DNA of 64,000 bases from a virus, in IMG/VR virus record IMGVR_UViG_3300043749_000038, positions 1 through 64,000 of that record; one strand, written 5' to 3'. The notes beneath the pieces are model-generated. The model saw nothing but the letters and a program-made list of their open reading frames with translations. It made no database searches and was not told the DNA's origin. The stretch's first letter is position 1. Each line of letters opens with the position of its first letter. This document shows positions 1-64,000 of this stretch, in pieces. The position numbers and the translations under genes are program-made.

Positions 1-1
1 A

Positions 2-715
2 ATCGGTCCGGCTTTGCAACAAGCCATCCAGGACGGCGTGTTGGGCGCCTTGCGTCAGCACCACGAAGAGATTTCGAAAGAGATCGTGCAGTTCGCCACC
101 GCCGAGCTCAAGATTGCCGAGCCCCAACGCCATCCGTGCGGCTGCCGCATCGGCATTGAAGGCTGCTTCTCGGACCTGCATCCGAAAGAGGGTCGTCCAA
201 CCGCCGACGAATACACCAGTCTTGCCGGCGAGATTAACGGCCGGAAACGGGCTGACATTTTCGTTCGCACACATCCGGACTGCGGTCTGAACGTCGACAA
301 CATGACCGGCTGGTTCGCCAATGCTATCATGGCGGGCTACGACAACAAGGCGAAGAATGAGCGCGAGAAGATCGAGCGCATGCAAGACCTCATGAACATC
401 CAAGGCGCCGACGGGAACTGGAACGCCAACGAGTACATGCTCGGCCTGTTCAACGGCATGGAAAACATGATGGCGATCATGGAAGAGCGTGATCCACAGT
501 TCCGCTCCCTGCCCGAGCCGACAGAAGCGCCTCTCAAGACTGTGCAAGATGTGGCGGCGAGTGCCAGCAGGGTGAAACCTCAAGAAATCTGGGCGCAGGT
601 CTACAGCGCAACGTATGCAGCCAACCAGCACAAAGGCATGCCTAGCTACGTTGCGGACCTTGCAAAGGTCGCTGCTGACGATGCAGTCCAGCAGTTCGGG
701 GAGATTATCAAATGA
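2..715 (+). CDS. Hypothetical protein, 5' end outside window
   Basis: The frame is open to the left edge (codons ATC GGT CCG GCT before a possible TTG start at 14), so the N-terminus probably lies outside. No named domain is recognised. The protein is acidic and helical. The last 45 residues (PQEIWAQVYSATYAAN...) resemble the C-terminal helices of small conserved phage proteins, but I cannot name a family. The stop overlaps the next start (ATGA at 712-715), which implies translational coupling. Confidence 0.75.
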   Translation: MGPALQQAIQDGVLGALRQHHEEISKEIVQFATAELKIAEPQRHPCGCRIGIEGCFSDLHPKEGRPTADEYTSLAGEINGRKRADIFVRTHPDCGLNVDNMTGWFANAIMAGYDNKAKNEREKIERMQDLMNIQGADGNWNANEYMLGLFNGMENMMAIMEERDPQFRSLPEPTEAPLKTVQDVAASASRVKPQEIWAQVYSATYAANQHKGMPSYVADLAKVAADDAVQQFGEIIK

Positions 716-1260
716 AGAAGCTGACCACATTGGGCCGGCTTAACCGCCGTGAAGCTCGAAAAGCGGTAGCCGATCTCGAAAAGGATCTTGCTACGCAGAA
801 GCGTATCACCCATACCGTACGTCTGGACGCAGACTATGCCCGTCGGTCTAATTACCGCCTGACTGACACCTTCGCAGCGATCGCCTCGCTTGTTGCGCGG
901 CATTCTGTCCTCGCAGGTGTTCCAACTACGCTGAACAAGAACCAGCCTTGGCTCGGTGACGATCGCATGAACGTTGCACTTGTCGAGCCGTTGGACTTCA
1001 ACGACTTCGCGAACATTCCGGTCAATAGCTGCGTGCAACAAGAAGTTCTGCGGCTGCTGGAGGTAAAAGCGGTTCGCGATAGCCTGCGTGGTGTAATTCA
1101 TGCGCACGTACATCTGGCCGGGTCGTCTAAAGTTTACGGTGTCAGCGAAACGGCCTTGCGGCGGATGAGCATGCAGGAACTCACCTACTGCATCGAACGG
1201 GAGCTTGCTCCGCAGCTTGCTCGAGCCTTGTCCAAAGAACTCAAACAGGTGTACCGTTGA
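712..1260 (+). CDS. Hypothetical protein, 182 aa
   Basis: The ATG overlaps the preceding stop and the stop overlaps the next possible start (TTG at 1257). The N-terminal 40 residues are basic with regular Arg/Lys spacing (LGRLNRREARKAVADL), suggesting a helical nucleic-acid or protein contact segment. No motif that I recognise. It belongs to the compact rightward accessory operon upstream of the packaging genes. Confidence 0.7.
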   Translation: MKKLTTLGRLNRREARKAVADLEKDLATQKRITHTVRLDADYARRSNYRLTDTFAAIASLVARHSVLAGVPTTLNKNQPWLGDDRMNVALVEPLDFNDFANIPVNSCVQQEVLRLLEVKAVRDSLRGVIHAHVHLAGSSKVYGVSETALRRMSMQELTYCIERELAPQLARALSKELKQVYR

Positions 1261-1406
1261 GCCCGCATGTGGTAGTGGAACTCGAAAAGCTGCGCAAGGC
1301 TATTAAGGCCTTGAACCGCGAGTTCCACAACGACCGGCATAATAACCGCTATCTGGTCTCCCGCAACAAGCGGGAGGGGCATAACCCAAGAAGGAAGAAG
1401 AAATGA
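1257..1406 (+). CDS. Small basic protein, 49 aa
   Basis: TTG start overlaps the previous stop and TGA overlaps the next ATG (ATGA at 1403-1406), so the frame fills the gap between two genes exactly. The product is strongly basic, rich in Arg, Lys, His and Asn, and ends in RRKKK. The fit and the double overlap support translation. The TTG start and lack of any known family keep confidence moderate. Confidence 0.5.
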   Translation: MSPHVVVELEKLRKAIKALNREFHNDRHNNRYLVSRNKREGHNPRRKKK

Positions 1407-1834
1407 CAGTTATCGCATGGGACGGGCGCACCTTAGCTGCCGATAAACGAATGTCATCTTGTGGCATGGCTCGTACAATTACAAAGATACGAAAATTCGG
1501 CGTAGCTTTGCTTGGGATGACAGGAAACCTGGACCACGCTCAGGAACTTATGCACTGGTTCTGCGAACACAATGCGGAGCCTCAATACTTTCCTGAAAGC
1601 GCTCGAAAAGACGAAGCTACTCTTATCGTCATTACGAAAGAGTTCGGCATCGAAACATATTGTTCGTCCCCTCACCCAATCCGGCTCGAAGCAAAGAAAG
1701 CAGCTTTCGGATCGGGGCGAGACTACGCAGAAGCTGCGATGTATTTTGACCACACAGCATACGAGGCGGTTCTGTGCGCAATGAATTTCGAAACAGGCTG
1801 CGGCAATGGTATTGACTGCTTGGAGTTAGACTAA
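1403..1834 (+). CDS. Proteasome/HslV-like Ntn hydrolase
   Basis: Resembles beta subunits of the proteasome/HslV fold. After Met removal the protein starts with Thr (MTVIAWDG), the expected nucleophile. LAADKR follows near residue 13, then TKIRKFG gives a lysine at the usual Lys33-like place before a GVALLGMTGN strand. The C-terminal half has FGSGRDYAEAAM, like the GSG-x-YA motif of HslV. At 143 residues it is shorter than HslV (about 175). Known relatives form peptidase rings. No ATPase partner (HslU-like) is visible in the window. A good Shine-Dalgarno (AAGGAAGAAG) precedes the ATG. Confidence 0.75.
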   Translation: MTVIAWDGRTLAADKRMSSCGMARTITKIRKFGVALLGMTGNLDHAQELMHWFCEHNAEPQYFPESARKDEATLIVITKEFGIETYCSSPHPIRLEAKKAAFGSGRDYAEAAMYFDHTAYEAVLCAMNFETGCGNGIDCLELD

Positions 1835-2130
1835 TGCGCTTAGACATTCGTGACGGAAGTTTCCTTAAAGCGGTCCGAAAAGTGACCGTCGACGGTGTTG
1901 AAATCAGCAACGTAACGATGGTCGACACCGACCTGGGCGCAATCGAGAAGTTCAAGACCAACATGCGCGGTGAAATCCTGCATGCGGGCGGCGCACCGTG
2001 CAAGGAAGAGATCAACGGCAAGGTGCAAGTGCACTTCAAAACCGGCTGGAGCGTCAACAAGCAAGGCGACTACGAATGCCGGTTCAACTGCCGCATGCAA
2101 ACCTATCATAATCCGTATAAGGCAAGATAA
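1834..2130 (+). CDS. Hypothetical protein, 98 aa
   Basis: ATG overlaps the previous stop by one base (TAATG) and the stop overlaps the next ATG. The sequence looks like a small beta-rich protein (repeated V-D-G-V, T-M-V-D-T segments). Two cysteines lie in the second half. No family recognised. Confidence 0.7.
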   Translation: MRLDIRDGSFLKAVRKVTVDGVEISNVTMVDTDLGAIEKFKTNMRGEILHAGGAPCKEEINGKVQVHFKTGWSVNKQGDYECRFNCRMQTYHNPYKAR

Positions 2131-2519
2131 TGGATCCAGCAAGCTACGCAAAAGCAGGTTCTGAGCACGCTCACCAAGTCGCTCTCTTCATGTGGGCATC
2201 CCAAAACCGCGAGAAATATCCAGAACTCGAATGGATGTTCGCAATTCCTAACGGTGGCCTGCGCGACAAGATCGTTGCAGCACGCATGAAAGCCGAGGGT
2301 GTGCGCGCTGGTGTGTCGGACATATTCCTCCCGGCCGCACGCGGACGCTACCACGGCCTGTTTATCGAGATGAAAGCGCCAGGTAAGCTGAGCGGTGAGT
2401 CCGATAAGCAGAAGCAATTCGGCGCCCACGTTAGTGAACAGGGTTATTACTATCGCTGCCTGGACAATTGGGACGATGCCCGGGAGCTCATTTGCTGGTA
2501 CTTGGACGGAACTCTGTAA
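2130..2519 (+). CDS. VRR-NUC domain nuclease
   Basis: A 129-residue stand-alone VRR-NUC (PD-(D/E)XK superfamily) protein. Visible signature: E12 in SEHAHQ, IPNGG at 39-43, RMKAEGVRAGVSDIFLP at 52-68 with catalytic D64, E80-x-K82 in FIEMKAP, and Q95. Relatives are Holliday-junction or flap-type endonucleases, and stand-alone phage forms probably process replication or packaging intermediates. All key acidic residues and the lysine are present, so it should be active. Confidence 0.9.
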   Translation: MDPASYAKAGSEHAHQVALFMWASQNREKYPELEWMFAIPNGGLRDKIVAARMKAEGVRAGVSDIFLPAARGRYHGLFIEMKAPGKLSGESDKQKQFGAHVSEQGYYYRCLDNWDDARELICWYLDGTL

Positions 2520-2734
2520 TGTACGTGTTCTGGACAGCACGCGTTCCAAATGGATCCGTCAATGCTAAGCCTCAGTTCAAGAATTACACGAGCGCTGTGC
2601 ATCTGGAGGACCAACACACGACAATCCGCACGGCTTGCAATACGCGGATTCCCACAACCGGCACCGTACACCGCGAGAAGGAGTCTAAAAAGCTTCCTCT
2701 TGGTGTGAGGTATTGCAAGGCTTGTTTCAGATGA
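2519..2734 (+). CDS. Small protein with paired cysteines, 71 aa
   Basis: ATG at 2519 overlaps the nuclease stop (TAATG). An in-frame upstream extension has no ribosome site, so this start is preferred. The C-terminus carries RTACNTRIP and RYCKACFR, which could form a four-ligand zinc site. The stop overlaps the next ATG (ATGA at 2731-2734). No family named. Confidence 0.65.
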   Translation: MYVFWTARVPNGSVNAKPQFKNYTSAVHLEDQHTTIRTACNTRIPTTGTVHREKESKKLPLGVRYCKACFR

Positions 2735-3297
2735 CCACATTAAGCATCCTAGAGCATGCGTCCGCAAACTACAAACCGCGGACCATCCACAACGCCGTCA
2801 AGGCTGACGTAACGCTTGCGTTTGCCTTTGATTTCTTAACAGCGGGTGAACAACTCACTAAGCAAGCGGCGGGCGTCTTGAAATACGTTCCGCTAGACCT
2901 TCACAACCGCGCCGTTGAGGTGTGGGCAAAGAAAGCGGGGCATTTCATTTGGGAGAGCGATTATTGCAAAGGTCGTAAGATCACTGTCAATATTGCCGGA
3001 AATGGAATTTACACGCTCAAGAAGTTCGGATGGGGTCCAGCAAACATCAACAAGACTGTCTATTGGACTCTCATGCATTTGATTGCCAATTACGGCATTC
3101 GTTTCGAGAAGATTGTCTGCGGAGGTCAAACTGGTGCAGATCTTGCCGGGGCTGTTGCTGGCGTGGCGCTTCATTTGCCGGTTGAAGTAACGATGCCGCA
3201 TGGTTTCCGCTACCGTGCGGCAGACGGACGCGACTACAATAGCACCGAAGAGACCATTCGTACAATGATTATGAACGGTTTACCCGACTGTAATTAA
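2731..3297 (+). CDS. SLOG/YpsA-like Rossmann-fold protein
   Basis: The motif KIVCGGQTGADLAG (about residues 127-140) followed by a strand and PHGFRYRAADGRDY is typical of the YpsA/putative molybdenum-carrier branch of the SLOG superfamily, which binds nucleotide-derived ligands. The first 125 residues are not recognised. The start at 2731 couples to the previous stop. Function in the phage is unknown. NAD- or nucleotide-ligand binding is an inference from the fold. Confidence 0.6.
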   Translation: MTTLSILEHASANYKPRTIHNAVKADVTLAFAFDFLTAGEQLTKQAAGVLKYVPLDLHNRAVEVWAKKAGHFIWESDYCKGRKITVNIAGNGIYTLKKFGWGPANINKTVYWTLMHLIANYGIRFEKIVCGGQTGADLAGAVAGVALHLPVEVTMPHGFRYRAADGRDYNSTEETIRTMIMNGLPDCN

Positions 3298-3306
3298 ACC
3301 CGCTAC

Positions 3307-3328
3307 AGGGTGCGCGCCCGTGCACCCT
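3307..3328. terminator. Hairpin after accessory operon
   Basis: AGGGTGC (3307-3313) pairs perfectly with GCACCCT (3322-3328) around an 8-nt loop, ten bases after the stop at 3297. There is no long T run, so termination is likely but possibly weak or factor-dependent. The rest of 3298-3469 holds a promoter and no gene. Confidence 0.55.
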
Positions 3329-3407
3329 TACAACCTCCCTCCCGTTGCGCGCAGTGCGCTTGCCCAAGCTAAAACACCCCTTGCCTAGCGCGTTTTAGCG
3401 AAAAGCC

Positions 3408-3437
3408 TTGCGCTACAGCGCCTTTCCAAGCTATACT
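3408..3437 (+). promoter_or_regulatory. Sigma70-type promoter for terminase operon
   Basis: TTGCGC (3408-3413), 18-bp spacer, TATACT (3432-3437). The -35 box sits in a small palindrome GCGCTACAGCGC. The expected transcript start is about 25 bases before the small terminase ATG at 3470. Confidence 0.5.
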
Positions 3438-3469
3438 CCGTTTAGATCACATTCTAACCCGGAGTTACC

Positions 3470-4042
3470 ATGGACGAAATCGAAAAAGAATCGCTCGACG
3501 CACTTCCGATTCAAGACCCGGAAGACGACGAACGCAGCTATTCGGATCGCGAGCTCAAGCTCCGGGACCGCTTCGTCAAAGAATACCTCAAGGACTATGA
3601 CGCCTTGGGCGCGGCTAAACGCGTCGGTTACACCGGCATGGTCGCCAAGGAGTACGCTGTCCGCTTTATGGACGAACCGTACGTTATCCGCAAGATCGAC
3701 GCTCTGAAAGCTACTCCGTTCGACGAAATGAACGAAGACCAGATGCACAAAACGATCAAAGCTGGTCTGTATCGCGAGGCAAATGACCGTGGAATCGGTT
3801 CGACCCAGCCCGCACGCGTTGCAGCGTGGGCACACCTTGCTCGTCTCAGCGGCATGGAACCGGCGACCAAGGTCAAGAACGAAATCACCGGCGCAGATGG
3901 TGCACCGCTGGCAGGAACTTTCGTGCTGCCGGGTCTGATGACCCCTGAGCAGTGGGAAGCGGCTGCACGTCAGCAGCAGGAAGACCTCGTGTCCGGCAAA
4001 ATCGGTCAAGTTAAACAGGTCGAAGCGCCTGCTGTTGACTAA
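3470..4042 (+). CDS. Terminase small subunit
   Basis: An acidic N-terminus is followed by RDRFVKEYLKDYDALGAAKRVGY, the helix-turn-helix start typical of small terminases, and by VAKEYAVRFMDEPYVIRKI. This subunit recognises the packaging site on phage DNA and recruits the large subunit. At 190 residues it has normal length. The stop overlaps the start of the large subunit (TAATG). It is the first gene after the promoter at 3408-3437. Confidence 0.9.
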   Translation: MDEIEKESLDALPIQDPEDDERSYSDRELKLRDRFVKEYLKDYDALGAAKRVGYTGMVAKEYAVRFMDEPYVIRKIDALKATPFDEMNEDQMHKTIKAGLYREANDRGIGSTQPARVAAWAHLARLSGMEPATKVKNEITGADGAPLAGTFVLPGLMTPEQWEAAARQQQEDLVSGKIGQVKQVEAPAVD

Positions 4043-5490
4043 TGTCTGGTCTTATCTTACCAAGCCGCCAGCTTTTACTCCCTCCGCGCCCTGTATGGCA
4101 GGCGCTTCCGGGGAGTCAGAGCCTGTTCCTGCAAAGCCCGATCCGTGAGGTCTGCTTTGCGGGTACGCGCGGTCCGGGTAAGACCGACGCCATGTTGATG
4201 GCATTCGCTCAGTATTGCGGTCGAGGTTATGGAGACTACTGGCGCGGCGTTATTTTTCGACGAAACTACAAGCACCTGGATGACATTATCGCTAAGTCGA
4301 AGCGATGGTTTAATCGTTCAGCACAGAAGCCTCGCTTTCTTGCAGGAAGTTCGAGCCTTAAATGGGTGTGGCCCACTGGCGAAGAGCTCCTGCTCCGTGC
4401 GTTTGAAGACCAAGAAGACTATTGGTCCTACCACGGACACGAATATCCATTCATTGGCTGGGAAGAATTGACGAGCTGGGCTAACATCGACTGTTACGAA
4501 TCGATGAAGTCTTGCAACCGTTCGTCTTTCCAACGCTACGGCGACATGCCGGACATTCCGCGTCTTATTCGCTCGTCGACCAACCCTTACGGCGTTGGCC
4601 ACACTTGGGTGAAAGGCTACTTCATCGACCCCGCGCCTTACGGGCGTGTGGTTACAGACGACAAAGGTAACAAGCGGGTTGCGTTGTTCGGTTCGGTCAA
4701 AGAGAATCCGTATCTTGGAGAAGAGTATATCCAGACACTGGAGTCGATTACCGACCCGAACAAGCGCAAGGCTTGGCTCGAGGGAAGCTGGGACATCACT
4801 TCGGGCGGCATGTTTGACGATCTTTGGGATGCGCGTGCCCACATTCTCAAGCCCTTCAAGATTCCGCATAGCTGGAAGATCGACCGTTCGTTTGACTGGG
4901 GTTCAAGCCGACCATTCAGCGTGGGCTGGTGGGCGCAGACCGACGGTACGGACGCTGTGGACGCTAAGGGCAACCGCATAAGCTTCCCGCCAAAAACGCT
5001 CATCCGTATCGGAGAGTGGTACGGTACAACTGGCAAGCCGAACGAAGGTCTGAAGATGCCGTCGAAGCAAGTGGCGCTCGGTATCAAACGAAAAGAAAAA
5101 GAACTTGGTATCGAGAACCGCGTTGTTGGTGGTCCCGCCGACTCGGCTATTTACGCTGTTACAGACGATGAATCCATTGGTAACAACATGGAGTCTGAAG
5201 GCGTGTTCTGGACCATGGCGGATAAGAAAGCCGGTAGCCGGAAGAACGGTTGGGAACTGATGCGCAACCGTTTAAGCGCTGTAACCGATCCGATGCTCAA
5301 AGACAGGCCAGGCTTGTACGTGTTTGAAAATTGCCGCGATTGGATTCGTACTGTTCCGCCTATCCCTCGCGATACTAAAGACCCGGACGATGTTGATACC
5401 GATGCAGAAGACCACGCAGCAGACGATACGCGCTATCGTGTGTTAGCACTCGACGGAACCGCAATTAAAGTCAAAATTGGTGGAGTTTAA
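4042..5490 (+). CDS. Terminase large subunit
   Basis: ATPase-nuclease that pumps DNA into the prohead. Walker A-like CFAGTRGPGKTDA lies at about residues 38-50. WEELTSW near residue 134 fits the Walker B/catalytic Glu region. RSSTNPYGVGH around 176 is the coupling region. SFDWGSSRPFSVGWW near residue 288 begins the RNase H-like nuclease with its first Asp. Length (482) is typical. Confidence 0.95.
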   Translation: MSGLILPSRQLLLPPRPVWQALPGSQSLFLQSPIREVCFAGTRGPGKTDAMLMAFAQYCGRGYGDYWRGVIFRRNYKHLDDIIAKSKRWFNRSAQKPRFLAGSSSLKWVWPTGEELLLRAFEDQEDYWSYHGHEYPFIGWEELTSWANIDCYESMKSCNRSSFQRYGDMPDIPRLIRSSTNPYGVGHTWVKGYFIDPAPYGRVVTDDKGNKRVALFGSVKENPYLGEEYIQTLESITDPNKRKAWLEGSWDITSGGMFDDLWDARAHILKPFKIPHSWKIDRSFDWGSSRPFSVGWWAQTDGTDAVDAKGNRISFPPKTLIRIGEWYGTTGKPNEGLKMPSKQVALGIKRKEKELGIENRVVGGPADSAIYAVTDDESIGNNMESEGVFWTMADKKAGSRKNGWELMRNRLSAVTDPMLKDRPGLYVFENCRDWIRTVPPIPRDTKDPDDVDTDAEDHAADDTRYRVLALDGTAIKVKIGGV

Positions 5491-5491
5491 A

Positions 5492-7048
5492 ATGGGCGTA
5501 GCGAATACACACGAAGATTACGATAACATGTTGTCGTCCTGGCAAGACTGCGCGCTTGCTATCGCGGGGCATAAGGCGGTGCAGAACGCAGGCGTTGCCG
5601 TCCTACCCATGCTGTCGGACCAGAGCAATGTGGAGTATCAGGCATACTTGCAACGCGCGACGTTCTTCAATGCGACGAAACGTACCTTGCAAGGTCTGTC
5701 GGGCATGATTTTCCGTAAGCAGTCGAATGTGGTTGTCCCGCCGTCGGTGCAACCGATGCTGCAAGACATCGACATGACCGGCAACTCGCTGGAAGTGCTC
5801 GCCAAGGCTACTGTCAACGCAGTGGTTGGCCTGGGCCGTGCGGGTTTGTTCCTGGATTATCCAACTGTCGACACGACGCAGGCAACCCAGGCAGACGCTA
5901 AGCGCCTGAACTTCCGTCCAATGATCAAGCTGTACGACGCGTTCTCGATCACTAACTGGAAGACGCGTGTCATTAATAGCATCAGCGTGCTGAGCCTGGT
6001 CGTGCTCAAAGAAATCAACAAGCAACCTATCGACGAGTTCACCGACAAGGACGTCGTGCAATACCGTGTCCTGGACCTGTTCGACGTGACCGACAGCAAT
6101 GGTGTGGTTAGCACCCAGTATCGCGTGCGCGTTATGGAAGTGCAGAAGGACGAGAACACCGGCGAGGAAAAAGACGTCGTGGTGGAGGGACCGTTCTTCC
6201 CGAAGCTGAATGGCAAACAAATGGACTTCATTCCGTTCCAGTTTGTTGGGCCGGAAAATACCAACTGGCAAGTCTGCGAGCCTCCGCTGCTGGACCTCGT
6301 TGAAGTGAACCTGTCGCACTTCCGTGTTACCGCCGACTACGAACACGGTTGCCACTTCACCGGCTTGCCCACACCTGTCATTAGCGGCTATGTGCCGGAG
6401 AACCAGAACGAGAAGTTCTACATCGGTAGTCTGTCGGCGTGGGTCTTCCCGAACGCCTCGGCCAAGGCTGCATACCTCGAGTTCACCGGTCAGGGTTTGA
6501 CCTGCTTGCGCACCAACCTCGAGGACAAGAAGAAAGACATGGCTGTGCTGGGGGCACGCATGCTCGAGGCAGAACCGACTGCGGTGCAGAGCGCAAATAC
6601 CGCCGCAATACACCGGGGCGGGGAACAGTCCATGCTTGCAGCCATTGCGGAAACCGTGTCGACTGCAATTCAACGCATGCTGGGCTGGTTCTGTCAGTTT
6701 GCCAACGCAAGCGCGACGGACGTTAAGTTCCGCCTGAACAAAGACTTCTTCCCGATTCCGATGGACTCGCTGACTCTGACCGCAATCGTTGCAGCATGGC
6801 AGAACCAAGCAATCGACTTCGAAACCATGATCGACAACCTGAAGTCTGGCGAGATCGTCGATACGGACGCAACCGCAGCGGACATCCAGGCAAAGATCAA
6901 GGCCAACCCGCCTCCGCTGCTCGACGTGCCGACCACTCCGGGGGACCGCGCACACAACGGTCCGGCTCAGGGCGCTGCCACGGGCACCACCCACAAAGGC
7001 GGGGCGACGAGCAGTAATCCAACGCAGACACAACTGCAAAACAGCTAA
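5492..7048 (+). CDS. Portal protein (DUF4055-type)
   Basis: The dodecameric DNA entry ring. The N-terminal region (YLQRATFFNATKRTLQGLSGMIFRK) and the later YKNIY-type segment pattern match DUF4055 portals. I chose the ATG at 5492 because GGTGGAG lies six bases before it. An in-frame TTG at 5477 lies within the terminase gene and is less likely. This gives 518 residues. The C-terminus is Gly/Thr/Asn-rich and probably flexible. Confidence 0.9.
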   Translation: MGVANTHEDYDNMLSSWQDCALAIAGHKAVQNAGVAVLPMLSDQSNVEYQAYLQRATFFNATKRTLQGLSGMIFRKQSNVVVPPSVQPMLQDIDMTGNSLEVLAKATVNAVVGLGRAGLFLDYPTVDTTQATQADAKRLNFRPMIKLYDAFSITNWKTRVINSISVLSLVVLKEINKQPIDEFTDKDVVQYRVLDLFDVTDSNGVVSTQYRVRVMEVQKDENTGEEKDVVVEGPFFPKLNGKQMDFIPFQFVGPENTNWQVCEPPLLDLVEVNLSHFRVTADYEHGCHFTGLPTPVISGYVPENQNEKFYIGSLSAWVFPNASAKAAYLEFTGQGLTCLRTNLEDKKKDMAVLGARMLEAEPTAVQSANTAAIHRGGEQSMLAAIAETVSTAIQRMLGWFCQFANASATDVKFRLNKDFFPIPMDSLTLTAIVAAWQNQAIDFETMIDNLKSGEIVDTDATAADIQAKIKANPPPLLDVPTTPGDRAHNGPAQGAATGTTHKGGATSSNPTQTQLQNS

Positions 7049-7054
7049 AAGCAC

Positions 7055-7131
7055 AAATAGTCGTTGCATTCCAAAATTAGACGGACTATAATCGTACAAG
7101 TATCACCGTCTGACTAGGTCAACGACTATTT
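7055..7131. repeat. Nested inverted repeats enclosing a promoter
   Basis: Outer arms AAATAGTCGTTG (7055-7066) and CAACGACTATTT (7120-7131) are perfect 12-bp complements. Inside, AGACGG (7079-7084) pairs with CCGTCT (7106-7111), extended by a G-U and a T-A pair. A TATAAT box lies in the inner loop. It could be a terminator or attenuator when transcribed, or an operator as DNA. The 7049-7174 gap contains no gene. Confidence 0.75.
7064..7092 (+). promoter_or_regulatory. Sigma70-type promoter for scaffold/coat genes
   Basis: TTGCAT (7064-7069), 17-bp spacer, perfect TATAAT (7087-7092). It would start a transcript about 75 bases before the scaffold gene, allowing separate high expression of scaffold and coat. 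Confidence 0.65.
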
Positions 7132-7174
7132 CACTTCTGCGGCTAGGCCGTTAATTCATCCTAAGGGGATAAAA

Positions 7175-7948
7175 ATGCATCCGAAATATTACACTGCTCC
7201 GAAACTCACACCGTTCATGCTGTTCGCCCGTGAAGGCGAAGGCGGTGGCGGCGGGGAAGCCGAGGCAGCGATCCAGAAACGTATCGCGGATGCAGTGGCC
7301 GCAGAAGTGGCAGGTCTGAAAGCCAAGAACGACGAGCTGCTGGGCAAGAACAAAGCGTTGAGCGAATCGAACAAACGCTTCGAAGGCATCGACGTCGAGA
7401 AGTACAACGCGTTCCAGCAACGCCTGGACACCGACGAAGACGCCCGTCTGATTTCCGAAGGAAAGACGACCGAGCTGGTTCAGAAGTACACCGAGCGCAT
7501 GCGTAAGGAACACGAAACTCAACTCGCAGCAGTGCGGGCCGAGGTCGACGCTGAAAAAGTGCGCGGCAAGAAATACGAACAAGCGGTGCTGGACAACCAG
7601 ATCCGCGCCGCATGTGTGGGCATGCACCCCAGCGCCATCGAGGATGCGCTGCTGCACGGTCGCACTGTGTTTTCGCTCGATGCCGAGGGCCGGGCGGTCA
7701 AAGCGGATGGCTCCGGCCGTCCGGAGCTTGGCAAAGACGGCCAGACTCCATTCAGCCCGGCTGAGTGGATCGAGTCGCAAAAAGAATCCAAACCGCACTG
7801 GTTCCCTGCATCCAGCAGCGGCTCGGGTTCGGCTGGTTCCAGCGGTGCTGGTGCCGGTGGCAAAACCATGTCTCGTTCGAAGTTCGACTCGTTGCCTGCA
7901 AGTGAAAAGGCAACTGTCGCGCGATCGGGCGTTAAAATCGTCGACTAA
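7175..7948 (+). CDS. Scaffold-like head assembly protein
   Basis: Placed between portal and coat. After a Gly-rich linker (GEGGGGGEAEAA) the region of about residues 30-150 is a long charged coiled coil (AEVAGLKAKNDELLGKNKAL). A Ser/Gly-rich linker and a short basic C-terminal segment follow. This is the layout of scaffold proteins that bind coat through a basic C-terminus. RBS AAGGGGA precedes the ATG. No protease domain is seen. Confidence 0.75.
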   Translation: MHPKYYTAPKLTPFMLFAREGEGGGGGEAEAAIQKRIADAVAAEVAGLKAKNDELLGKNKALSESNKRFEGIDVEKYNAFQQRLDTDEDARLISEGKTTELVQKYTERMRKEHETQLAAVRAEVDAEKVRGKKYEQAVLDNQIRAACVGMHPSAIEDALLHGRTVFSLDAEGRAVKADGSGRPELGKDGQTPFSPAEWIESQKESKPHWFPASSSGSGSAGSSGAGAGGKTMSRSKFDSLPASEKATVARSGVKIVD

Positions 7949-7960
7949 TAAGGAGCCATC

Positions 7961-9106
7961 ATGGCAGTCAATAGCCTTACCAACCTCATCGGCCCCCTGT
8001 TCGAATCGCTGGACATCGTCTCGCGCGAACTGGTGGGTGCCATCCCATGCGTCACTCTGGACGCTCAAGTCTCGCGTGCAGCCGTCGGCCAGCAAGTGAC
8101 CTCGTTCATGTCGCCGACCGTCTCGGCTACCGACATCGTCCCGGGCATGCTGCCGCCGGACGACGGTGAACAGAACTTCGGCAACGTTCAGCTGACCATC
8201 CAGAAGTCGCGCCGTATCCCGTTCCGCTGGAACGGCGAACAAGAGCTGGGTCTGAACAACAGCGGCTCCGGCGCTCGCAACCTGAAGAACGCCCAGATCA
8301 CCCAGGCCATCCGTGCACTGGTGAACGAAATGGAAGTCGACGTCGTGACCGCTGCTCGCGTGGCAGCTTCGCGTGGCTGGGGCACCCCGGGCACCACCCC
8401 GTTCGCAAGCGGCGTGGGCGATTCCGCACAACTGCGCAAGATCCTGGACGACAACGGCGCCCCGCCGACCGACCGCGCCGTTATCATCGACACCACTTCC
8501 GGCGCCAACCTGCGCACCAACACCCAGCTGACCAAAGCGAACGAAGCCGGTTCCATCCTAACCCTGCGTTCGGGCGAGCTGATCGAACTGCACGGCATGT
8601 CGTACCACGAGTCAGCCGGCGTCAAGCACGTCACCCCAGGCAACGGCGCCAACTACACCACCAACACGGCAGGCTACACGGCCGGTTCGACCGCCATCAC
8701 CCTGATCACCGGTACGGGCGCCATCAACGCCGGCGACGTCATCAGCTTCGCAGGCGACCCGAACAAGTACGTGGTGGCAACCGCCCTGACCGGCGGCGTC
8801 GTGACCCTGGCAGCACCTGGCCTGATGCAAGCACTGCCGGCATCGGCCCAAGCTGTCACCGTCCTGGGCGCGTTCACGCCGAACGTCGCATTCGCCAGCT
8901 CGGCAATCATCCTGGGCTGCCGTCTGCCGGCCCTGCCGGAAGGTGGCGACTCGGCAGTCGACCGCATGACCATCACTGATCCGCGCTCGGGCATCACCTT
9001 CGAGATCTCGATGTACGCCCAATACCGCCAGATGCAGTACGAGATCTCGGCGTCGTGGGGCGTGAAGGGCATCAAGTCCGAGCACACCGCCCTGCTGCTG
9101 GGCTAA
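7961..9106 (+). CDS. Major capsid protein (P22 coat family)
   Basis: Resembles the P22 gp5 coat family rather than classic HK97 sequences: an N-terminal LTNLIGPLFESLDIVSRELVGAI, then VSFMSP-like and RRIPFRWNGEQELG segments, and a C-terminal ITFEISMYAQYRQMQYEISASWGVKGIKS cut into the expected shell strands. 381 residues. Region 215-300 (GSTAITLITGTGAINAGDVI) looks like an inserted beta domain. Codon use is the most GC3-rich in the window, consistent with high expression. Confidence 0.9.
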   Translation: MAVNSLTNLIGPLFESLDIVSRELVGAIPCVTLDAQVSRAAVGQQVTSFMSPTVSATDIVPGMLPPDDGEQNFGNVQLTIQKSRRIPFRWNGEQELGLNNSGSGARNLKNAQITQAIRALVNEMEVDVVTAARVAASRGWGTPGTTPFASGVGDSAQLRKILDDNGAPPTDRAVIIDTTSGANLRTNTQLTKANEAGSILTLRSGELIELHGMSYHESAGVKHVTPGNGANYTTNTAGYTAGSTAITLITGTGAINAGDVISFAGDPNKYVVATALTGGVVTLAAPGLMQALPASAQAVTVLGAFTPNVAFASSAIILGCRLPALPEGGDSAVDRMTITDPRSGITFEISMYAQYRQMQYEISASWGVKGIKSEHTALLLG

Positions 9107-9129
9107 TCTCGGCGCAGTGTGGGCATCAG

Positions 9130-9156
9130 ACCGGCCGGAGAAATCCGGTCGGTTTT
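9130..9156 (+). terminator. Intrinsic terminator after coat gene
   Basis: ACCGGCCGGA (9130-9139), GAAA loop, TCCGGTCGGT (9144-9153), then TTT. The stem has one G-U pair. A terminator here would limit read-through from the abundant coat message. Confidence 0.8.
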
Positions 9157-9176
9157 CTAATAATTAGGAGTCCAAC

Positions 9177-9374
9177 ATGCAACTCGAAACGATCAAGGTC
9201 AAGTGCGCGGTTGTCCCGGGCAACGATCAAGGTTTTTACGTCATCAACAAGGAAGACTTCGATGCTGAAAAGCACGAGCTCTTCGATGCACCGGCCGAAG
9301 TCCCGAAGCAGGAAGAAACTAAACAAGAAGAAAAACCTGCCGAAGAGACCGTCAAGCCGTCCTGGCAGCAGTAA
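9177..9374 (+). CDS. Small acidic head-region protein, 65 aa
   Basis: RBS AGGAG precedes the ATG. The first 30 residues look like a beta hairpin (IKVKCAVVPGNDQGFYVINKEDFD). The rest is a Glu/Pro/Lys-rich tail (QEETKQEEKPAEET). Position after coat suggests a head completion or decoration role, but no family is recognised. Confidence 0.65.
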   Translation: MQLETIKVKCAVVPGNDQGFYVINKEDFDAEKHELFDAPAEVPKQEETKQEEKPAEETVKPSWQQ

Positions 9375-9401
9375 TAACCACACATGACGTAGAGGTTCTA
9401 G

Positions 9402-11351
9402 ATGGCTAAGGGTGCACTTTCCACAAACCCGGTATCGACATACACGCTTCCGGCGGGTTGCGCGCCTTATGGTGTCGCTGCATCCCCCGACAGCAAGAAC
9501 GTCTACGTCGTCACATCGGGATCGACTGCTGCAACAGCCGGTGTGATCCAGCTTGCGGTTAGTTCCGCCGACGGCTCGCTCGGGCAGATCGGTACGCAGC
9601 CGCTGCTTGCGGCCACTTCCAACGGCCCGCGCCATGCGGTCGTGTCGCCGGACGGCAAGCACGTCTATGTGACCGTCACGGGCTATGACAAGCTGTCGTA
9701 TTTCGTGCGCAGCGCCACCGACGGTTCGCTCTCGGGGCTCACGTCCTATACGTCCGGTGTCTCCTACCCGACGTACGTGGCGATCTCGGCCGATGGTGCG
9801 CACGTCTACCTCGTCAACAACAACAGTGGCGGTGCCAGCGGCAACGTCCAGGTCTACTCGCGCAATGCCAGCACCGGCGCGCTAACCCTGCTCCAGACGA
9901 TTGCGCTTGTTGGCGCATTCGGCGTTGCAGCTACGAAGGACGGCAAGGCCGTCTATGTGTCGACCACAGCCAGCGGCGGTCAAGTCGTTGCCTACACCCG
10001 CGACGGCAACTCGGCGTCAGGTACGTACGGCCAGCTGACCGCTGTTGCATCGGGTGCGTACGCCACTGCTTCGGGCTTTCCGAACGCTGTCGGCATCTCG
10101 GACGACAGCGCATTCGTCTATGTGCTGAGCGACGCTGGTTCGCAGTACACGAGCTGCTATGCGCGCAACGCTGCTGACAACACGCTGACTCACGCGTCCA
10201 CATGGTATCCGACGGTCGCCGCTGCTGACGCCAACGGTAACTGGGATATCGCACTGTCTGCAGATACGGGCAACACCTCGCTGTATTCCGCAATCAGCGA
10301 TGGTCAGCGCATTGCGCAATTCACTCGTAATACCAGCACAGGCGTTCTGACGTCCAACGCAGCAGCGCCGTCGGTGTTCACGTCGAACTACAACGGCACG
10401 GCGCGTGGTAGCAACGGCCCGTACGGCCTCGCTGTCCTGCCGAACAATGCCTATCTGTATGCAGCGTCTTCCGCAGCCGCTAACACGGTCGACGTATTTA
10501 CGATCGACCAAGGCGCAGTTGCTGACAGCACGCCGCCAACGTTCACCGGCACGATTGCCGCAACTTCGACCGGCAGCACGACCGAAACGCTCGACTGGAG
10601 CTCCACGACCCATACGGACAATGTGGGCATCACGTCTTACGACTACAGCCCGGACGGTACGAACTGGACCAACACGGGCAGCACTGCAACGAGCGTCGGT
10701 CTGACCGGACTCGCGCCTTCCACGCAATACACGTATCAGGTTCGTGCCAAAGACGCGGCCGGCAATGTCTCCACCCCGGCCTTGTCCGTGACGTTCACCA
10801 CTGCTGCGGGTGCAGACTCCGTCGCCCCTGTGATGCAAGGCTCGCTGTCGCTGAGCAACATCGGAAAGACCGGCGCCACGGTGAGCTGGTCCGCCGCAAC
10901 CGACAACGTCGCGGTGACTGGTTACAAGGTGGACAGCGGCACCGGAGCCTACGTGGATGTGGGTAACGTGCTAACCACAAATGTTACGGGCAGAGCCGAA
11001 CTGTCAAGTTCCGCAATTCGTGTGGTGGCATACGACGCAGCGGGTAACGTCTCGACGCCGCTGACCGCAACCCTGAACACCATCGGCGCTTCGTACACTT
11101 TCGACACGATGAGCAATGGGTCAGGCGGTTACTGGGCAAATCAGGCCGTTGTCTGGAACTGGTGGCCGGGCGGACGCATCGGTTCGCTTGCCGGCATCAC
11201 CCCTAAGCAGGGAACCGGCACCACGAATGCTTCCGGTGTGCTGACGCTCTCTGGCAACCTTCCGACCGGCGCAGGCCTGGCTCTGGTGGCAAAACAGAAC
11301 ACCGGCGCCACCGACGACGCTGTGTTTTATCAGGCTGGGACGGCGAACTAA
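9402..11351 (+). CDS. Beta-propeller plus fibronectin-III virion protein
   Basis: 649 residues in three parts. Residues about 1-370 have repeated blades of the YVTN/lactonase type (GVAASPDSKNVYVV, AVVSPDGKHVYVTV, VAISADGAHVYLVN, GISDDSAFVYVLS, LAVLPNNAYLYAAS), a 6-7 bladed propeller. Residues about 375-560 hold two fibronectin type III domains (LTGLAPSTQYTYQVRAKDAAGN). The C-terminal 90 residues are unrecognised. No signal peptide. Position between coat and connectors points to a head decoration or surface-binding fibre. RBS AGAGG precedes the ATG. Confidence 0.8.
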   Translation: MAKGALSTNPVSTYTLPAGCAPYGVAASPDSKNVYVVTSGSTAATAGVIQLAVSSADGSLGQIGTQPLLAATSNGPRHAVVSPDGKHVYVTVTGYDKLSYFVRSATDGSLSGLTSYTSGVSYPTYVAISADGAHVYLVNNNSGGASGNVQVYSRNASTGALTLLQTIALVGAFGVAATKDGKAVYVSTTASGGQVVAYTRDGNSASGTYGQLTAVASGAYATASGFPNAVGISDDSAFVYVLSDAGSQYTSCYARNAADNTLTHASTWYPTVAAADANGNWDIALSADTGNTSLYSAISDGQRIAQFTRNTSTGVLTSNAAAPSVFTSNYNGTARGSNGPYGLAVLPNNAYLYAASSAAANTVDVFTIDQGAVADSTPPTFTGTIAATSTGSTTETLDWSSTTHTDNVGITSYDYSPDGTNWTNTGSTATSVGLTGLAPSTQYTYQVRAKDAAGNVSTPALSVTFTTAAGADSVAPVMQGSLSLSNIGKTGATVSWSAATDNVAVTGYKVDSGTGAYVDVGNVLTTNVTGRAELSSSAIRVVAYDAAGNVSTPLTATLNTIGASYTFDTMSNGSGGYWANQAVVWNWWPGGRIGSLAGITPKQGTGTTNASGVLTLSGNLPTGAGLALVAKQNTGATDDAVFYQAGTAN

Positions 11352-11561
11352 ATGTTACGCAACCTTAACGTATCTACAGCCGGTTCGAGACTTCTGAGCA
11401 GCCCTGCTGTTCAGGGCCCTCCGCCGGTCACTATTGACGCAAGTCAGATTCCGAAGATTCGCTGGATCACGTTTGCTGGTAACAGCCGTGTTGTCAGCTT
11501 CGAAGGAACCGGCCGTGTTATCAGCTTTGATGGTACTAACCGTACCATCCCGTTTAACTAA
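11352..11561 (+). CDS. Small protein with short tandem repeats, 69 aa
   Basis: ATG follows the previous stop directly. The C-terminal half repeats an 11-residue unit (RVVSFEGTG, RVISFDGTN, RTIPF) and RWITFAGNS before it is a third related copy, which suggests a small beta structure. No family recognised. It may be an accessory to the propeller protein. Confidence 0.6.
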   Translation: MLRNLNVSTAGSRLLSSPAVQGPPPVTIDASQIPKIRWITFAGNSRVVSFEGTGRVISFDGTNRTIPFN

Positions 11562-11569
11562 GGACTATC

Positions 11570-11914
11570 ATGACGATCAACCGTAACCCGTATTACGACA
11601 CCGCAAGGGATCGTTGGTATGTCGACAAAGACCCTGACAATCAGTGGACTTACGTTGCTGACATGACCTCCGAACTGACGCTGAACAACACCACGGCGTC
11701 GACTTGCACAGCAATTGTGAGCGATTCGCGCATTACGGTACTCGCTGGTCCGACCGTGCAGACTCCCGGCAATTTGCTGATCAAAGTGAAGTTTTCTGGT
11801 CCGGTTGTCGGAAGCGGAACTTACACGGACGACGCGTTCATTACTCTGCGTACGGTATGCGCTAACGGGGACCAGTTCGACAAGACCATTTGGGTCAAGC
11901 CCGTGCAGGACTAA
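11570..11914 (+). CDS. Fibre-tail adaptor-like structural protein
   Basis: 114 residues with the look of a single Ig-like beta sandwich: KDPDNQWTYVADMTSELT, a central VQTPGNLLIKVKFSG and ATLRTVCANGDQFDKTIWV. The arrangement W-x-Y-VADMTSEL...RTVCANGD is similar to small phage adaptor proteins carried in connector modules. Identification is tentative. RBS AAGGA. Confidence 0.5.
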   Translation: MTINRNPYYDTARDRWYVDKDPDNQWTYVADMTSELTLNNTTASTCTAIVSDSRITVLAGPTVQTPGNLLIKVKFSGPVVGSGTYTDDAFITLRTVCANGDQFDKTIWVKPVQD

Positions 11915-11915
11915 C

Positions 11916-12086
11916 ATGGACCAGATTGACGCCACCATGCTGGTTAAGATCCAGAAGGAGCGGTTGCTGAAAGAGCAAGCTGCTCCCGTAACTGCGCCCG
12001 CTCAAACTGTGCTCCCGCAGCCCAGCGCGGGGCCTTACCCATTGAAAGGCGTCGTCCCCAATTATCCTTTGAAGGGTAAAGTATGA
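11916..12086 (+). CDS. Small hypothetical protein, 56 aa
   Basis: ATG at 11916 lies just after the preceding stop. The N-terminal helix (MDQIDATMLVKIQKERLLKEQ) is followed by Pro-rich sequence with a repeated YPLKG element (PYPLKGVVPNYPLKGKV). The stop overlaps the next ATG. A linear-peptide adaptor is plausible, but nothing firm can be said. Confidence 0.6.
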   Translation: MDQIDATMLVKIQKERLLKEQAAPVTAPAQTVLPQPSAGPYPLKGVVPNYPLKGKV

Positions 12087-12634
12087 GCCTCATCGTTGAA
12101 GACGGCAGTGTTGTGGCCGGTGCTGAGTCTTACGTCACTGTTGAAGACGCGGACTTGTACCACTACAACAGGGGCATGACGGCATGGACAGGCCTTGACG
12201 TAGCGAGCAAAGAACAGGCCCTCCGCCGTGCCACTGACTTCATGCTCGGTCGGTATCGCGGTCGTTGGAAGGGTGCTAAAACTCGCTATCAGCAAGCGTT
12301 GGACTGGCCGCGCGTCGGCGTGACGCCGGACGATGCGCAGAATCCATTCAGCACTCAAATCGGTTACGGGTACGGTTATAAATACGTGATCCCTTATACC
12401 GTTGTTCCGAACGAGGTGAAGAACGCTTGTTGCGAACTGGCCTTGCGTGCTGCGTCTGGTCCGCTGCTTGCCGACCTTGAGCCGCGCATCTTAACCGAGA
12501 CGGTTGGTCCGATCACGGTCAAGTACGACCCGAGCTCGCCTCAATACATCCGTTATGCGCAAGTCGACGCAATTCTTTCACCGCTGCTTGCAAACGGCGG
12601 CGTGGGTGCGACTGTCAAACTGACACGCACTTAA
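12083..12634 (+). CDS. Head-tail adaptor, DnaT-like family
   Basis: Starts with MSLIVEDGSVVAGAESYVTVEDADLY, the signature of phage proteins annotated as putative DnaT-like, which are connector (adaptor) subunits. The helical region QALRRATDFMLGRYRGRWKGAKT and the RVGVTPDD loop fit. It would dock under the portal ring. Overlaps the previous stop. Confidence 0.75.
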   Translation: MSLIVEDGSVVAGAESYVTVEDADLYHYNRGMTAWTGLDVASKEQALRRATDFMLGRYRGRWKGAKTRYQQALDWPRVGVTPDDAQNPFSTQIGYGYGYKYVIPYTVVPNEVKNACCELALRAASGPLLADLEPRILTETVGPITVKYDPSSPQYIRYAQVDAILSPLLANGGVGATVKLTRT

Positions 12635-12640
12635 AAGAGC

Positions 12641-12669
12641 TTGCTTTGCCCAAACTTCCATGCTACCAT
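12641..12669 (+). promoter_or_regulatory. Possible promoter before connector gene
   Basis: TTGCTT (12641-12646), 17-bp spacer, TACCAT (12664-12669) with an upstream TG (extended -10). The -10 sequence is the same as in the candidate promoter at 50824-50852. Weak match to consensus. Confidence 0.3.
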
Positions 12670-12693
12670 GCCTGTATTCTGTAAGGTGTGGGC

Positions 12694-13086
12694 ATGGACT
12701 ATACTCGGATCGCGCAAGTTGTAGTAAAGCAGATCGCCAGCTACGGGCGAGATGTTACCTTGCGCCAGTTTCCGTACGGAGCAGCAACCTACGACCCTAC
12801 CAGCTTGACCGTAAGCGCTCCAACGTCCCAGCCCGTTGAGACTGTCGTCAAGGGTCTTGTTACCGACCAGCCTGGTAAAAGGATCGGACCTCAGTACGGC
12901 ACGAACATGAAGAAAGACACTCTGATCGAAGACGGTCAGAAGTGGATTTACATTGACGGCATGGGTCCGAGGCCTAAACCGAATGACAAAATTGTAATCG
13001 GCGACGTAGAGTACACAGTCGACGATGTGCAGGAAACTGCACCCGGCGACGTGGTTCTGTTCTATTTAGTAGTGCTGTACCGATGA
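12694..13086 (+). CDS. Head closure/neck protein, 130 aa
   Basis: I chose ATG 12694, spaced six bases from GTAAGG, over the in-frame GTG at 12688. The order adaptor - this gene - HK97 gp10-like - terminator matches head-closure (stopper) genes. Sequence features: SYGRDVTLRQF near residue 17 and a small beta barrel region ending in VVLFYLVVLY. The start codon is embedded in the repeated motif GTGTGGGCAT. Confidence 0.6.
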   Translation: MDYTRIAQVVVKQIASYGRDVTLRQFPYGAATYDPTSLTVSAPTSQPVETVVKGLVTDQPGKRIGPQYGTNMKKDTLIEDGQKWIYIDGMGPRPKPNDKIVIGDVEYTVDDVQETAPGDVVLFYLVVLYR

Positions 13087-13616
13087 GCAAGTACGGGATC
13101 AACACTGCGGCAATGGAAGGTATCTTTGCCTTCGTGAGCCGAAGCAAACAGGGGATTCACACTTGCACGAAGTATGCTCTGTTGGAGATCGGTGTACGGT
13201 TGCAGATGTATTCGGCTGTGGGCGATCCGAGTTTGTGGTCGAAAGAATCTGTGCGGAGGGCGTTGCATAAGAATTACGTACCGGGTTTATTCATCAACAA
13301 TTGGCAACTTGGAGTTGACCAGTTCCCCACAGGGATGTTGACGAATACGCCTGACGCTAGTGCAAGCACGTCGACAAGGAGCTTGACAAAGATTCCTCGT
13401 TGGCCTGCTTATCACGACTATTACTTCGTGAACAATACGCCGTATGCTCAGAAGTTGGAGCTAGGCTACCATTCGCACCAAGTGCCACCGGGGGGAATGG
13501 TTGGGCGCGTAAGGTTGGAGTTCCCACAGATTATTCAGGAAGCAATCGCGAAGTATCATTCTGGAGTTGGAGATGTCACAGGTAAAAATCAAGTCAGCTC
13601 TGCATACGGCGATTAA
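13083..13616 (+). CDS. HK97 gp10-like neck protein
   Basis: 177 residues. The second half, DYYFVNNTPYAQKLELGYHSHQ followed by PPGGMVGRVRLEFPQIIQEA, is the characteristic end of the HK97 gp10 family, which completes the tail-proximal connector. ATG overlaps the previous stop. Confidence 0.8.
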   Translation: MSKYGINTAAMEGIFAFVSRSKQGIHTCTKYALLEIGVRLQMYSAVGDPSLWSKESVRRALHKNYVPGLFINNWQLGVDQFPTGMLTNTPDASASTSTRSLTKIPRWPAYHDYYFVNNTPYAQKLELGYHSHQVPPGGMVGRVRLEFPQIIQEAIAKYHSGVGDVTGKNQVSSAYGD

Positions 13617-13980
13617 CGCAATGTCGCCGTCTTTGCCGACGGCTTGGCCGAACGTGACGTTCGATCCTGATAACAGAGTTCCGTGGCAGAAGGTTAATGT
13701 GGTATTCTCCCAACCGTCCGAACCTACGGTTGGGAGCGATTACTATCAAGAAATCGGCTTCCTGCAAGTGACCTTGTATTACCCGCTCCTTCAGGGGGAT
13801 GGGCCAGCTACGTCGAGGGCGGAGCTGATTCGCAATACCTTCAAAAAAGGGACGTCCGTTGTTAAGGACGACGTAACGGTCCAGTTTAACAAAGTGGCAC
13901 AAATCTTAGAAGGCGTACCGACAGACGAACAGTACATCGTCGTTGTTCGGGTTCCATTTTACGCTAATATTTACCTCTGA
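13573..13980 (+). CDS. Tail terminator (DUF4128-like)
   Basis: ATG 13573 has GGAG six bases upstream. The frame overlaps the end of the previous gene by 44 bases. VPWQKVNVVFSQPSEPTVGSDY, YQEIGFLQVTLYYPLLQGDG and the C-terminal YIVVVRVPFYANIYL match tail terminator proteins that cap the tail tube. 135 residues. Confidence 0.8.
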   Translation: MSQVKIKSALHTAINAMSPSLPTAWPNVTFDPDNRVPWQKVNVVFSQPSEPTVGSDYYQEIGFLQVTLYYPLLQGDGPATSRAELIRNTFKKGTSVVKDDVTVQFNKVAQILEGVPTDEQYIVVVRVPFYANIYL

Positions 13981-13991
13981 AAGGAACGATC

Positions 13992-15245
13992 ATGACGATC
14001 GCAGTCGGCGTAGCCAAACTCCTATCCTACAAGAAACAAACCGGCCTGGGCGTCAAAGCTCCGTCCGGCGCAGCGGGCAGCGCGCGTTACCTGCGCCGCG
14101 TGTCCTCGAACCTGTCGCTGAAAAAAGCCACCTACAGCTCGACCGAACTGCGTCCGTCGCAGCAGGTCGCTGACTTCCGTCACGGCGTGCGATCGGCCGA
14201 AGGCACCATCAGCGGCGAGATCAGTGTGGGCACCTACCAGCAGTTCGAAGAGTCGCTGCTGCGCGGCCTGGCTGTCGTTGCTGTCTCCACCGGCGCACAA
14301 GCCACCATCGCTTCGGCAAGCACCACCGGCGCCAGCGGCACGATGACCCGCAGTGCTGGTTCGTTCCTGACCGACGGCTTCAAGCTGGGCATGGTCGTAC
14401 GCGCGACCGGCTGGACCGCTCCGGCAAACACCCTGAACGGCATCAACCTGTTCATCGTCGGCCTGAGCGCAACCGTGATGACTTTCGTGCGCATGGACGG
14501 CGTGGTTGTCCCGACCAAAATCGCCGGCGACAACGTCACCATTTCCGAAGTCGGCAAACACATCTCGATCCCGCAGACCGGCCAGAACCGTGACTACTAC
14601 ACCTTCGAACACGACTATTCGGACGTGAAGCAGTCCGAGCAGTTCAGCGACTGTGTGGTCACGCAGATGGACGTCAAGTTGCCTGGTTCGGGCATTGCCA
14701 CCTGCGACTTCGCGTTCAAGGGCCTGGACATGCAGACGACCGACTACTCGGCCGCTGGTTCGTCGTACTTCCTGTCCCCCGCAGCCGCGTCGACCGGCGC
14801 CGTGCTGGCTTCCTCGAACGGCCTGCTGTACGTCAACGGAACGCCCGTTGCGCTGATTACCGGTCTGAACTTCTCGGTCAAGGGCAACCATACCACCATC
14901 GGCGGCGTCGTGGGCTCGAACGTCGACCCGGACATCTTCCCGGGCAGCATCACCGTGGACGGTCAAGTGACCGTGCTGTTCCAGGATGCCACCCTGCGCG
15001 ACATGTTCGTCAACGAGACCGAGTTCTCGATGTACGCCGTGTTCACCTCGAACAACACCGGCACCGCGGACTTCAAAGCTTACAGCTTCGCGCGCTGCAA
15101 GTACTCGACCGCCGACAAGGACGACGGCAACAAGAGCCTGGTTCAAACGATGTCGTTCACCGCACTGGAAAACAGCGCGAACGGCGGCACCGGCACCAAC
15201 GCTCACGCGTCGACCATCGCAATTCAAGACAGCCAGTACCAGTAA
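13992..15245 (+). CDS. Major tail tube protein
   Basis: 417 residues, between tail terminator and tail assembly chaperone. GVAKLLSYKKQTGLGVKAPSG, YLRRVSSNLSLKKATYSS and EGTISGEISVGTYQQFEESLLRG are typical of the phage tail tube family. The segment around residues 90-180 looks like an inserted domain. Strong GC3 bias suggests high expression. Confidence 0.85.
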   Translation: MTIAVGVAKLLSYKKQTGLGVKAPSGAAGSARYLRRVSSNLSLKKATYSSTELRPSQQVADFRHGVRSAEGTISGEISVGTYQQFEESLLRGLAVVAVSTGAQATIASASTTGASGTMTRSAGSFLTDGFKLGMVVRATGWTAPANTLNGINLFIVGLSATVMTFVRMDGVVVPTKIAGDNVTISEVGKHISIPQTGQNRDYYTFEHDYSDVKQSEQFSDCVVTQMDVKLPGSGIATCDFAFKGLDMQTTDYSAAGSSYFLSPAAASTGAVLASSNGLLYVNGTPVALITGLNFSVKGNHTTIGGVVGSNVDPDIFPGSITVDGQVTVLFQDATLRDMFVNETEFSMYAVFTSNNTGTADFKAYSFARCKYSTADKDDGNKSLVQTMSFTALENSANGGTGTNAHASTIAIQDSQYQ

Positions 15246-15289
15246 TCAGCTGTCTCCCCTTCAGGCTGATTGGACCGGCCTGTGCTTTT

Positions 15290-15318
15290 CCCTCCGGGTA
15301 GCTCCCGGAGGGCTTTTT
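15290..15318 (+). terminator. Intrinsic terminator after tail tube gene
   Basis: CCCTCCGGG (15290-15298), loop TAGCT, CCCGGAGGG (15304-15312), then CTTTTT. A perfect 9-bp stem, the strongest terminator in the window. Confidence 0.9.
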
Positions 15319-15347
15319 AAACTAGTATCACAATAACGGAAAATATC

Positions 15348-15794
15348 ATGAACCAAGCACAAAAAATCCTGTTCGATCTGGGCGCCCTCAAAACTCTGCC
15401 GGGCGCGACCTTCAACTGCGATGTCCTGTTCGACGCAGAAGGCAAACCGTACGCCGGTTTCACCATCGTCGGCAAAAACAGCCCCGAGTACCGCAGCGGC
15501 CAACGTGAGCTGCGCATCGACGGTATGCAGCGCGCGGCCAACCGCTCGGAAGAAATCGACACCAAGACCGCCGAAGGCGCGCAAACCGTCGTCGACAGCA
15601 TCGACGAACAGCAACTGCGCACCGCTTGCTCGGTTGTCACCGGCTGGTACGGCTTCGGCGCCGACGGCAACGAAGTACCGTTCGACAAGTCGCAACTGCC
15701 GAACATCTTCCAGGTGATGCCTGACTGGCAAGCTCGCATCCTGGCCGCTCTCGAAAAGCAGGCAAATTTTATGCCCGTCTCGTCGAACGGCTAA
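15348..15794 (+). CDS. Tail assembly chaperone, short form
   Basis: 148-residue protein between tail tube and tape measure, the position of lambda gpG. Such chaperones bind the tape measure protein and bring tail tube subunits. The last codons hold a slippery heptamer (15764-15770), so this is the product made without frameshift. N-terminus AQKILFDLGALKTLPGATFNCDV. Confidence 0.85.
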   Translation: MNQAQKILFDLGALKTLPGATFNCDVLFDAEGKPYAGFTIVGKNSPEYRSGQRELRIDGMQRAANRSEEIDTKTAEGAQTVVDSIDEQQLRTACSVVTGWYGFGADGNEVPFDKSQLPNIFQVMPDWQARILAALEKQANFMPVSSNG

Positions 15795-16150
15795 TCGCTT
15801 ACGCGAAGTGTCGGTTTTACTGGAGCGGGCGGACTAAGGACGGTGCTACGGTTTCACAGCACGTCGAAAAAGCGAAAGCTAGTCCGCTCGCTTCACTTAT
15901 CGTAACTGATAAGACATTCGACGAGGCGCCGGAAGAAGTAAGATGCCCACATGAACTTGCATATGTGTGGGCATGGTTCAGAGAGCTAGACGCAAGACGT
16001 ACCAACAGCGGTATGGGATTCAATCCAATTACGCACGAAGCAATTAGTGCATGGTCGGACGGTTTCGAAATAGGCATTACACCATTTGAACGGCAATGCA
16101 TTGTTGAGATTGACGATGCTTACAGGGATTACTGCAACACAAAGGAATAG
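15348..16150 (+). CDS. Tail assembly chaperone, -1 frameshift product
   Basis: A -1 shift at A AAT TTT (15764-15770) continues the short form into a frame that is open from there to TAG at 16148-16150, giving about 267 residues (141 + 126). The extension reads YARLVERLIAYAKCRFYWSG... and ends DDAYRDYCNTKE, three bases before the tape measure start. It has no start codon with a ribosome site of its own, as expected for a lambda gpGT-like fusion that binds both tape measure and tube. Confidence 0.85.
15764..15770 (+). promoter_or_regulatory. Programmed -1 frameshift site A AAT TTT
   Basis: In the zero frame the codons are GCA AAT TTT ATG, so the heptamer has the X XXY YYZ form (AAA then TTT, with T). 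Both tRNAs can re-pair after slipping to AAA TTT. The -1 frame then has no stop for 126 codons. Confidence 0.85.
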
Positions 16151-16152
16151 AC

Positions 16153-19100
16153 ATGGCAATGGACGATACTGGTGGTTCGGGTGGTAACACTCAAGTTGAA
16201 GGCCTTGCTATTAACGTTGCTGTACCGGGCGGCAAGGAAGCCCCCGGTATTCTCGACGGTGTTGCAAAGTCAGCTGACAACCTTGCGACCGTTTCTGTCA
16301 AGACCATGTCTTCGGTTGCAGGTCTAGAATCTGCACTCGAGAAGGCTGCTGCGCAATACGAAGCGACGCGCGGATCCACCAAGAACCTGACCGACGCACA
16401 GCTTGCGCAGCATCAGGCAAATAAACTCGCGCTCGAAATCGCGCAAGAACGCTACGACCAAGGCACTCGCTATCTGGCACAACTAGACCAGATGGTTGCA
16501 ACGTTCAATATGACCACAGACGAGCTCCAGCGTTATAAAGCTGCTCAGCTCGGAGTGAGCCAAGAAGCTGAAGTCTATATCTCGCAGATGAAATCAATGC
16601 GGGACGCGACTGCGCAATATGGTGTGGTTATCAAAGAAGTTGCGGAGATCGAAAAGGCGCGTTTGGATTGGGAGACAGCAAGCGCTACTGCTCTCAATGC
16701 GCAACGGATTCGTTCGCTTAGCGAACAAGCTGCGCTTGAAGAATCTTCCTCCGTTGCACTCAATGCTCAGCGCAAACGGGCGCTTTCGGATCAGGCCGCA
16801 ATGGAGGAGTCGGCAAGCACCTCTCTGAATGCGCAGCGCACGCGTGCATTGAACGATCAAGCAACGCTCGAAGAGTCTGCAATGACCGCTCTGAACGCCC
16901 AGCGTGTGCGTGCACTTAACGACCAGGCAGCTTTGGAAGAATCGGCAACAACGTCGTTGAATGCTCAACGTGTTCGTGCCTTGAACGATCAAGCTCGTTT
17001 GGAAGAATCCGCTCAAACCGCATTGAACGCGCAGCGTATCCGTATGCTGAACGAACAAGCTGCTGCGGAAGAGTCGGCAATGGCTGCACTCAATGCGCAG
17101 CGCATCCGGGCTGTAAACGATCAAAAGGCATTGGAGGAGTCCGCGCAGACCTCCCTTAACGCACAACGTATCCGCGAAACTAACGAACAAGCTGCTAAGG
17201 AGGAGTCTGCGCGCACCGCCTTGAACGCACAGCGCATTCGCGAAACTACAGCTGCCGCTAAAGCAGCAGCGGATGCTGAGAAAGCTGCTCAGGAAGAGAT
17301 GCAGCGCAACCAGACCATCTTTAACGCATTCAAGATTCGCACTCTGAATGAGAACCGAGTGGAGGGGCTTCGCATTCGCGAGCAGATGGCAAAGGACGCT
17401 GCTGCACTGGCTGAAAAGCAAGCTGAAGATGAAATTCGTTGGAATATGTTGTCTGTCAAGACTCGTATTACCCAACTGCAAATGCTTCAGCAGTATATCG
17501 ACAATCCAAAGATTAGCCAGAAGACAACCGAGGATACCTTCAGTTCTGCTGCTTTTAAAGACCTGCCCAACCTCGACGCACTTATCAAACAGTACAACGA
17601 TAGCTTGAGCAAGCACAGCAAGACGCTTGATGAAGCTACGCCCAAAGCCAAGGGTTGGGGTGATGCGTTAAGTAATAACCGAGTGCGCACCGAAGCCCTA
17701 GTGCTCGCACACGAAGCGCTCCAGGGTCGTTTCACCCGTATGCCTGGCTCGCTCATGGTGATGGGGGAGTACCTAACCTCTGCTGGTATCGGCATGGGCG
17801 CAATGATGGGTACGGCGCTCAGCTTGGCTGCTGCTATCGGCTTTGTTGGCTACGAGATGGAGCGCGGCTACAAACAGACCAAAGAGTTCAACGATGCAAT
17901 TAACCGCACTAACGGTTACTCCGGCGAGACCACGCAGAGCCTGGAAGCCCTGGCGCAGAGTGTGGGCAAAGTACATGGTGAGTACACCGAGGCGTACAAA
18001 GCTGCTGCTTTACTGACGTCCAGCGGCAAGTTCACCAAGGACCAAGTGGATATGATTACGCAGTCCGCTGCGGACCTATCACACGCATTTGGTCAAGATG
18101 TCAATACCACGATTAAAGAATTCGAAACCCTCGTTGTACGTAGTACGACATCGGGGGCTGCTGGTATGTTGCAAGTCAGCAAAGCCGTTGAGAAGCTGGA
18201 TGAACAGTATCACTTCTTGACCGTGCAGCAAATGCAGCACATTATCCAACTTGAGAAAGAAGGTCAGGTGCGCGAAGCTTCCGCGCTGGCTATCAAACTG
18301 TTTGGTGAAGAGACTCAGAAAGAGGCAAAGAACGCCGAAGAGTATATTGGATGGGTCGAGCAAGCCTGGAATGGTGTTACGCGTGCTATTAAAGGAACCA
18401 TTCAAGCTATTGCTGACATCGGCAAGAAAGACACGTTTGCAAACCAAGAAAAGACGCTGCTCAATCAGCTCGAAAAGAATGCAGACGGCTCGCTGAAGAC
18501 CGACGAAGCTCACATGTCGCAGACGAACAAGTATCGTCTGCAAGCTTACTACGCGCTCGAGCAGGAAATCTCGAACTACAACCAAAAAGCTGCCGATCAA
18601 GCAGATAAAGAACAAAAAGCTGCTGTTGCCAAGCACAACCTCGAAGCGCGCGCGATTGAAGACGTGCGTCTGATGAAAAAGACGCAGACTGAACTGCAAG
18701 ATGCGCTGGACCGCAATGCAAAGCAGAAAGCTGAAATTGTTGCTGCTGATCCAACATACTTGGAAGATCCAAAGAATGTTCAGTACGAAGCTGATCGCGT
18801 GCAAGCTATCATCAAGGCGCACACCGACAAAACTCGCCAAACGATTAGCGACGGGCGTAAGCAGGAATTGATAAATCAGCTAAATGCTGATGAACAATCG
18901 TACAAACTTGCCCAAGAAGCTGCAGATAACCAGATTAAGATGGCCAAGGAGTATGCTGACCAGCATATCACCAGCCGTCAGAGCGAATACGATGCCGTTA
19001 CGGATTCGTATAACCGCGAGCTTAAAGCTGCGCAGGACATGGAAGCAGCTAAGCTCGCCACTCTCGAATCTTACAAGCCGAAGAACAAAACCGACGCGGA

Positions 19101-22100
19101 AGAGACGGTTAAACGTATTAACGATGTTAAGCGCGCCTACGAACTTGCCGCTGCCGAAATCAACGACGCAAAGCAAAAAGATCAACAGGCTATTATCGGC
19201 AAAGGCGTTAAGGAAGTTAGCCTTGTCGACGATAAGGAACTCAATAAGCTCCAGACGCAGATTGACAATCTGAAGAAGTACAATGCCGAGGTTGGCAAGA
19301 CCGCTGAGGAGAAGAAACTCGCACTTGCTCAGCTCGACGACGAAGCGTTGATCCAGGCGCAGATTCAACTTGTGCTGGAGCAATCCAAAGTTGACAATGA
19401 ACAATTGGGTGCTGTTGAGCAAGCCCAGGCTGACGCACGTATTGAGAAACTGAATGCAATCATTGCGAAGCTGCGGGAGAAGAAAGACCTCGAAGGCACT
19501 GGCGCACAACTTGAAGCCCAGGCGGCTGCGGATAAGTTGTGGGCAGACCAAAATAAGAAGCTGGAAAACGACATTGCTAGCGCAATTATTGACGGTGGCG
19601 GTCGCGGTTGGAAGAAGCTTATCCGCGATATGGAGCTGGCTTTTGCTAAGCTGATCCTGCAACCGATCATTGCGCCGGTAGCTGGGAGTATTAGCAGCAT
19701 TTTAAACCCCACTGCAACGCAGGCAGGGGGTGTTGCCGGTGCGGACGCTGCTGGGGGCATGGGTAGCTACCTTGGGGCTGCTAACGCTGCTGCCAGCGCG
19801 TATAAATTTATCTCCTCCGGCCTTACCGGGATGGTTGGTGGAGTCGGTTCGCTCGTCACACAGGCGGGTAATCTACTTGGTTCCTCCAACCTTGCGGCGT
19901 TCGGTTCCGGCATGTCCATGACTGCCGAGCAGTCCGCAGCCGCTGCCGGCGCTTACGCTGACGCAGGGATGACGGGTATCTCAAGCTCCATCGGCGCAGG
20001 TGCGGCCATTGCTCCGTATCTTGCCCTCGGTGCAGGCGCGCTGGGTGGCCACATGATCGGCGGTGCCATTTCTGGTCAGTACGGTAGCGAGTCAACCGTT
20101 AATACTAGTGAAGCTGCTGGTGCCGCAATCGGCACGGCGATGGCTGGTCCAATCGGGGCTGCTATCGGTTCGTTCCTGGGCGGTACTGTCGGCGGTCTGC
20201 TAAACCGTGCGTTTGGCATGGGTAACAAGAATGTCACCGAAACAGGCATCAAAGGTACGATTTCCGACTCGGGCGTTACTGGTTCGAACTATAGCGACTG
20301 GACTCAGTCCGGAGGCTGGTTCCGCAGCAACAAGAGTGGCGAAGACAGCAGCGCGCTGACCGCAGACCAGACCAACAGCCTGGGCACTGGTTTAACCACG
20401 ATGAAATCGACGGTCACTAACCTGGCGCAAGTCCTTGGTGTGGGCAACGAAGCACTGAACAACTACAGCAAGAGCTTTGATATCCTGCTCACCCCGTTGA
20501 AGCAGGTGACTGGTGATGCTGCTCAGCAAGCGCAGATCGTCCAAGAGAACCAGCAAATTGCTCAGCAGAATGCAACTGCTATTACCACCTTCTTCACGTC
20601 GGTTGGCGACGACATGGCAACCAAGCTGATCCCGAATATCAGCAGCTTTGCGCAAGCCGGTGAAACTGCTTCGCAGACTTTGACGCGCCTGAACGCAACG
20701 TTTACGCTGACCAACAACATCGCTGGTCTGCTGGGCAAGACTGTGCAACAAGCTTTCGGTGGCTCAGGCTTGAGCTCGGACGCTGTACGTGAAAGCCTGG
20801 TGAACCTTGCGGGCGGTTCGAGCAACCTGCAAAGCTACACGCAGAATTATGCTTCGAACTTCCTGACGAACGCCCAGCAGCTCGCACCGACTCTGAAAGC
20901 CGTTAGCGATGCGATGGGCGCACTTGGACTGTCGAGTATCACCACGCGCGCTCAGTTTGCAGCAGAGATTAGCAGCTTGGACCTTACCAAGACTTCGGAT
21001 CAGCAACTGTTCGTCTCGCTGATGCAACTGTCCAGCGCTTTCGCAACTGTCACCCCTGCGCTCGACGATGCAACCAAGTCGGTTCAGGACATTGCCAACG
21101 AGCGTAAGAGCTTGCAGGACCAGCTCGACCAGTTGACCATGACCTCGACGCAATTGCTCCAGAAGCAGCGTAACGCCTTGGATGACAGCAACAAGGCCCT
21201 GTTCGACCAAGTCCAAGCAATCCAGGCGCTGAAAGACGCTTCGACAGCACTGAGCAGCAATGTGGACGACGCTTTCAACGTCCTCCAGAGTGTGGTCAAC
21301 AAGCAAAAAGATGCTCTCACCAAAGCGCACGACGCTCAGAGCAAACTGCTTGACCAGCAAATTACCTCGCAGCAGACCGCTCTGGATACCGCTAAGTCCT
21401 TAGCTGATGCTTTCTCGTCTGCACTGGATAGCCTGAAAGACCCAAGCACCAGCGGAGCGCTGTGGCAGGGTGCCAAGGGTATGCTGGAAAAAGCTCTTGG
21501 GACTGCACAAGCTGGCGGCGGTTTGCCCACACTGGACAGCATGAAGGACTCGCTGAATACGATCTCGCAGGGTCCGCAGACAGCGAACTACTCGAGCCGT
21601 TTCTCGTACCTGCAAGACCTGTACAGCGCGCGCAACACTCTGTCCATCTTGAAGAACGCCACCGGCAGCGGCGAGGACGTGCAGCAGAAAATGCTGGACG
21701 CTCTGAACGCGCAGAAGACCGCTGCTGACGACGCTTACCAAGCACAGTCAGACGCGTTGGACAATCTGGTGAATAACGCTCAAGACCAGATTACAGAGAT
21801 GAAGGGGCAGTCGACGTCCCTGCTCTCGATTGACCAGGCAATGCACGGTGTCCTGCTGGCAATCCAAGGTGCTAACGGGAACGCACTGATTTCGGGTACG
21901 CAACAGATTAACAACGCATACCAGACCTCGCTGGGTCGTGCGCCGGACGCTGCTGGCATGACGTACTACCAGCAGTCGCTGACCAACGGCAATTCGATTA
22001 ACGATATCGTTAATAGCATCAAGAATTCGCCGGAAGCGCAAATCCAAAGCTTGTATCAAGGCTTGCTGGGTCGTAGTGCGGATGCAGCAGGTCTGCAATA

Positions 22101-22479
22101 TTATTTAAACAGCGGAGGCTCGATCGACCAAATTCGTGCTAGCATTATGGGAAGCACGGAATACAAGGGCCTGCACTCCTTCGACGTCGGTACGAACAAC
22201 GTTCCGTACAATATGGTGGCCAAGCTGCACGAAGGTGAGGCGGTCATCCCGAAAGCGGACAATCGCGCCCTGCGTTCGGCTGTGAGCAACAATGCGGCAA
22301 GTAGCATGCAAGTGGTGACGGCAATTGCATCCTTGCAAAAAGAAATGGCAAGCTTCCGTCAAGAGAACAAAGCAGGTATGGTTGCAATGCAGCGCGATAC
22401 CGCAGTCACCGCGAACCGTCTGCGCAAGTGGGACGGCAACGGTATGCCGGCAGCTCGAGACCTGACTCAAGGCGTGTAA
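16153..22479 (+). CDS. Tail tape measure protein
   Basis: 2108 residues, the longest gene. It sets tail length and is ejected with the DNA. Residues about 181-378 are nine 22-residue repeats (LNAQRIRALNDQAALEESAQTA-like). A hydrophobic stretch lies near 545-565. Residues about 590-650 (NGYSGETTQSLEALAQSVGKVHGEYTEAY) match tape-measure domain TMP_2. Coiled coils fill 770-1150, and Gly/Ala-rich membrane-like segments lie at 1175-1360. Two DUF4214-like units (LGRAPDAAGMTYY, LGRSADAAGLQYY) are near 1930-2000, and the C-terminus has VAKLHEGEAVIPKADN. RBS AAAGGAA. Confidence 0.95.
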   Translation: MAMDDTGGSGGNTQVEGLAINVAVPGGKEAPGILDGVAKSADNLATVSVKTMSSVAGLESALEKAAAQYEATRGSTKNLTDAQLAQHQANKLALEIAQERYDQGTRYLAQLDQMVATFNMTTDELQRYKAAQLGVSQEAEVYISQMKSMRDATAQYGVVIKEVAEIEKARLDWETASATALNAQRIRSLSEQAALEESSSVALNAQRKRALSDQAAMEESASTSLNAQRTRALNDQATLEESAMTALNAQRVRALNDQAALEESATTSLNAQRVRALNDQARLEESAQTALNAQRIRMLNEQAAAEESAMAALNAQRIRAVNDQKALEESAQTSLNAQRIRETNEQAAKEESARTALNAQRIRETTAAAKAAADAEKAAQEEMQRNQTIFNAFKIRTLNENRVEGLRIREQMAKDAAALAEKQAEDEIRWNMLSVKTRITQLQMLQQYIDNPKISQKTTEDTFSSAAFKDLPNLDALIKQYNDSLSKHSKTLDEATPKAKGWGDALSNNRVRTEALVLAHEALQGRFTRMPGSLMVMGEYLTSAGIGMGAMMGTALSLAAAIGFVGYEMERGYKQTKEFNDAINRTNGYSGETTQSLEALAQSVGKVHGEYTEAYKAAALLTSSGKFTKDQVDMITQSAADLSHAFGQDVNTTIKEFETLVVRSTTSGAAGMLQVSKAVEKLDEQYHFLTVQQMQHIIQLEKEGQVREASALAIKLFGEETQKEAKNAEEYIGWVEQAWNGVTRAIKGTIQAIADIGKKDTFANQEKTLLNQLEKNADGSLKTDEAHMSQTNKYRLQAYYALEQEISNYNQKAADQADKEQKAAVAKHNLEARAIEDVRLMKKTQTELQDALDRNAKQKAEIVAADPTYLEDPKNVQYEADRVQAIIKAHTDKTRQTISDGRKQELINQLNADEQSYKLAQEAADNQIKMAKEYADQHITSRQSEYDAVTDSYNRELKAAQDMEAAKLATLESYKPKNKTDAEETVKRINDVKRAYELAAAEINDAKQKDQQAIIGKGVKEVSLVDDKELNKLQTQIDNLKKYNAEVGKTAEEKKLALAQLDDEALIQAQIQLVLEQSKVDNEQLGAVEQAQADARIEKLNAIIAKLREKKDLEGTGAQLEAQAAADKLWADQNKKLENDIASAIIDGGGRGWKKLIRDMELAFAKLILQPIIAPVAGSISSILNPTATQAGGVAGADAAGGMGSYLGAANAAASAYKFISSGLTGMVGGVGSLVTQAGNLLGSSNLAAFGSGMSMTAEQSAAAAGAYADAGMTGISSSIGAGAAIAPYLALGAGALGGHMIGGAISGQYGSESTVNTSEAAGAAIGTAMAGPIGAAIGSFLGGTVGGLLNRAFGMGNKNVTETGIKGTISDSGVTGSNYSDWTQSGGWFRSNKSGEDSSALTADQTNSLGTGLTTMKSTVTNLAQVLGVGNEALNNYSKSFDILLTPLKQVTGDAAQQAQIVQENQQIAQQNATAITTFFTSVGDDMATKLIPNISSFAQAGETASQTLTRLNATFTLTNNIAGLLGKTVQQAFGGSGLSSDAVRESLVNLAGGSSNLQSYTQNYASNFLTNAQQLAPTLKAVSDAMGALGLSSITTRAQFAAEISSLDLTKTSDQQLFVSLMQLSSAFATVTPALDDATKSVQDIANERKSLQDQLDQLTMTSTQLLQKQRNALDDSNKALFDQVQAIQALKDASTALSSNVDDAFNVLQSVVNKQKDALTKAHDAQSKLLDQQITSQQTALDTAKSLADAFSSALDSLKDPSTSGALWQGAKGMLEKALGTAQAGGGLPTLDSMKDSLNTISQGPQTANYSSRFSYLQDLYSARNTLSILKNATGSGEDVQQKMLDALNAQKTAADDAYQAQSDALDNLVNNAQDQITEMKGQSTSLLSIDQAMHGVLLAIQGANGNALISGTQQINNAYQTSLGRAPDAAGMTYYQQSLTNGNSINDIVNSIKNSPEAQIQSLYQGLLGRSADAAGLQYYLNSGGSIDQIRASIMGSTEYKGLHSFDVGTNNVPYNMVAKLHEGEAVIPKADNRALRSAVSNNAASSMQVVTAIASLQKEMASFRQENKAGMVAMQRDTAVTANRLRKWDGNGMPAARDLTQGV

Positions 22480-22480
22480 T

Positions 22481-24349
22481 ATGAAAATCATTCGTCCGTA
22501 TCAATTTGCAGAAGGCGGCACACCGTTCAGCCGCCCTTCGTCCGCCAGCATGTGGGATAAGACGGGTACGCTCGTCAGTGTGGGCAACGATACCCCACGC
22601 TTTTCGTACGACCCGTTGAATACCGCCAACCCTCCGATCTTGCTGCTTGAACAGGCAGCAACGAACCAGCTCCTTTATTCTGAGCAACTTGATAATACAT
22701 CTGCCGGGGCTTGGACTACATTTCAAGCTACGGTGACGCCCAATGCAGCTACCGCCCCTGACGGCACACTAACGGCTGATAAGTTCTGCAACAACGGCGC
22801 ATCGGAGCAATCTTTGAAAGCCGCTGGTTCTTATACTGCCGGTCAACAATACACGGCATCGGTCTATGCGAAAGCATCCGACGCTAGCGTCTTTGTTGCA
22901 ACCATTTCAACAGTCTTGTCGCTTCCAACAAGTAACGGCGGAGCGCAAGCTATCTTTAATCTTGTGAACGGAACGGTATCGAGCGTTAGCATCGGCATTT
23001 CAGCGGCAATCAGCTTCGTTGGCAATGGTTGGTATCGTTGTTCTTTGACATTTACTCCTGGCGTCACACTGACGTCTAATTTTGGTGGATACTGGCTCAA
23101 TCTGGCGATGGGTGCTTCTGCTCCGGGCGTTGGTGTCTACCTTTGGGGTGCGCAACTTGAAAACGGCCCCGTTGCTACTTCCTATATCAAAACAGTTGGA
23201 GCAGCGGCAACTCGCGCTGCTGACGGGGTTGGTAACAATCTCATCACCTTGCTTGCTGAGAACGATGCGCCCAACTGGAGCTCCACCAATCCTTATGTGA
23301 TCGGTGATCGTGTTGTGGTCAACCACAGGATTTACCAGTCAAACACCGGCGCATCCTCCAGCGTTTCCGTCAGCACGGCAGCTAGCGGATCGCCCATTGT
23401 TGTGAACTGGAACGCGCATGGTGCGGCCCTCAACGAGCCGGTTGTGTTTGTGTCAGGCGCTGTGCCGACAGGCCTTGTTGCAGGCGTTGTCTACTATGTT
23501 CAGAGCACGACCGCAAACACCTTCCAGGTATCTACAACTGTCAACGGGGTTGCAATCGTTTCCGCTTCAGCTTTTGGAACAATCGGAGGCGTTGTTGCCA
23601 GGCACTCCGCTAACTTAAACCAGACCCCGTCATCCACTAGCACTGTGTGGTTAGACGCTGGACCGACGAACAAGTACGGCGCGTTCGACCAGTCGGTTGA
23701 AAGTCAGTCTGTCAACAGCTACGAGCTCAACTTCGCGTTTCAGACGCCGAGCACGATGTTTGCGGACAGCCTTGTGATTCAGAATGCAAATGCCCAAGCT
23801 ATTCGAGTGGCTATTATCGACCCTGTTGACGGTATTGTGTACGATCAGACCGTCACAATGGTGCAAGACCTCGACAGTGCTGATCCATACGAATATTGCT
23901 TTGAGCCCATTGTCCGCATGACGGACGTAATGTTTGACGGTATTCCGCCGTACGCTAGCGCCACGTTGTCGGTTTCGCTTATTGATCCTTACGGATCTCC
24001 AGCGTGCGGTTTGTGTATCGTCGGGCAGTCCAAGGAGTTCGGACCAACTCAATCGGGAATGTCAATTGGTATTCAGGATTACTCCTTGAAAACCAAGGAC
24101 GAATTCGGTTATACTAACTTGCAAGAGCGCCCGTACGCTAAAACCATGACGCTCACAGCGTTTGTTGATCGCGCAGCGATGAGCAATCTGATCAACCTTT
24201 TGAACAGCTTGCGTGCAACGCCTGTTGTCTACATTGGTGACGAAAGTGTAATTGCGTCGTTTCAATACGGCTTCTTTAAAGATTATTCGATGGGTGCGGA
24301 CTATGTCGAGCACTCAACCCTCCACATTGAAATTGAGAGCTTGACATAA
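22481..24349 (+). CDS. Distal tail protein with carbohydrate-binding-like domain
   Basis: 622 residues. Region about 75-250 has a lectin-like beta sandwich signature (ATAPDGTLTADKFCNN, YTASVYAKASDASVF, NGWYRCSLTFTPG, VYLWGAQLENGPVATSYI), seen in phage head or tail spikes. The C-terminal half (NWSSTNPYVIGDRVVVNHRIYQS and TVWLDAGPTNKYGAFD) resembles tail-tip proteins. It follows the tape measure, so it is probably part of the distal tail. Confidence 0.7.
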   Translation: MKIIRPYQFAEGGTPFSRPSSASMWDKTGTLVSVGNDTPRFSYDPLNTANPPILLLEQAATNQLLYSEQLDNTSAGAWTTFQATVTPNAATAPDGTLTADKFCNNGASEQSLKAAGSYTAGQQYTASVYAKASDASVFVATISTVLSLPTSNGGAQAIFNLVNGTVSSVSIGISAAISFVGNGWYRCSLTFTPGVTLTSNFGGYWLNLAMGASAPGVGVYLWGAQLENGPVATSYIKTVGAAATRAADGVGNNLITLLAENDAPNWSSTNPYVIGDRVVVNHRIYQSNTGASSSVSVSTAASGSPIVVNWNAHGAALNEPVVFVSGAVPTGLVAGVVYYVQSTTANTFQVSTTVNGVAIVSASAFGTIGGVVARHSANLNQTPSSTSTVWLDAGPTNKYGAFDQSVESQSVNSYELNFAFQTPSTMFADSLVIQNANAQAIRVAIIDPVDGIVYDQTVTMVQDLDSADPYEYCFEPIVRMTDVMFDGIPPYASATLSVSLIDPYGSPACGLCIVGQSKEFGPTQSGMSIGIQDYSLKTKDEFGYTNLQERPYAKTMTLTAFVDRAAMSNLINLLNSLRATPVVYIGDESVIASFQYGFFKDYSMGADYVEHSTLHIEIESLT

Positions 24350-25359
24350 TGACTATCGGACTCCTGCCCACATCACCGTCGCGCAACATGGCCCCGGCAG
24401 ACTACGTGTCTGCCATGAACGCATTCCTTGCTGCGCTGCCTCAGTTTGTTAACGACGCAAACTCACTCGCTGCTAACATGAACTCTGTTGCAGCGGGAGG
24501 GGCGTACGCACTGCCGTTCAAGTTCAGCACCAGCACGACAGTTGGGGCTCCAGCGAGCGGCTATCTGTCTGCTGACAATGCGGCGTTCGGCAGCGTTGCG
24601 AACCTGTCCATCAGCGCTAACACCGCTGCGGGCAATGCCTGCACGTCCTGGCTCAACAGCATGGGCGAATCTACGTCTACCGTAAAAGGCACTATTCGCC
24701 TCAGCTCTGTTGACGGCAGTCGTTACGTACTATTCCGAGTACTGTCAGTTACCAATAACAACGGCTGGTTCGATATCGGCGTGAGCTTCATTAGCGCGTC
24801 GGCCACTCTGTATTTTTCGGCAAACGAAATGTTTGTCATGTTCTTCCAGCGCACCGGAGATGTAGGAAGTGCGGGGACCGGGTCTTTGCAGTTGCTCGCA
24901 CAAACCACCGTCGGTGCGCAGGTAGCAAGCATCGACTACTTCAATGTATTCACATCTGCTTACGACACTTATGTGATCGAAGTTGAAGGGCTTGTGGTCA
25001 CCGCGCAGGGCAATCTTCTTATGTACATGTGCAAGGCGGGGTCTCTGGACCTGACAGCAGTGTACACAGCCCCAGTTGCTGACGGTGGAGCCTACACCAA
25101 TGGTCAAACCTCTTTTACGTTCCCAGTTGTAATTCCAACCGCCGGGACGCTTGCCTTAGCAGGCACATTTCGGGTCTTGAACGTAAATTCAACAACAACG
25201 TCTAAAGTTGTCTCATTGGTTGGCTCTTCAAATGGGACGACTTGTGCCAAAGCCGGTGCTTATACGGGGTCAAATGCAGTATCCGGTTTCAGGCTTGCAC
25301 CTGCGTCCGGCGCATTTACGAACGGCACGGTTCGTATCTACGGTCTCAAAAATAGCTAA
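24349..25359 (+). CDS. Putative tail fibre protein
   Basis: 336 residues, rich in Ala, Ser, Thr and Gly, with a beta-rich C-terminus typical of fibre tips. The N-terminus (PSRNMAPADYVSAMNAFLAALPQFVNDANSLAANMNS) has the amphipathic start seen in phage fibres that anchor to the tail. ATG overlaps the previous stop (TAATG). Confidence 0.65.
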   Translation: MTIGLLPTSPSRNMAPADYVSAMNAFLAALPQFVNDANSLAANMNSVAAGGAYALPFKFSTSTTVGAPASGYLSADNAAFGSVANLSISANTAAGNACTSWLNSMGESTSTVKGTIRLSSVDGSRYVLFRVLSVTNNNGWFDIGVSFISASATLYFSANEMFVMFFQRTGDVGSAGTGSLQLLAQTTVGAQVASIDYFNVFTSAYDTYVIEVEGLVVTAQGNLLMYMCKAGSLDLTAVYTAPVADGGAYTNGQTSFTFPVVIPTAGTLALAGTFRVLNVNSTTTSKVVSLVGSSNGTTCAKAGAYTGSNAVSGFRLAPASGAFTNGTVRIYGLKNS

Positions 25360-25371
25360 GGAGATATTGCA

Positions 25372-25710
25372 ATGACCTATCAATTATTGGTAGACGGCCA
25401 AGTGCGAGACGCCACGCCGGAAGAAGCAGCTGAACTGGACTCGATGCGAGCGACCGCGCAAGCATTCGTCCCCCAAACCGTAACGCGTCGACAAGCCCGA
25501 CAAGCGTTGCTGATTAAAGGGTTGCTGGACAAAGTTGATCCAGCAATTGCTGCAATCGCCGATCCGACGCAACAAGGCTTGGCTAAGATCGAATGGGAGG
25601 ACTCTTTGGAGTTCGAACGTTCGCGTCCGCTGGTGATTCAAATCGGCACAGCAATCGGACTCGACGCTGCTGGACTGGACAGTCTGTTTACTTACGCTGC
25701 AACTCTGTAG
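25372..25710 (+). CDS. Fibre-associated conserved protein, 112 aa
   Basis: A small protein with TVTRRQARQALLIKGLLDKVDPAIAAIADP and KIEWEDSLEFERSRPLV, a pattern I know from proteins encoded after phage fibre genes and often annotated as tail fibre assembly or hypothetical. RBS AAGGAG. It is probably a chaperone or cap of the fibre. Confidence 0.65.
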   Translation: MTYQLLVDGQVRDATPEEAAELDSMRATAQAFVPQTVTRRQARQALLIKGLLDKVDPAIAAIADPTQQGLAKIEWEDSLEFERSRPLVIQIGTAIGLDAAGLDSLFTYAATL

Positions 25711-25734
25711 GTAAAAGGCTATAGTCCAAAGGCC

Positions 25735-25863
25735 TTGAGGACTACAAAATTGTTGACCCTGCTTGCGTTGTGTGTAACACTTAGCGCTTGCGGGGTCTTT
25801 TACTTTCCGGAGGGTGTATGGACTACAGCCTGGCGAGGGACCAGATTAAGTCTGGTGACGTAA
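25735..25863 (+). CDS. Putative small lipoprotein, 42 aa
   Basis: TTG start at 25735, or 25750 with GAGG nine bases upstream. The product has a hydrophobic stretch (TKLLTLLALCVTLS) ending in a lipobox LSAC at residues 16-19, then only 23 residues. The frame ends inside the next gene. Size and position beside holin and endolysin suggest an Rz1-like outer membrane spanin subunit, but no Rz partner is clear. Confidence 0.45.
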   Translation: MRTTKLLTLLALCVTLSACGVFYFPEGVWTTAWRGTRLSLVT

Positions 25864-26324
25864 TCGCACTATCACACGATCAATGGGGTTCGTGGTACGA
25901 TCTCCAGATCCAAGCTGTTCGCATGTTCACGGAGAGTGAGTATTCCCACATTGCCCTCGCATGGGTCTTTGCTGGTCGAGTGTTCCTCATCGAGAGCGTT
26001 GAACCAGTTGTGCGCATCCTCCCTCTGTCGAATCTTGCAGACAAAGGTTTCTATCACATTCCGATTGGTGTTGACTACACCGAAGCGGAGTTGGAGTTCC
26101 TGATGTCCAAGGTTGGCGTAACGCCCTACTCCAAACTGGAAGCAATCCTTGCATACTTCAAGAAAGCCAAGATTGGTGACACTCGTGTTGAAGAGTGCGC
26201 AAAGCTAGCCATCGAAGCACGTCGACTGTCGGGCATAGACCTGGGCGACAAGGCGACCCCGAGTGCAGTTGTCAAAACTCTCCTGGAGTCTAACCATGTC
26301 ATCCAGTACGTCAAGAAAGCATAA
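25818..26324 (+). CDS. Permuted NlpC/P60-like cysteine hydrolase
   Basis: ATG 25818 is preceded by CCGGAGGG. 168 residues. IKSGDVIALSH at the start, SEYSHIALAW with the catalytic His, and DTRVEECAKLA with the nucleophile Cys in the C-terminal half give the permuted order (His before Cys) of YiiX-like papain-fold proteins. It may cleave peptidoglycan peptides, amides or acyl groups. Its position before the holin suggests cell wall action. Confidence 0.65.
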   Translation: MDYSLARDQIKSGDVIALSHDQWGSWYDLQIQAVRMFTESEYSHIALAWVFAGRVFLIESVEPVVRILPLSNLADKGFYHIPIGVDYTEAELEFLMSKVGVTPYSKLEAILAYFKKAKIGDTRVEECAKLAIEARRLSGIDLGDKATPSAVVKTLLESNHVIQYVKKA

Positions 26325-26325
26325 C

Positions 26326-26577
26326 ATGAACCTCAGCAAAATGTCCACTACCGAACTCAGCAGCTACGCAGGTGGCGCAACAGCAGTTGGCGCCTCTCTG
26401 ACCTTGACCCAAGTCGGCGTGATTGTGGGCATTGTGACGGCACTCCTCACATTCGCGCTCAACGCGTACTATACCTATCACAAGAACAAACGCGAGCAGC
26501 GCCTGGCTGATCTCGAAGTCCGTGAGCGTGAAGCACATATCAGACTTATGGAGCAACAAAGTGAGCCCAAATCTTAA
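26326..26577 (+). CDS. Holin, HP1-like
   Basis: 83 residues. A polar N-terminus (STTELSSYAGGATAVGA), one or two hydrophobic segments (LTQVGVIVGIVTALLTFALNAYYTY) and a charged helical tail (KNKREQRLADLEVREREAHIRLMEQQ) match small phage holins of the HP1 type. A second ATG five codons in (26341) gives a dual start typical of holin/antiholin control. The endolysin gene overlaps its 3' end. Confidence 0.7.
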   Translation: MNLSKMSTTELSSYAGGATAVGASLTLTQVGVIVGIVTALLTFALNAYYTYHKNKREQRLADLEVREREAHIRLMEQQSEPKS

Positions 26578-27043
26578 AGCCTTTCGTGACACCATTGCAT
26601 TCAGCGAACTTGGTTTAATCATCCTTTCCAAGTCCGACAATGGCTACAACGTACTTGTGGGCAGCACGCCAGACAACGTAGTAACGTTCAAAGGCTACGC
26701 CGACCATCCGCATATCATCGTGCAGGTCAAGCAAAAGAACGGGAATATCATTCCAAGCTCTGCTGCTGGTCGTTACCAGATCATGCGAGCAATCTTCGAC
26801 CATTATAAGATTCAGCTGAACCTGCCTGATTTCTCCCCTGCCTCGCAAGACGCAATTGCAAACCAACTTATCAAAGAGTGCGGAGCTATTGCCGACATTG
26901 AGGCAGGCCGCTTCGACGTTGCTATCTTCAAGTGTAAGAGCCGCTGGGCCTCCTTGCCCGGTGCAAACTATCCTGGCCAGCGAATGAATCCGATTGCGGA
27001 CCTGCGTAACGCATTCGTCAAGGCCGGCGGTGTTCTTGCATGA
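26561..27043 (+). CDS. Endolysin, lambda R/GH104-like muramidase
   Basis: 160 residues from GTG 26561, with GGAG seven bases upstream (inside the holin gene). LKAFRDTIAFSELG carries the catalytic Glu, followed by IIPSSAAGRYQIMR and SRWASLPGANYPGQ, all hallmarks of the lambda R/GH104 transglycosylases. There is no signal peptide, so export depends on the holin. Confidence 0.9.
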   Translation: MSPNLKAFRDTIAFSELGLIILSKSDNGYNVLVGSTPDNVVTFKGYADHPHIIVQVKQKNGNIIPSSAAGRYQIMRAIFDHYKIQLNLPDFSPASQDAIANQLIKECGAIADIEAGRFDVAIFKCKSRWASLPGANYPGQRMNPIADLRNAFVKAGGVLA

Positions 27044-27062
27044 TACTAAGAAAGGATTGACT

Positions 27063-27239
27063 ATGCCCACACTCTACGTTAAGCTGTTCGTTGGACTGGT
27101 TCTGTTCGCTACGTGGATCGCTCTCGTTGTCTACAAGGTTCCAGGAGCGGATGCACTGATCGCCTTTATCCAGGCCTCGCTGGGTGCGTTGTTCGGTTAT
27201 CACGCCGCAGACCGCAGCCCAAAGTCGGCGGCGCAATAG
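27063..27239 (+). CDS. Second small membrane protein, holin-like
   Basis: 58 residues with two hydrophobic segments (LYVKLFVGLVLFATWIALVVY and ADALIAFIQASLGALFGY) and a short basic tail. RBS AAAGGA. Position after the endolysin suggests a second holin or antiholin. The start codon lies inside a copy of the repeated motif (ATGCCCACAC). Confidence 0.6.
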   Translation: MPTLYVKLFVGLVLFATWIALVVYKVPGADALIAFIQASLGALFGYHAADRSPKSAAQ

Positions 27240-27268
27240 CGCCACCTCAATCAACTAGGAGAAATGAA

Positions 27269-27697
27269 ATGTTTGCAACTCTGCTGTCGTTCTTCGTGAG
27301 CGCTACCCCCTACCTGGCCCTGGCCAGCAACCTGCTACCGATCCTGGCAATCGCTCGTTCGCAGAACGACCCAGCCGTCAGCAATGCCGGTCTGCTGAAC
27401 ACGATCAAAGCAATCCAGTTCGTACAACCGATCGTTGCACAAGTCGAAGCTGTCTCGAACGCTGGTCCGTCCAAGATGTCCGGTCCGGACAAGCTGCAAC
27501 TGTTCCAGACCATCCTGCAAGAAGCACAAGCTGCAACTGCCGGGCAGGACAACAAGCTGACCGAAACCCTGCCGCTGCTGAATGCTGCCGTCGCGGCCGT
27601 GTGCGCCAGTATGAAGACCGCTCCGCTGACCATCCCGGCAACCACGTCTGCTACGAACGCCGCCGTCCCGGCGCCGGCTCTGCAGAACAACGCGTAA
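27269..27697 (+). CDS. Membrane-anchored hypothetical protein, 142 aa
   Basis: ATG 27269 with AGGAG eight bases upstream. The first 30 residues are hydrophobic (LLSFFVSATPYLALASNLLPILAIA), and the rest is Ala/Thr-rich with short helices. No family recognised. Membership in the lysis cassette is inferred from position only. Confidence 0.65.
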   Translation: MFATLLSFFVSATPYLALASNLLPILAIARSQNDPAVSNAGLLNTIKAIQFVQPIVAQVEAVSNAGPSKMSGPDKLQLFQTILQEAQAATAGQDNKLTETLPLLNAAVAAVCASMKTAPLTIPATTSATNAAVPAPALQNNA

Positions 27698-27706
27698 GGT
27701 GTGGGC

Positions 27707-27973
27707 ATGAGCACCCCAATGCGCGCAAAGCTGGTTGTCAGCAACGTCGTGTCGAACGGCGAAAGCGATCGTGTGAGCTTCCGTGCCGTCTGCAAGTCGG
27801 ACGGCTACGGCGCAGATGGCCTGGACGAGAACAACACGTTCTCCAAGTTCAGCCCGTCCGCAGATCTGCACATGTCGATCTGTAATCCGGAACTGGTCGG
27901 AAAGTACAAGGTCGGCGACACGTTCTACGTGGACTTCACGCCCGTGCTGGTTGTGCAACGCAACCCCCAGTAA
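27707..27973 (+). CDS. Hypothetical protein, 88 aa
   Basis: ATG 27707 in the context GTAAGGTGTGGGCATG, identical to that of the gene at 12694. A small beta-rich protein (LVVSNVVSNGESDRVSFRAVC, KVGDTFYVDFTPV). Similar small proteins close late operons in other phages, but I cannot name it. It is the last rightward gene. Confidence 0.65.
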   Translation: MSTPMRAKLVVSNVVSNGESDRVSFRAVCKSDGYGADGLDENNTFSKFSPSADLHMSICNPELVGKYKVGDTFYVDFTPVLVVQRNPQ

Positions 27974-27983
27974 ACGCACGGCA

Positions 27984-28016
27984 AGGGGTGCGCCCGCTGC
28001 GCAATAGCGCACCCCT
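27984..28016. terminator. Hairpin between convergent halves
   Basis: AGGGGTGCGC (27984-27993) and GCGCACCCCT (28007-28016) form a perfect 10-bp stem with a 13-nt loop. It lies between the last rightward stop (27973) and the last leftward stop (28032), so it can stop both transcripts. Confidence 0.75.
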
Positions 28017-28031
28017 AACACACCTCCCCAG

Positions 28032-28280
28032 CTAACCCCCGTAACGCTTGCCGCGTGCGGCAAAAATGTTGTCTTCTATCCGCTTTACCTCAGTGTCCGG
28101 CACCCAATCTGCTTGGATTCCCTCCGCTGTGTAAATCATCATATCTTCAATGTACAGCTCCGGCCACGTAGGGTCGGTTGCTGCGTAAATCGTGTAGAGC
28201 ACCAATACAGGGACGCCAAATACTTCGTCCTGATGGGTGCTGTGGTTCGGATATCTGTCTTTCAACTCTAGAATAGTCAT
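28032..28280 (-). CDS. Hypothetical protein, 82 aa
   Basis: I chose the internal ATG at 28280 because GGGGGTG precedes it. Acidic, with segments LELKDRYPNHSTHQDEVFGVPVLVLYTIYAA and MMIYTAEGIQADWVPD. No family recognised. It is the terminal gene of the leftward transcript that carries the DNA polymerase. Confidence 0.6.
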   Translation of the reverse strand: MTILELKDRYPNHSTHQDEVFGVPVLVLYTIYAATDPTWPELYIEDMMIYTAEGIQADWVPDTEVKRIEDNIFAARGKRYGG

Positions 28281-28314
28281 TGCACACCCCCATGCACAGC
28301 ATATTAGTATAACA

Positions 28315-30363
28315 TTATTCAACAAGCTGTGGCGTAGACTGACCCACTTTTTCCAGAATGGAGTACGACTCGTTGATGTACCATTCATAGTCCAAGTCTT
28401 CAGGCATTCCGTTAGGCAGGTTCATGCAAGGAACGGCCCCGTCCGAGCGAGGGACTTTGTTGCCCGAATTTGCCATAACAATCTGACCGCTGGCTTGGGT
28501 CGAGTAATACCAGCGAACGGTCTTGCCAAGGAACTCGTAGCACTTCTCATCTTTCATGTAAACGCCACCGCCGCCCTTTGCCAGCTCGCGCATGGTTGTG
28601 AACATCGACACTTGGTCGCACGAGCGGATTGTGTGGGCAATAGACGTACCGTGCTCGAAGTAGTCCTTAATCGCCTTGACGCAAATCTCGTTGACCGCGT
28701 TCTTCATCGAAGAAGTCTTAGCGTACAGACCTTTGGTCTTGAACCAATTGCCTTTGTCAGGTTCAGTGTACGTTGCAATGTAGTTGTTCACGTCCTTTGC
28801 GAGATAGGACTTGTAACGGGTTTCTTCGGTTCCGAATCCTGTCTCCTTACCCCACTGCTTGACAATTGCGTCGAACTGTGCGCGCATGCTGCGCTTGCAA
28901 CGGACAACGACGCCGTCAGTGTTCGCGTTGATAACCTTAATGCCTGCAAGCTCGAAGCGCTCGATGAGCATCAGCAGGGACAGCTGACCCGTCAGCGTAA
29001 CTTGCATCATTAGGTTCGGTGCGTACATGACCGAGAACATGTTTGCCAGCTTTCCGAACGAGCCGTTAAGAACAATCTTTAAGCACTGCGCGGTGATAGG
29101 ATCTGTCTTCTTCGCCGCAATACGTGTCTCGTAAATCGTACGGTAGATCTTAAGAAAGATCTGCCCCATGTTGGTAGGGGTTAGACCCGCATTAAGGATC
29201 AGAGTCGGGTAATACGAAGTTGCGTCAGTGTCTGCAATAAAGTATTCGTCGTCCTCAACATATCCGACGTTGCTCTCTTTACTGTGCAAGCCTCCGATAC
29301 CGAATGCGTACTCACCATCTGCAATCTTTAATTTAAGACCGGTGAACTCTGGAGGGTTGAGGATGCCGCCCTCGTATGTGCCCACAACGTAATGCGCGTC
29401 CTGCACCAGCTTCAGCAGCGAGTTCAGGTACGGCGTTTGGAACTTAACAAAGCTCGGTGTCTTAAAGCGGTAGGTTGTTCCCTGCGCAATCTCCGCAGGC
29501 TTGATATACTTGTCACCAGTGAGACGAATGTACTCAGCTCTGATAATGGCTTCTGCCATCTGAGCGTCGGACTTTGAGCGCAAGTCCACGTCGTATCTTG
29601 CACCGAACTCCTCGCGCAAGCTAATGACGTCAAGCTTGGACGTGTAGACCAAGTGGGTGTTATCCAAGTCGTTCACGTTGTATCGCTTCAAGACCAGACA
29701 CTGCTCGAACGAAAGCACTGTACCGGGCTTGAATGGGAGGTCTTGCAGCTTAGGCGCGTGCAGGCGAGCAGCGCACTTCTTCAAGCCAGGGGCTTGAGCC
29801 GTGAGCTCGATAACGTCAATCTGCTCTATTTCAACCTTATTCTTTTTCTTGTAAGAGATCCCGTAGTGGCGGAGGACTTCGTAACCCTTGCAGCCCTCTT
29901 GAATAAGCATGCAGGTTGCTGCCCACATATCAGTGTGGTCATACAATTCCTGGCACGCTACCTGAGCAATGGTTTCGTCGAACTTAATGCCGTTGAAGGT
30001 AATTAGCGTGAAGTTCGCGAGAACCCACGCCAACTTCCGTCGATCGTAATCGTGCCCAAAGTCGCTGCTCTCGAAGAACAGGTGCTTGCCAGTTTCAATG
30101 TTCTTGAAACCGTGCAGACCGTAGTTCGGGTAGGATTCAACGTCGTAGATGAGCTTGTGCTTATTCTGCCAGGCAGCAATAAGCTCCATGTCGTTCATCT
30201 CGTTAAAGTTGAACGAACAGGCTTCTTCATACGCACCGGGCGGGATGAAGCCAGGTTCGAGCCAGTATTGGGCGGGCGGAGTTTTTTTGACTTTTTCTTT
30301 CTTGGGAGGCTTAACGGGTGCGATGTCCTCCCAAAATAAGCCTATCGAGTCGGCACGAGGCAT
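28315..30363 (-). CDS. Family B DNA polymerase
   Basis: 682 residues from ATG 30363 (TGATG overlap with the upstream stop). Exonuclease motifs: YDVESYPN near 73, FNGIKFDE near 123 and YNVNDLD near 230. Polymerase motifs: A, DTDATSYYP near 378; B, KIVLNGSFG near 429; C, NTDGV near 481, with Asn for the usual first Asp of DTD. The protein is short and divergent with no clear TPR insertions. It would be the replicative polymerase, working with the clamp encoded upstream. Confidence 0.9.
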   Translation of the reverse strand: MPRADSIGLFWEDIAPVKPPKKEKVKKTPPAQYWLEPGFIPPGAYEEACSFNFNEMNDMELIAAWQNKHKLIYDVESYPNYGLHGFKNIETGKHLFFESSDFGHDYDRRKLAWVLANFTLITFNGIKFDETIAQVACQELYDHTDMWAATCMLIQEGCKGYEVLRHYGISYKKKNKVEIEQIDVIELTAQAPGLKKCAARLHAPKLQDLPFKPGTVLSFEQCLVLKRYNVNDLDNTHLVYTSKLDVISLREEFGARYDVDLRSKSDAQMAEAIIRAEYIRLTGDKYIKPAEIAQGTTYRFKTPSFVKFQTPYLNSLLKLVQDAHYVVGTYEGGILNPPEFTGLKLKIADGEYAFGIGGLHSKESNVGYVEDDEYFIADTDATSYYPTLILNAGLTPTNMGQIFLKIYRTIYETRIAAKKTDPITAQCLKIVLNGSFGKLANMFSVMYAPNLMMQVTLTGQLSLLMLIERFELAGIKVINANTDGVVVRCKRSMRAQFDAIVKQWGKETGFGTEETRYKSYLAKDVNNYIATYTEPDKGNWFKTKGLYAKTSSMKNAVNEICVKAIKDYFEHGTSIAHTIRSCDQVSMFTTMRELAKGGGGVYMKDEKCYEFLGKTVRWYYSTQASGQIVMANSGNKVPRSDGAVPCMNLPNGMPEDLDYEWYINESYSILEKVGQSTPQLVE

Positions 30364-30728
30364 CACCAAACCTTTTCAAGCTGACGGGTTAAATCACGGA
30401 TGAGGTTTTTGTTACGGCTTAGTTTAGCACGTTCCAACTGTGCCAGCAAAGCTTGACGCTTGGGGCTTGGTTTGGACGGTGCAATTGGATCGCCAAAGCT
30501 TGTGAGCTCGTCGATGACCATCGAATCAACACCCACGCCAAACACCCTAGTTTGAGCAGGGTGCATGAGGATAACATGCACTCCAGCGGCCTGAGCAGCT
30601 TCCGCAGCGGCCCGCACTCTCCTACTCATTGTCAGGTCAGATGTGAGGATATAAATTTTTGGGTCGTTACCAAACGTAACTTTGTCACCGTCTTTTAAGA
30701 TGACTTCCTCTACGTTGATGTAGGCCAT
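30363..30728 (-). CDS. Hypothetical protein, 121 aa
   Basis: ATG overlaps the upstream stop (TGATG at 30730-30726). Contains a Rossmann-like pattern (KIYILTSDLTMSRRVRAAAEAAQAAGVHVILMHPAQ) and a C-terminal basic helix (ALLAQLERAKLSRNKNLIRDLTRQLEKVW). It lies between the clamp and polymerase genes, so a replication accessory role is possible, but no family is recognised. Confidence 0.65.
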   Translation of the reverse strand: MAYINVEEVILKDGDKVTFGNDPKIYILTSDLTMSRRVRAAAEAAQAAGVHVILMHPAQTRVFGVGVDSMVIDELTSFGDPIAPSKPSPKRQALLAQLERAKLSRNKNLIRDLTRQLEKVW

Positions 30729-31009
30729 CACCGTCCCGTCCTGTAAACACGTCCCGGAGGAGTACGCTTCGGTGGCGGAGAATTCCAAGCGCGTTTCCAT
30801 TCGTTAGACTGACCCCTGAATCCACGCACAAGATAAACAATCTCCGCCGTTTCACGCGCGCTATCACTCGGGTACGGCATGCAGTGAATGTTGAACTGAT
30901 GGATTACCGCGTTGCACCACTGCTCACGCGTCCAGGTTGGTTCAACTTTGACTTCAACACCCATCTGGTGCATGGTATGAAGCATCTTAACAACATTCAG
31001 TTTGATCAT
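30728..31009 (-). CDS. Hypothetical protein, 93 aa
   Basis: Start overlaps the clamp stop (ATGA at 31009-31006) and stop overlaps the next start. Basic C-terminus (NSPPPKRTPPGRVYRTGR). The N-terminal part looks alpha/beta (MLHTMHQMGVEVKVEPTW). No family recognised. Tight coupling places it in the replication operon. Confidence 0.65.
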   Translation of the reverse strand: MIKLNVVKMLHTMHQMGVEVKVEPTWTREQWCNAVIHQFNIHCMPYPSDSARETAEIVYLVRGFRGQSNEWKRAWNSPPPKRTPPGRVYRTGR

Positions 31010-31974
31010 TTCTTCATCCCGATAAGAACACCGCGCAATAAATTGTCTTCGCTAAGGAAGGCGCACGGACGCGGGTAGGTAGTCCAGTCCACCCTAGCCG
31101 CGAGACCCTCCAGCAACTTGAGATATTTGATGTTATACAGCCCTTCGTTGACCAGCCCAGGCACTTCGAACGAAGCTCCCTCGGACTCGTCATTGTGGGT
31201 AAACATCCGACCGCCGTTGAAATGCACGCTACCGAGTTGGTCGACAAACGGTGCAATGCTATCGATAGCTTCGAAAAATGTTTCCGGAATTTGTGTTGGG
31301 TTTGACGGTGCATTTAGCCGACTTGCTAGGTCCGGCCATTCGGTAAGGCTGTAAAGCTGCGTGCGGAGCCAGCGGTCGCCGGTGTAGTGGAAGGTAACAC
31401 TGCCCTCCGCAACCTGCGCGTACAGCGGGGCTTCCTTAACCCGCATCATTTCTTTGATCGCTGCGCCCGGAATGTTAATGGTGTGTGGGAAGTCAATCCC
31501 CAGCCAGTATTGCACCAGGCAAACGTTATTTGTCGCATAGAGCGATCGATCACGGACAAGGATGCCTTGCGCCCACTTCCGCGACGCGTCCTCACCGATG
31601 AACGGAGCAACACGCTTGACGCCTTCATAGAACTTTTCTCCATCAAATTGGACAATGGTGCCTTCCGGATGTACGTGAGGGGTGTCACCCTCGATGGACT
31701 CGATGTGCACTTTGAACGAACCGCTTTTGACGGTCAGCTTACCGCCCGGCGTCATGGACAGTTGTACGGTGTCCTTGCAGTTCGCAATTGCTTTGACCAG
31801 CTTTTCAGCTTTCGGCAAGCAAGCGATGTCAAACGGAATTGGGCTGCACAGTGCAATCGTGCCATTGAACCCGCGCACCTTACCATGCTCAATGCGGAAG
31901 TGCGTAAGCTCCGACACGAAGTCCTTACGGGCTACGCTGCCGGCAACGAACTTGAGGGATTCGAGGAGTGTCAT
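31006..31974 (-). CDS. DNA polymerase sliding clamp (beta-like)
   Basis: 322 residues. The start TLLESLKFVAGSVARKDFVSELTHFRIEHGKVRGFNGTIA is that of phage DnaN-like clamps: a helix, then a strand with a fold-defining G. Repeated domain boundaries show at KFYEGVKRVAPFIGEDASR and ETFFEAIDSIAPF, consistent with the three-domain clamp. It would tether the family B polymerase to DNA. Confidence 0.75.
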   Translation of the reverse strand: MTLLESLKFVAGSVARKDFVSELTHFRIEHGKVRGFNGTIALCSPIPFDIACLPKAEKLVKAIANCKDTVQLSMTPGGKLTVKSGSFKVHIESIEGDTPHVHPEGTIVQFDGEKFYEGVKRVAPFIGEDASRKWAQGILVRDRSLYATNNVCLVQYWLGIDFPHTINIPGAAIKEMMRVKEAPLYAQVAEGSVTFHYTGDRWLRTQLYSLTEWPDLASRLNAPSNPTQIPETFFEAIDSIAPFVDQLGSVHFNGGRMFTHNDESEGASFEVPGLVNEGLYNIKYLKLLEGLAARVDWTTYPRPCAFLSEDNLLRGVLIGMKK

Positions 31975-32201
31975 GGGAGTTTATTCCACGGTTTAATAGA
32001 CGCATCGCTGTACTTTGCATCGCGGAGCGGGCTGTAGCTAAGGTCGATAATGTGCACATCCCCCGCTATGGTGTGTACATAGCGTTCCTCTCTGTGCGTG
32101 ACAGGAATAAGCAACGGCATCCCACCGGGAATATTGGAGGGGCGAATCTCCTTAACTTGGCGCTTCTGCTTCTCGCCCTTAATGATCACTTCCATTAACA
32201 T
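31971..32201 (-). CDS. Hypothetical protein, 76 aa
   Basis: ATG overlaps the DpdA stop (TAATG) with AGGAG nine bases upstream. Basic N-terminus (EVIIKGEKQKRQVKEIRPSN) and a small beta pattern after it (HTIAGDVHIIDLSYSPL). No family recognised. Confidence 0.65.
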   Translation of the reverse strand: MLMEVIIKGEKQKRQVKEIRPSNIPGGMPLLIPVTHREERYVHTIAGDVHIIDLSYSPLRDAKYSDASIKPWNKLP

Positions 32202-33130
32202 TAGAAAAGCTCCTGTACTTTTAACACGTCAAAGTCGTTCTGTTTCTTTTCAAGACGTTTGTTAATCTGCTGGTTCACTTCCATGTAGCCCAAGATGTTA
32301 TACACAGCGCGGCTCTCGTAAATTGTACCAAGCCGCTGTACATCAAAGCCCTTACTATTTAGCATCCGTTCCACTGCTGCGCGCTCGATGTCGGTTAGTG
32401 TGGTTATATGCCTGCCCGCGTCGTGCTTGGCTGGAGAGTTTTCAGACACGGCAAGCGGCCCGTGCTCGCTCGTGTAAATGGAACCAAACGCTGCTGCTTG
32501 AATCCATGACGACGAGTCAACGCTGTACCATGGATACCGTTCCATTAACCACACAGCAGTCATACCGAACGCATGGACCTTGAGCTTGGGCCTGCCGGAA
32601 CCATCAAGCATAAGCGGCCAGATGCGGTCAAGCCATACGCGCTGACTTTCCGCGGTACGCCGAACGAGGCCTCCAATGGTGATGTAATCGTAATTTGCAA
32701 CGTACCATTCGAGGTAACGGACATCTTCGCCGTAGTGGAAGCAGGGGAGGGGTTTTGCATTTTGTGACTCCATGTACAGTTGGTTCCTGTAAGTTTGAAG
32801 TGGATCTCCAATGCCGTCAAGTACAGATGCCATAACGATTCCATCTTCCTTACGCAGGATATCCTCGTTGCGCTTGATGTAATCGCAGTAAGCGTTAATG
32901 TCAATACTTACACCGAGGGAGTGCGCGGAGAACGCACCTGAGTCCAGGAACACTTGCGCACCCTGCTCCCGCATGGTATCGACAAAGCGCTGTCCGTGGA
33001 CGTAGTGATATGATTCGAGTATATGAGGAATAGTAGGCGTGATTGCAGCCTCCACCTCGTTTAACTTTTCATAACGTTGTTGACCTTTCATGTATGAGTT
33101 GGTATAAACAGCCGCTAAGAATAGATTCAC
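32201..33130 (-). CDS. dpdA: DpdA-like 7-deazaguanine DNA transglycosylase
   Basis: 309 residues with the TIM-barrel pattern of tRNA-guanine transglycosylase relatives. FLDSGAFSAHSLG holds an Asp at 63 in the DSG(G/A)F substrate motif. KVHAFGMTA and YSVDSSSW carry the second Asp (205), the probable nucleophile. It lacks the tRNA-binding zinc domain. Phage DpdA enzymes swap guanine for preQ0 or a derivative in DNA. FolE, QueD, QueC and QueE genes lie directly upstream. GTG start (33130) with GAGGAG upstream. The symbol is given on family resemblance and context. Confidence 0.8.
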   Translation of the reverse strand: MNLFLAAVYTNSYMKGQQRYEKLNEVEAAITPTIPHILESYHYVHGQRFVDTMREQGAQVFLDSGAFSAHSLGVSIDINAYCDYIKRNEDILRKEDGIVMASVLDGIGDPLQTYRNQLYMESQNAKPLPCFHYGEDVRYLEWYVANYDYITIGGLVRRTAESQRVWLDRIWPLMLDGSGRPKLKVHAFGMTAVWLMERYPWYSVDSSSWIQAAAFGSIYTSEHGPLAVSENSPAKHDAGRHITTLTDIERAAVERMLNSKGFDVQRLGTIYESRAVYNILGYMEVNQQINKRLEKKQNDFDVLKVQELF

Positions 33131-33291
33131 AGGTTGTACTCCTCGCGTGCTGTGTTCGAAAGTCTTGTTAGGACCTCCTTTTCTTCTTTGGTGAACTCAA
33201 TCTGGAATCCACCGCTAACGTCGATGTAGTCAATACTTTCCGAGTCAATAATGCGAGCAATGTATTTTTTGAACAGAGCTTCGTAGTCCAC
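33127..33291 (-). CDS. Small acidic protein, 54 aa
   Basis: GTG 33291 has AAGGG eight bases upstream, whereas the in-frame ATG at 33369 lies inside a terminator hairpin. The sequence is charged and helical (FKKYIARIIDSESIDYIDVS, TKEEKEVLTRLSNTAREE). The stop overlaps the dpdA start. Confidence 0.6.
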   Translation of the reverse strand: MDYEALFKKYIARIIDSESIDYIDVSGGFQIEFTKEEKEVLTRLSNTAREEYNL

Positions 33292-33349
33292 AGTAACAAC
33301 CCTTGCGGTAAATGCGTACGCCGCTTGCGGTAGCGCACGGCAAAGCGTT

Positions 33350-33382
33350 AAAAATGGGGAGGTGCACACTGTACCCTCCCCA
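33350..33382 (-). terminator. Leftward intrinsic terminator
   Basis: TGGGGAGG (33355-33362) pairs with CCTCCCCA (33375-33382). On the minus strand the stem is followed by TTTTT (33350-33354). It would separate the queC-folE group from the dpdA-clamp-polymerase group or give partial read-through. The 33292-33406 gap has no gene. Confidence 0.7.
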
Positions 33383-33406
33383 CTAGCTGCGCAGCGTGCC
33401 GCGCGT

Positions 33407-33505
33407 TTAAATGCTTGGTGTCACAGCCAGTGCGCACACGAACAGCAGGCCGAGAAAGATGTAAGCTACAACACGTTCGAACTTCTTTTGATTACGGTTG
33501 CGCAT
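33407..33505 (-). CDS. Membrane microprotein, 32 aa
   Basis: Reads MRNRNQKKFERVVAYIF then LGLLFVCALAVTPSI: a basic head and a single hydrophobic helix, N-in by the positive-inside rule. A weak RBS (AGGT) precedes the ATG. It fills the gap between the 81-residue gene and the terminator. Confidence 0.5.
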   Translation of the reverse strand: MRNRNQKKFERVVAYIFLGLLFVCALAVTPSI

Positions 33506-33513
33506 GACGTTAC

Positions 33514-33759
33514 CTATGTTAAGTCAACAAGCAAGGCTACAACAGGGTGGCCTTCCCCACGGACCCAAAGCTGAACGCTCTTACCTTCATTCAAAGCTTT
33601 GAGCTCCTCCGGCGTTGGTTCCCATGCAGAGACCATAAATTTACCTTGGTCGGTCTCAACCTCCTTGACAGGAAGACCGGCGCAGCTTGAACCGTCGTCT
33701 TTCCAGTCAGATGGTGCGCCAAAGACCTTGGTAGCGTTTTCGATCCGGCGGACTAGCAT
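33514..33759 (-). CDS. Conserved phage hypothetical protein, 81 aa
   Basis: Pattern APSDWKDDGSSCAGLPVKEVE, then FMVSAWEPTPEELKALNEG and GHPVVALLV. I recognise this as a widespread small phage protein of unknown function (W-x-PTPEEL motif). Lies directly downstream of folE. Confidence 0.7.
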   Translation of the reverse strand: MLVRRIENATKVFGAPSDWKDDGSSCAGLPVKEVETDQGKFMVSAWEPTPEELKALNEGKSVQLWVRGEGHPVVALLVDLT

Positions 33760-33769
33760 AGCGCCGCCC

Positions 33770-34360
33770 CTACGCTTGGTTCAAGAAATCCGCGCGGCGA
33801 TCCGGGTCGGTGTACAGATAACCGCGCAGCGCCTTGGTGATGGTATGATGTCCTTGCTGACGCAGGCCGCGGTTTTCCATGCAGAAGTGTCGAGCGCGGA
33901 TGACCACACCTACCGCCTTCGGATTCAGGTGCTCGACCAGTGTGTCGGCAATCTGTGTGGTCAAACGTTCCTGCACTTGCAGCCGGCGCGCGAACGCGTC
34001 AGCCAGGCGGGACAGCTTGGACAGGCCGACGATCTTACCGTTCGGATGGTACGCGATGGTCGCGGTGCCGAAGATGGGCTCCAGGTGATGCTCGCACTGG
34101 CTGTAGATCGGGATGTCTTTGACGATCACAAGGTCGTTGTAACCCTCGGCGCCGTCTTCGAACACCTTCAGCAGCGACGGGATGTCAACACCGTAACCGG
34201 AGGTCTTTTCGGCCCAGGCCTTAACGACTCGGTGGGGGGTTTCCAGAAGGCCGGGGCGAGGCTCCTCGCCAATAACAAGCGAGATCAGTTGCCGGATCAC
34301 GTTGCGCTTTTGTTGCTGGATTTCTTCGTTGGTGCCTTGCGGCAGGAGTTCGTATTGCAT
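33770..34360 (-). CDS. folE: GTP cyclohydrolase I
   Basis: 196 residues from ATG 34360, four bases after the QueD stop. Converts GTP to dihydroneopterin triphosphate, the first step to preQ0. Zinc and catalytic signature IYSQCEHHLEPIFGTATIAY, then GKIVGLSKLSRLADAFARRLQVQERLTTQIAD and a later CMENRG cysteine (third zinc ligand). All expected residues are present. Confidence 0.95.
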   Translation of the reverse strand: MQYELLPQGTNEEIQQQKRNVIRQLISLVIGEEPRPGLLETPHRVVKAWAEKTSGYGVDIPSLLKVFEDGAEGYNDLVIVKDIPIYSQCEHHLEPIFGTATIAYHPNGKIVGLSKLSRLADAFARRLQVQERLTTQIADTLVEHLNPKAVGVVIRARHFCMENRGLRQQGHHTITKALRGYLYTDPDRRADFLNQA

Positions 34361-34361
34361 G

Positions 34362-34838
34362 TTATTTTCCAAAAAAGGTTGCAGAGTTGGCACCATGCTC
34401 GGAGCATTTAACCGAGGCGACGCGTACGCGATGGAAACGGCCGCCGGACGCATGCTTTCCGTTCAGCTCCCGCACGAGCAGAGCGACTTCGTTGTAGACT
34501 TCTTCTGCGAACGATTCGCAGCCTACGCGGGGTACAACCCTGAGGTCGATGATCTTCTGGTCGTGCAACACGCGGAAGGCGTCCAGTGCTGGATCGTCCT
34601 TGGCAATGACGGTCTTGTGGTCGAACATCTCGCCAAGCCTGGAGCGCAGCGATTTAAGACCGCCGAAATCGATAAGCCAGTTGCGGCCGTCCAGCGTGTT
34701 GGATTCGAAGACGATCTCGAATGCCAAGCTGTAACCGTGCAGCATCGAGCAGTGCGAGTGCGTCGCTTTGTGCTGCCGGAAACAGCAGGACAATCCGAGG
34801 TTGTGGTCATAGACCTTTGTTACTTGGTAGCTGGACAC
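34362..34838 (-). CDS. queD: 6-carboxytetrahydropterin synthase
   Basis: 158 residues, GTG start. Second step to preQ0. CCFRQHKATHSHCSMLHGYS has the zinc histidines and the expected Cys; the last His of the usual HGH is Tyr (HGY). LIDFGGLKSLRSRLGEMFDHK and the C-terminal KCSEHGANSATF follow family pattern. The start overlaps the end of the coiled-coil gene upstream. Confidence 0.9.
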   Translation of the reverse strand: MSSYQVTKVYDHNLGLSCCFRQHKATHSHCSMLHGYSLAFEIVFESNTLDGRNWLIDFGGLKSLRSRLGEMFDHKTVIAKDDPALDAFRVLHDQKIIDLRVVPRVGCESFAEEVYNEVALLVRELNGKHASGGRFHRVRVASVKCSEHGANSATFFGK

Positions 34839-35005
34839 AGGTGCACCATCTTTCGCAGTTGTTCGACTTGGTCTTTCAGATCCGTATTTTCCTGAAGCAG
34901 CTTAGCTTCACGCGCAAGAACTTCGTCGAGTTTCTTACACTTTTCACCGTACTGCTGTTCCAGATTGCGGAGGGCTTTGTGGGCCGGGATGGGTTTAGCA
35001 GCCAT
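34820..35005 (-). CDS. Small coiled-coil protein, 61 aa
   Basis: Nearly all helix with heptad pattern (HKALRNLEQQYGEKCKKLDEVLAREAKLLQENTDLKDQVEQLRKM). It overlaps the queC stop at its start and the queD start at its end, so it is co-translated with the preQ0 genes. Function unknown; it may be a scaffold for enzymes. Confidence 0.65.
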   Translation of the reverse strand: MAAKPIPAHKALRNLEQQYGEKCKKLDEVLAREAKLLQENTDLKDQVEQLRKMVHLCPATK

Positions 35006-35982
35006 TATTCGTCACCGCTTGGTTGCTGGTAGGCTGGATTTTCAGCCATGGCGCGATCGTGCTCGGCCGCCGTGTCCAGCGAGCGTTGATCGCCGCAGCA
35101 CAGATCCATACAGACGTTGGCGTAGTTCGGGGTTTCCGGCAGCTTCATCAGCCCTTCACGTGCTGCACGCACGACCAGCGGGTCCGGCACGCCGGCCTCT
35201 TCGAAGCCCTTGGCGCGCAGCAGGGTAGCATGGTCCTTGCCGACCGGCGGATAGGCGCCGTCGTACGATGTGTGGGAATATGCCAGAGCTTCCATGCATC
35301 CCGGGATCGCCTGCGCCAGACGCACACTGTCCGCTTTGGTAAGGTACATGAGCGGGGTAAGGATGCGCAGTGGTCGCAGCGTACCCGGCTCGCCGGTGAA
35401 CGTACCGTAGTTGATCGCGTCTTGCAGAGCACTGATGAACGTTGCACGGCAGTCCGGATAGCCGCCGCTGTCTTCCTGGCACACACCGGTGATCAGCACG
35501 TTGCAGCCCAGGACGTAAGCGCGGTTTGCAGCCAGCGTCAGGAACAGTTGGTTGCGCATCGGAACGAAGGTCTTTTCCAGACCGCCAGGCAGGGACTGAT
35601 GGTCCGCGTACTGCTCGAGGACTTCGTCCGGATTGGTCAGCGGCGACGTGCCGGCCAGGATAGGACCGACGGTTGTCAGGAACTGCTTGCTCGGGTGCAC
35701 GCCGACCATGCGAGCGATGATACCTGCGGACTCGATCTCGGTCGCATGTTTCTGACCGTAATCGAAGGTGATAGTGTGGACGTCGTAACCCTGCTGCTTG
35801 GCCCAGAACAGGCAAGTGGTGGAGTCTTGTCCGCCGGACAAGACCACTAGAGCTTTTTGCTTGAGCATATCTTTAACCTTCCTTTTCTCGTAAAATTGGA
35901 AATCGCAGCAATCGCATTTCTTTGTAGCAGAATAAGCGAACGCGTAGCATTTAGGGCACACCTTTAGCGGTGCGTCACCCAT
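35005..35982 (-). CDS. queC: preQ0 synthase with N-terminal zinc ribbon
   Basis: The PP-loop motif VVLSGGQDSTTCLFWAK and FDYGQKHATEIESA identify QueC, which makes preQ0 from 7-carboxy-7-deazaguanine. ATG 35982 follows the upstream stop by one base and gives 325 residues with an extra N-terminal ribbon (VCPKCYAFAY, KKCDCCDF). A second start at 35868 with GGAAGG upstream gives a normal 287-residue QueC. The usual C-terminal four-Cys zinc site is altered (NVCMDLCCGD). Both forms may be made. Confidence 0.9.
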   Translation of the reverse strand: MGDAPLKVCPKCYAFAYSATKKCDCCDFQFYEKRKVKDMLKQKALVVLSGGQDSTTCLFWAKQQGYDVHTITFDYGQKHATEIESAGIIARMVGVHPSKQFLTTVGPILAGTSPLTNPDEVLEQYADHQSLPGGLEKTFVPMRNQLFLTLAANRAYVLGCNVLITGVCQEDSGGYPDCRATFISALQDAINYGTFTGEPGTLRPLRILTPLMYLTKADSVRLAQAIPGCMEALAYSHTSYDGAYPPVGKDHATLLRAKGFEEAGVPDPLVVRAAREGLMKLPETPNYANVCMDLCCGDQRSLDTAAEHDRAMAENPAYQQPSGDE

Positions 35983-35983
35983 G

Positions 35984-36199
35984 TTATTCCCCATTTTTGA
36001 AATAGTCGACTTGAACTTCTTTACCCATGCGAACAATGCAGCCCAGCATGAGAAGGATCCAGAACGCAGCAACGGCGCCCCACACCCAGCCGGAGGGCTG
36101 AAACTTGTCCAGCAGCAGGTAGAAGACGATGCCCCAGCCGATCGGCAGACGGGTAGGCAGGTTACTTGGCGCGAGGACGCGCGGATTCTTTTTGGACAT
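35984..36199 (-). CDS. Two-helix membrane protein, 71 aa
   Basis: Basic N-terminus, then two hydrophobic segments (IGWGIVFYLLLDKF and GWVWGAVAAFWILLMLGCIVRMG). Unknown function. Its stop is one base from the queC start. A membrane protein inside the preQ0 operon is unexpected. Confidence 0.65.
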   Translation of the reverse strand: MSKKNPRVLAPSNLPTRLPIGWGIVFYLLLDKFQPSGWVWGAVAAFWILLMLGCIVRMGKEVQVDYFKNGE

Positions 36200-36202
36200 T
36201 TG

Positions 36203-36385
36203 TTAGACCTTTGCTTTCTGGATTGCGGTGAAGATTGCTTCGCGAAGTTGAGATTCGATCAGCGGTTCATCCTTACGAACAGGATTCTGCACCATCGATT
36301 GCAAAGCAGCTAATTCAGCAGCGTCGCAAGCAATGGTAAAGTGATAAACCGTTTTCATGGATACGTTAACGTGTGCAATTGCCAT
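36203..36385 (-). CDS. Hypothetical protein, 60 aa
   Basis: ATG 36385 overlaps the queE stop (TGATG) with GGGGTGGAG upstream. An internal ATG at 36358 is also possible. Helical, with DAAELAALQSMV and LIESQLREAIFTAIQKAKV. No family recognised. Confidence 0.6.
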   Translation of the reverse strand: MAIAHVNVSMKTVYHFTIACDAAELAALQSMVQNPVRKDEPLIESQLREAIFTAIQKAKV

Positions 36386-37104
36386 CACTCCACCCCGAGG
36401 TATTTGTGGGTCTGAAGCTGGAGGGTGTAACCGAAGCGCAAGCAGCTATCGACAACCGCTTTAATGTTCTTAGCGTTAGTTGCTTCGTCCTTGGAGTCCA
36501 TCGGCTGGAGATAGACGGGCTTGCCACCATGTCGAGCAACCTGCGGCGCCGCAGTGTGGTTAAGCGCAAGGATAGGAAGGCCGTCGTTCGGATTCACGCT
36601 GTCGTGAGACAGGACGTACTTGAAGCACTTTGCGCGCGAACGAATCCATTCTTGCACCTTGCCGGCCTTGGGGCTGCAAACGATGTGGATTTGTTCCCAC
36701 ACTGGATGGTCTTGCGTGCCGGGCCCGGGAGCAAGCGTGCCGTTCGTTTCGATTTGCACGGTGTATTCGTGCTTTACCAGCAGTGCGCACAGTAAAAGCA
36801 AGCTTTGACGGAAGGGTTCACCGCCGGTAATGACGATGAGCGGTTTACGATGGGACCGTGTGGACTGCGTCTTGATTGAGTCCAAGATGGATTCCACATT
36901 CATCACAAGACGACCCTTCGTGTACTCCGTGTCGCAGGACGGGCATTGCAAGTTGCAACCCGCAAGGCGCACGAATACAGCAGGGCGTCCGGTGAACGGA
37001 CCCTCACCCTGAATTGTATAGAAGATGGAATGGACGTCGAGGACGGAACCGTCCGACTTGACCGACTTTTCAATCGGTTGGGTGTTGATTGGGATAACTT
37101 GCAT
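36385..37104 (-). CDS. queE: 7-carboxy-7-deazaguanine synthase
   Basis: Radical SAM enzyme, 239 residues. FYTIQGEGPFTGRPAVFVRLAGCNLQCPSCDTEY contains the Cx3Cx2C cluster motif (C-NLQ-C-PS-C). PLIVITGGEPFRQ gives the GGE SAM-binding motif, and YLQPMD near the C-terminus is conserved. Third step to preQ0. First gene of the folE-queD-queC-queE group and directly downstream of the tRNA gene. Confidence 0.95.
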   Translation of the reverse strand: MQVIPINTQPIEKSVKSDGSVLDVHSIFYTIQGEGPFTGRPAVFVRLAGCNLQCPSCDTEYTKGRLVMNVESILDSIKTQSTRSHRKPLIVITGGEPFRQSLLLLCALLVKHEYTVQIETNGTLAPGPGTQDHPVWEQIHIVCSPKAGKVQEWIRSRAKCFKYVLSHDSVNPNDGLPILALNHTAAPQVARHGGKPVYLQPMDSKDEATNAKNIKAVVDSCLRFGYTLQLQTHKYLGVE

Positions 37105-37145
37105 GCTACCTCACGAAGATCAGCCTTAGCTGAGTACGGGTAATT

Positions 37146-37233
37146 TGGCGGAAAGTGTAGGATTCGAACCTACGGAGCCTTTCGACTCGTCTGGTTAGCA
37201 ACCAGATGCATTAAACCACTCTGCCAACTTTCC
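37146..37233 (-). tRNA. tRNA-Ser (anticodon GCU)
   Basis: Read on the minus strand: 7-bp acceptor GGAAAGT/ACTTTCC, D arm, anticodon stem TCTGG/CCAGA with loop TTGCTAA (anticodon GCT), long variable arm of the class II type, T arm with GTTCGAATC, discriminator G and encoded CCA. A complete, probably functional tRNA for AGC/AGU codons. The 37234-37349 gap to the next gene holds short GC-rich hairpins and no gene. Confidence 0.95.
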
Positions 37234-37349
37234 TTTAGGTGAGGACGGCCCGACTGATACGGGCTGTAAGAGACCGCTTGCGGCGCAATACAGTCGAGCT
37301 GTGCGGCGCAGGCGGGTTAGCGTCCTCTAGAGGGTGCTACCAGGCCGAA

Positions 37350-38024
37350 TTAGGCAGCTTTGTGAGCGTGGGCGTGCTCGGTCGATGCGGCGGTTTCGGT
37401 TGCAGCCGGCGCCGGTGCAGCGGCCTTGGAGACTTGGCCGTAGACGCCGTGGAACTGCTTCCAGCGGGCGTACTGGGTGCGGATGGTGGCGTCGTTCAGG
37501 CCGGCCTTCTGGGCTTCGGGCATCAGTTCCGAGATAGCGACCGGACCGTTCTTCGCGGCCGACAGGGCGTTGGCGATGTCCCAGACTTGACGGGTCTTGG
37601 TGCCTTCTTTCGGCTGGGTGATGCCGCGCTGGCTGACCAGTTGTACCTTGACCTTGGCGGTAGCAGCCTGCTCGCGGTCCTTGGCTTTCTGCTCAGCAGC
37701 CAGGCGCTTGGCTTCGGCGGCGGCAGCCTTTTCTTCAGCCTTCGTCTTGTCGGCCAGCTCCTTGGCCGCTTTCTTTTCGGCGTCAGCCTTGGCCTTCGCT
37801 TCGGCCTTTTCAGCCTTCGCCTTTTCGGCGGCGGCTTTCTTTTCAGCAGCAGCGGCTTCCTTCTCGGCCTTGGCTTTGGCCTGGGCTTCGGCTTTTTCGG
37901 CTTCGATCTGCTCGGCGGTCTTGGTTTCCGGCTTGGCGGTGCCGCCGGCGGTTGCGTTGTGGGTAGCGGACATCAGAACGGCGGTCGCCAGAGCGAACAT
38001 TGCGTAACGGTTGGTGCGGATCAT
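37350..38024 (-). CDS. Ala/Lys/Glu-rich protein with shared C-terminal domain
   Basis: 224 residues. A signal-like start (RYAMFALATAVLMSATHNATA), then about 90 residues of AEKAKAEKAEAKAKADAEKK-type coiled coil, then a domain (about 140-205) with VWDIANALS and LNDATIRTQYARWKQFHG shared with the proteins at 38154 and 62067. The domain is probably a small DNA-binding or protein-binding helical fold. It has its own promoter (38084-38112). Confidence 0.75.
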   Translation of the reverse strand: MIRTNRYAMFALATAVLMSATHNATAGGTAKPETKTAEQIEAEKAEAQAKAKAEKEAAAAEKKAAAEKAKAEKAEAKAKADAEKKAAKELADKTKAEEKAAAAEAKRLAAEQKAKDREQAATAKVKVQLVSQRGITQPKEGTKTRQVWDIANALSAAKNGPVAISELMPEAQKAGLNDATIRTQYARWKQFHGVYGQVSKAAAPAPAATETAASTEHAHAHKAA

Positions 38025-38083
38025 GTTGGACTCCTGTGTGGTTGGTATTACTAGCGAAAAAGTTTGTTTGCTGCTGAGTTATT

Positions 38084-38112
38084 ACTATATAGAATTCTTA
38101 ACATGTGCGCAA
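38084..38112 (-). promoter_or_regulatory. Leftward promoter for the 37350-38024 gene
   Basis: TTGCGC (38112-38107), 17-bp spacer, TATAGT (38089-38084) on the minus strand. The -35 box lies in one arm of the inverted repeat at 38105-38137. Confidence 0.65.
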
Positions 38113-38137
38113 GCGATTTTTGCTGATACTTGCGCAC
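38105..38137. repeat. 9-bp inverted repeat at promoter
   Basis: GTGCGCAAG (38105-38113) and CTTGCGCAC (38129-38137) are perfect complements around 15 nt. It can end the upstream transcript (stop at 38154) or act as an operator, since one arm overlaps the -35 box of the next promoter. Confidence 0.7.
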
Positions 38138-38153
38138 TTTCTGGTATCCAGGG

Positions 38154-38897
38154 CTACGAGTTAGCTTTGGAATGTTTCCATTTAGAAAATTGAACTGACA
38201 TCGTGCTATCGTTAATGCCGTCCGCCTTGCATGCTGCTGCTACCAGTGCGCGCAGTTGCTTATCCAGATGCGGATGTTTTGCGTAGCACTCGTCGGAGAT
38301 TGCCCACACACGCTCGGTCTTGCTGCCGGCGGCGGGACGAGCAGACACCTCACGTGGTGTGCTTGGATCCCGAGGGGTAGGTACATCCGGTTCGACAATG
38401 TGCGGGTTCACACCAACCTTGTCGATGTATGCGTGCACCTTATTAGCAGGGCGCACATAGTAGCGTTTGTTCGGTGCTTTATGACCCGGAACGCTAACCA
38501 GACCATCCGGCACAAAAAGCTCTTGCTGCTGGAGCGGAAGCGTGCTGCCGTACTGGTAGCGGTAGCCACCCTGCTCCGGTTCTTTAATAGACAAGAGCTG
38601 TGCTTCCACTTCACTTGCGCGAAGTTGCGTCTCGGGCAGCATGCTAACAAGGCGCGTTACACTTTGGATGAGACCCCCACGATGGAAGCCGTCATGCTGC
38701 ATGCCGCAGATGTTGCTGAACAACACCTTCAGCTCATAGTCCGTGAAACGTTCGTAGCTGCCTGCGTCCGTAGCGCTCATAACTACAATTGCGCTCTCTG
38801 GCACTTCGATGTTTGCCAAGTTCATCACCGCCGCTTGGTCGGGGTTCTTGTACAGGACGCGTAAGCGTTCCAAGTCTACACAAATAAACAAATTCAC
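38154..38897 (-). CDS. Hypothetical protein with shared C-terminal domain, 247 aa
   Basis: GTG or ATG start near 38897 with CCGGAGGTG upstream. The C-terminal 65 residues (TERVWAISDECYAKHPHLDKQLRA, then GINDSTMSVQFSKWKHS) match the domain of the proteins at 37350 and 62067. The N-terminal part (FICVDLERLRVLYKNPDQAAVMNLANI) is not recognised. Promoter at 38930-38958. Confidence 0.7.
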   Translation of the reverse strand: MNLFICVDLERLRVLYKNPDQAAVMNLANIEVPESAIVVMSATDAGSYERFTDYELKVLFSNICGMQHDGFHRGGLIQSVTRLVSMLPETQLRASEVEAQLLSIKEPEQGGYRYQYGSTLPLQQQELFVPDGLVSVPGHKAPNKRYYVRPANKVHAYIDKVGVNPHIVEPDVPTPRDPSTPREVSARPAAGSKTERVWAISDECYAKHPHLDKQLRALVAAACKADGINDSTMSVQFSKWKHSKANS

Positions 38898-38929
38898 CTC
38901 CGGTTAAGTTTTGCGCTACCACAATGTTT

Positions 38930-38958
38930 ATTGTACGCACTAAGCGTGCAGTTTGCAA
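38930..38958 (-). promoter_or_regulatory. Leftward promoter for the 38154-38897 gene
   Basis: TTGCAA (38958-38953), 17-bp spacer, TACAAT (38935-38930) on the minus strand. The spacer contains a GCAC..GTGC dyad that may serve as operator. Confidence 0.65.
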
Positions 38959-38962
38959 ACAT

Positions 38963-40699
38963 TTAAAACGGAATATCGTCGTCTTGTGGCGAAATCGGTG
39001 CTTCGAATTCGTCCATGAAGCACTCGTCCATCACTTGTGGGAAAGGATGCGCATTTGCCCACACACGCACATGCGTTGGGACCGGGAAGTCCGGGATCAT
39101 TTTAACCGCTTCCTCTGCGCTATTTGGCATTGGAAGATTGGTGCGCTTCTTCCACCACTTCTCAGCCTTGTCGCGAAGGTGCGGGCTGTGATTGATTAAC
39201 AAGAAGTGCATCACCTTCTGACTAAAGCTGTGGTAGTATGTGACGCGTACACTATCGGGTTTGCCCGCCTTCTTGTTGACTGAACAAAGAACCTGCTCAA
39301 CTCGGTAAACTTTAACCTCCGGCGCTTCGTTCCTGATAACTTCCTGCGTGCTAGCTTGTTTCTGAATCTTCACTTGGAAGATGAATTCAGCCCCGCATCC
39401 CATCGGGGTCTTGTATGGCTCACCGCCGCAGAACCGCGCCGAGATGTGGTTATACGCATCGCAGTGATCGCAAATTTTAATCGGCGCTTCGCCTTTGGAC
39501 GCACCTTTCTTTTTCGGGATAATTGGGTCGTTAATCGGGCCGCAACGCTTGATGTTCCCAGCGAAGTCCATCACCAAGCAGTTCTGCTTTGGACTTGCCG
39601 CAATTGAAGCTAATCGGCCTTGAATAGTGGTAAGGTCGTAACCTTGTTTGACAAACAGAGGACGTGTACCGCGCCCGAGCATTTGAACCCAAAGCTTGGA
39701 GGACATCGTAGGGCGCAACATGACAATAAGATCAAGACCCGGATGGTTCACACCTGTAGTCAAGATACCCATATTGATAATTGCGGTGTACTCGTAGTTC
39801 TTCCAGGCGCGGATGTTATCATCACGCTCCCCGTCGGACATCTTGCTATGCACAACCCGGCACGAAACGCCCAGATGTGTAAGCATCTCTCGAATTTTTT
39901 CGCAATGCTCTAGACCAGAAGCAAAGACAATCCAGCTCCGACGATCGTGCGCGTAGTCAAGTGTTTCCAGAAGCGCAGCGTAAGTGATCTTATCTTTGTT
40001 GACAGCGAGTTGAAGCTCTTTCTCGTTGAAGTCTCCGCCAACTAGCTTAACCCCGTCGACGTCGAGGATGGTCTTTGTGGGCTTGGAAACAGGTGGGACC
40101 AAATAACCTTCTTTGATGAAACGGTTGAACGACACCATGTCGGTGAGGTCGATCGCCATGTGCGTAAAGATACCATCACCTTGGGTTAAATGACCCTGCC
40201 CCTCCCGCCAAGGAGTGGCGGTAAACCCCAGCACACGCAGGTAAGGATTGCGCTCCTTTAGCGCCGTAATAAGGCGCATGTACATCGAGGTTTCGCGATT
40301 GCTAATGAGGTGACACTCATCAACGATAAGGATGTCAACTTTGCCAAACTTTGCTACGTTCTTAATGATTGAAGCGATACCAGCAAAGATAATCTGCTGA
40401 CTGGTATCCTTACGCTTGAGACCTGCGCTATAGACGCCGGCGGGGGCGGTTGGCCAGATATTCAATAACTCCAGATAGTTTTGCTCAACTAGTTCTTTGA
40501 CGTGTGTTGCGTTAATAAAACGCTGGTTCGGCGCAGCGCGCAAGGCATTGTACATGAAGTAAGCGATCGAAAACGCCTTGCCCGTACCGGTCGGCATACC
40601 CACGATAGGATGCGTATTCGGGTCGGGGTTGGTGGCGAACCAGCGCCAAATGGCGCCGTCGACCGCTAGCTGATAGTCACGCGGGATCAGTGTGGTCAT
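38963..40699 (-). CDS. SF2 DNA helicase ending in an SSB-like tail
   Basis: 578 residues. Walker A GMPTGTGK (34-41), DECH (127-130), TATPW (160-164), and C-terminal helicase motifs WVQMLGRGTRPLF. Two CxxC pairs follow (ICDHCDAYNH, FCGGEPYKTPMGCG). The protein ends SPQDDDIPF, the same last six residues as E. coli SSB. Probably a recombination or fork-remodelling helicase. ATG overlaps the upstream nuclease stop (ATGA). Confidence 0.9.
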   Translation of the reverse strand: MTTLIPRDYQLAVDGAIWRWFATNPDPNTHPIVGMPTGTGKAFSIAYFMYNALRAAPNQRFINATHVKELVEQNYLELLNIWPTAPAGVYSAGLKRKDTSQQIIFAGIASIIKNVAKFGKVDILIVDECHLISNRETSMYMRLITALKERNPYLRVLGFTATPWREGQGHLTQGDGIFTHMAIDLTDMVSFNRFIKEGYLVPPVSKPTKTILDVDGVKLVGGDFNEKELQLAVNKDKITYAALLETLDYAHDRRSWIVFASGLEHCEKIREMLTHLGVSCRVVHSKMSDGERDDNIRAWKNYEYTAIINMGILTTGVNHPGLDLIVMLRPTMSSKLWVQMLGRGTRPLFVKQGYDLTTIQGRLASIAASPKQNCLVMDFAGNIKRCGPINDPIIPKKKGASKGEAPIKICDHCDAYNHISARFCGGEPYKTPMGCGAEFIFQVKIQKQASTQEVIRNEAPEVKVYRVEQVLCSVNKKAGKPDSVRVTYYHSFSQKVMHFLLINHSPHLRDKAEKWWKKRTNLPMPNSAEEAVKMIPDFPVPTHVRVWANAHPFPQVMDECFMDEFEAPISPQDDDIPF

Positions 40700-41595
40700 A
40701 CCGCATTAAACTGGACGTAATGCTCGCACGCTGCAAGCTGTTGTTCTTTGGACAGGACTTCGCCGGTTTGACCACACACCCAGCTACCATGTTCAGCGTC
40801 AATTACAACGCTATGACATGTGCGGCAATTGCGTTCTGGTTCAGCGTTACCATGGCAGAGCAGCTTATTCTCGCAGAACTTGCACTCGTACCAGCTAGGT
40901 GATTCGTTAATACGCTTCGGTGCTTCGCGCAGCATGATGATATTACGGGCGCGCTGCACCATCTGTTCGCCCATGGTTGGGTCCAGATGGATGATTTCCA
41001 GATGCAGGGAATCGTCATCCTTGCAAACGGCGCCGTACATGGCGATACCAAGCCCCATTCCGCGCAAGTAAACTTGCATCTGCGCGTAGTGCTCAGGCTT
41101 TGCTTCGCGGACACCCTTTGCAACAAGCTTGTCGAAAGACTTCTTGCTGTGCGTCTTAAATTCTAAGAGGCCGTAGGTGTTAGCAGGAAAATCAGGGATG
41201 CCATAGCCAACCCCGTCACCGCTCCCACCAAACAGGCCACCAAAATAAGAGACACGGAACTGATTACCTTTAGCGTCCTGTTGAAGGACTTGAACGCCAA
41301 TCGTAAGTAATAGTGCGATAAACCTTGCTTCTTCAAGATGACCCCTGTTAAAAAGACGAAGAATGCGGCCGCTGAATTTAGGCTTTCGGGCCCAACGGAA
41401 TCCATACCAGATGTCCCGCGCGCAGGATTTACCAATCAGCGATGCGCCCAAGTGGTTGCGAAAACCTTCGTCCGCGCCACGGTATGCGTCACCAATATGA
41501 GGAATTACTCGTTGGAGGTTTTGACGGTAAGCACCGCCTTGGTCTGCTTCCAGCGCTGCGTCAATAGCGGCTAGAGTCTTAGTTGCAAGCTGCAT
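40696..41595 (-). CDS. Cas4/RecB-like PD-(D/E)XK nuclease
   Basis: 299 residues. FNRGHLEEARFIALL, GSGDGVGYG with the catalytic Asp, LLEFKTHSKKSF (ExK) and KPEHYAQMQVYL form the nuclease core. WYECKFCENKLLCHG plus CRTCH suggest cysteine-liganded metal, as in Cas4-like exonucleases. Together with the helicase, DUF669 and Sak4-like genes it makes a recombination module. Confidence 0.8.
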   Translation of the reverse strand: MQLATKTLAAIDAALEADQGGAYRQNLQRVIPHIGDAYRGADEGFRNHLGASLIGKSCARDIWYGFRWARKPKFSGRILRLFNRGHLEEARFIALLLTIGVQVLQQDAKGNQFRVSYFGGLFGGSGDGVGYGIPDFPANTYGLLEFKTHSKKSFDKLVAKGVREAKPEHYAQMQVYLRGMGLGIAMYGAVCKDDDSLHLEIIHLDPTMGEQMVQRARNIIMLREAPKRINESPSWYECKFCENKLLCHGNAEPERNCRTCHSVVIDAEHGSWVCGQTGEVLSKEQQLAACEHYVQFNAV

Positions 41596-41608
41596 GTAGG
41601 CTCCTGTG

Positions 41609-41701
41609 ATTTATAGACGAACTTTAGAGGGACTCGAACCCTAGCACTTGCCGATTGCCTCGGCCGTTCTGCCAATTAAACTATAAAGTTCGTCTATAAA
41701 T
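41609..41701 (-). tRNA. tRNA-like element with abnormal anticodon arm
   Basis: On the minus strand it has an AACTTTA/TAAAGTT acceptor, T8-A9, a D arm (GTTTAATTGGCAGAAC), and a T arm with GGGTTCGAGTCCC. The anticodon region folds best as GCCGA/TCGGC with only a 5-nt loop (GGCAA); a 7-nt loop AGGCAAT would read GCA (Cys) but lacks U33. No CCA is encoded. The acceptor continues into an 18-bp perfect inverted repeat (41609-41626 with 41684-41701). It may be a degenerate t RNA gene or a structured RNA. Confidence 0.5.
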
Positions 41702-41728
41702 GCCCTGTTTCCAGGGCAAGGGCCTACA

Positions 41729-42628
41729 TTACTGCGGGGCGCCCCACGGCACCGGAGCCGCTTGCGATGCTGCATAAGCGGCTTGCTGTTCCGGGCTCAT
41801 TACCGGCGCGACTTGCTGCGGAGCTGCTGCCTGAGGAGCGCCCCACGGCTGTTGCGGAGCTGCCGCCCAGTCCGGCTGGCCTTGAACTGCACCCGGCTGG
41901 AACTGTTGCGGTGCCTGCTGTTGAGGAGCCGTCTGGAACTGCTGTGCCGGGGCCTGGAACTGCGGAGCTTGTTGCTGCTGTTGGGGCGCTTGGAACTGCA
42001 GCTGCATCTGCTGGGGTTGCATGCTCGGCTGTTGCGGCGCCATCGGCTGCTGAGCGTTTGCCTGCCATTGTTGTGCCGGCGCCATCGGTTGCTGCGGCGG
42101 GATCACGTTTGCTGCCGGCGGGATGGTGCCGGGTGCAGTGCCAGCAGGCTTGGCGGCGGCCTGGGTGGCGGAAGCGGTCTTCGCTGCACCAGCGATAGCG
42201 GCTTGGTCGTTGAGGTTGCTGTAGGCGCTCGGCTCGTTCTTTTCTTCGTATTTGACGACGCCCGGATTCTGGTCGTCCATGACGGCTGGGGTCAGCTTCA
42301 GGCGGGTGAAGAACGGGATGTTCTTGAGCTGGTCGGTGTCCGACATTTCCAGCACATTGACAGCGTGGCACAGGGCGCTCAGCTGCTTGCGGCCGATTTC
42401 GACAGCTTTTTCGTTCGGGTTCTGGACGTTGAAGTTGTTGAAGAACATTGCGCCCTTGTAGGTGCCTTCGGCGACCTGGAACGAAACAGCGATCATCATG
42501 CCTTCGCCGGAGCCGGTGGGCTTCAGCTCGGTCTTCGTGACCATCGTTTTGTACCAGCCGGCCGGGATTGCGCCCTTGCGTCCCTGATCCGGTTCGACAT
42601 CTCGTGCGTTAAACTGGAATTGTGCCAT
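41729..42628 (-). CDS. DUF669 protein with Gln/Pro-rich tail
   Basis: 299 residues from ATG 42628 (AAGGAAG upstream). The N-terminal 150 residues match DUF669 (QFNARDVEPDQGRKGAIPAGWYKTMV, FNNFNVQNPNEKAVEIGRKQLSALC), a family found next to phage recombination ATPases and thought to bind single-stranded DNA or partner proteins. The rest is a long low-complexity Gln/Ala/Pro tail (QQQQQAPQFQAPAQQ), as in some ssDNA-binding proteins. Confidence 0.8.
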   Translation of the reverse strand: MAQFQFNARDVEPDQGRKGAIPAGWYKTMVTKTELKPTGSGEGMMIAVSFQVAEGTYKGAMFFNNFNVQNPNEKAVEIGRKQLSALCHAVNVLEMSDTDQLKNIPFFTRLKLTPAVMDDQNPGVVKYEEKNEPSAYSNLNDQAAIAGAAKTASATQAAAKPAGTAPGTIPPAANVIPPQQPMAPAQQWQANAQQPMAPQQPSMQPQQMQLQFQAPQQQQQAPQFQAPAQQFQTAPQQQAPQQFQPGAVQGQPDWAAAPQQPWGAPQAAAPQQVAPVMSPEQQAAYAASQAAPVPWGAPQ

Positions 42629-42629
42629 T

Positions 42630-42953
42630 TCAGTTGCTTCCTTGATTTTGTGCAGTCTGTTGAGCGCCAGACTGCTGAGCGTTGGTGTGGGCATCCAGGT
42701 CGAAGAAGGGCTTCACGCCCAACTTTTCGCGGATGTAATCGACCGGCAGTGCGGTCGCGTCGTGCAAGCGCAAGATCATTTCTGCGCTTACCGGAACCCG
42801 GTTATGACGGATCTTGCTAACCGTCGGCGGCTGCATGCCAATGATGGTCAGCAGTTCGGTGCGGTTACGCGCTTGGATTTTTTCCTGCGCTTTGTCCAGC
42901 AGCTGATCGATTGCGCTGTTCGGTGGAACCAGCGGACGGCCCATGGTAATCAT
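42630..42953 (-). CDS. Helix-turn-helix regulator, 107 aa
   Basis: ATG 42953 chosen because it overlaps the upstream stop. Residues about 28-80 (NRTELLTIIGMQPPTVSKIRHNRVPVSAEMILRLHDAT) have the Cro/C1-type HTH pattern, followed by LPVDYIREKLG. The C-terminus is Gln/Asn-rich. Likely a phage transcription regulator inside the recombination operon. Confidence 0.75.
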   Translation of the reverse strand: MITMGRPLVPPNSAIDQLLDKAQEKIQARNRTELLTIIGMQPPTVSKIRHNRVPVSAEMILRLHDATALPVDYIREKLGVKPFFDLDAHTNAQQSGAQQTAQNQGSN

Positions 42954-43111
42954 TGCGACCCCCAGGCGGCAAGCGCTGTGCGCACAGCTTGTGCGATCCG
43001 CGTCATCTGCATTCCGTGGAACTGGAGCTGCAAGAAGTTTTTGCGACGTTCCATGTTGCGCGTGAAGGTCGAGTAGGCCAGGGCTTTTGCGTGTTGTGCT
43101 TGTTTGTTCAT
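42950..43111 (-). CDS. Small basic protein, 53 aa
   Basis: ATG 43111 overlaps the Sak4-like stop (ATGA) and the stop overlaps the HTH gene start. Basic and helical (KALAYSTFTRNMERRKNFLQLQF). No family recognised. The double overlap supports it. Confidence 0.6.
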   Translation of the reverse strand: MNKQAQHAKALAYSTFTRNMERRKNFLQLQFHGMQMTRIAQAVRTALAAWGSQ

Positions 43112-43953
43112 TGCGGTGCATCCCTGTTGTAGTAGTCGCGGCCGCTGCACTGGTAGATTGCGTGGGCCAATTGGTTCCAGCCATTGTCGCGCGGCATGGA
43201 AATTGGTTCAACCATGTTGAAGCGGTTGCCCGCAACGTAACCGGGTTGACGGCTGACGCCAAGCACGCGGCCTGCGTTTTGGCTCACCGCTTGGTTCATG
43301 TTCTTACCTTCGCTGACGAAAATGGGTTCGTGCAAGAAGCCGACGAGGTCCGCCCATTGGGTCAGCATTTCGCGCTTGCCATAGGTCTTGTCGTTCTTCG
43401 GCGAATGCAGAAGCAGATCCCACGAGTGGTACGTGCCCGCGGTCGGGTCTTTGACTTCGCCGGTGAAGACATGGCAGGTCAGAATGACGTTGACGCCGCA
43501 TTGGACGGAAAGCTGGTCGCACTTGCTCAGGAAGTTCTGGAACAGTTCGTTTGCGAACTGGTAGCCCTTGCCGTAGCCGCCCAGCGCCGAGTCCATGGTA
43601 ACGGTCTTTTTGTTGCCGGGGGAATAGTTCGGATCGCGACGCAGGACTTCCGTGTGGATCATCTTTTCCAGCGCAGTAACGCTGTCGATAACCAGCGACA
43701 TGTAAGGGAACTGACCGGCTTGCACGTACTGGATGATCTCGTCCAGCAGTTGCATCACATGCTGGAACTCGGTCAGCTGCGGGGTCATGTTGACGCTCAC
43801 GCCGCTATAACCAACCTCCAGTGGCACCAACAGCGCACGCGGAGCGTTCGTCGTCAGCGTGGTTTTGCCGACTTTTTCAACACCAGCGATGACAGCGCGC
43901 AGACCGGGACGGACGCCTTGGCTAGTGTGGGTAACTGCTGCAAGAATGGACAT
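43108..43953 (-). CDS. Sak4-like RecA-fold ATPase
   Basis: 281 residues. Walker A in VIAGVEKVGKTTLTTN (about 21-36), Walker B in FPYMSLVIDSVTALE (about 82-96), and VNVILTCHVFTGEV after it. This is the pattern of phage Sak4 single-strand annealing ATPases, which act with an SSB or DUF669 partner. RBS CGGAG; promoter candidate at 44012-44040. Confidence 0.8.
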   Translation of the reverse strand: MSILAAVTHTSQGVRPGLRAVIAGVEKVGKTTLTTNAPRALLVPLEVGYSGVSVNMTPQLTEFQHVMQLLDEIIQYVQAGQFPYMSLVIDSVTALEKMIHTEVLRRDPNYSPGNKKTVTMDSALGGYGKGYQFANELFQNFLSKCDQLSVQCGVNVILTCHVFTGEVKDPTAGTYHSWDLLLHSPKNDKTYGKREMLTQWADLVGFLHEPIFVSEGKNMNQAVSQNAGRVLGVSRQPGYVAGNRFNMVEPISMPRDNGWNQLAHAIYQCSGRDYYNRDAPQ

Positions 43954-43974
43954 TTATACTCCGAAGAGAGGATT

Positions 43975-44003
43975 AAAAAACCGCTACCGACTAGCGGCAG
44001 CGG
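43975..44003 (-). terminator. Leftward intrinsic terminator after ligase
   Basis: Minus strand CCGCTGCCG (44003-43995), loop CTAGT, CGGTAGCGG (43989-43981) with one G-U, then TTTTTT (43980-43975). It lies between the ligase stop (44059) and the Sak4-like start (43953), just downstream of a promoter candidate. Confidence 0.8.
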
Positions 44004-44011
44004 GTAGGTAT

Positions 44012-44040
44012 ATTATGCACCAGCCATTGTTTAATTGCAA
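44012..44040 (-). promoter_or_regulatory. Leftward promoter for recombination genes
   Basis: TTGCAA (44040-44035), 17-bp spacer, CATAAT (44017-44012). The predicted transcript start (about 44005) falls at the first base of the terminator-like hairpin, so the mRNA would begin with that stem. Confidence 0.55.
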
Positions 44041-44058
44041 GGGCGTTGCGCTGATAGT

Positions 44059-45012
44059 TCACATGTCTTCAGCACTGCGCAAGCTAACCCATTGCGTAAA
44101 GCGCGGGGCATCTTTGATGCCTTTCGGGAACATCTTGAACTTAGACGGTTTGCCCACAATAAGCGACGGGTCCGCTAGGAACGCACGTTTGAGGTCCTCG
44201 GTCATATGACCCGGCGACGAGTTGAAGATTTGGTCTTTTTTGACAAGGAGTTTACTTTTATCGTAGACATCGTAGACGTCCACAAGCGATCGCGCAACAA
44301 TAGTTCCGACCAAACCATTGGGCACTTTATTCTCCTGATGCGAGGAACGGAATTGGCGCCCAAGCTCATTGATCTGCGCAGCGTTGAGGTTAGTTTCGCC
44401 TTCAATAACCTCTTCGACGATCGCTTCAAAGTCAACGAAATCCTTGCGGCGCAGACAGCCACCATGTCGTGGCGAGGATTTCCCTTCCTTGTGCGTTGCT
44501 TTCGGATCATAATAGCAGCTCCCTTCGTAGCCGGCGGTCATGTATTCCTCGTGGATCGCGTCGTACTCCTCGAGTGTGTGGGCAACCTTGTAGCGGAGCA
44601 CGCGCAAACGCTCACCAAGCCCCGCTTCGGTAAGCTCTCGTAATTTTGCGCACAGCAGCTGATACCGGAACTCGTACGGCTTGTCGACGGTGTCGCGTGT
44701 GACGTAATCGAACAGGTGCCACAGGGTGTACGGTTCGCCGGCGATGGTGCCCACAGCAGAGCTAGTGAGCCTGCACAGGTCCGGATGGCATTCGTGTTGA
44801 GCCGCGAGTTCACCGTCCAGACCGATGTACTGCGACCGGCTGAAGTAGGATGTGGTGTAACGGTTCTTGTGCTGCTTGAGCGTACGCGCCAACAGCGTGC
44901 CTTGCGGATTGTAACCCCGTACGCCATCTACTTTTGGGAATACCCAAATTGGGAAACGGATCTTTTCGCGCTCGTAGTTTTCCGCGCGCATGACTTTGAT
45001 TTCACCGGCCAT
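44059..45012 (-). CDS. ATP-dependent DNA ligase
   Basis: 317 residues from ATG 45012, overlapping the upstream stop (TAATG). Motif I VFPKVDGVRGYN (KxDGxR), motif III-like YIGLDGEL, motif IV GYEGSCYYDP and motif V LRRKDFVDFEAIV are visible, followed by a C-terminal OB-like region (NGLVGTIVARSLVDVYDVY). Seals nicks during phage replication and recombination. Confidence 0.9.
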   Translation of the reverse strand: MAGEIKVMRAENYEREKIRFPIWVFPKVDGVRGYNPQGTLLARTLKQHKNRYTTSYFSRSQYIGLDGELAAQHECHPDLCRLTSSAVGTIAGEPYTLWHLFDYVTRDTVDKPYEFRYQLLCAKLRELTEAGLGERLRVLRYKVAHTLEEYDAIHEEYMTAGYEGSCYYDPKATHKEGKSSPRHGGCLRRKDFVDFEAIVEEVIEGETNLNAAQINELGRQFRSSHQENKVPNGLVGTIVARSLVDVYDVYDKSKLLVKKDQIFNSSPGHMTEDLKRAFLADPSLIVGKPSKFKMFPKGIKDAPRFTQWVSLRSAEDM

Positions 45013-45596
45013 TATTGGTTCTCCAGTTCGATATCGCAATTCTCGCAAACGACGTGCGAACAACCAACCCCACCCACTTCGACGAACTTGTGTTGCTTGC
45101 ACGGGATGTTGAGATAGTTCCGCCACTTAACCTTTACACCGTTGACCAGAAAGCCCCACGTCCCACGATAGCGGTAGGTGATGAATAAGGTCCAGACACC
45201 ACCGCTGCTCACCTGCGTGATTTTGTGGTAGTCGCCGAAGTTAATCGAAGCGGTGTCGCCAGCTTTCCGACGCGTGGAAGCGTAGCCCAGTGGTTCTGGA
45301 CGTCGCTCCTCGTACCAGCCACGCAAAATGATCGTACGCGCGTCCCAAGGATGGTCGTGCATGTGCTCGTCGCGATCTTCGCGCAGTATGTGGTGAAGAC
45401 GCACAGATGGGAAGAAGCGGCACCAGCCTTTCTTTTGGTCCGGTGCGCTTTTCGGGTATGGGTTGAACAGCCAGTAGCGGTTCATATAACCCTCGAGATG
45501 GCTGTACGGCGCCTTCATCGCACGTTTGATCAGCCAGCCCGTTACAGCAGGGCGTGCAAGCACCTTGGCTAGAAGCTTCCAGAACAGGCTCTTCAT
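45012..45596 (-). CDS. Cupin-fold phage protein
   Basis: 194 residues. RLHHILREDRDEHMHDHPWDARTIILRGWYEE is the known HDHPW-type cupin strand pair with metal-binding histidines. HKFVEVG near the C-terminus supplies the second cupin motif. It ends with HVVCENCDIE, a CxxC pair. Function unknown in phages; possibly a small-molecule dioxygenase or isomerase. Confidence 0.7.
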   Translation of the reverse strand: MKSLFWKLLAKVLARPAVTGWLIKRAMKAPYSHLEGYMNRYWLFNPYPKSAPDQKKGWCRFFPSVRLHHILREDRDEHMHDHPWDARTIILRGWYEERRPEPLGYASTRRKAGDTASINFGDYHKITQVSSGGVWTLFITYRYRGTWGFLVNGVKVKWRNYLNIPCKQHKFVEVGGVGCSHVVCENCDIELENQ

Positions 45597-45931
45597 TTGC
45601 GCCTCCCTGCTTTACGAGCAACACGCATGCGAACTGCCAACGTCCGCTTGGCGTAGTAGACCTGTTTTTCAGCATCGTACACGCCGTCCGGGTCCGCACC
45701 CTTTTTAACCAGGCCGAGCGTGCGCTGTGCAGCACTGCGCCACAACGCTTTGAACTCGCAACCCTCGGAGAAGGTCATGCCGAGCGCTTCGATGATGTCT
45801 TCGCACTCTGCGATGTACGGAGGACGGTCGGGACGTTTCGGTTCCTCAACGACAACCGTGTAGTAGTCGACGTCGTTGCCGGTGAATTCTTCTTTTGGCT
45901 CAATGCCGAGTGGAATTAATGGACCAGGCAT
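45593..45931 (-). CDS. Conserved nucleotide-module protein, 112 aa
   Basis: ATG 45931 lies one base after the thyA stop. EDIIEALGMTFSEGCEFKALWRSAAQRTLG and YDAEKQVYYAKRTLAVRM follow a pattern I know from phage proteins next to thymidylate synthase or deaminase genes; function unknown. Confidence 0.65.
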   Translation of the reverse strand: MPGPLIPLGIEPKEEFTGNDVDYYTVVVEEPKRPDRPPYIAECEDIIEALGMTFSEGCEFKALWRSAAQRTLGLVKKGADPDGVYDAEKQVYYAKRTLAVRMRVARKAGRRK

Positions 45932-45932
45932 A

Positions 45933-46787
45933 TCACACCGCCACTTTCGCTTTGATTGCAGGATGGGGATTGTAGTCCTGAATTTCGAAGTGCTCGATCT
46001 TATAATCGAACAGGCTGGGGGCCTTGTGCAGGAAGATGGTGGGATTGCCGCGTTCTTCACGCGACAGTTGAAGCTCGACCTGTTCCATGTGGTTGGAGTA
46101 CAGGTGGCAGTCACCGCCGGTCCAGATGAACTCGCCTGGTTGCAGCCCGGTCTGCTGCGCGAACATGTGGGTAAGCAGAGCATAGGACGCGATGTTGAAC
46201 GGGACGCCGAGGAAGATGTCGGCGCTGCGCTGGTAGAGCTGGCAGGACAGCTTGCCTTCAGCCACATAGAACTGGAACAGTGCGTGGCACGGTGGCAGAT
46301 TCATATTCGGGATGTCCGCAACATTCCAGGCTGAGACGATAATGCGACGGCTGTCCGGGTTATTCTTGATGGTGTGCAGCGCTTCCGATATTTGGTCGAT
46401 GGACTTACGAACGACGTATTCCATATAATTCCCGTCACTGTCTTCGTCGTCCACGACAGTAGTGTACGGCCAACTGCGCCACTGCGCACCGTAGATCGGT
46501 CCCAGCTCACCCGTAACAGGGTCAGCCCATTCATTCCAGATGCGAACGCCGTTGTCTTGTAGGTATTTGACGTTCGTATCGCCGGCGAGGAACCAGATGA
46601 GCTCGTGGATGACGGACGGCATGTGGACCGACTTCGTAGTGATCAGCGGGAAGCCCTGCTGCAAGTCGAAGCGCATTTGATAGCCGAACACGGAGCGCGT
46701 GCCGGTGCCGGTGCGGTCGGTCTTGACCACACCATTGTCGCGGACGTGCCGCATGAAGTCGTGATATTGGGCGGTTGCGGTTTTCAT
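45933..46787 (-). CDS. thyA: Thymidylate synthase
   Basis: 284 residues. Arg-rich dUMP loop [19 protein letters not shown], catalytic [26 protein letters not shown] with the Asn that selects dUMP (hydroxymethylases have Asp), and the C-terminal KAKVAV. It makes dTMP, so thymine is not replaced by 5-hydroxymethyluracil. The 46784 gene overlaps its end. Confidence 0.95.
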
Positions 46788-47005
46788 AGCGTGACCTCCG
46801 CCACCGATTCCAGATAGCAGTAGGCGCTACCATCAACTTGAGGGCAGAAAGTCCGTTCTTCCCGCGCAGTGGTTACTTTGGTGTGGTTGACCACAACATG
46901 TCCCCGGACCCCACGTCCGGACTTTTGCCTCACGTACTCACGCAGGGCTTCCTGGACTTCGACGTTGCTTAGCACAACCTTATCGTAAGATTTTTGGATG
47001 TCCAT
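46784..47005 (-). CDS. Hypothetical protein, 73 aa
   Basis: ATG 47005 is one base after the upstream stop; the in-frame 5' extension lacks a ribosome site. Pattern [34 protein letters not shown] suggests a small alpha/beta protein. Stop overlaps the thyA start (GTGACC region). Confidence 0.6.
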
Positions 47006-47006
47006 G

Positions 47007-47435
47007 TTACGCTGCCTTCTTTGGTTTGGTGATCTCCAGCGACGGTGCACCGGGTTTGATTTCCAGCACTTTGTCGAAAACCTTGCGCTGTTCGTCGGTC
47101 AGCTTTTTGTAAGCGGTGACGGACAAGGACGGCGTAAGCTTGATGAGGTCCTTCAGCGGCAGGTTTGCTGCCGCAAGTTCTTCCGCATGCGTAGCCAGAA
47201 GTTCTTCCTTCGGCTTGCGGTCGATCTTGTAGGTGCCTTTCATCACCCAGCCTTCGGACATCGGGACGTTGTTCACGCCTTCTTCGGGTGCTTGGAAGAA
47301 GAAACCGAAAATCTTCTTGCGCAGTTCCATCTCGCGGACTTTATCCGCAGCCAGGCGCGCAGCCACCGCGAACCATTCGTTAATCTCGTCCTGCGTAACG
47401 GGCGCAGGTGCTACGGACAGATTTGCTTGTTCCAT
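47007..47435 (-). CDS. Conserved phage hypothetical protein, 142 aa
   Basis: RBS GGAG before ATG. Helical; EINEWFAVAARLAADKVREMELRKKIFGFFF followed by SEGWVMKGTYKIDRKPKEELL resembles a family common in DNA metabolism blocks of phages and without known function. Confidence 0.65.
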   Translation of the reverse strand: MEQANLSVAPAPVTQDEINEWFAVAARLAADKVREMELRKKIFGFFFQAPEEGVNNVPMSEGWVMKGTYKIDRKPKEELLATHAEELAAANLPLKDLIKLTPSLSVTAYKKLTDEQRKVFDKVLEIKPGAPSLEITKPKKAA

Positions 47436-47471
47436 TTTAACTCCGATGAAGCGGGCTACCCCGCTGTGTGG

Positions 47472-48071
47472 TTATTCGCCCTGCGCCTTGTCCGCACGCG
47501 CGATCGCCGCTGCGTCGGAGTAACTGCCGCCGGCGTAGCGAGGTTTCTTGCCGGTAACGAGCTTGTTCTGGTTGTGGGCCATGCAGTCGTCGAGGGTGAG
47601 ATATTCACCATCGCCCGTTCGTGGAGAGTCCCAGCGCAGGAATTCTTCGAAGGCGATGATCCAGTTTGCCATCGCTTGCTTGAACTTGCTAGCATCGAAT
47701 TCGCGCCCGTAGACCCAGCACTTCTTAGCTTGGTCCAGGAGTTCGCCGGCGCAGTAGGACAGGCAGTGCATCTCGTAGTCCTGTACGGTCTGGTTGACGG
47801 TACTGCCCATTGCTTCCAGTTCCCGGATATCGTAGCCGGTCATGTTCAGCAGCGCCTGGAAGTAGAACAGCGCGTCACCACTTTCTTCGATGAAGTTGTC
47901 TTCGTCAGGTAGCAGGTAGGCCGGAACCAACTCAGCGCACTCACCGGCGATACCGATGGTTGCGTGCATGCGCTGACCGTCAGCGCCGCCCAGTTCCTTG
48001 GTGAACAGACCACGCACCATGCCCGGATAGTCCTGTGCGCGGGGCAGCGCTTTTGCTTCTGCAAGATTCAT
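47472..48071 (-). CDS. MazG-like nucleotide pyrophosphohydrolase
   Basis: 199 residues from ATG 48071 (CCAAGGAAG upstream). GIAGECAELVPAYLLPDEDNFIEESGDALFYFQALL has the MazG/dUTPase helical pattern E-x-E and ExxED with the metal-binding acidic residues. Such enzymes hydrolyse NTPs or (p)ppGpp and tune nucleotide pools. The 48072-48144 gap has a palindrome (TTAAGT...ACTTAA) but no gene. Confidence 0.75.
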   Translation of the reverse strand: MNLAEAKALPRAQDYPGMVRGLFTKELGGADGQRMHATIGIAGECAELVPAYLLPDEDNFIEESGDALFYFQALLNMTGYDIRELEAMGSTVNQTVQDYEMHCLSYCAGELLDQAKKCWVYGREFDASKFKQAMANWIIAFEEFLRWDSPRTGDGEYLTLDDCMAHNQNKLVTGKKPRYAGGSYSDAAAIARADKAQGE

Positions 48072-48144
48072 TTTTCTTCCTTGGGTTAAGTTGCACATGC
48101 AACACTTAATTGTAGCGCAGCAAGGCTGCATTAGTACAGCGAAA

Positions 48145-50574
48145 TTAAGCTTCTCGCCTTGCTTTGCGGACCTCTCGGTCTTCTTCCGTATTCATTGGAA
48201 TATGGATGATACGGTAGCATTTTCCAAGGAAGTTGAATTGGGACATAGCCTTGTCTTTGGCCATTTCGGCCAAGTAACCGCTGTCGATAAGCGAACGAAT
48301 GGTGCTATCTAGCGCTTGGATTTGTCCGCCTCTGTGCGACGTGAAGTTGGTGGCTTTTTGCGTGCACATTTGGAGGTATTTGCGCGGGACCACACTTGCA
48401 GTGCGCATGCCCTCCGGTACACCATAGCTTGCGGGTGCGCCATCCTTTAAGAACTTCTTAATCAAAGACAGCACTTTGCGCTCACGCGATGCGTCACCAG
48501 CGCCCACGTCACCTGTACTAATGCGCCGGCTCATAACCGCGATGTCGCGTCGGATAAGCTGCATCGCCCATTCAGCATGGCGTTTCTCGATGGTCGGAAA
48601 CACGTTATTGTCCGCTACTGCTAACAAGGCTGAGATACGGTACGCTTTCAGATGCGCACGGTTCCACATTTGTCGGAAGCCTTCGTCATCGCTGCTGTTG
48701 ATCTTCTGATCGCACTCGAGATTGAACTCGTCAAGGATAAGCGCAGCTTCCCTGCTACGTCCAACCTCTTGCGTCTGATACTTGCCGTTGAGGTCAATAG
48801 CGCGCGAAGCTAGCGCACACATTGCGTCCAGCAATTCACGTGGCGGTTCCTTAACTGCCAACTCATTGTGGGCGGGACGATCGCCAACATATTCGATAAT
48901 AGTGAAACGGCTCAAGAAGCCGTCTTCCATCATCGTTTCGGTTAGCGCATCGTAAAACGTGCTGGGTGTGGTCTCGCCGATCATGCTGTACGCTACACCG
49001 GACACGGAAGCAACGTTCTGTTCCTTGTTAGAGTAGCCGATACCTCCGACAATGCTCTTCGGGCCCGACTTTTGGTAAAGGTTCGTCATTACAGTACGCA
49101 AAGACTGCATCGGACCTTCCCGTCCGTCTTCTTGTCCCAGCCTGCGCAGCTTACGCCCCCACTCACCAGACACATTAACAAAGCAGGGATTCGCTGCAAC
49201 AGCTTTCGACAATGCAGGACCAGAAGCATAGTCTGAGAAATCCACAAAGTTCATGGCGTTCGGTTCGGACTCGCGCATTGCCGCAAGCATGTTTGCAATT
49301 CCGCTGTGCATTGCCTCTTTACCGATAGCTGACTTAGCAACCAGAACCATGTAGACGTTCAGACCAGACTGCGGGATGCAGAACGCTTTCCCACACAAAC
49401 CGGCTAGCATACCTAGCGCCCCAACAATCGAGACTTCTTTCACCGGGCGCGGAGAACCTTGGTAGATGTAATACGCAAGATGACCAGCGTTACCCGGAGG
49501 CCAAGGCAGGCCAGATTCGGTTTGTGGAGGTTCGTCGTTGGCCGGTGCTTGTGTGGGCAAATTGAGCGCGCTGAAGTCCAGCACACGCATGTTAGGCGGG
49601 TACTGGAAATCGTCAATGCCTTGGGCAGCAAACAAACCGTTCACAAGCTTTTGACCCGCTTCCGCTGCTGCTGCATCCAGTTCGTCTTCTTGTTCTTCTC
49701 GTCCGCGAATCATGCGCAGCGTACGGTTAATGTAAACGTCGTCTTTGACAGCCTTCTTGCGTTGGCCGAGTTCGGTTGTGCGGAACAACCTGCGTACCTG
49801 CGCGTTCGACTTCGTGTAGAAGGTGAACATACTGAGCAGCGCAAGGTCAGCTTCCGATTGCGACGGATACCCAGTCATGTCGCCGTTGCACAGCGCGATG
49901 AACTTATCCGAGTTGTCCGCGTTGCGCGCACGTTCCATAATGGTTTCGTCGCTCTCGCTCTCTTCGATCTCGAGCAGTTGAACCTTTGGTGCGGACTTGG
50001 AACGGATCTCGTGCACAAGGATGTCAAGCAGGTCTTGAGCGTCTTTGATGTCGCGGTTCAGGTACACATCGCCTGTGCAGATGATAAAACGCTCGCGCGA
50101 GTACACCTCAACGCCGTCGCGTTTGCAACCCTGACCGATGTCACCTTTGACCCAAATGTGCCAGCCTTGACCGGACGAACTGCGTTCGGTATAGCTATCG
50201 AATTTTTCGATGATCTTGCGGTAGCGTGCAATGTCCTCTTCCGAGGTCCATTCAACAGGCTTACCATTGTGGTCTACTTTGTTTGGGTAGTTGTGGACGT
50301 TCTTGACGTCCAGGTCAATGACGGTATAAACATCATTGGTTGACAGGATGTACCCAACACCGCAAGGACGGAACATTGCAGCAGCGTCTGCAATTGTTTC
50401 GATATCCTTCCAGTGACCTGAGCCATCCAGAGTAGGTTTGATTTTGAAGATGCCGCGAGGGCCAAAACTATATGGGGCTTTGAACCGACCGTCTTCGTCC
50501 GGGCCAGCAAGGCACCAAGAACGGTCCCACCTCAACTCCTCGGGAATGTTGTCATAGCAGATATTAGCAGGCAT
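48145..50574 (-). CDS. Primase-helicase (AEP + DUF3987)
   Basis: 809 residues from ATG 50574. The N-terminal region of about 210 residues has VGYILSTNDVYTVIDLDVKN (metal-binding DxD) and SSSGQGWHIWVKG (catalytic His), the archaeo-eukaryotic primase core. A linker follows, then DUF3987 with MVLVAKSAIGKEAMHSGI as P-loop and VNVSGEWGRKLRRLG. One protein can thus prime and unwind at the fork. Start overlaps the upstream gene by 11 bases. Confidence 0.85.
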   Translation of the reverse strand: MPANICYDNIPEELRWDRSWCLAGPDEDGRFKAPYSFGPRGIFKIKPTLDGSGHWKDIETIADAAAMFRPCGVGYILSTNDVYTVIDLDVKNVHNYPNKVDHNGKPVEWTSEEDIARYRKIIEKFDSYTERSSSGQGWHIWVKGDIGQGCKRDGVEVYSRERFIICTGDVYLNRDIKDAQDLLDILVHEIRSKSAPKVQLLEIEESESDETIMERARNADNSDKFIALCNGDMTGYPSQSEADLALLSMFTFYTKSNAQVRRLFRTTELGQRKKAVKDDVYINRTLRMIRGREEQEDELDAAAAEAGQKLVNGLFAAQGIDDFQYPPNMRVLDFSALNLPTQAPANDEPPQTESGLPWPPGNAGHLAYYIYQGSPRPVKEVSIVGALGMLAGLCGKAFCIPQSGLNVYMVLVAKSAIGKEAMHSGIANMLAAMRESEPNAMNFVDFSDYASGPALSKAVAANPCFVNVSGEWGRKLRRLGQEDGREGPMQSLRTVMTNLYQKSGPKSIVGGIGYSNKEQNVASVSGVAYSMIGETTPSTFYDALTETMMEDGFLSRFTIIEYVGDRPAHNELAVKEPPRELLDAMCALASRAIDLNGKYQTQEVGRSREAALILDEFNLECDQKINSSDDEGFRQMWNRAHLKAYRISALLAVADNNVFPTIEKRHAEWAMQLIRRDIAVMSRRISTGDVGAGDASRERKVLSLIKKFLKDGAPASYGVPEGMRTASVVPRKYLQMCTQKATNFTSHRGGQIQALDSTIRSLIDSGYLAEMAKDKAMSQFNFLGKCYRIIHIPMNTEEDREVRKARREA

Positions 50575-50794
50575 TGGCAACCCCCCGGCGAGCGTCGAGT
50601 TCTTCTTTCCAAGCCTTGAGGGAGGGCGCAACCCGTTCACGGTTCCACATAAACGGGCCGCTCGGGACGCTAATTGAATCTGGAAGCTTGCCCGTGCGTC
50701 GTGCGCGCAGCAATGCGGTCCTCGTTACACCAAGGAGTTCCATTATTTCAGGGGCGCAGATATAGCGCTCGTTGAAGAGTTCTTGTTCCGACAT
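50564..50794 (-). CDS. Excisionase-like winged HTH protein, 76 aa
   Basis: RYICAPEIMELLGVTRTALLRARRTGKLPDSI is a MerR/AlpA-type winged helix start, seen in excisionases and phage regulators. With no integrase in the window, a regulator role is more likely. The gene sits under a promoter (50824-50852) flanked by a pair of palindromic sites. Confidence 0.7.
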   Translation of the reverse strand: MSEQELFNERYICAPEIMELLGVTRTALLRARRTGKLPDSISVPSGPFMWNRERVAPSLKAWKEELDARRGVANAC

Positions 50795-50823
50795 GGTGTG
50801 GTTATTAGTTGGTGCGGACAGCT

Positions 50824-50852
50824 ATGGTAACGTGCGTTACAACTTATTGCAA
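50824..50852 (-). promoter_or_regulatory. Leftward promoter overlapping operator
   Basis: TTGCAA (50852-50847), 17-bp spacer, TACCAT (50829-50824). The site TAACGTGCGTTA (50828-50839) covers the -10 edge and part of the spacer. Confidence 0.45.
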
Positions 50853-50868
50853 GCCCTAACGCACGTTA
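50828..50868. repeat. Pair of palindromic operator-like sites
   Basis: TAACGTGCGTTA (50828-50839) and TAACGCACGTTA (50857-50868) are perfect reverse complements of each other, and each is itself symmetric apart from the centre, with half-site TAACG. Centre-to-centre distance 29 bp. They lie directly upstream of the HTH gene and over its promoter. Confidence 0.75.
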
Positions 50869-50875
50869 TTTTGTA

Positions 50876-51046
50876 TCAATGGTAGACGATGGGTGGTCGA
50901 TCTTTGGTTGCTTCTTCGATTGCAATTACAGCTATGCCCACACAACCTTCACAAATGGCTGCCGAGTCGTCTGAGGCGACAACTAACTCTTCATCCTCTG
51001 CTGGTGGAGTTCCGCAGAAACTGCAAATCGTTCGGTAGCCGTTCAT
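50876..51046 (-). CDS. ClpX-type zinc-binding domain protein, 56 aa
   Basis: Sequence reads ICSFCGTPPAEDEELVVA, then AAICEGCVGIAVIAIEE: two CxxC pairs with the CSFCG and C-x-x-C spacing of the ClpX N-terminal zinc-binding domain. No ATPase part exists. RBS AGGAG six bases before ATG 51046. It could bind ClpX adaptors or substrates and divert the host ClpXP protease. Confidence 0.7.
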   Translation of the reverse strand: MNGYRTICSFCGTPPAEDEELVVASDDSAAICEGCVGIAVIAIEEATKDRPPIVYH

Positions 51047-51070
51047 GTTTAATCTCCTAATTCACCTTCT

Positions 51071-51298
51071 CTAAGTCATTCCCGACTTGCTTGTACACTC
51101 CCCGTCACAAGTGTACACATGGAACTCACCATACTTGCCCCACACACCGGACAGCTTACAATGATTAGCCCTCAAGCCAGTTTGGAAAGCCTGTTGCAAA
51201 TGCTCGTCCAAAGTTCTTTGTTCGAGAATGCTATTAATAAGATTGCAAGCTATTAGATATAGCGAAACAAAGCCTAAAATAAGTAAGATTGTTTTCAT
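51071..51298 (-). CDS. Membrane-anchored or lipoprotein, 75 aa
   Basis: ATG 51298 with GAAGGAG upstream. MKTILLILGFVSLYLIAC gives a signal or anchor with a lipobox-like LIAC. The mature part has three cysteines (NHCKLSG, YTCDGECTS), fitting an exported, disulphide-bearing protein. Confidence 0.6.
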   Translation of the reverse strand: MKTILLILGFVSLYLIACNLINSILEQRTLDEHLQQAFQTGLRANHCKLSGVWGKYGEFHVYTCDGECTSKSGMT

Positions 51299-51299
51299 G

Positions 51300-51383
51300 C
51301 TAATCTCCTTCAGGAACAGGTGGGATGGGATTGAGAACAAAACCCCAAAACAGAAGCCAGAGGAAGAATGGGTTATAGATCAT
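51300..51383 (-). CDS. Membrane microprotein, 27 aa
   Basis: ATG 51383 to TAG 51300: MIYNPFFLWLLFWGFVLNPI plus a short polar end. Nearly all hydrophobic. It overlaps the stop of the 33-residue gene upstream, and its last codons contain the GGAG that serves the next gene. Confidence 0.45.
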   Translation of the reverse strand: MIYNPFFLWLLFWGFVLNPIPPVPEGD

Positions 51384-51474
51384 TGTGCCTCCGGCCGATG
51401 GAGTATCCGCAGGCAAAGGCGAGCCACAGCAGAGCTTGGACGGTGACGAATATGGACCAATCGAAATCACTCAT
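51373..51474 (-). CDS. Membrane microprotein, 33 aa
   Basis: ATG 51474 to TAA 51373: MSDFDWSIFVTVQALLWLAF then ACGYSIGRRHNDL, one hydrophobic helix with a basic end, N-out. GGAGG precedes the start by several bases (within the deaminase gene end). Confidence 0.5.
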   Translation of the reverse strand: MSDFDWSIFVTVQALLWLAFACGYSIGRRHNDL

Positions 51475-52360
51475 CGCGCGCCTCCTTACCGATAGCTGCG
51501 CGGGAGGGCTCAGCAGGGGTGGCGTAGACCAGCGATCCAATAGCAGGGGCTTCGCCGCGTAGTTTGATCACTGCTTCGCCATGACGCAGCCACACGCCCG
51601 CAATCTCGCCAATCGGCTCGGCAGTCGGGGCTTGGCCGATAGCGGGCGCGGCTTGAGATGCAGCGGCGCGAAACATGGCAAGGGCTTCGACAATCCTGTC
51701 GCGCGCCTTTAAGTTACGGCCGAGAGTGAGGTCTTGGCGCGCCATTTCCAGCGTGTTGCGAAGGTCATCCGACGCCGCTACTACTGGCGCTGGCGATACG
51801 GAGGGCTGGGCGAGGGCTGCGCGGGCGTAGTCGTGCATCTGGTAGGCAGTGAAGAGTTCCACAGAGCTGTTCTTGCACCACGAACCGGGACGGCCGACGC
51901 TCACGCCGGAGAGCTGACGATGGCCGTCGTTTGGATCCAAGCCGGTAAGTCCAATCACGCCATACGCCACGCACTTCGGCAACGGCGGCAGCGCCCGCTC
52001 GTCTTGTCCGATCTTCTCGGGCTGTCCGATCTGCGGCGGTGCGCCCAGCGTCATCATAATAATGCCCGCACTTGTTAATGCCATCTGACAGTTCATGCAG
52101 ATATAATGGATACCTTCGATGTACGCAATGGAGCCGCGCGCACCGTTACCAGCTAGCTTGAGCGCTTGCTCCTCGGCGTGCCCTTTTTGCCCACACACTT
52201 CGCGGCAGAGCTCGTAACCTTGCCCGCTGGGCATACCACCTCGCGGACAAACTTCCTGCGGACGTGCTACATCGTTGCGCCCCACCCATCGACGCCCGTC
52301 CGGGTGAACCAGCGTGCACGTCACGACTTGCTTGGCGCACGGTCCTAATTGTGTGGTCAT
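51467..52360 (-). CDS. Cytidine deaminase-like protein with extension
   Basis: 297 residues. The N-terminal 130 residues contain CGQKGHAEEQALKLAG (HAE) and IHYICMNCQMALTSAGI (CxxC), the zinc site of the deaminase superfamily. Probable substrates are dCMP or a related pyrimidine, feeding ThyA. The remaining 170 residues (EMARQDLTLGRNLKARDRIVEALAMF, GEIAGVWLRHGEAVIKLRGEAP) are not recognised. RBS AGGAG. Confidence 0.75.
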   Translation of the reverse strand: MTTQLGPCAKQVVTCTLVHPDGRRWVGRNDVARPQEVCPRGGMPSGQGYELCREVCGQKGHAEEQALKLAGNGARGSIAYIEGIHYICMNCQMALTSAGIIMMTLGAPPQIGQPEKIGQDERALPPLPKCVAYGVIGLTGLDPNDGHRQLSGVSVGRPGSWCKNSSVELFTAYQMHDYARAALAQPSVSPAPVVAASDDLRNTLEMARQDLTLGRNLKARDRIVEALAMFRAAASQAAPAIGQAPTAEPIGEIAGVWLRHGEAVIKLRGEAPAIGSLVYATPAEPSRAAIGKEARDE

Positions 52361-52368
52361 ACATTCTC

Positions 52369-52818
52369 CTATTCCGGCATGATACCGAGTTGTTTAAACG
52401 ACGTGATTTCGTTGCCCGCTACAATGATGTGGTCGAACACATGCACGTCAATGACGCGCAAGATGTCAAACAAGTGTTTGGTCAATTCCTTGTCGCCAGG
52501 GCTTGGCATTTTGCTGCCTGTTGGATGGTTGTGGTACAGAATCACGCATGCTGCATTGTGCTTGATCGCATACTTCACAACCTCGCGCGGAGAGACCTGC
52601 GTGTAAAGCAAGCTACCACGGAACAGAACTTCGTGGTCGATGTAACGAAGTTGATTGTCCAAAGCAACGACGCCGAAGACCTCATGCTCCATTAACCCAA
52701 GGCTGAGGGTGAGTAGCTTCCTCACGTCCTCAGGTTGGGCCATAAACTTGCCTCGTTTCGCAATGCGATTGTGCAAAATTGCCATCGCTTGTTCCACGAT
52801 TACATCATCTTTATTCAA
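52369..52818 (-). CDS. RadC-like JAB-domain protein
   Basis: 149 residues, TTG start with AGGAGG five bases upstream. LYTQVSPREVVKYAIKHNAA and ILYHNHPTGSKMPSPGDKELTKHL give the HxHx(7)Sx(2)D JAMM metal motif of RadC family proteins. These are metallo-isopeptidase-like, and phage and plasmid RadC copies are associated with DNA repair or anti-restriction blocks without proven activity. Confidence 0.85.
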   Translation of the reverse strand: MNKDDVIVEQAMAILHNRIAKRGKFMAQPEDVRKLLTLSLGLMEHEVFGVVALDNQLRYIDHEVLFRGSLLYTQVSPREVVKYAIKHNAACVILYHNHPTGSKMPSPGDKELTKHLFDILRVIDVHVFDHIIVAGNEITSFKQLGIMPE

Positions 52819-53339
52819 TTCAACCTCCTGAACAGCCTTTGCAGGCGCGATTTGTGATACAGTAAAATTTTCTCAGGTGCGCTCAGATTACCAGCTTGCG
52901 CGTTGCAATCTTTATGTGCGAGAAACTTGTTGCTGATGTGCTGCGGTCCTCCGTGGCAGACAGGTACAAGATGCTCAATTGTTCCTTGACCTTCAGGAAC
53001 ATGCTCCGCACAGAAGAAACAGTCGCTACCATCGCGTTGACGGATCGTACGATATTCCACGCTTTGCGAAGGCTTACGTTTAGTTGGTGGGATAGCCCTC
53101 CATTTGGTCTCAGGATTGAGGAACTCCAGCCAGGCTTGTTGTGCATCGCCAATGAAGGAACAGGTTGCGTTCTCGTCCTTACTACGATAGACGATAGCTA
53201 CACCCTTGCCCGTTTTAAAGCGGATCAATTCCCATTCATTTGTGACAGACAGCAGCTCAGCACCGCGCTGGCCCAAGAACGTCTTAAAGTTCTCGAGCCG
53301 TTTAATTACTTGGTTAGCTGTCGGCAGATCTTTACGCAT
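52815..53339 (-). CDS. HNH endonuclease-like protein
   Basis: 174 residues. DCFFCAEHVPEGQGTIEHLVPVCHGGPQHISNKFLAHKDCN contains the CxxC, EHLVP (His metal ligand) and N-K-x-x-x-H/C pattern of HNH nucleases. It lies inside a tightly overlapped operon and is not a homing insertion. The ATG overlaps the upstream small gene. Confidence 0.75.
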   Translation of the reverse strand: MRKDLPTANQVIKRLENFKTFLGQRGAELLSVTNEWELIRFKTGKGVAIVYRSKDENATCSFIGDAQQAWLEFLNPETKWRAIPPTKRKPSQSVEYRTIRQRDGSDCFFCAEHVPEGQGTIEHLVPVCHGGPQHISNKFLAHKDCNAQAGNLSAPEKILLYHKSRLQRLFRRLN

Positions 53340-53493
53340 AATCCAAGTAAGTCAGCGGTGGATATTGACGATCGCACCAATCTCGAACCATGCGCTCGAT
53401 GCCAGTTTCGCCCATTTCGTTGGCGTCCCGTTCGGTCAGTGTGGTTACAAAGATAGGCTTCTCCTTCTCTTCTACTACAGCATAGATTTTCAT
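53332..53493 (-). CDS. Small hypothetical protein, 53 aa
   Basis: ATG 53493 (AGGA upstream) to TAA 53332, overlapping the HNH start (ATGCGTAA). Sequence MKIYAVVEEKEKPIFVTTL then GIERMVRDWCDRQYPPLTY: an alpha/beta mini-protein. The start overlaps the preceding stop, and no other frame fits this stretch. Confidence 0.6.
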   Translation of the reverse strand: MKIYAVVEEKEKPIFVTTLTERDANEMGETGIERMVRDWCDRQYPPLTYLDYA

Positions 53494-53726
53494 ATTCCTG
53501 TAATCTCAAATAAGTAAATTTTCAATCCCGGATTCATCTCTTGCACCTTCTCGACAACCAGTTTAAACTCAACAGGGTTGCGAGTTTTAAACGGCTTGAT
53601 CTTGGGCAGGTTAGTCCTCATCACCCACATGACCTTCGGTGGTTCAGGTTGACCGGCCTTTTCCTTCTCAAGCTGTCGCATTACTGCGGCCATCAGTGCA
53701 GGATGATCTGAAGCACGGATACCCAT
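53490..53726 (-). CDS. Hypothetical protein, 78 aa
   Basis: ATG 53726 has AGGAGG six bases upstream. HPALMAAVMRQLEKEKAGQPEPPKVMWVMRTNLPKIKPF then VVEKVQEMNPGLKIYLFEI. No family recognised. The 53727-53830 gap carries the hairpins at 53793-53820 and no gene. Confidence 0.6.
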   Translation of the reverse strand: MGIRASDHPALMAAVMRQLEKEKAGQPEPPKVMWVMRTNLPKIKPFKTRNPVEFKLVVEKVQEMNPGLKIYLFEITGI

Positions 53727-53792
53727 ATACAACCTCCTACAAGCTGCGCAGGGTTATTACCCAAGCATACCCCTACGCGCACATTTTTAACA

Positions 53793-53820
53793 GCGGCAAA
53801 GCGTGTTGCCGCACGCGGCA
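53793..53820. terminator. Overlapping GC-rich hairpins
   Basis: GCGGCA (53793-53798) can pair with TGCCGC (53807-53812), and TGCCG (53807-53811) can pair with CGGCA (53816-53820). The shared arm allows two exclusive folds, as in an attenuator. On the minus strand TTAAAAATG follows. Confidence 0.45.
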
Positions 53821-53830
53821 GGGTGCAGTT

Positions 53831-54364
53831 TTACCCCTTGGTAAGCAGGTTCGGGTAAAACTTCGCCAGTTGCTCGTTAAGGGAGTTAAAAACCTGCTTG
53901 TTGAGTTCGGACTCTTTCACCGAAGCAGCGATAAGAACTCTGTCGGTTGTCGACTGCATTGCCATGCGTGCAAGCGTGGTTTGATCGGTCAAAGCGCGAA
54001 CAATTAGACCGAACTGCTCAGCGGTGATGTGCACGTTCAAACCATAGCGTTGGAAACGCTCTGCTTCATCAAGACGGCTTGTACCTTTGTGCTGTTTGAC
54101 CACACTGAGCGCAGCTTGGAGCGAACCAACCGAGCGATGCAGTTCACTGATGTCATACACCAGAGCATATTGCAGGTCAGGCGAGAACTTACCGAAGTAT
54201 TCCGCCTCCATTTGACGGGCAAGCGCAGGATTCTCGAACTTTGTGCACCATGCTTTGAACAGCGGAGGATGTTCAGTGAAGAACTTCCGCGCTTGATCAG
54301 GCAACTTAGCCATAATCTGCTCAGATGTCAGACTACGAATAAGTTCTGCAAAATTATCTTCCAT
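53831..54364 (-). CDS. Hypothetical protein, 177 aa
   Basis: Helical, with EHPPLFKAWCTKFENPALARQMEAEYF and SELNKQVFNSLNEQLAKFYP. No family recognised. Its leader is one of the two-hairpin elements (54381-54454). Confidence 0.65.
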   Translation of the reverse strand: MEDNFAELIRSLTSEQIMAKLPDQARKFFTEHPPLFKAWCTKFENPALARQMEAEYFGKFSPDLQYALVYDISELHRSVGSLQAALSVVKQHKGTSRLDEAERFQRYGLNVHITAEQFGLIVRALTDQTTLARMAMQSTTDRVLIAASVKESELNKQVFNSLNEQLAKFYPNLLTKG

Positions 54365-54380
54365 TGTTTACTCCTCATAT

Positions 54381-54454
54381 CGAGCAAAAGTGCCCGTCAA
54401 TGCGCCACCGAAGTGACGCATTAGCTGGAACTTTAATCGTCTAGCTGGAACTTT
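54381..54454 (-). ncRNA. Two-hairpin leader element C
   Basis: On the transcript: two tandem copies of AAAGTTCCAGCT (54454-54443, 54434-54423), hairpin 1 AATGCGTCAC-TTCG-GTGGCGCATT (54422-54399) and hairpin 2 CGGGCA-CTTT-TGCTCG (54396-54381). It starts at the stop of the 83-residue gene and ends 16 bases before the next start (54364). Confidence 0.7.
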
Positions 54455-54704
54455 ACAGAGGTTCGCCGACGTATGCGGACGGGTCGACGTTGTAACCCAA
54501 GCCGATCAAAGCTTTAGCTACATCGCGCGGTAAGCAGGAGCGACCATCGTAATCCCTCAAGCTCTTGTCCGTCTCAAACCAGAGTCCGCCACCTTCACCG
54601 TAGACGTCGTGCTCGTAGTAACCGTAATTGGTCGTCGGCGAAACTTTCACTTCCCATTTGCCTTCCTTGGCGGTCAGGGTGTAGTCGTGCTTTTTGAGAT
54701 CCAT
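54453..54704 (-). CDS. Hypothetical protein, 83 aa
   Basis: Start at 54704, where GGAG lies six bases upstream; an ATG at 54716 is just before that GGAG and less likely. Beta-rich (YTLTAKEGKWEVKVSPTTNYGYY, GGGLWFETDKSL). No family recognised. Confidence 0.6.
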   Translation of the reverse strand: MDLKKHDYTLTAKEGKWEVKVSPTTNYGYYEHDVYGEGGGLWFETDKSLRDYDGRSCLPRDVAKALIGLGYNVDPSAYVGEPL

Positions 54705-54738
54705 ATTATTCTCCATGTGTGGTTAAGGGTAACACAGT

Positions 54739-55164
54739 TCAAGCAGCTTGCTTGCGTTTTTGAAGGTCTTGGTGGACCGTTGTTTCCAAGACATCGTTAA
54801 GCGCCTGCACGCACTTCAGGTGGAAGTCAGCTTCACGCTTGTGGTCAGCAATCTTGCGCTGATTGTAGAACACGGCTGAATCACCGTTTTCCATCTTGTG
54901 TTCATACCGACGCTGGGAATTGCGGTGACTTTCCACGCGCTTCCAGTGCCAGATACGAAGTTGGGTAAGATTCATATTCATTCCTTTTCCAGACGAGACA
55001 TTGAGTTTCCAAATTGCGTGTTGATGAAAATCGGCAACTTTGTGCAGCTTACGGATTTCCGACTTTCTACAAGGGGCATCGTGGCTGTTCGCAGCACTGA
55101 AAGCTAAGTTACGGAATAGAGCAAACTTATCTTTATGCCATTTGTGGAGTTCTTCGAGGGTCAT
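54739..55164 (-). CDS. Internally duplicated helical protein, 141 aa
   Basis: ATG 55164. The two halves share L-x-x-L-x-x-WH and R-x-(5)-K-x-AD-x-H/FH patterns: EELHKWHKDKF...KVADFHQHAIWKLN and TQLRIWHWKRV...READFHLKCVQALN. An internal tandem duplication of a roughly 65-residue helical unit. Function unknown. Confidence 0.65.
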   Translation of the reverse strand: MTLEELHKWHKDKFALFRNLAFSAANSHDAPCRKSEIRKLHKVADFHQHAIWKLNVSSGKGMNMNLTQLRIWHWKRVESHRNSQRRYEHKMENGDSAVFYNQRKIADHKREADFHLKCVQALNDVLETTVHQDLQKRKQAA

Positions 55165-55340
55165 CAAGCCACCTTTGCAATCTGAACAAAAAGACTTGCT
55201 TGGTAATTCTGCATTTTAATGACCAGATTCCCTGCAACCAATTCGTAAAGTTCCTGACGCTGGCTGATGTCAGTCTTAGCGATTGTTTCTGCTATTTGTT
55301 CAGCCATCTTGTTAAGTTCGCCTTTGGTGTGGTAGCTCAT
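55164..55340 (-). CDS. Small hypothetical protein, 58 aa
   Basis: ATG 55340 overlaps the upstream stop (ATGA) and the stop overlaps the next ATG (TGATG). MSYHTKGELNKMAEQIAETI then QRQELYELVAGNLVIKM: helical. Too short for usual cut-offs but fixed by both overlaps. Confidence 0.65.
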   Translation of the reverse strand: MSYHTKGELNKMAEQIAETIAKTDISQRQELYELVAGNLVIKMQNYQASLFVQIAKVA

Positions 55341-55777
55341 GCATGAACCCCCGTTGCTTTGATCAAGAGCGTAGCAGCTTCGGTTTTGGCGTCGATGAAG
55401 TAAAAGTTGTAACGATTGTAGGCGTCAGTGGCTTTGTCGAACGACTCGCTAATGTGCTTGCTATTGATTTGACCCCACACGCAGTAGTTCTCGAGCATGC
55501 CCACAAAATCGAGGTTGAGCTCAACGCGCCCGTCGTTGGTGTGCACGAGGAAGCGCTTGATTTCGCGATCGGGTTTGATGACGTATTCTTCAACAACCCA
55601 GCTACCGTCGTTGTTCATCGCTTCAAGTTCAGCCTTGTGCTCTTCGGCAGTACCGAAAGGATTTAAGCTTCTTTCCATTTCGGACAGATACTCTTTCCTG
55701 AATTTAGGACTGAAATCTCCAACCAGCTTCACACAGTGATTGCTGTATTGCAGCATATCGTTCTTAATAATGCTCAT
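55337..55777 (-). CDS. Hypothetical protein, 146 aa
   Basis: ATG 55777 with GGAG six bases upstream. NHCVKLVGDFSPKFRKEYLSEM and ELNLDFVGMLENYCVWGQIN then DAYNRYNFYFIDAKTE. No family recognised. Confidence 0.6.
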   Translation of the reverse strand: MSIIKNDMLQYSNHCVKLVGDFSPKFRKEYLSEMERSLNPFGTAEEHKAELEAMNNDGSWVVEEYVIKPDREIKRFLVHTNDGRVELNLDFVGMLENYCVWGQINSKHISESFDKATDAYNRYNFYFIDAKTEAATLLIKATGVHA

Positions 55778-55928
55778 CTTGGTTCTCCTTGACTTTAAGC
55801 CAAAAGTTTTCAACTTCAAGGGCAAACGCTTTGTCTTTCAACGCCACGTTCTCCTTAACGGTTCGCGCTAGTTCCTTTGCTAATTCCTCTTTGGTGCGCG
55901 ACTCCATGAGGTAGGTGAAGAGGTTCAA
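55764..55928 (-). CDS. Small coiled-coil protein, 54 aa
   Basis: The frame is open from TTG 55928 (overlapping the upstream stop, GGGGTG upstream) or ATG 55907 to TAA 55764. EELAKELARTVKENVALKDK then AFALEVENFWLKVKENQ shows heptads. It carries the RBS of the next gene near its end. Confidence 0.5.
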   Translation of the reverse strand: MNLFTYLMESRTKEELAKELARTVKENVALKDKAFALEVENFWLKVKENQDEHY

Positions 55929-56176
55929 TCAACACCCCATCCCGTTTGTACAACTTCACGACGCACCTCAACAGGGATGTAGGTGAGTTTGTCCGGTAGG
56001 TTCGCAGGGCGCCGTCCGGTAATTATCCGATGATTTGGATACTCAAGCACGGTAGCCAGTTCAATGTTGCTGGTTTCACCAACATGGACCGACTCCGTCC
56101 CCCACTTTAAAACCACACTAATGATTAGGAACGTGCCATCTTCCTTGACGGCGACGTATCCTTTTGTGACTTTCAT
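55925..56176 (-). CDS. Hypothetical protein, 83 aa
   Basis: ATG 56176 with AAAGGAGG upstream. Beta-rich start (KVTKGYVAVKEDGTFLIISVV). Leader element F (56191-56237) lies before it. No family recognised. Confidence 0.65.
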   Translation of the reverse strand: MKVTKGYVAVKEDGTFLIISVVLKWGTESVHVGETSNIELATVLEYPNHRIITGRRPANLPDKLTYIPVEVRREVVQTGWGVD

Positions 56177-56190
56177 ATTTCCTCCTTTAA

Positions 56191-56237
56191 CGGACCAATC
56201 GTCCGACAAGCCACCCTGTTGCCAAGGTAGCTTAGCT
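56191..56237 (-). ncRNA. Two-hairpin leader element F
   Basis: Transcript order: CAGCT, hairpin 1 AAGCTACC/GGTGGCTT (56233-56226 with 56215-56208, one G-U), short linker, hairpin 2 CGGAC-GATTG-GTCCG (56105 side at 56205-56201... that is 56205-56191). Begins directly after the stop of the 249-residue gene and ends 14 bases before the next start. Confidence 0.65.
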
Positions 56238-56241
56238 GACG

Positions 56242-56991
56242 TTATCGGTTACGTTGTTGATCTTGGTACTGACGCTTCGGCATATCCCACTCGTCCAAGA
56301 AAGGCTCAATGGCGTCACCGCGCTTCTCGCGCAAATCCAGGGCAATGCGGACGTGTGGGTAATACTTGGCAATCGCCTTGATCAGGATGCCGTCGCTGAC
56401 GTAGCAACCGAAGTTGCCACCGTTCTTCCACCAAGCTTTAGCTTTCACATTTATGTGAATAAATCTGCCGCTGTCGGGAATGATCTCGTACTTCACCTTA
56501 CCTTGCTTAACCAGATGGTACGGGTCAGACATGTCGACAACAGTCAGCTCGCTGTAACCTGCTGGTGAACCTCCAAACCACGGACCACGCAAGTGCACCG
56601 TGCGCCCGTCCTTCAGTTTGATGGTAAAGGTGGCGCCCGCGTAGCCGTTTTGCTTGGTGGTTTGCCAGTGGCCTTCAGGAAGCGGTTTGCCGTTGTCGTC
56701 CTTATTGCTAAGAGCTCCGCTGTGCCAGTGCTGCTGCATTACGCCTTCGTGCTCGCGGAACCAGCGACCATTTTCACCCTGCTCCCAAAGCACATCCTTG
56801 GGCATTGGCTGTGTTGCGCATTTGAACTTGACGCGAGGGCTATTGGCCCAACCCATCATCCAGTCGATGTGCAAACCCTTCACCCAAGCGGGCAGATCCT
56901 GCGGGCCAACCGGGCGTTCAATTTCAACCCAGTTCGGGGCGCCTTCAAGACCATGACGAATTGCCAAGGTCTGATCTTTACTGGCTATCAT
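56242..56991 (-). CDS. Hypothetical protein, 249 aa
   Basis: The largest gene in the right-hand small-gene block besides 59666. Trp-rich (GLHIDWMMGWANSPRVKF, WEQGENGRWFREHEGVMQQHWHSG, GPWFGGSPAGYSE). Might bind sugars or nucleic acids, but no family is recognised. Leader element D precedes it. Confidence 0.65.
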   Translation of the reverse strand: MIASKDQTLAIRHGLEGAPNWVEIERPVGPQDLPAWVKGLHIDWMMGWANSPRVKFKCATQPMPKDVLWEQGENGRWFREHEGVMQQHWHSGALSNKDDNGKPLPEGHWQTTKQNGYAGATFTIKLKDGRTVHLRGPWFGGSPAGYSELTVVDMSDPYHLVKQGKVKYEIIPDSGRFIHINVKAKAWWKNGGNFGCYVSDGILIKAIAKYYPHVRIALDLREKRGDAIEPFLDEWDMPKRQYQDQQRNR

Positions 56992-57009
56992 GCTATCTCC
57001 TTGTTAGTG

Positions 57010-57052
57010 TTACCGGGTAAGTCACCCGTAACAGTGCTCTGTCACAGCACTG
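57010..57052 (-). ncRNA. Two-hairpin leader element D
   Basis: Hairpin 1 CAGTGCT/AGCACTG (57052-57046 with 57038-57032) with loop containing GTGACAG. Hairpin 2 TTACGGGT-GACTT-ACCCGGTAA (57031-57010, one bulged G). Follows the stop at 57064 and ends 18 bases before ATG 56991. Confidence 0.7.
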
Positions 57053-57063
57053 TGGCTGGTTAC

Positions 57064-57252
57064 TTAATCCTGCTCGTGCTTGCCGCTACCGGCAAACTTC
57101 TGTTTGCTGAATTCACCAACGATCGGAACACCGTTGGGCGCAAGCACCGGACATTTCTCGCTCATGCTGTGAACGCCGTTGCGCTTGCCGCAATGCGCGC
57201 AGAGTTCGGTGAGCTCGAACTGCCTTCGGCTGTCGTTGAAGTGTGGTGCCAT
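57064..57252 (-). CDS. Small zinc-ribbon-like protein, 62 aa
   Basis: ELCAHCGKRNGVHSMSEKCPV has a CxxC and a third Cys, a possible zinc knuckle with His. AAAGGA lies further upstream than usual (13 bases). No family recognised. Confidence 0.55.
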   Translation of the reverse strand: MAPHFNDSRRQFELTELCAHCGKRNGVHSMSEKCPVLAPNGVPIVGEFSKQKFAGSGKHEQD

Positions 57253-57267
57253 GTTGTGGTTATCCTT

Positions 57268-57510
57268 TCAAATGTTAGGGTATTCGCGCACGGTGCGCAG
57301 GAACACGTTACGATCTGCGTCCCATTCCTCGACGCATACTTTGCCGTACGTCGCAGACAATTCGTTAGCACGCTCAAGAGCGCGCTGCTTGTTCAGTTCG
57401 TTGTGCTCTGGTTCGCCGACGTACCAACCTTTTTCGACACGGCTCCAGTTAAGGGCGCTGCCGGTTAAGGATGCCCACACTTCGTAGCGCAGGCGGGTTG
57501 CGTTTGCCAT
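57268..57510 (-). CDS. Hypothetical protein, 80 aa
   Basis: ATG overlaps the upstream stop. RYEVWASLTGSALNWSRVEKGWYVG then ALERANELSATYGKVCVEEWD: an alpha/beta pattern. No family recognised. Confidence 0.6.
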   Translation of the reverse strand: MANATRLRYEVWASLTGSALNWSRVEKGWYVGEPEHNELNKQRALERANELSATYGKVCVEEWDADRNVFLRTVREYPNI

Positions 57511-58052
57511 TAGTAGCTCCTTTCAGCGTTGGAATTAACTTCACGTTTCGGGTTAAACCGGCCCAGGATGTAATCTGGCCGGCGTTGGTCCGGTTGTGGG
57601 CACGCTGCAAGGATGCGCCAACCAGAGTCCAACTGGCTTTGCAGGTTGTCGGAGCAAGAGTTCTCGCACAACATGACTTCGTTGTAGGTTGCGAGCGCTT
57701 GCCCGGGCATGTGCACTTCGCAGCGCTCGTTGTAAGCACGCTCTTGCGGTGCAAGGTTCAGCAGCTTGTTAGCTACTTGCTCGAAGCGGTTATAGTCGAA
57801 TGCTTCTGGGCCGTTGAATTCACGAATGCCCTTAAGCTCGAACTTAAAGCCATTTTCAACAGCATAGAGCATCTGTTCTCTAGATAGTAAGATGCCGTGC
57901 GGTTGGCTTTCTTGGTGCTCGCTGAGCTCATTTCCGATAGATTTCAACCATGCGCTGCGTGCTTCCAATACAGCCTTGGTTTGGGCGTTGTCTTCATCTG
58001 TGCTGTAGCTGGATTCGTACAGCCATTGGAAGTCCACATTGTACAGTTTCAT
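57510..58052 (-). CDS. Hypothetical protein, 180 aa
   Basis: GAGGAG before ATG 58052. FQWLYESSYSTDEDNAQTKAVLEARSAWLK then PQERAYNERCEVHMPGQALA. No family recognised. The 58053-58136 leader has a hairpin AGTGCTG/CAGCACT around a TACAAT sequence. Confidence 0.65.
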   Translation of the reverse strand: MKLYNVDFQWLYESSYSTDEDNAQTKAVLEARSAWLKSIGNELSEHQESQPHGILLSREQMLYAVENGFKFELKGIREFNGPEAFDYNRFEQVANKLLNLAPQERAYNERCEVHMPGQALATYNEVMLCENSCSDNLQSQLDSGWRILAACPQPDQRRPDYILGRFNPKREVNSNAERSY

Positions 58053-58136
58053 TTGCAGTTCTCCTCTTGAAATTTGTGTCTACGGTTACAGTGCTGCAAC
58101 TGTTATTGTACCACAATTCCAGCACTATGGAAGGGT

Positions 58137-58466
58137 CTATTGTGCGCAATCAGCGATCAATTTGTCAATCCAAGCTTCGCGCGCACGATTGTAGATATTG
58201 TTCTCGTCAGCCCAGGCAAAGTGCTGGTGTCTTGTGTAATTATCAATATATTCAACGTTGAGCTGGATGCGAAGCCAGTGATTGAAAGTATAGAGGTAAT
58301 TGAGCCCTGCTTGAATCTCTTGCAGGAGGCTTTCAGCTTCGACGGAAAGCTCGGGCATGCTGTCTCTTATGTGCTCAATAGAGTTGCACATAAAGACGTC
58401 CGAGGACGTGCGGTCTTGAAACTCTGCTTTCAGCATGTTCAGGATTTTGAGACGATTCTTGTTCAT
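58137..58466 (-). CDS. Hypothetical protein, 109 aa
   Basis: Helical, acidic (LSVEAESLLQEIQAGLNYLYTFNHWL, AREAWIDKLIADCAQ). ATG lies at the stop of the upstream gene. No family recognised. Confidence 0.6.
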   Translation of the reverse strand: MNKNRLKILNMLKAEFQDRTSSDVFMCNSIEHIRDSMPELSVEAESLLQEIQAGLNYLYTFNHWLRIQLNVEYIDNYTRHQHFAWADENNIYNRAREAWIDKLIADCAQ

Positions 58467-58820
58467 TTAGACTCCTTGTACAGTGAGGTAATACCAGTGG
58501 TCCTCCACTCCCTTGCGTCCTCCGCCGTTGAGGATGTGCTCCAACTGCTCGTCGTTGCGCGGGATTCGTTCTCTTAACTGCTCGATGGTGGGTTTGTTTG
58601 CCCACACAGCAACGAAGTACTCGCCGTGCTGATCGTACTCGTTGTATTCCTCGGTGAGAATCCAAACGGAGGGAACTTGTGTGGGCACATGCTCGGGCAT
58701 TGCAATGACTTCGCGGAACGCGCCCATTACGTAGCCTTGCAGCTTTTTAGATAGCAGACGTGCAATATGCTGATGAAATGCAGCTTCCAGCTTTTGGGCC
58801 GGTGTCTCTTGTCGGTTCAT
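58467..58820 (-). CDS. Hypothetical protein, 117 aa
   Basis: AAAGGAG before ATG 58820. EAAFHQHIARLLSKKLQGYVMG then a beta part (VWILTEEYNEYDQHGEYFVAVWAN). Leader element E (58848-58890) lies upstream. No family recognised. Confidence 0.6.
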   Translation of the reverse strand: MNRQETPAQKLEAAFHQHIARLLSKKLQGYVMGAFREVIAMPEHVPTQVPSVWILTEEYNEYDQHGEYFVAVWANKPTIEQLRERIPRNDEQLEHILNGGGRKGVEDHWYYLTVQGV

Positions 58821-58847
58821 TTAGACTCCTTTATGCCAATAAGGCGG

Positions 58848-58890
58848 TTATCGGATAAGCATCCGTAAATGCACCCTGTCACAGTGCATT
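58848..58890 (-). ncRNA. Two-hairpin leader element E
   Basis: Hairpin 1 AATGCAC/GTGCATT (58890-58884 with 58874-58868), loop TGTGACAG shared with element D. Hairpin 2 TTACGGAT-GCTT-ATCCGATAA (58868-58848, one bulge). Compared with D, GGGT/ACCC became GGAT/ATCC, a compensatory change. Confidence 0.7.
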
Positions 58891-58899
58891 GGCTGAGGC

Positions 58900-59040
58900 T
58901 TACAAATACGCGTCTGCTAGGTAGCGGCAGAGGTAGAAGAACGAAGGGACGCACATTACTTGTTGACCATTAATGAACCCACCCCAAACACGATTGCCAT
59001 GCAAGGAACGGCCCACTACTTTGATATGTGGTTTGTTCAT
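58900..59040 (-). CDS. Small hypothetical protein, 46 aa
   Basis: ATG 59040, four bases after the upstream stop. MNKPHIKVVGRSLHGNRVWG then CVPSFFYLCRYLADAYL. Basic N-terminal half. No family recognised. Confidence 0.55.
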   Translation of the reverse strand: MNKPHIKVVGRSLHGNRVWGGFINGQQVMCVPSFFYLCRYLADAYL

Positions 59041-59044
59041 GGTC

Positions 59045-59431
59045 TTAACCCCAATAGCTGAAGATGCACCACTTCGGTTCCTGCCAGGGGATGTTGTGGC
59101 GGGTGCAGAAGTCGCGCAGGGCTTTGACTTCGCTATCGTGTACGTGCCCGAACACAGCAGCGGTCGGATAACCACGCAGAGCCACTTGCTTCGTCCCACG
59201 CACGGCCAGGAAGTACATTGGGTTATCGCGGGAGCAGTGACGGATAAGGTCAACTGGGACTTTGTTGATGTCCTCGACGGGCGTTGTATCAGTGCTGTAA
59301 AGATCCAACAGCACTGCTTCTTCGTCGTTGTCGTACTCGTCGAACATGCGCGCTAAACCTTCAGGCAGGTTGTTATCCAGATCGCCCAGGTCGAAACCGA
59401 AGGCTAGGATTGCGTTTGTGCTCACTCCCAT
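59045..59431 (-). CDS. Hypothetical protein, 128 aa
   Basis: AGGAGG before ATG 59431. Acidic (DLGDLDNNLPEGLARMFDEYDNDEEAV), then IRHCSRDNPMYFLAVRGTKQVALRGYP and a C-terminal HNIPWQEPKW. No family recognised. Confidence 0.65.
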   Translation of the reverse strand: MGVSTNAILAFGFDLGDLDNNLPEGLARMFDEYDNDEEAVLLDLYSTDTTPVEDINKVPVDLIRHCSRDNPMYFLAVRGTKQVALRGYPTAAVFGHVHDSEVKALRDFCTRHNIPWQEPKWCIFSYWG

Positions 59432-59433
59432 TT

Positions 59434-59478
59434 TACCTCCTCGTTATGGTTTGGATTGCGTTTGTAGATTGGCCCATT
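59434..59478 (-). CDS. Mini-ORF resembling next gene's N-terminus
   Basis: MGQSTNAIQTITRR, 14 codons, stopping inside the RBS of the next gene, whose product starts MGVSTNAILAFG. The two starts share ACAAACGCAATCC. It is either a leader peptide coupling translation or a decayed duplication. Confidence 0.3.
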
Positions 59479-59664
59479 TTATTGCTCCTTAATGTTTGAT
59501 TGGTCTACGTGGTGCAACTCCCCGTTGAATGCGACAAGGTAAGCAGGCTCGGTGTCGGTACTGGTGAACCGCCTGTTGACAACCTTGCCGTTCTCGCGCA
59601 TTTCACCGTCAAAGCACTTGGCTTTCACGATGGTGTCGCCGATTGTGAATTTGTATTGGTTCAT
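59479..59664 (-). CDS. Hypothetical protein, 61 aa
   Basis: AGGAGG before ATG 59664. YKFTIGDTIVKAKCFDGEM then AYLVAFNGELHHVDQ: a small beta barrel pattern (SH3- or KOW-like, tentative). Confidence 0.6.
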   Translation of the reverse strand: MNQYKFTIGDTIVKAKCFDGEMRENGKVVNRRFTSTDTEPAYLVAFNGELHHVDQSNIKEQ

Positions 59665-59665
59665 G

Positions 59666-60643
59666 TTAGTCCTCCTTGTTGTGGTTATACCAGATTAAAT
59701 TCTGCTCGGCGTAATACTTCAGCCGCTCTTCGTAACTTGCGTCAGCAGCATCATAGCGTTTCTTAACCCGTTCGTATTCTTCCGAGTCCGTTATGGTCGC
59801 GAGCTTAGCAGCACGCTGCTGTCTCTCGTCAACCTTCGGTTTGCCGGCCTCGGCAGCGAGCATAATTGGATTCATTACGCTCAGGTGGAAGGGCTGCAAC
59901 GTACCGGGCAAGCTGTTTGGATCAGCAAGCGCCATCTTCTTTAGATCACGCAGTTGCTTATCGCTAAAGCCATCTCCCGTTCGTGCGTAGTGCGTCGAGA
60001 GCTTTTTGAAGTTATCGTCAACTTGCCCGTCACTTGTTTCATTCGGCTTTGCGTCTTGCTTTTGACGGCGAGCATTAACGCGCAGCTCCAGAGCGTCGTT
60101 ACGCAAACGCAAGGACCGCAAACGTTCCTGCTCATACTCCAGCTTTACTCGACGAAGCTCCTGAAGGGTTTCGTTCCTTGTGTAGGACTTGGGCTCTTTA
60201 ACCACAGGTGCTTTGGCTGGACAACCTTCACCAATAAAGTCAAGAATAACTTTGCGCTGGTAGTCGTCGAAGATATAGTAGTCCAGGAAAGCCTTGATAT
60301 TATCTGTGCTTTCGAAACCTTCTTCAAGCAGGTTGTACGTTACGTACGCCACAGGTTCGTGAACGCTTGTGCCGTGAACAACACCTTCGTCCAAGTCAAG
60401 CTCGCGGATGACGTTAAAGAGCAATGCAATGCGCGCATACTTGGTAACGGGCTTCGGATTGAACCAGTTGCCCTGACGGTTGTTGTAAACCTGACGGATT
60501 ACACGCTGCCCGTACGAAGGATTAGTTTCGATCCAGTAGCGAACAGGCGTACGCTGGTGGTTGAGCATGTACTGGTCCGTCTCGAAACAGGTAGCTTGCG
60601 ATACATGGTTAATAATTTGATTGTCTTGCAGATAATGTGACAT
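59666..60643 (-). CDS. Hypothetical protein, 325 aa
   Basis: CGGAG before ATG 60643. The middle is a coiled coil (LQELRRVKLEYEQERLRSLRLRNDALELRVNARRQ), the C-terminus charged and helical. The N-terminal part (YARIALLFNVIRELDLDEGVVHGT) is unrecognised. It stands first behind a strong promoter (60677-60705), so it is probably an early protein. Confidence 0.65.
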   Translation of the reverse strand: MSHYLQDNQIINHVSQATCFETDQYMLNHQRTPVRYWIETNPSYGQRVIRQVYNNRQGNWFNPKPVTKYARIALLFNVIRELDLDEGVVHGTSVHEPVAYVTYNLLEEGFESTDNIKAFLDYYIFDDYQRKVILDFIGEGCPAKAPVVKEPKSYTRNETLQELRRVKLEYEQERLRSLRLRNDALELRVNARRQKQDAKPNETSDGQVDDNFKKLSTHYARTGDGFSDKQLRDLKKMALADPNSLPGTLQPFHLSVMNPIMLAAEAGKPKVDERQQRAAKLATITDSEEYERVKKRYDAADASYEERLKYYAEQNLIWYNHNKED

Positions 60644-60676
60644 GTAGAACTCCGTAAAATTAGCGAAAGCATGTAC

Positions 60677-60705
60677 ACTATACGCATGAAAATAAAAAAT
60701 GTAAA
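60677..60705 (-). promoter_or_regulatory. Strong leftward promoter
   Basis: TTTACA (60705-60700), 17-bp spacer, TATAGT (60682-60677) on the minus strand, 34 bases before ATG 60643. The best sigma70 match in the leftward half. The A/T-rich flank supports activity. Confidence 0.75.
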
Positions 60706-61143
60706 GTTATTTGCTGTTTGGTGGGAGGGTGCCCGAGGAATGGGGGTGTCCCCGCTAGTTTTGCAGCCCCCCAGAGTGTGAAAAGTAAGCTGTTTGTACG
60801 GGGGGTGGGGCCTATAGGGGCTACCCTGGCTACCAAACTCGCTTTTTAAACTTTTCACAATGTGTGTTTTTAAGTTTTTTTGTTAATTAATTTGGCTAAT
60901 TTCTGTAGTTTAGCTATGTAAACCCGGTAAGAATCGGGTTAGTAACAGGTTTAATGCATCAAAATCACACAAACCACAGACCAGCAGCTCGCTTCAGCAT
61001 GCAAGCCACACAAAAATGCGCGGCTCAAAGCGCACAACTGTATATCCACTCCATAGTGTGGGCATACAGTTGGAGCCTGGTGCAAAACCAAGCTCCTTAG
61101 CTCATCTCACAGCCTGAGTAGATTGTTCATGAGTATTCAGTCC
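60706..61143. other. Non-coding region with hairpins
   Basis: About 440 bases without a convincing gene. Features: G-runs and C-runs near 60770-60830, an A/T-rich tract (60850-60910), hairpin AACCCG/CGGGTT (60921-60926, 60935-60940), CAACTGTAT/ATACAGTTG arms enclosing GTGTGGGCAT (about 61035-61071), and a leader-like stem GGAGC/GCTCC (about 61072-61096). Could be an origin or control region. Confidence 0.5.
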
Positions 61144-61368
61144 TTATCGCTTATAACGTTCAATAATTGCTTCGGTCATCGTTACAACAGCCTGTTCGCC
61201 CATGCGCAGCAAATCTGCGAGGGTCTCAGGCTTGTAGCTGTGAGCTCCTGTCTCGTTAATGATGGTCAGCCCGTGGACTTTGTGGGTGCGGTACTCAACC
61301 GTCACCGCGCGAACCATAAAAGACAGCTCGTCGTCACGGAAACTAAAATCAATGTGCGTGCGGACCAT
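61144..61368 (-). CDS. Hypothetical protein, 74 aa
   Basis: GGAGG before ATG 61368. FSFRDDELSFMVRAVTVEYRTHKVHGL then LADLLRMGEQAVVTMTEAIIE. No family recognised. Its leader has an 8-bp stem (GCCTGGGC/GCTCAGGC) and a TTATAACCACAC sequence. Confidence 0.6.
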   Translation of the reverse strand: MVRTHIDFSFRDDELSFMVRAVTVEYRTHKVHGLTIINETGAHSYKPETLADLLRMGEQAVVTMTEAIIERYKR

Positions 61369-61432
61369 ACTTCCTCCTATGTGTGGTTATAAAGCCTGAG
61401 CAGACTACTCGTGAGCAGCCCAGGCGGGTGGG

Positions 61433-61750
61433 TTAAAGTAAAACAACACCGACACTGAACTTAATGACGGTGGACGCAGGGTCCCATTCGTAATGCGGAG
61501 CAGACAGCTTACCAGTCGCGACGCTGCGCGATTGGGAATAGTACAATTGCTCTGTGTCGGCGTCTAAGACTTCGGCGTACGTTGCCTTGTATTTGTTGAT
61601 CTGCAGATTGCGCACAACGTTGACACTTGCTTCGAACAGGTTAGAACCGCGAGTGGTCTTGACCAACTCAGTCTTGTACCAATAACGCGTCATTAACTTC
61701 GGTGGTGCATCCTTGACCGAGCCAGTCTGCATCACAATTTTACCTTCCAT
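61433..61750 (-). CDS. Hypothetical protein, 105 aa
   Basis: GGAG before ATG 61750. Beta-rich (MTRYWYKTELVKTTRGSNLFEASVNVV, STVIKFSVGVVLL). Its leader contains three stems (GACC/GGTC, ACGCCC/GGGCGT, GTGG/CCAC). Confidence 0.6.
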   Translation of the reverse strand: MEGKIVMQTGSVKDAPPKLMTRYWYKTELVKTTRGSNLFEASVNVVRNLQINKYKATYAEVLDADTEQLYYSQSRSVATGKLSAPHYEWDPASTVIKFSVGVVLL

Positions 61751-61829
61751 AATTCACTCCATTTAATGTGGCACATACCACAGACGCCCAATTAAGGGCG
61801 TTTCGACCAATTAGGTCTCGTCAGTGTGG

Positions 61830-62012
61830 TTATAAAAGCTTGCTCATACGATCGCGAAGCTCATCCTCAACGTTAATGGTGTCGAGTATCTTAAGCATGT
61901 CGTATTGGTTTAAGTCTTTACCGAACTCATGCTTTAAGACTTGCAAGAGCTCCATTGCGAACTTATCGAGCGTGTTGTTCACAACTGCGTCCAGCCGACT
62001 CATTGCGCTCAT
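61830..62012 (-). CDS. Small helical protein, 60 aa
   Basis: ATG 62012 with AGGAG seven bases upstream. MSAMSRLDAVVNNTLDKFAM then LQVLKHEFGKDLNQYDMLKI. No family recognised. Confidence 0.6.
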   Translation of the reverse strand: MSAMSRLDAVVNNTLDKFAMELLQVLKHEFGKDLNQYDMLKILDTINVEDELRDRMSKLL

Positions 62013-62034
62013 GAGTAATCTCCTCAAGGTTAAT

Positions 62035-62058
62035 AAAAAGCCCGCTGGTTAGGCGGGC
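62035..62058 (-). terminator. Leftward intrinsic terminator
   Basis: Minus strand GCCCGC (62058-62053), loop CTAACCA, GCGGGC (62045-62040), then TTTTT (62039-62035). It follows the stop of the 62067 gene. Confidence 0.8.
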
Positions 62059-62066
62059 CGGGCGAA

Positions 62067-62693
62067 TCACTGTGCTGCCGGAGCAGGCTGTGTAGGCATG
62101 CTGGCCACCGGGATGAGCTGGGAGCGACCTTTGATGCCGTTGTACGAGCGCCACCGAGCGAACTGAGTTTTGATCGTGTGCTCGTTGACGTCCTTGAGAT
62201 CCGGGTGCGCACGCACTTGGCTGATGAGCGCCGGGTGGCCGTTCTGGTCGTGGCTGATCTTGTCAGCGATTGCCCAGATTTGGCCGCACAGCGAATCTGG
62301 TGCCGGGCGGGTGATGCCGTTCTGCTGCTGCTTGTCCGCCTTGGGAGCACGAGCTTGCTTGGGCTGGCCAAGGACGACCGAAGGGTTGATGCCGAGTGTT
62401 GCTGCGAGTTGTTCAACTTGCTTCTTGAACTCGAGCTCTTTCTTCTGCTCTTCGGTCAGCTCCGGTTCCTTGTGCACTGCCGGCGTGGTTTGGGTCGTCG
62501 GTGCGAACTGCTGGCGACGATCGTGGTCCGCCTGGCGGCGTTCAGCCTTGCGCTGCTCTTCGTCGACTGCGTGTTCCTCTTTCGGAGTCTCGAGGTTCTT
62601 GCCTTTCGGGCCTTCGACGGTGCCTTGAGCGACTTTGTGCACACGCGGAGCACGTTTTGCAGCAGCTTTCGGGGCGGTTTGAGTAGTTGCCAT
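62067..62693 (-). CDS. Charged protein with shared C-terminal domain, 208 aa
   Basis: The N-terminal 125 residues are Lys/Glu/Gln/Ala-rich and likely disordered or coiled (DEEQRKAERRQADHDRRQQF). Then NGITRPAPDSLCGQIWAIADKIS and VNEHTIKTQFARWRSYNGIKG, the same domain as at 37350 and 38154. The three genes are far apart, so the copies are dispersed paralogues. Confidence 0.7.
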   Translation of the reverse strand: MATTQTAPKAAAKRAPRVHKVAQGTVEGPKGKNLETPKEEHAVDEEQRKAERRQADHDRRQQFAPTTQTTPAVHKEPELTEEQKKELEFKKQVEQLAATLGINPSVVLGQPKQARAPKADKQQQNGITRPAPDSLCGQIWAIADKISHDQNGHPALISQVRAHPDLKDVNEHTIKTQFARWRSYNGIKGRSQLIPVASMPTQPAPAAQ

Positions 62694-62841
62694 GATAAAT
62701 TACCTTTCGCTAGTAGGTTTAAAGAGCAACGTCCTTGCGGACTTCGGCAGGATTGCCGGCAGTATGCACGGTTAATGCACACTGCGAGCACCCCTACAAC
62801 GCACGGCAAGCTTTGTTGCCACGGTTTTCGCAGCTTGGGTA

Positions 62842-62863
62842 GGGTGGGAGTAGCTTCCCACCC
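62842..62863. terminator. Hairpin in 62694-62929 gap
   Basis: GGGTGGGA (62842-62849), loop GTAGCT, TCCCACCC (62856-62863). No T run. The rest of the 236-base gap includes CGCACGGCAAGC, a sequence also seen near other operon-border hairpins, and no gene. Confidence 0.5.
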
Positions 62864-62929
62864 CTTACACCGCTTGTAGCTTGCGGCGCCCAAACTGCAT
62901 TAACTACATTTTAGCCCAAAATTGCGAAT

Positions 62930-63196
62930 TTAAACGTGCTGGGCGTCGCTTTTTGGGGTCTTATCAGCGTCAAAGAACGATTCAGCGAACACAAGAGCGG
63001 GATAACCTCGGATTCCAAGGAATAACTCGAGATTTATCATAATGCTCTGCACTCCCATGCCCTTCTTGACCTCGTCTTTGATAACCTCGACAGTGTGGTT
63101 ATACTGCTTGCCAAGGTAGAAGCGAACGTCGTCCATCGCCTTCTTGCGCTTGAGGTCTTCATTCGTGAATTTTGAGTAGTCTACGGTCCAGTGCAT
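62930..63196 (-). CDS. Hypothetical protein, 88 aa
   Basis: AAAGGACG before ATG 63196. Lys-rich (YSKFTNEDLKRKKAMDDVRFYLGK), C-terminal LELFLGIRGYPALVFAESF. No family recognised. Confidence 0.6.
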   Translation of the reverse strand: MHWTVDYSKFTNEDLKRKKAMDDVRFYLGKQYNHTVEVIKDEVKKGMGVQSIMINLELFLGIRGYPALVFAESFFDADKTPKSDAQHV

Positions 63197-63198
63197 GA

Positions 63199-63423
63199 TT
63201 AACGTCCTTTCTCGCGAGCGAATTGAGCGAAACCAGTTGCAATGTCGGCATCAGGCGTCTGGAAGATGTCCAAGTCGGTCTTGGCAAGGTATTCGTCAAT
63301 GAGATCGTCGAGCATTCCGATGTACCAATCGTGCAGCAAGATGCTGAGCCAGTCTTTACGAGCCGTGACAAACGCTGCGTTCTTGATCTCACACGGCGTG
63401 TCTTTGTATTCTTGCAGTTTCAT
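63199..63423 (-). CDS. Hypothetical protein, 74 aa
   Basis: AAGGAG before ATG 63423. KLQEYKDTPCEIKNAAFVTARKDWLSILL, then acidic DDLIDEYLAKTDLD. Its leader is element B (63443-63496). Confidence 0.6.
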   Translation of the reverse strand: MKLQEYKDTPCEIKNAAFVTARKDWLSILLHDWYIGMLDDLIDEYLAKTDLDIFQTPDADIATGFAQFAREKGR

Positions 63424-63442
63424 TTGTTCTCCTTAGTTGAGT

Positions 63443-63496
63443 TCGAGCAAAGCGCTCGACAAGTGAGCCAGTTAAGGCCCACTTAGCTAGAGCTTT
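63443..63496 (-). ncRNA. Two-hairpin leader element B
   Basis: AAAGCTCTAGCT (63496-63485), hairpin 1 AAGTGGGCC/GGCTCACTT (63484-63476 with 63469-63461, one G-U), hairpin 2 TCGAGC-GCTTT-GCTCGA (63459-63443). The first bases overlap the TAA of the upstream gene; the element ends 19 bases before ATG 63423. Confidence 0.75.
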
Positions 63497-63812
63497 ACTT
63501 CATGCAGTCCATGACAGCTTCCATCACTTGACCCTTGCGCAGAGCCGAGTCAACAGCGTCGTACATGTAGTCCTGCACGAAGCCGCTAACGCCTTGATCG
63601 CGAAGGAACGCGAGGAAGTCCGGGTTGAAGAAGTTCCCTTCGAATCGTGGCAGGAGTCGATGCTTCATGACTACTTGCATCCCACCTTCAACGGGGGCGA
63701 ACTCCACTTTGTCGTTCGACTTGAAGTCGACTGCGGTAATTTGCAGGTCATTCATGACGTCAGCACGCATCGTTTCTTCGTAGGTGTTGACGCGGGTGGT
63801 TTTAGTTGCCAT
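63495..63812 (-). CDS. Hypothetical protein, 105 aa
   Basis: AAGGAG before ATG 63812. RADVMNDLQITAVDFKSNDKVEFAPVEGG then RKGQVMEAVMDCMK. No family recognised. Leader element A (63844-63897) lies upstream. Confidence 0.6.
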   Translation of the reverse strand: MATKTTRVNTYEETMRADVMNDLQITAVDFKSNDKVEFAPVEGGMQVVMKHRLLPRFEGNFFNPDFLAFLRDQGVSGFVQDYMYDAVDSALRKGQVMEAVMDCMK

Positions 63813-63843
63813 GTTGATTCTCCTTGGTTGGTACTGCGGTTAT

Positions 63844-63897
63844 GAGCAAAAGCGCTCGTGAATGCCCACGGTATGTGTGGGCATAAGCTAGAGCTTT
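63844..63897 (-). ncRNA. Two-hairpin leader element A
   Basis: AAAGCTCTAGCT (63897-63886), hairpin 1 ATGCCCAC/GTGGGCAT (63884-63877 with 63869-63862), hairpin 2 GAGC-GCTTTT-GCTC (63857-63844). Starts in the stop codon of the gene at the right edge and ends 31 bases before ATG 63812. One arm of hairpin 1 is a copy of the GTGTGGGCAT motif. Confidence 0.75.
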
Positions 63898-64000
63898 ACT
63901 TAATGTTGAAGCGACGCTTGAGTTCTGCCTTCACTTCACGAGCAACAGGACCTCGCCAGGTTTGTGCATTGACGAGGAAGTAGGTGCAGATTTCCTCTGC
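63896..64000 (-). CDS. Hypothetical protein, C-terminal part only
   Basis: The frame is open to the right edge; 34 residues and a stop are visible (ICTYFLVNAQTWRGPV then EVKAELKRRFNIK). The start is outside the window. No family recognised. Confidence 0.6.
   Translation of the reverse strand, partial: AEEICTYFLVNAQTWRGPVAREVKAELKRRFNIK

Follow-up and report, generated by a model that had tools for sequence, protein, structure and literature searches.

A predicted 2'-deoxy-preQ0 modification cluster in a Queuovirinae-like phage and its QueC lineage lacking the zinc site

The tailed phage genome in IMG/VR record IMGVR_UViG_3300043749_000038 probably belongs to a Queuovirinae-like phage that makes preQ0 de novo, inserts it into its DNA through DpdA and gains protection, with a QueC that is active without its zinc site. 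Positions 1-64000 of the 69,071-base virus record, referred to here as the window, were analysed. In the proposed route, FolE would convert GTP to H2NTP, QueD would convert H2NTP to CPH4 and QueE would turn CPH4 into CDG, from which QueC would form preQ0 with ATP and ammonia. DpdA would swap selected guanines in the phage DNA for preQ0, giving 2'-deoxy-7-cyano-7-deazaguanosine, and the modified DNA would be protected against host restriction. In this respect the DNA-modification cluster is one more instance of a known phage strategy, in which guanine is swapped and the DNA hides from bacterial defences. Its QueC belongs to a phage lineage without the zinc site, which would complete nitrile formation with the ATP loop and CDG pocket that it keeps.

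Profile matches place queE, queC, queD, folE and dpdA in one tightly packed minus-strand block (Table 1), as the initial annotation had proposed; each family match is highly significant, all five frames are intact and the gaps are mostly a few bases or small overlaps. The genes for the sliding clamp and the DNA polymerase follow on from the block, in a genome where terminase, portal and capsid genes are read rightward and replication genes leftward. The same gene order is annotated in the Queuovirinae-type phages CAjan, NP1, Iggy and Acinetobacter phage HD01. Because of the match statistics and the order common to relatives, chance is excluded for the five-gene block. A tRNA-Ser(GCT) (window 37146-37233) lies directly upstream of queE, and a tRNA-Cys(GCA) is found at window 41618-41691. 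A conserved tRNA-Ser beside queE was considered and rejected, being absent from the relatives scanned, and the tRNA-Cys is likewise not conserved. The replication region also encodes a cysteine dioxygenase-like protein (phrog_4786; window 45015-45596).

Table 1. Features of the preQ0/DpdA block and the adjoining replication genes (window coordinates).
Feature	Position	Strand	Evidence
QueE, 7-carboxy-7-deazaguanine synthase (radical SAM)	36385..37104	-	phrog_2076 2e-59; C50/C54/C57
Small ORF, 61 aa, match without function	36203..36388	-	phrog_7471
Small hydrophobic protein, 71 aa, probably membrane (judged by eye)	35984..36199	-	weak relatives in L005, L018, L023
QueC, 325 aa: 38-aa four-cysteine N-terminal extension and zinc-less core	35005..35982	-	PF06508 6.5e-54; TIGR00364 above cut-off
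Small ORF, 61 aa	34820..35005	-	open frame; one weak relative
QueD, 6-carboxytetrahydropterin synthase, divergent 'SHC..LHGY' type	34362..34838	-	PF01242 1.4e-12; phrog_2389 8.8e-37
FolE, GTP cyclohydrolase I	33770..34360	-	PF01227 3e-61; C89/H92/C160
Small ORF, 81 aa	33514..33759	-	phrog_34105; 67% relative in L020
Possible 32-aa membrane peptide between folE and dpdA	33407..33505	-	read from sequence
Small ORF ahead of dpdA	33127..33369	-	phrog_21984 match
DpdA, DNA-guanine transglycosylase (9g/CAjan group)	32201..33130	-	phrog_887 1.8e-79; 63% to CAjan DpdA
Small ORF after dpdA	31971..32201	-	open frame
DNA polymerase processivity factor (sliding clamp)	31006..31974	-	phrog_947 3.2e-73; position as in CAjan and Iggy
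DNA polymerase	28315..30369	-	phrog_1252 9.5e-179; position as in CAjan and Iggy

With regard to DpdA and the preQ0 genes, the content corresponds to group 2 of the phage dPreQ0 systems (Hutinet 2019): a DpdA homologue (phrog_887, 1.8e-79) occurs together with FolE, QueD, QueE and QueC, with QueD scoring below the TIGR03367 cut-off, and the complete pathway that had been proposed earlier is present, its core genes and their order being those of CAjan. In CAjan, which combines DpdA with all four preQ0 genes and lacks an amidotransferase, dPreQ0 amounts to 70,628 per million nucleotides (about 32% of G) and disappears when dpdA is deleted; in phage 9g, dG+ is made through Gat-QueC (PMC6884629). 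The reported lack of QueF and of an amidotransferase-fused QueC in the window also holds. Profile searches detect no amidotransferase domain in QueC, and a QueF search covering all 69,071 bases of the record hit only FolE, which shares the T-fold with QueF, so that a QueF in the phage genome was rejected. QueC without an amidotransferase domain and the absence of QueF therefore make dPreQ0 the first prediction; as judged from the genes, the window phage DNA most likely carries 2'-deoxy-preQ0, in a system of known kind. Iggy is likewise reported to carry dPreQ0 (PMC11008142, citing Olsen 2023). The initial call of 7-cyano-7-deazaguanine agrees with the precedents of CAjan and Iggy, but it presupposed an ordinary QueC, and the zinc site of this QueC is lost. 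For this reason the preQ0 call needed separate support, which comes from QueF co-occurrence and from Brackiella.

The DNA target is indicated by the transglycosylase. The window DpdA is full-length, its 63% identity to CAjan DpdA extends over its whole length, and it matches 228 phage records. D63, D105, H186 and D205 reach at least 97% conservation in an alignment of 55 proteins; both the conserved Asp residues and the His that DpdA2 lacks are present, assigning the protein to phage DpdA (9g group) rather than DpdA2, and H186 presumably corresponds to His196 of 9g. It is extremely unlikely that the block instead boosts queuosine in host tRNA, even if the preQ0 pathway feeds queuosine and some phages carry the pathway without DpdA (PMC6884629). 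The window transglycosylase falls in the phage DpdA family, with no Pfam TGT match, no match by sequence to a solved TGT and no convincing sequence match in the PDB; furthermore, dpdA lies near the clamp and polymerase genes, and 9g DpdA fails to complement tgt (PMC6884629).

The small frames at 34820, 35984, 36203, 33407, 33514 and 31971 are all present as open frames. They had been put forward as partners of DpdA that choose the sequence context or load the enzyme, a suggestion that finds no support from sequence comparison. Among relatives with the same core they are poorly conserved: the frame at 35984 has counterparts at 44-46% in three loci, that at 33514 at 67% in one locus and that at 34820 at 35% in one locus, and the other small genes have no detectable counterparts there. 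Moreover, 9g DpdA modifies plasmid DNA in E. coli with Gat-QueC as its only added partner (PMC6884629).

Zinc binding counts as a hallmark of the QueC family. According to a 2026 study, which names the zinc motif as such a trait, QueC needs ATP as well as zinc (PMC13329287); this is why a zinc-less lineage matters. An alignment of the window QueC to CAjan QueC and to the solved proteins of B. subtilis and Erwinia shows that the motif C(x)8CxxCxxC is gone; its four Cys positions are occupied by S239, V247, D250 and T253, and the cysteines are also lost in relatives of the same type. The other motifs of canonical QueC (cluster 1 of PF06508), namely SGGxDS, YxQxHxxE, VPxRN and YPDC (PMC13329287), are kept as SGGQDS, YGQKHATE, VPMRN and YPDC, mostly invariant or nearly so in alignment A1, and Y240 appears to correspond to the essential Y189 of E. 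coli. Across the window QueC and 59 viral relatives, H237, T238, Y240, D241, G242, Y244, P245, P246, H251, L255 and R256 are invariant. Since these 11 positions are invariant, the zinc region is conserved in a new form rather than decayed. In the AlphaFold model, pLDDT is mostly above 90 in the core, and among solved structures QueC 3BL5 matches the model best (TM 0.85 by target length), with Cap9 behind it.

Translation of QueC most likely begins at 35982, a single base past the stop of the preceding frame; an internal ATG at 35868 is a possible alternative. The first start yields an N-terminal extension of 38 residues (window 35869-35982) with CPKC and CDCC motifs, which begins one base past the upstream stop and scores as coding in this frame only. 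The four-cysteine extension is absent from every QueC relative examined, and AlphaFold confidence for it is low. That it might replace the lost zinc site is speculation. An origin by fusion of a zinc ribbon encoded by small genes upstream of queC in relatives was rejected, as the in-frame four-cysteine stretch occurs only in the window. By eye, the extension looks like the Cys-rich C-terminal part of the phage helicase (38963-40699).

QueD is altered as well: SCCF and LHGY stand in place of AAH and HGH, so that two of the three canonical zinc histidines are replaced. The His and Cys of 'SHC' form a new pair that is invariant in 41 aligned proteins, as are C30, H74 and E147, presumably the catalytic Cys, His and Glu. 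The QueD model (pLDDT 93) has a QueD-like T-fold and matches E. coli QueD (4NTK). The iron-sulfur CxxxCxxC of QueE (C50, C54, C57) and the expected FolE zinc ligands C89, H92 and C160 show conservation of at least 97% among relatives. For FolE, the most likely start is 34360, a single base beyond the stop of queD, and not 34453. Divergent QueD matches 103 phage records in tblastn, all below 60% identity. It accompanies zinc-less QueC in 78 loci (a redundant count), canonical QueD occurs in 49 zinc-less-QueC loci and three loci combine divergent QueD with canonical QueC; with 49 plus three loci of mixed type, the QueC and QueD changes are not strictly linked. Altered zinc ligands in both enzymes would be expected of a non-functional pathway that leaves the DNA unmodified, which is very unlikely here: the five frames are intact and tightly packed, and the same alterations are kept in dozens of divergent relatives, as expected under purifying selection.

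Whether the zinc-less QueC makes preQ0 can be approached through its gene neighbours. QueF reduces preQ0, its substrate, and 37 loci (some overlapping and not all independent) combine zinc-less QueC with a separate QueF. The isolates Pan1 and R5C are among the phages with this pairing; each has a QueF with CPKTGQPD and CVESKS motifs and, by tblastn, a single QueC place. Iggy QueC is of the zinc-less type, and the Iggy host is expected to make preQ0 itself. As the host could supply preQ0, the dPreQ0 of Iggy is by itself no proof for the phage QueC. In Brackiella oedipodis DSM 13743 the queuosine gene set is nearly complete (QueD, QueE, QueF, TGT and QueA), and a zinc-less, phage-type QueC is the only strong PF06508 match there (L049 4510-5346). 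This QueC lies between phosphate-transport genes and a flavin oxidoreductase with no evident prophage, and the cysteines are present in the QueC loci retrieved for further members of its bacterial family. Brackiella could be salvaging preQ0 instead.

It is unlikely that the zinc-less QueC has changed its reaction, either stopping at the amide (ADG) or removing the carboxyl (7-deazaguanine), with dADG or dDG in the DNA and no dPreQ0. Such changes have parallels: QatC and Cap9, enzymes of the QueC fold, switched reaction before, and Cui et al. in 2023 reportedly added further bases and new enzymes, including a CDG decarboxylase and dDG. All four hallmark zinc cysteines (PMC13329287) are, besides, replaced in a coherent and nearly phage-only family. 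Against this stand QueF co-occurrence, the Brackiella queuosine gene set, the report of dPreQ0 in Iggy and the kept substrate motifs; on the first three of these, CDG decarboxylation was set aside as unlikely. QueF co-occurrence, Brackiella and Iggy suggest, as the simplest reading, that the zinc-less QueC kept its preQ0 reaction. The zinc site is probably dispensable, in that a phage-associated QueC lineage would make preQ0 without the hallmark site and serve as the sole QueC of one bacterium's queuosine pathway; in the window phage, its function may have passed to the new four-cysteine extension.

At least 119 viral contigs contain the new-motif DNA pattern, against 6 of 84,980 cellular species, and the zinc-less type is found in 43 annotated phage records, compared with 316 records with any QueC match. 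Hosts of these phages include Rhizobium, Pseudomonas, Stenotrophomonas, Dinoroseobacter, Sphingomonas, Acinetobacter, Edwardsiella and cyanobacteria. In the all-column tree, a branch with SH-aLRT 94 sets the zinc-less type apart. Once the motif columns are removed, the grouping persists, with the cysteine-bearing viral L043 (a long branch) inside it and Brackiella shifted to the base. Because of these two placements, the trees fix neither how often the site was lost nor which way the gene was transferred; a single loss of the QueC zinc site is plausible, not proved. In Sinorhizobium psoraleae (L048/L213), a zinc-less QueC lies near QueF and QueD, possibly in a prophage, and a cysteine-bearing QueC is encoded elsewhere. 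No description of the zinc-less lineage was found in the limited literature searched, and priority is uncertain. A large natural family without the zinc site, beside QueF and in a queuosine gene set, offers a direct test of the role of zinc. It also calls for caution, as the Cys motif is unsafe for annotating phage QueC or predicting the modified base.

Among known systems, CAjan (Seuratvirus, Queuovirinae) shares the order of FolE, QueD, QueE, QueC and DpdA, the adjoining clamp and polymerase genes, and the closely related DpdA. Its QueC has the zinc cysteines and its QueD the canonical AGH/HGH ligands, whereas those of the window have neither, and its putative preQ0 transporter has no counterpart seen in the window block. 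The Pseudomonas phage Iggy (Iggyvirus) has the zinc-less QueC, the divergent QueD and the gene order in common with the window, and is reported to carry dPreQ0; its QueC, about 51% identical, lacks the N-terminal four-cysteine extension and carries a different long C-terminal tail. Phages 9g and NP1 have the same DpdA family and preQ0 pathway, but their QueC is fused to an amidotransferase (dG+ in 9g), in contrast to the unfused window protein. Pseudanabaena phage Pan1 and Dinoroseobacter phage R5C share zinc-less QueC, QueD, FolE and a TGT/DpdA-like gene and add QueF and a distant transglycosylase, so that a reduced base is expected there, unlike in the window phage. Compared with canonical bacterial QueC (B. 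subtilis 3BL5, E. coli), the window QueC has the same fold, ATP loop and CDG-pocket motifs and differs in the absence of the zinc cysteines.
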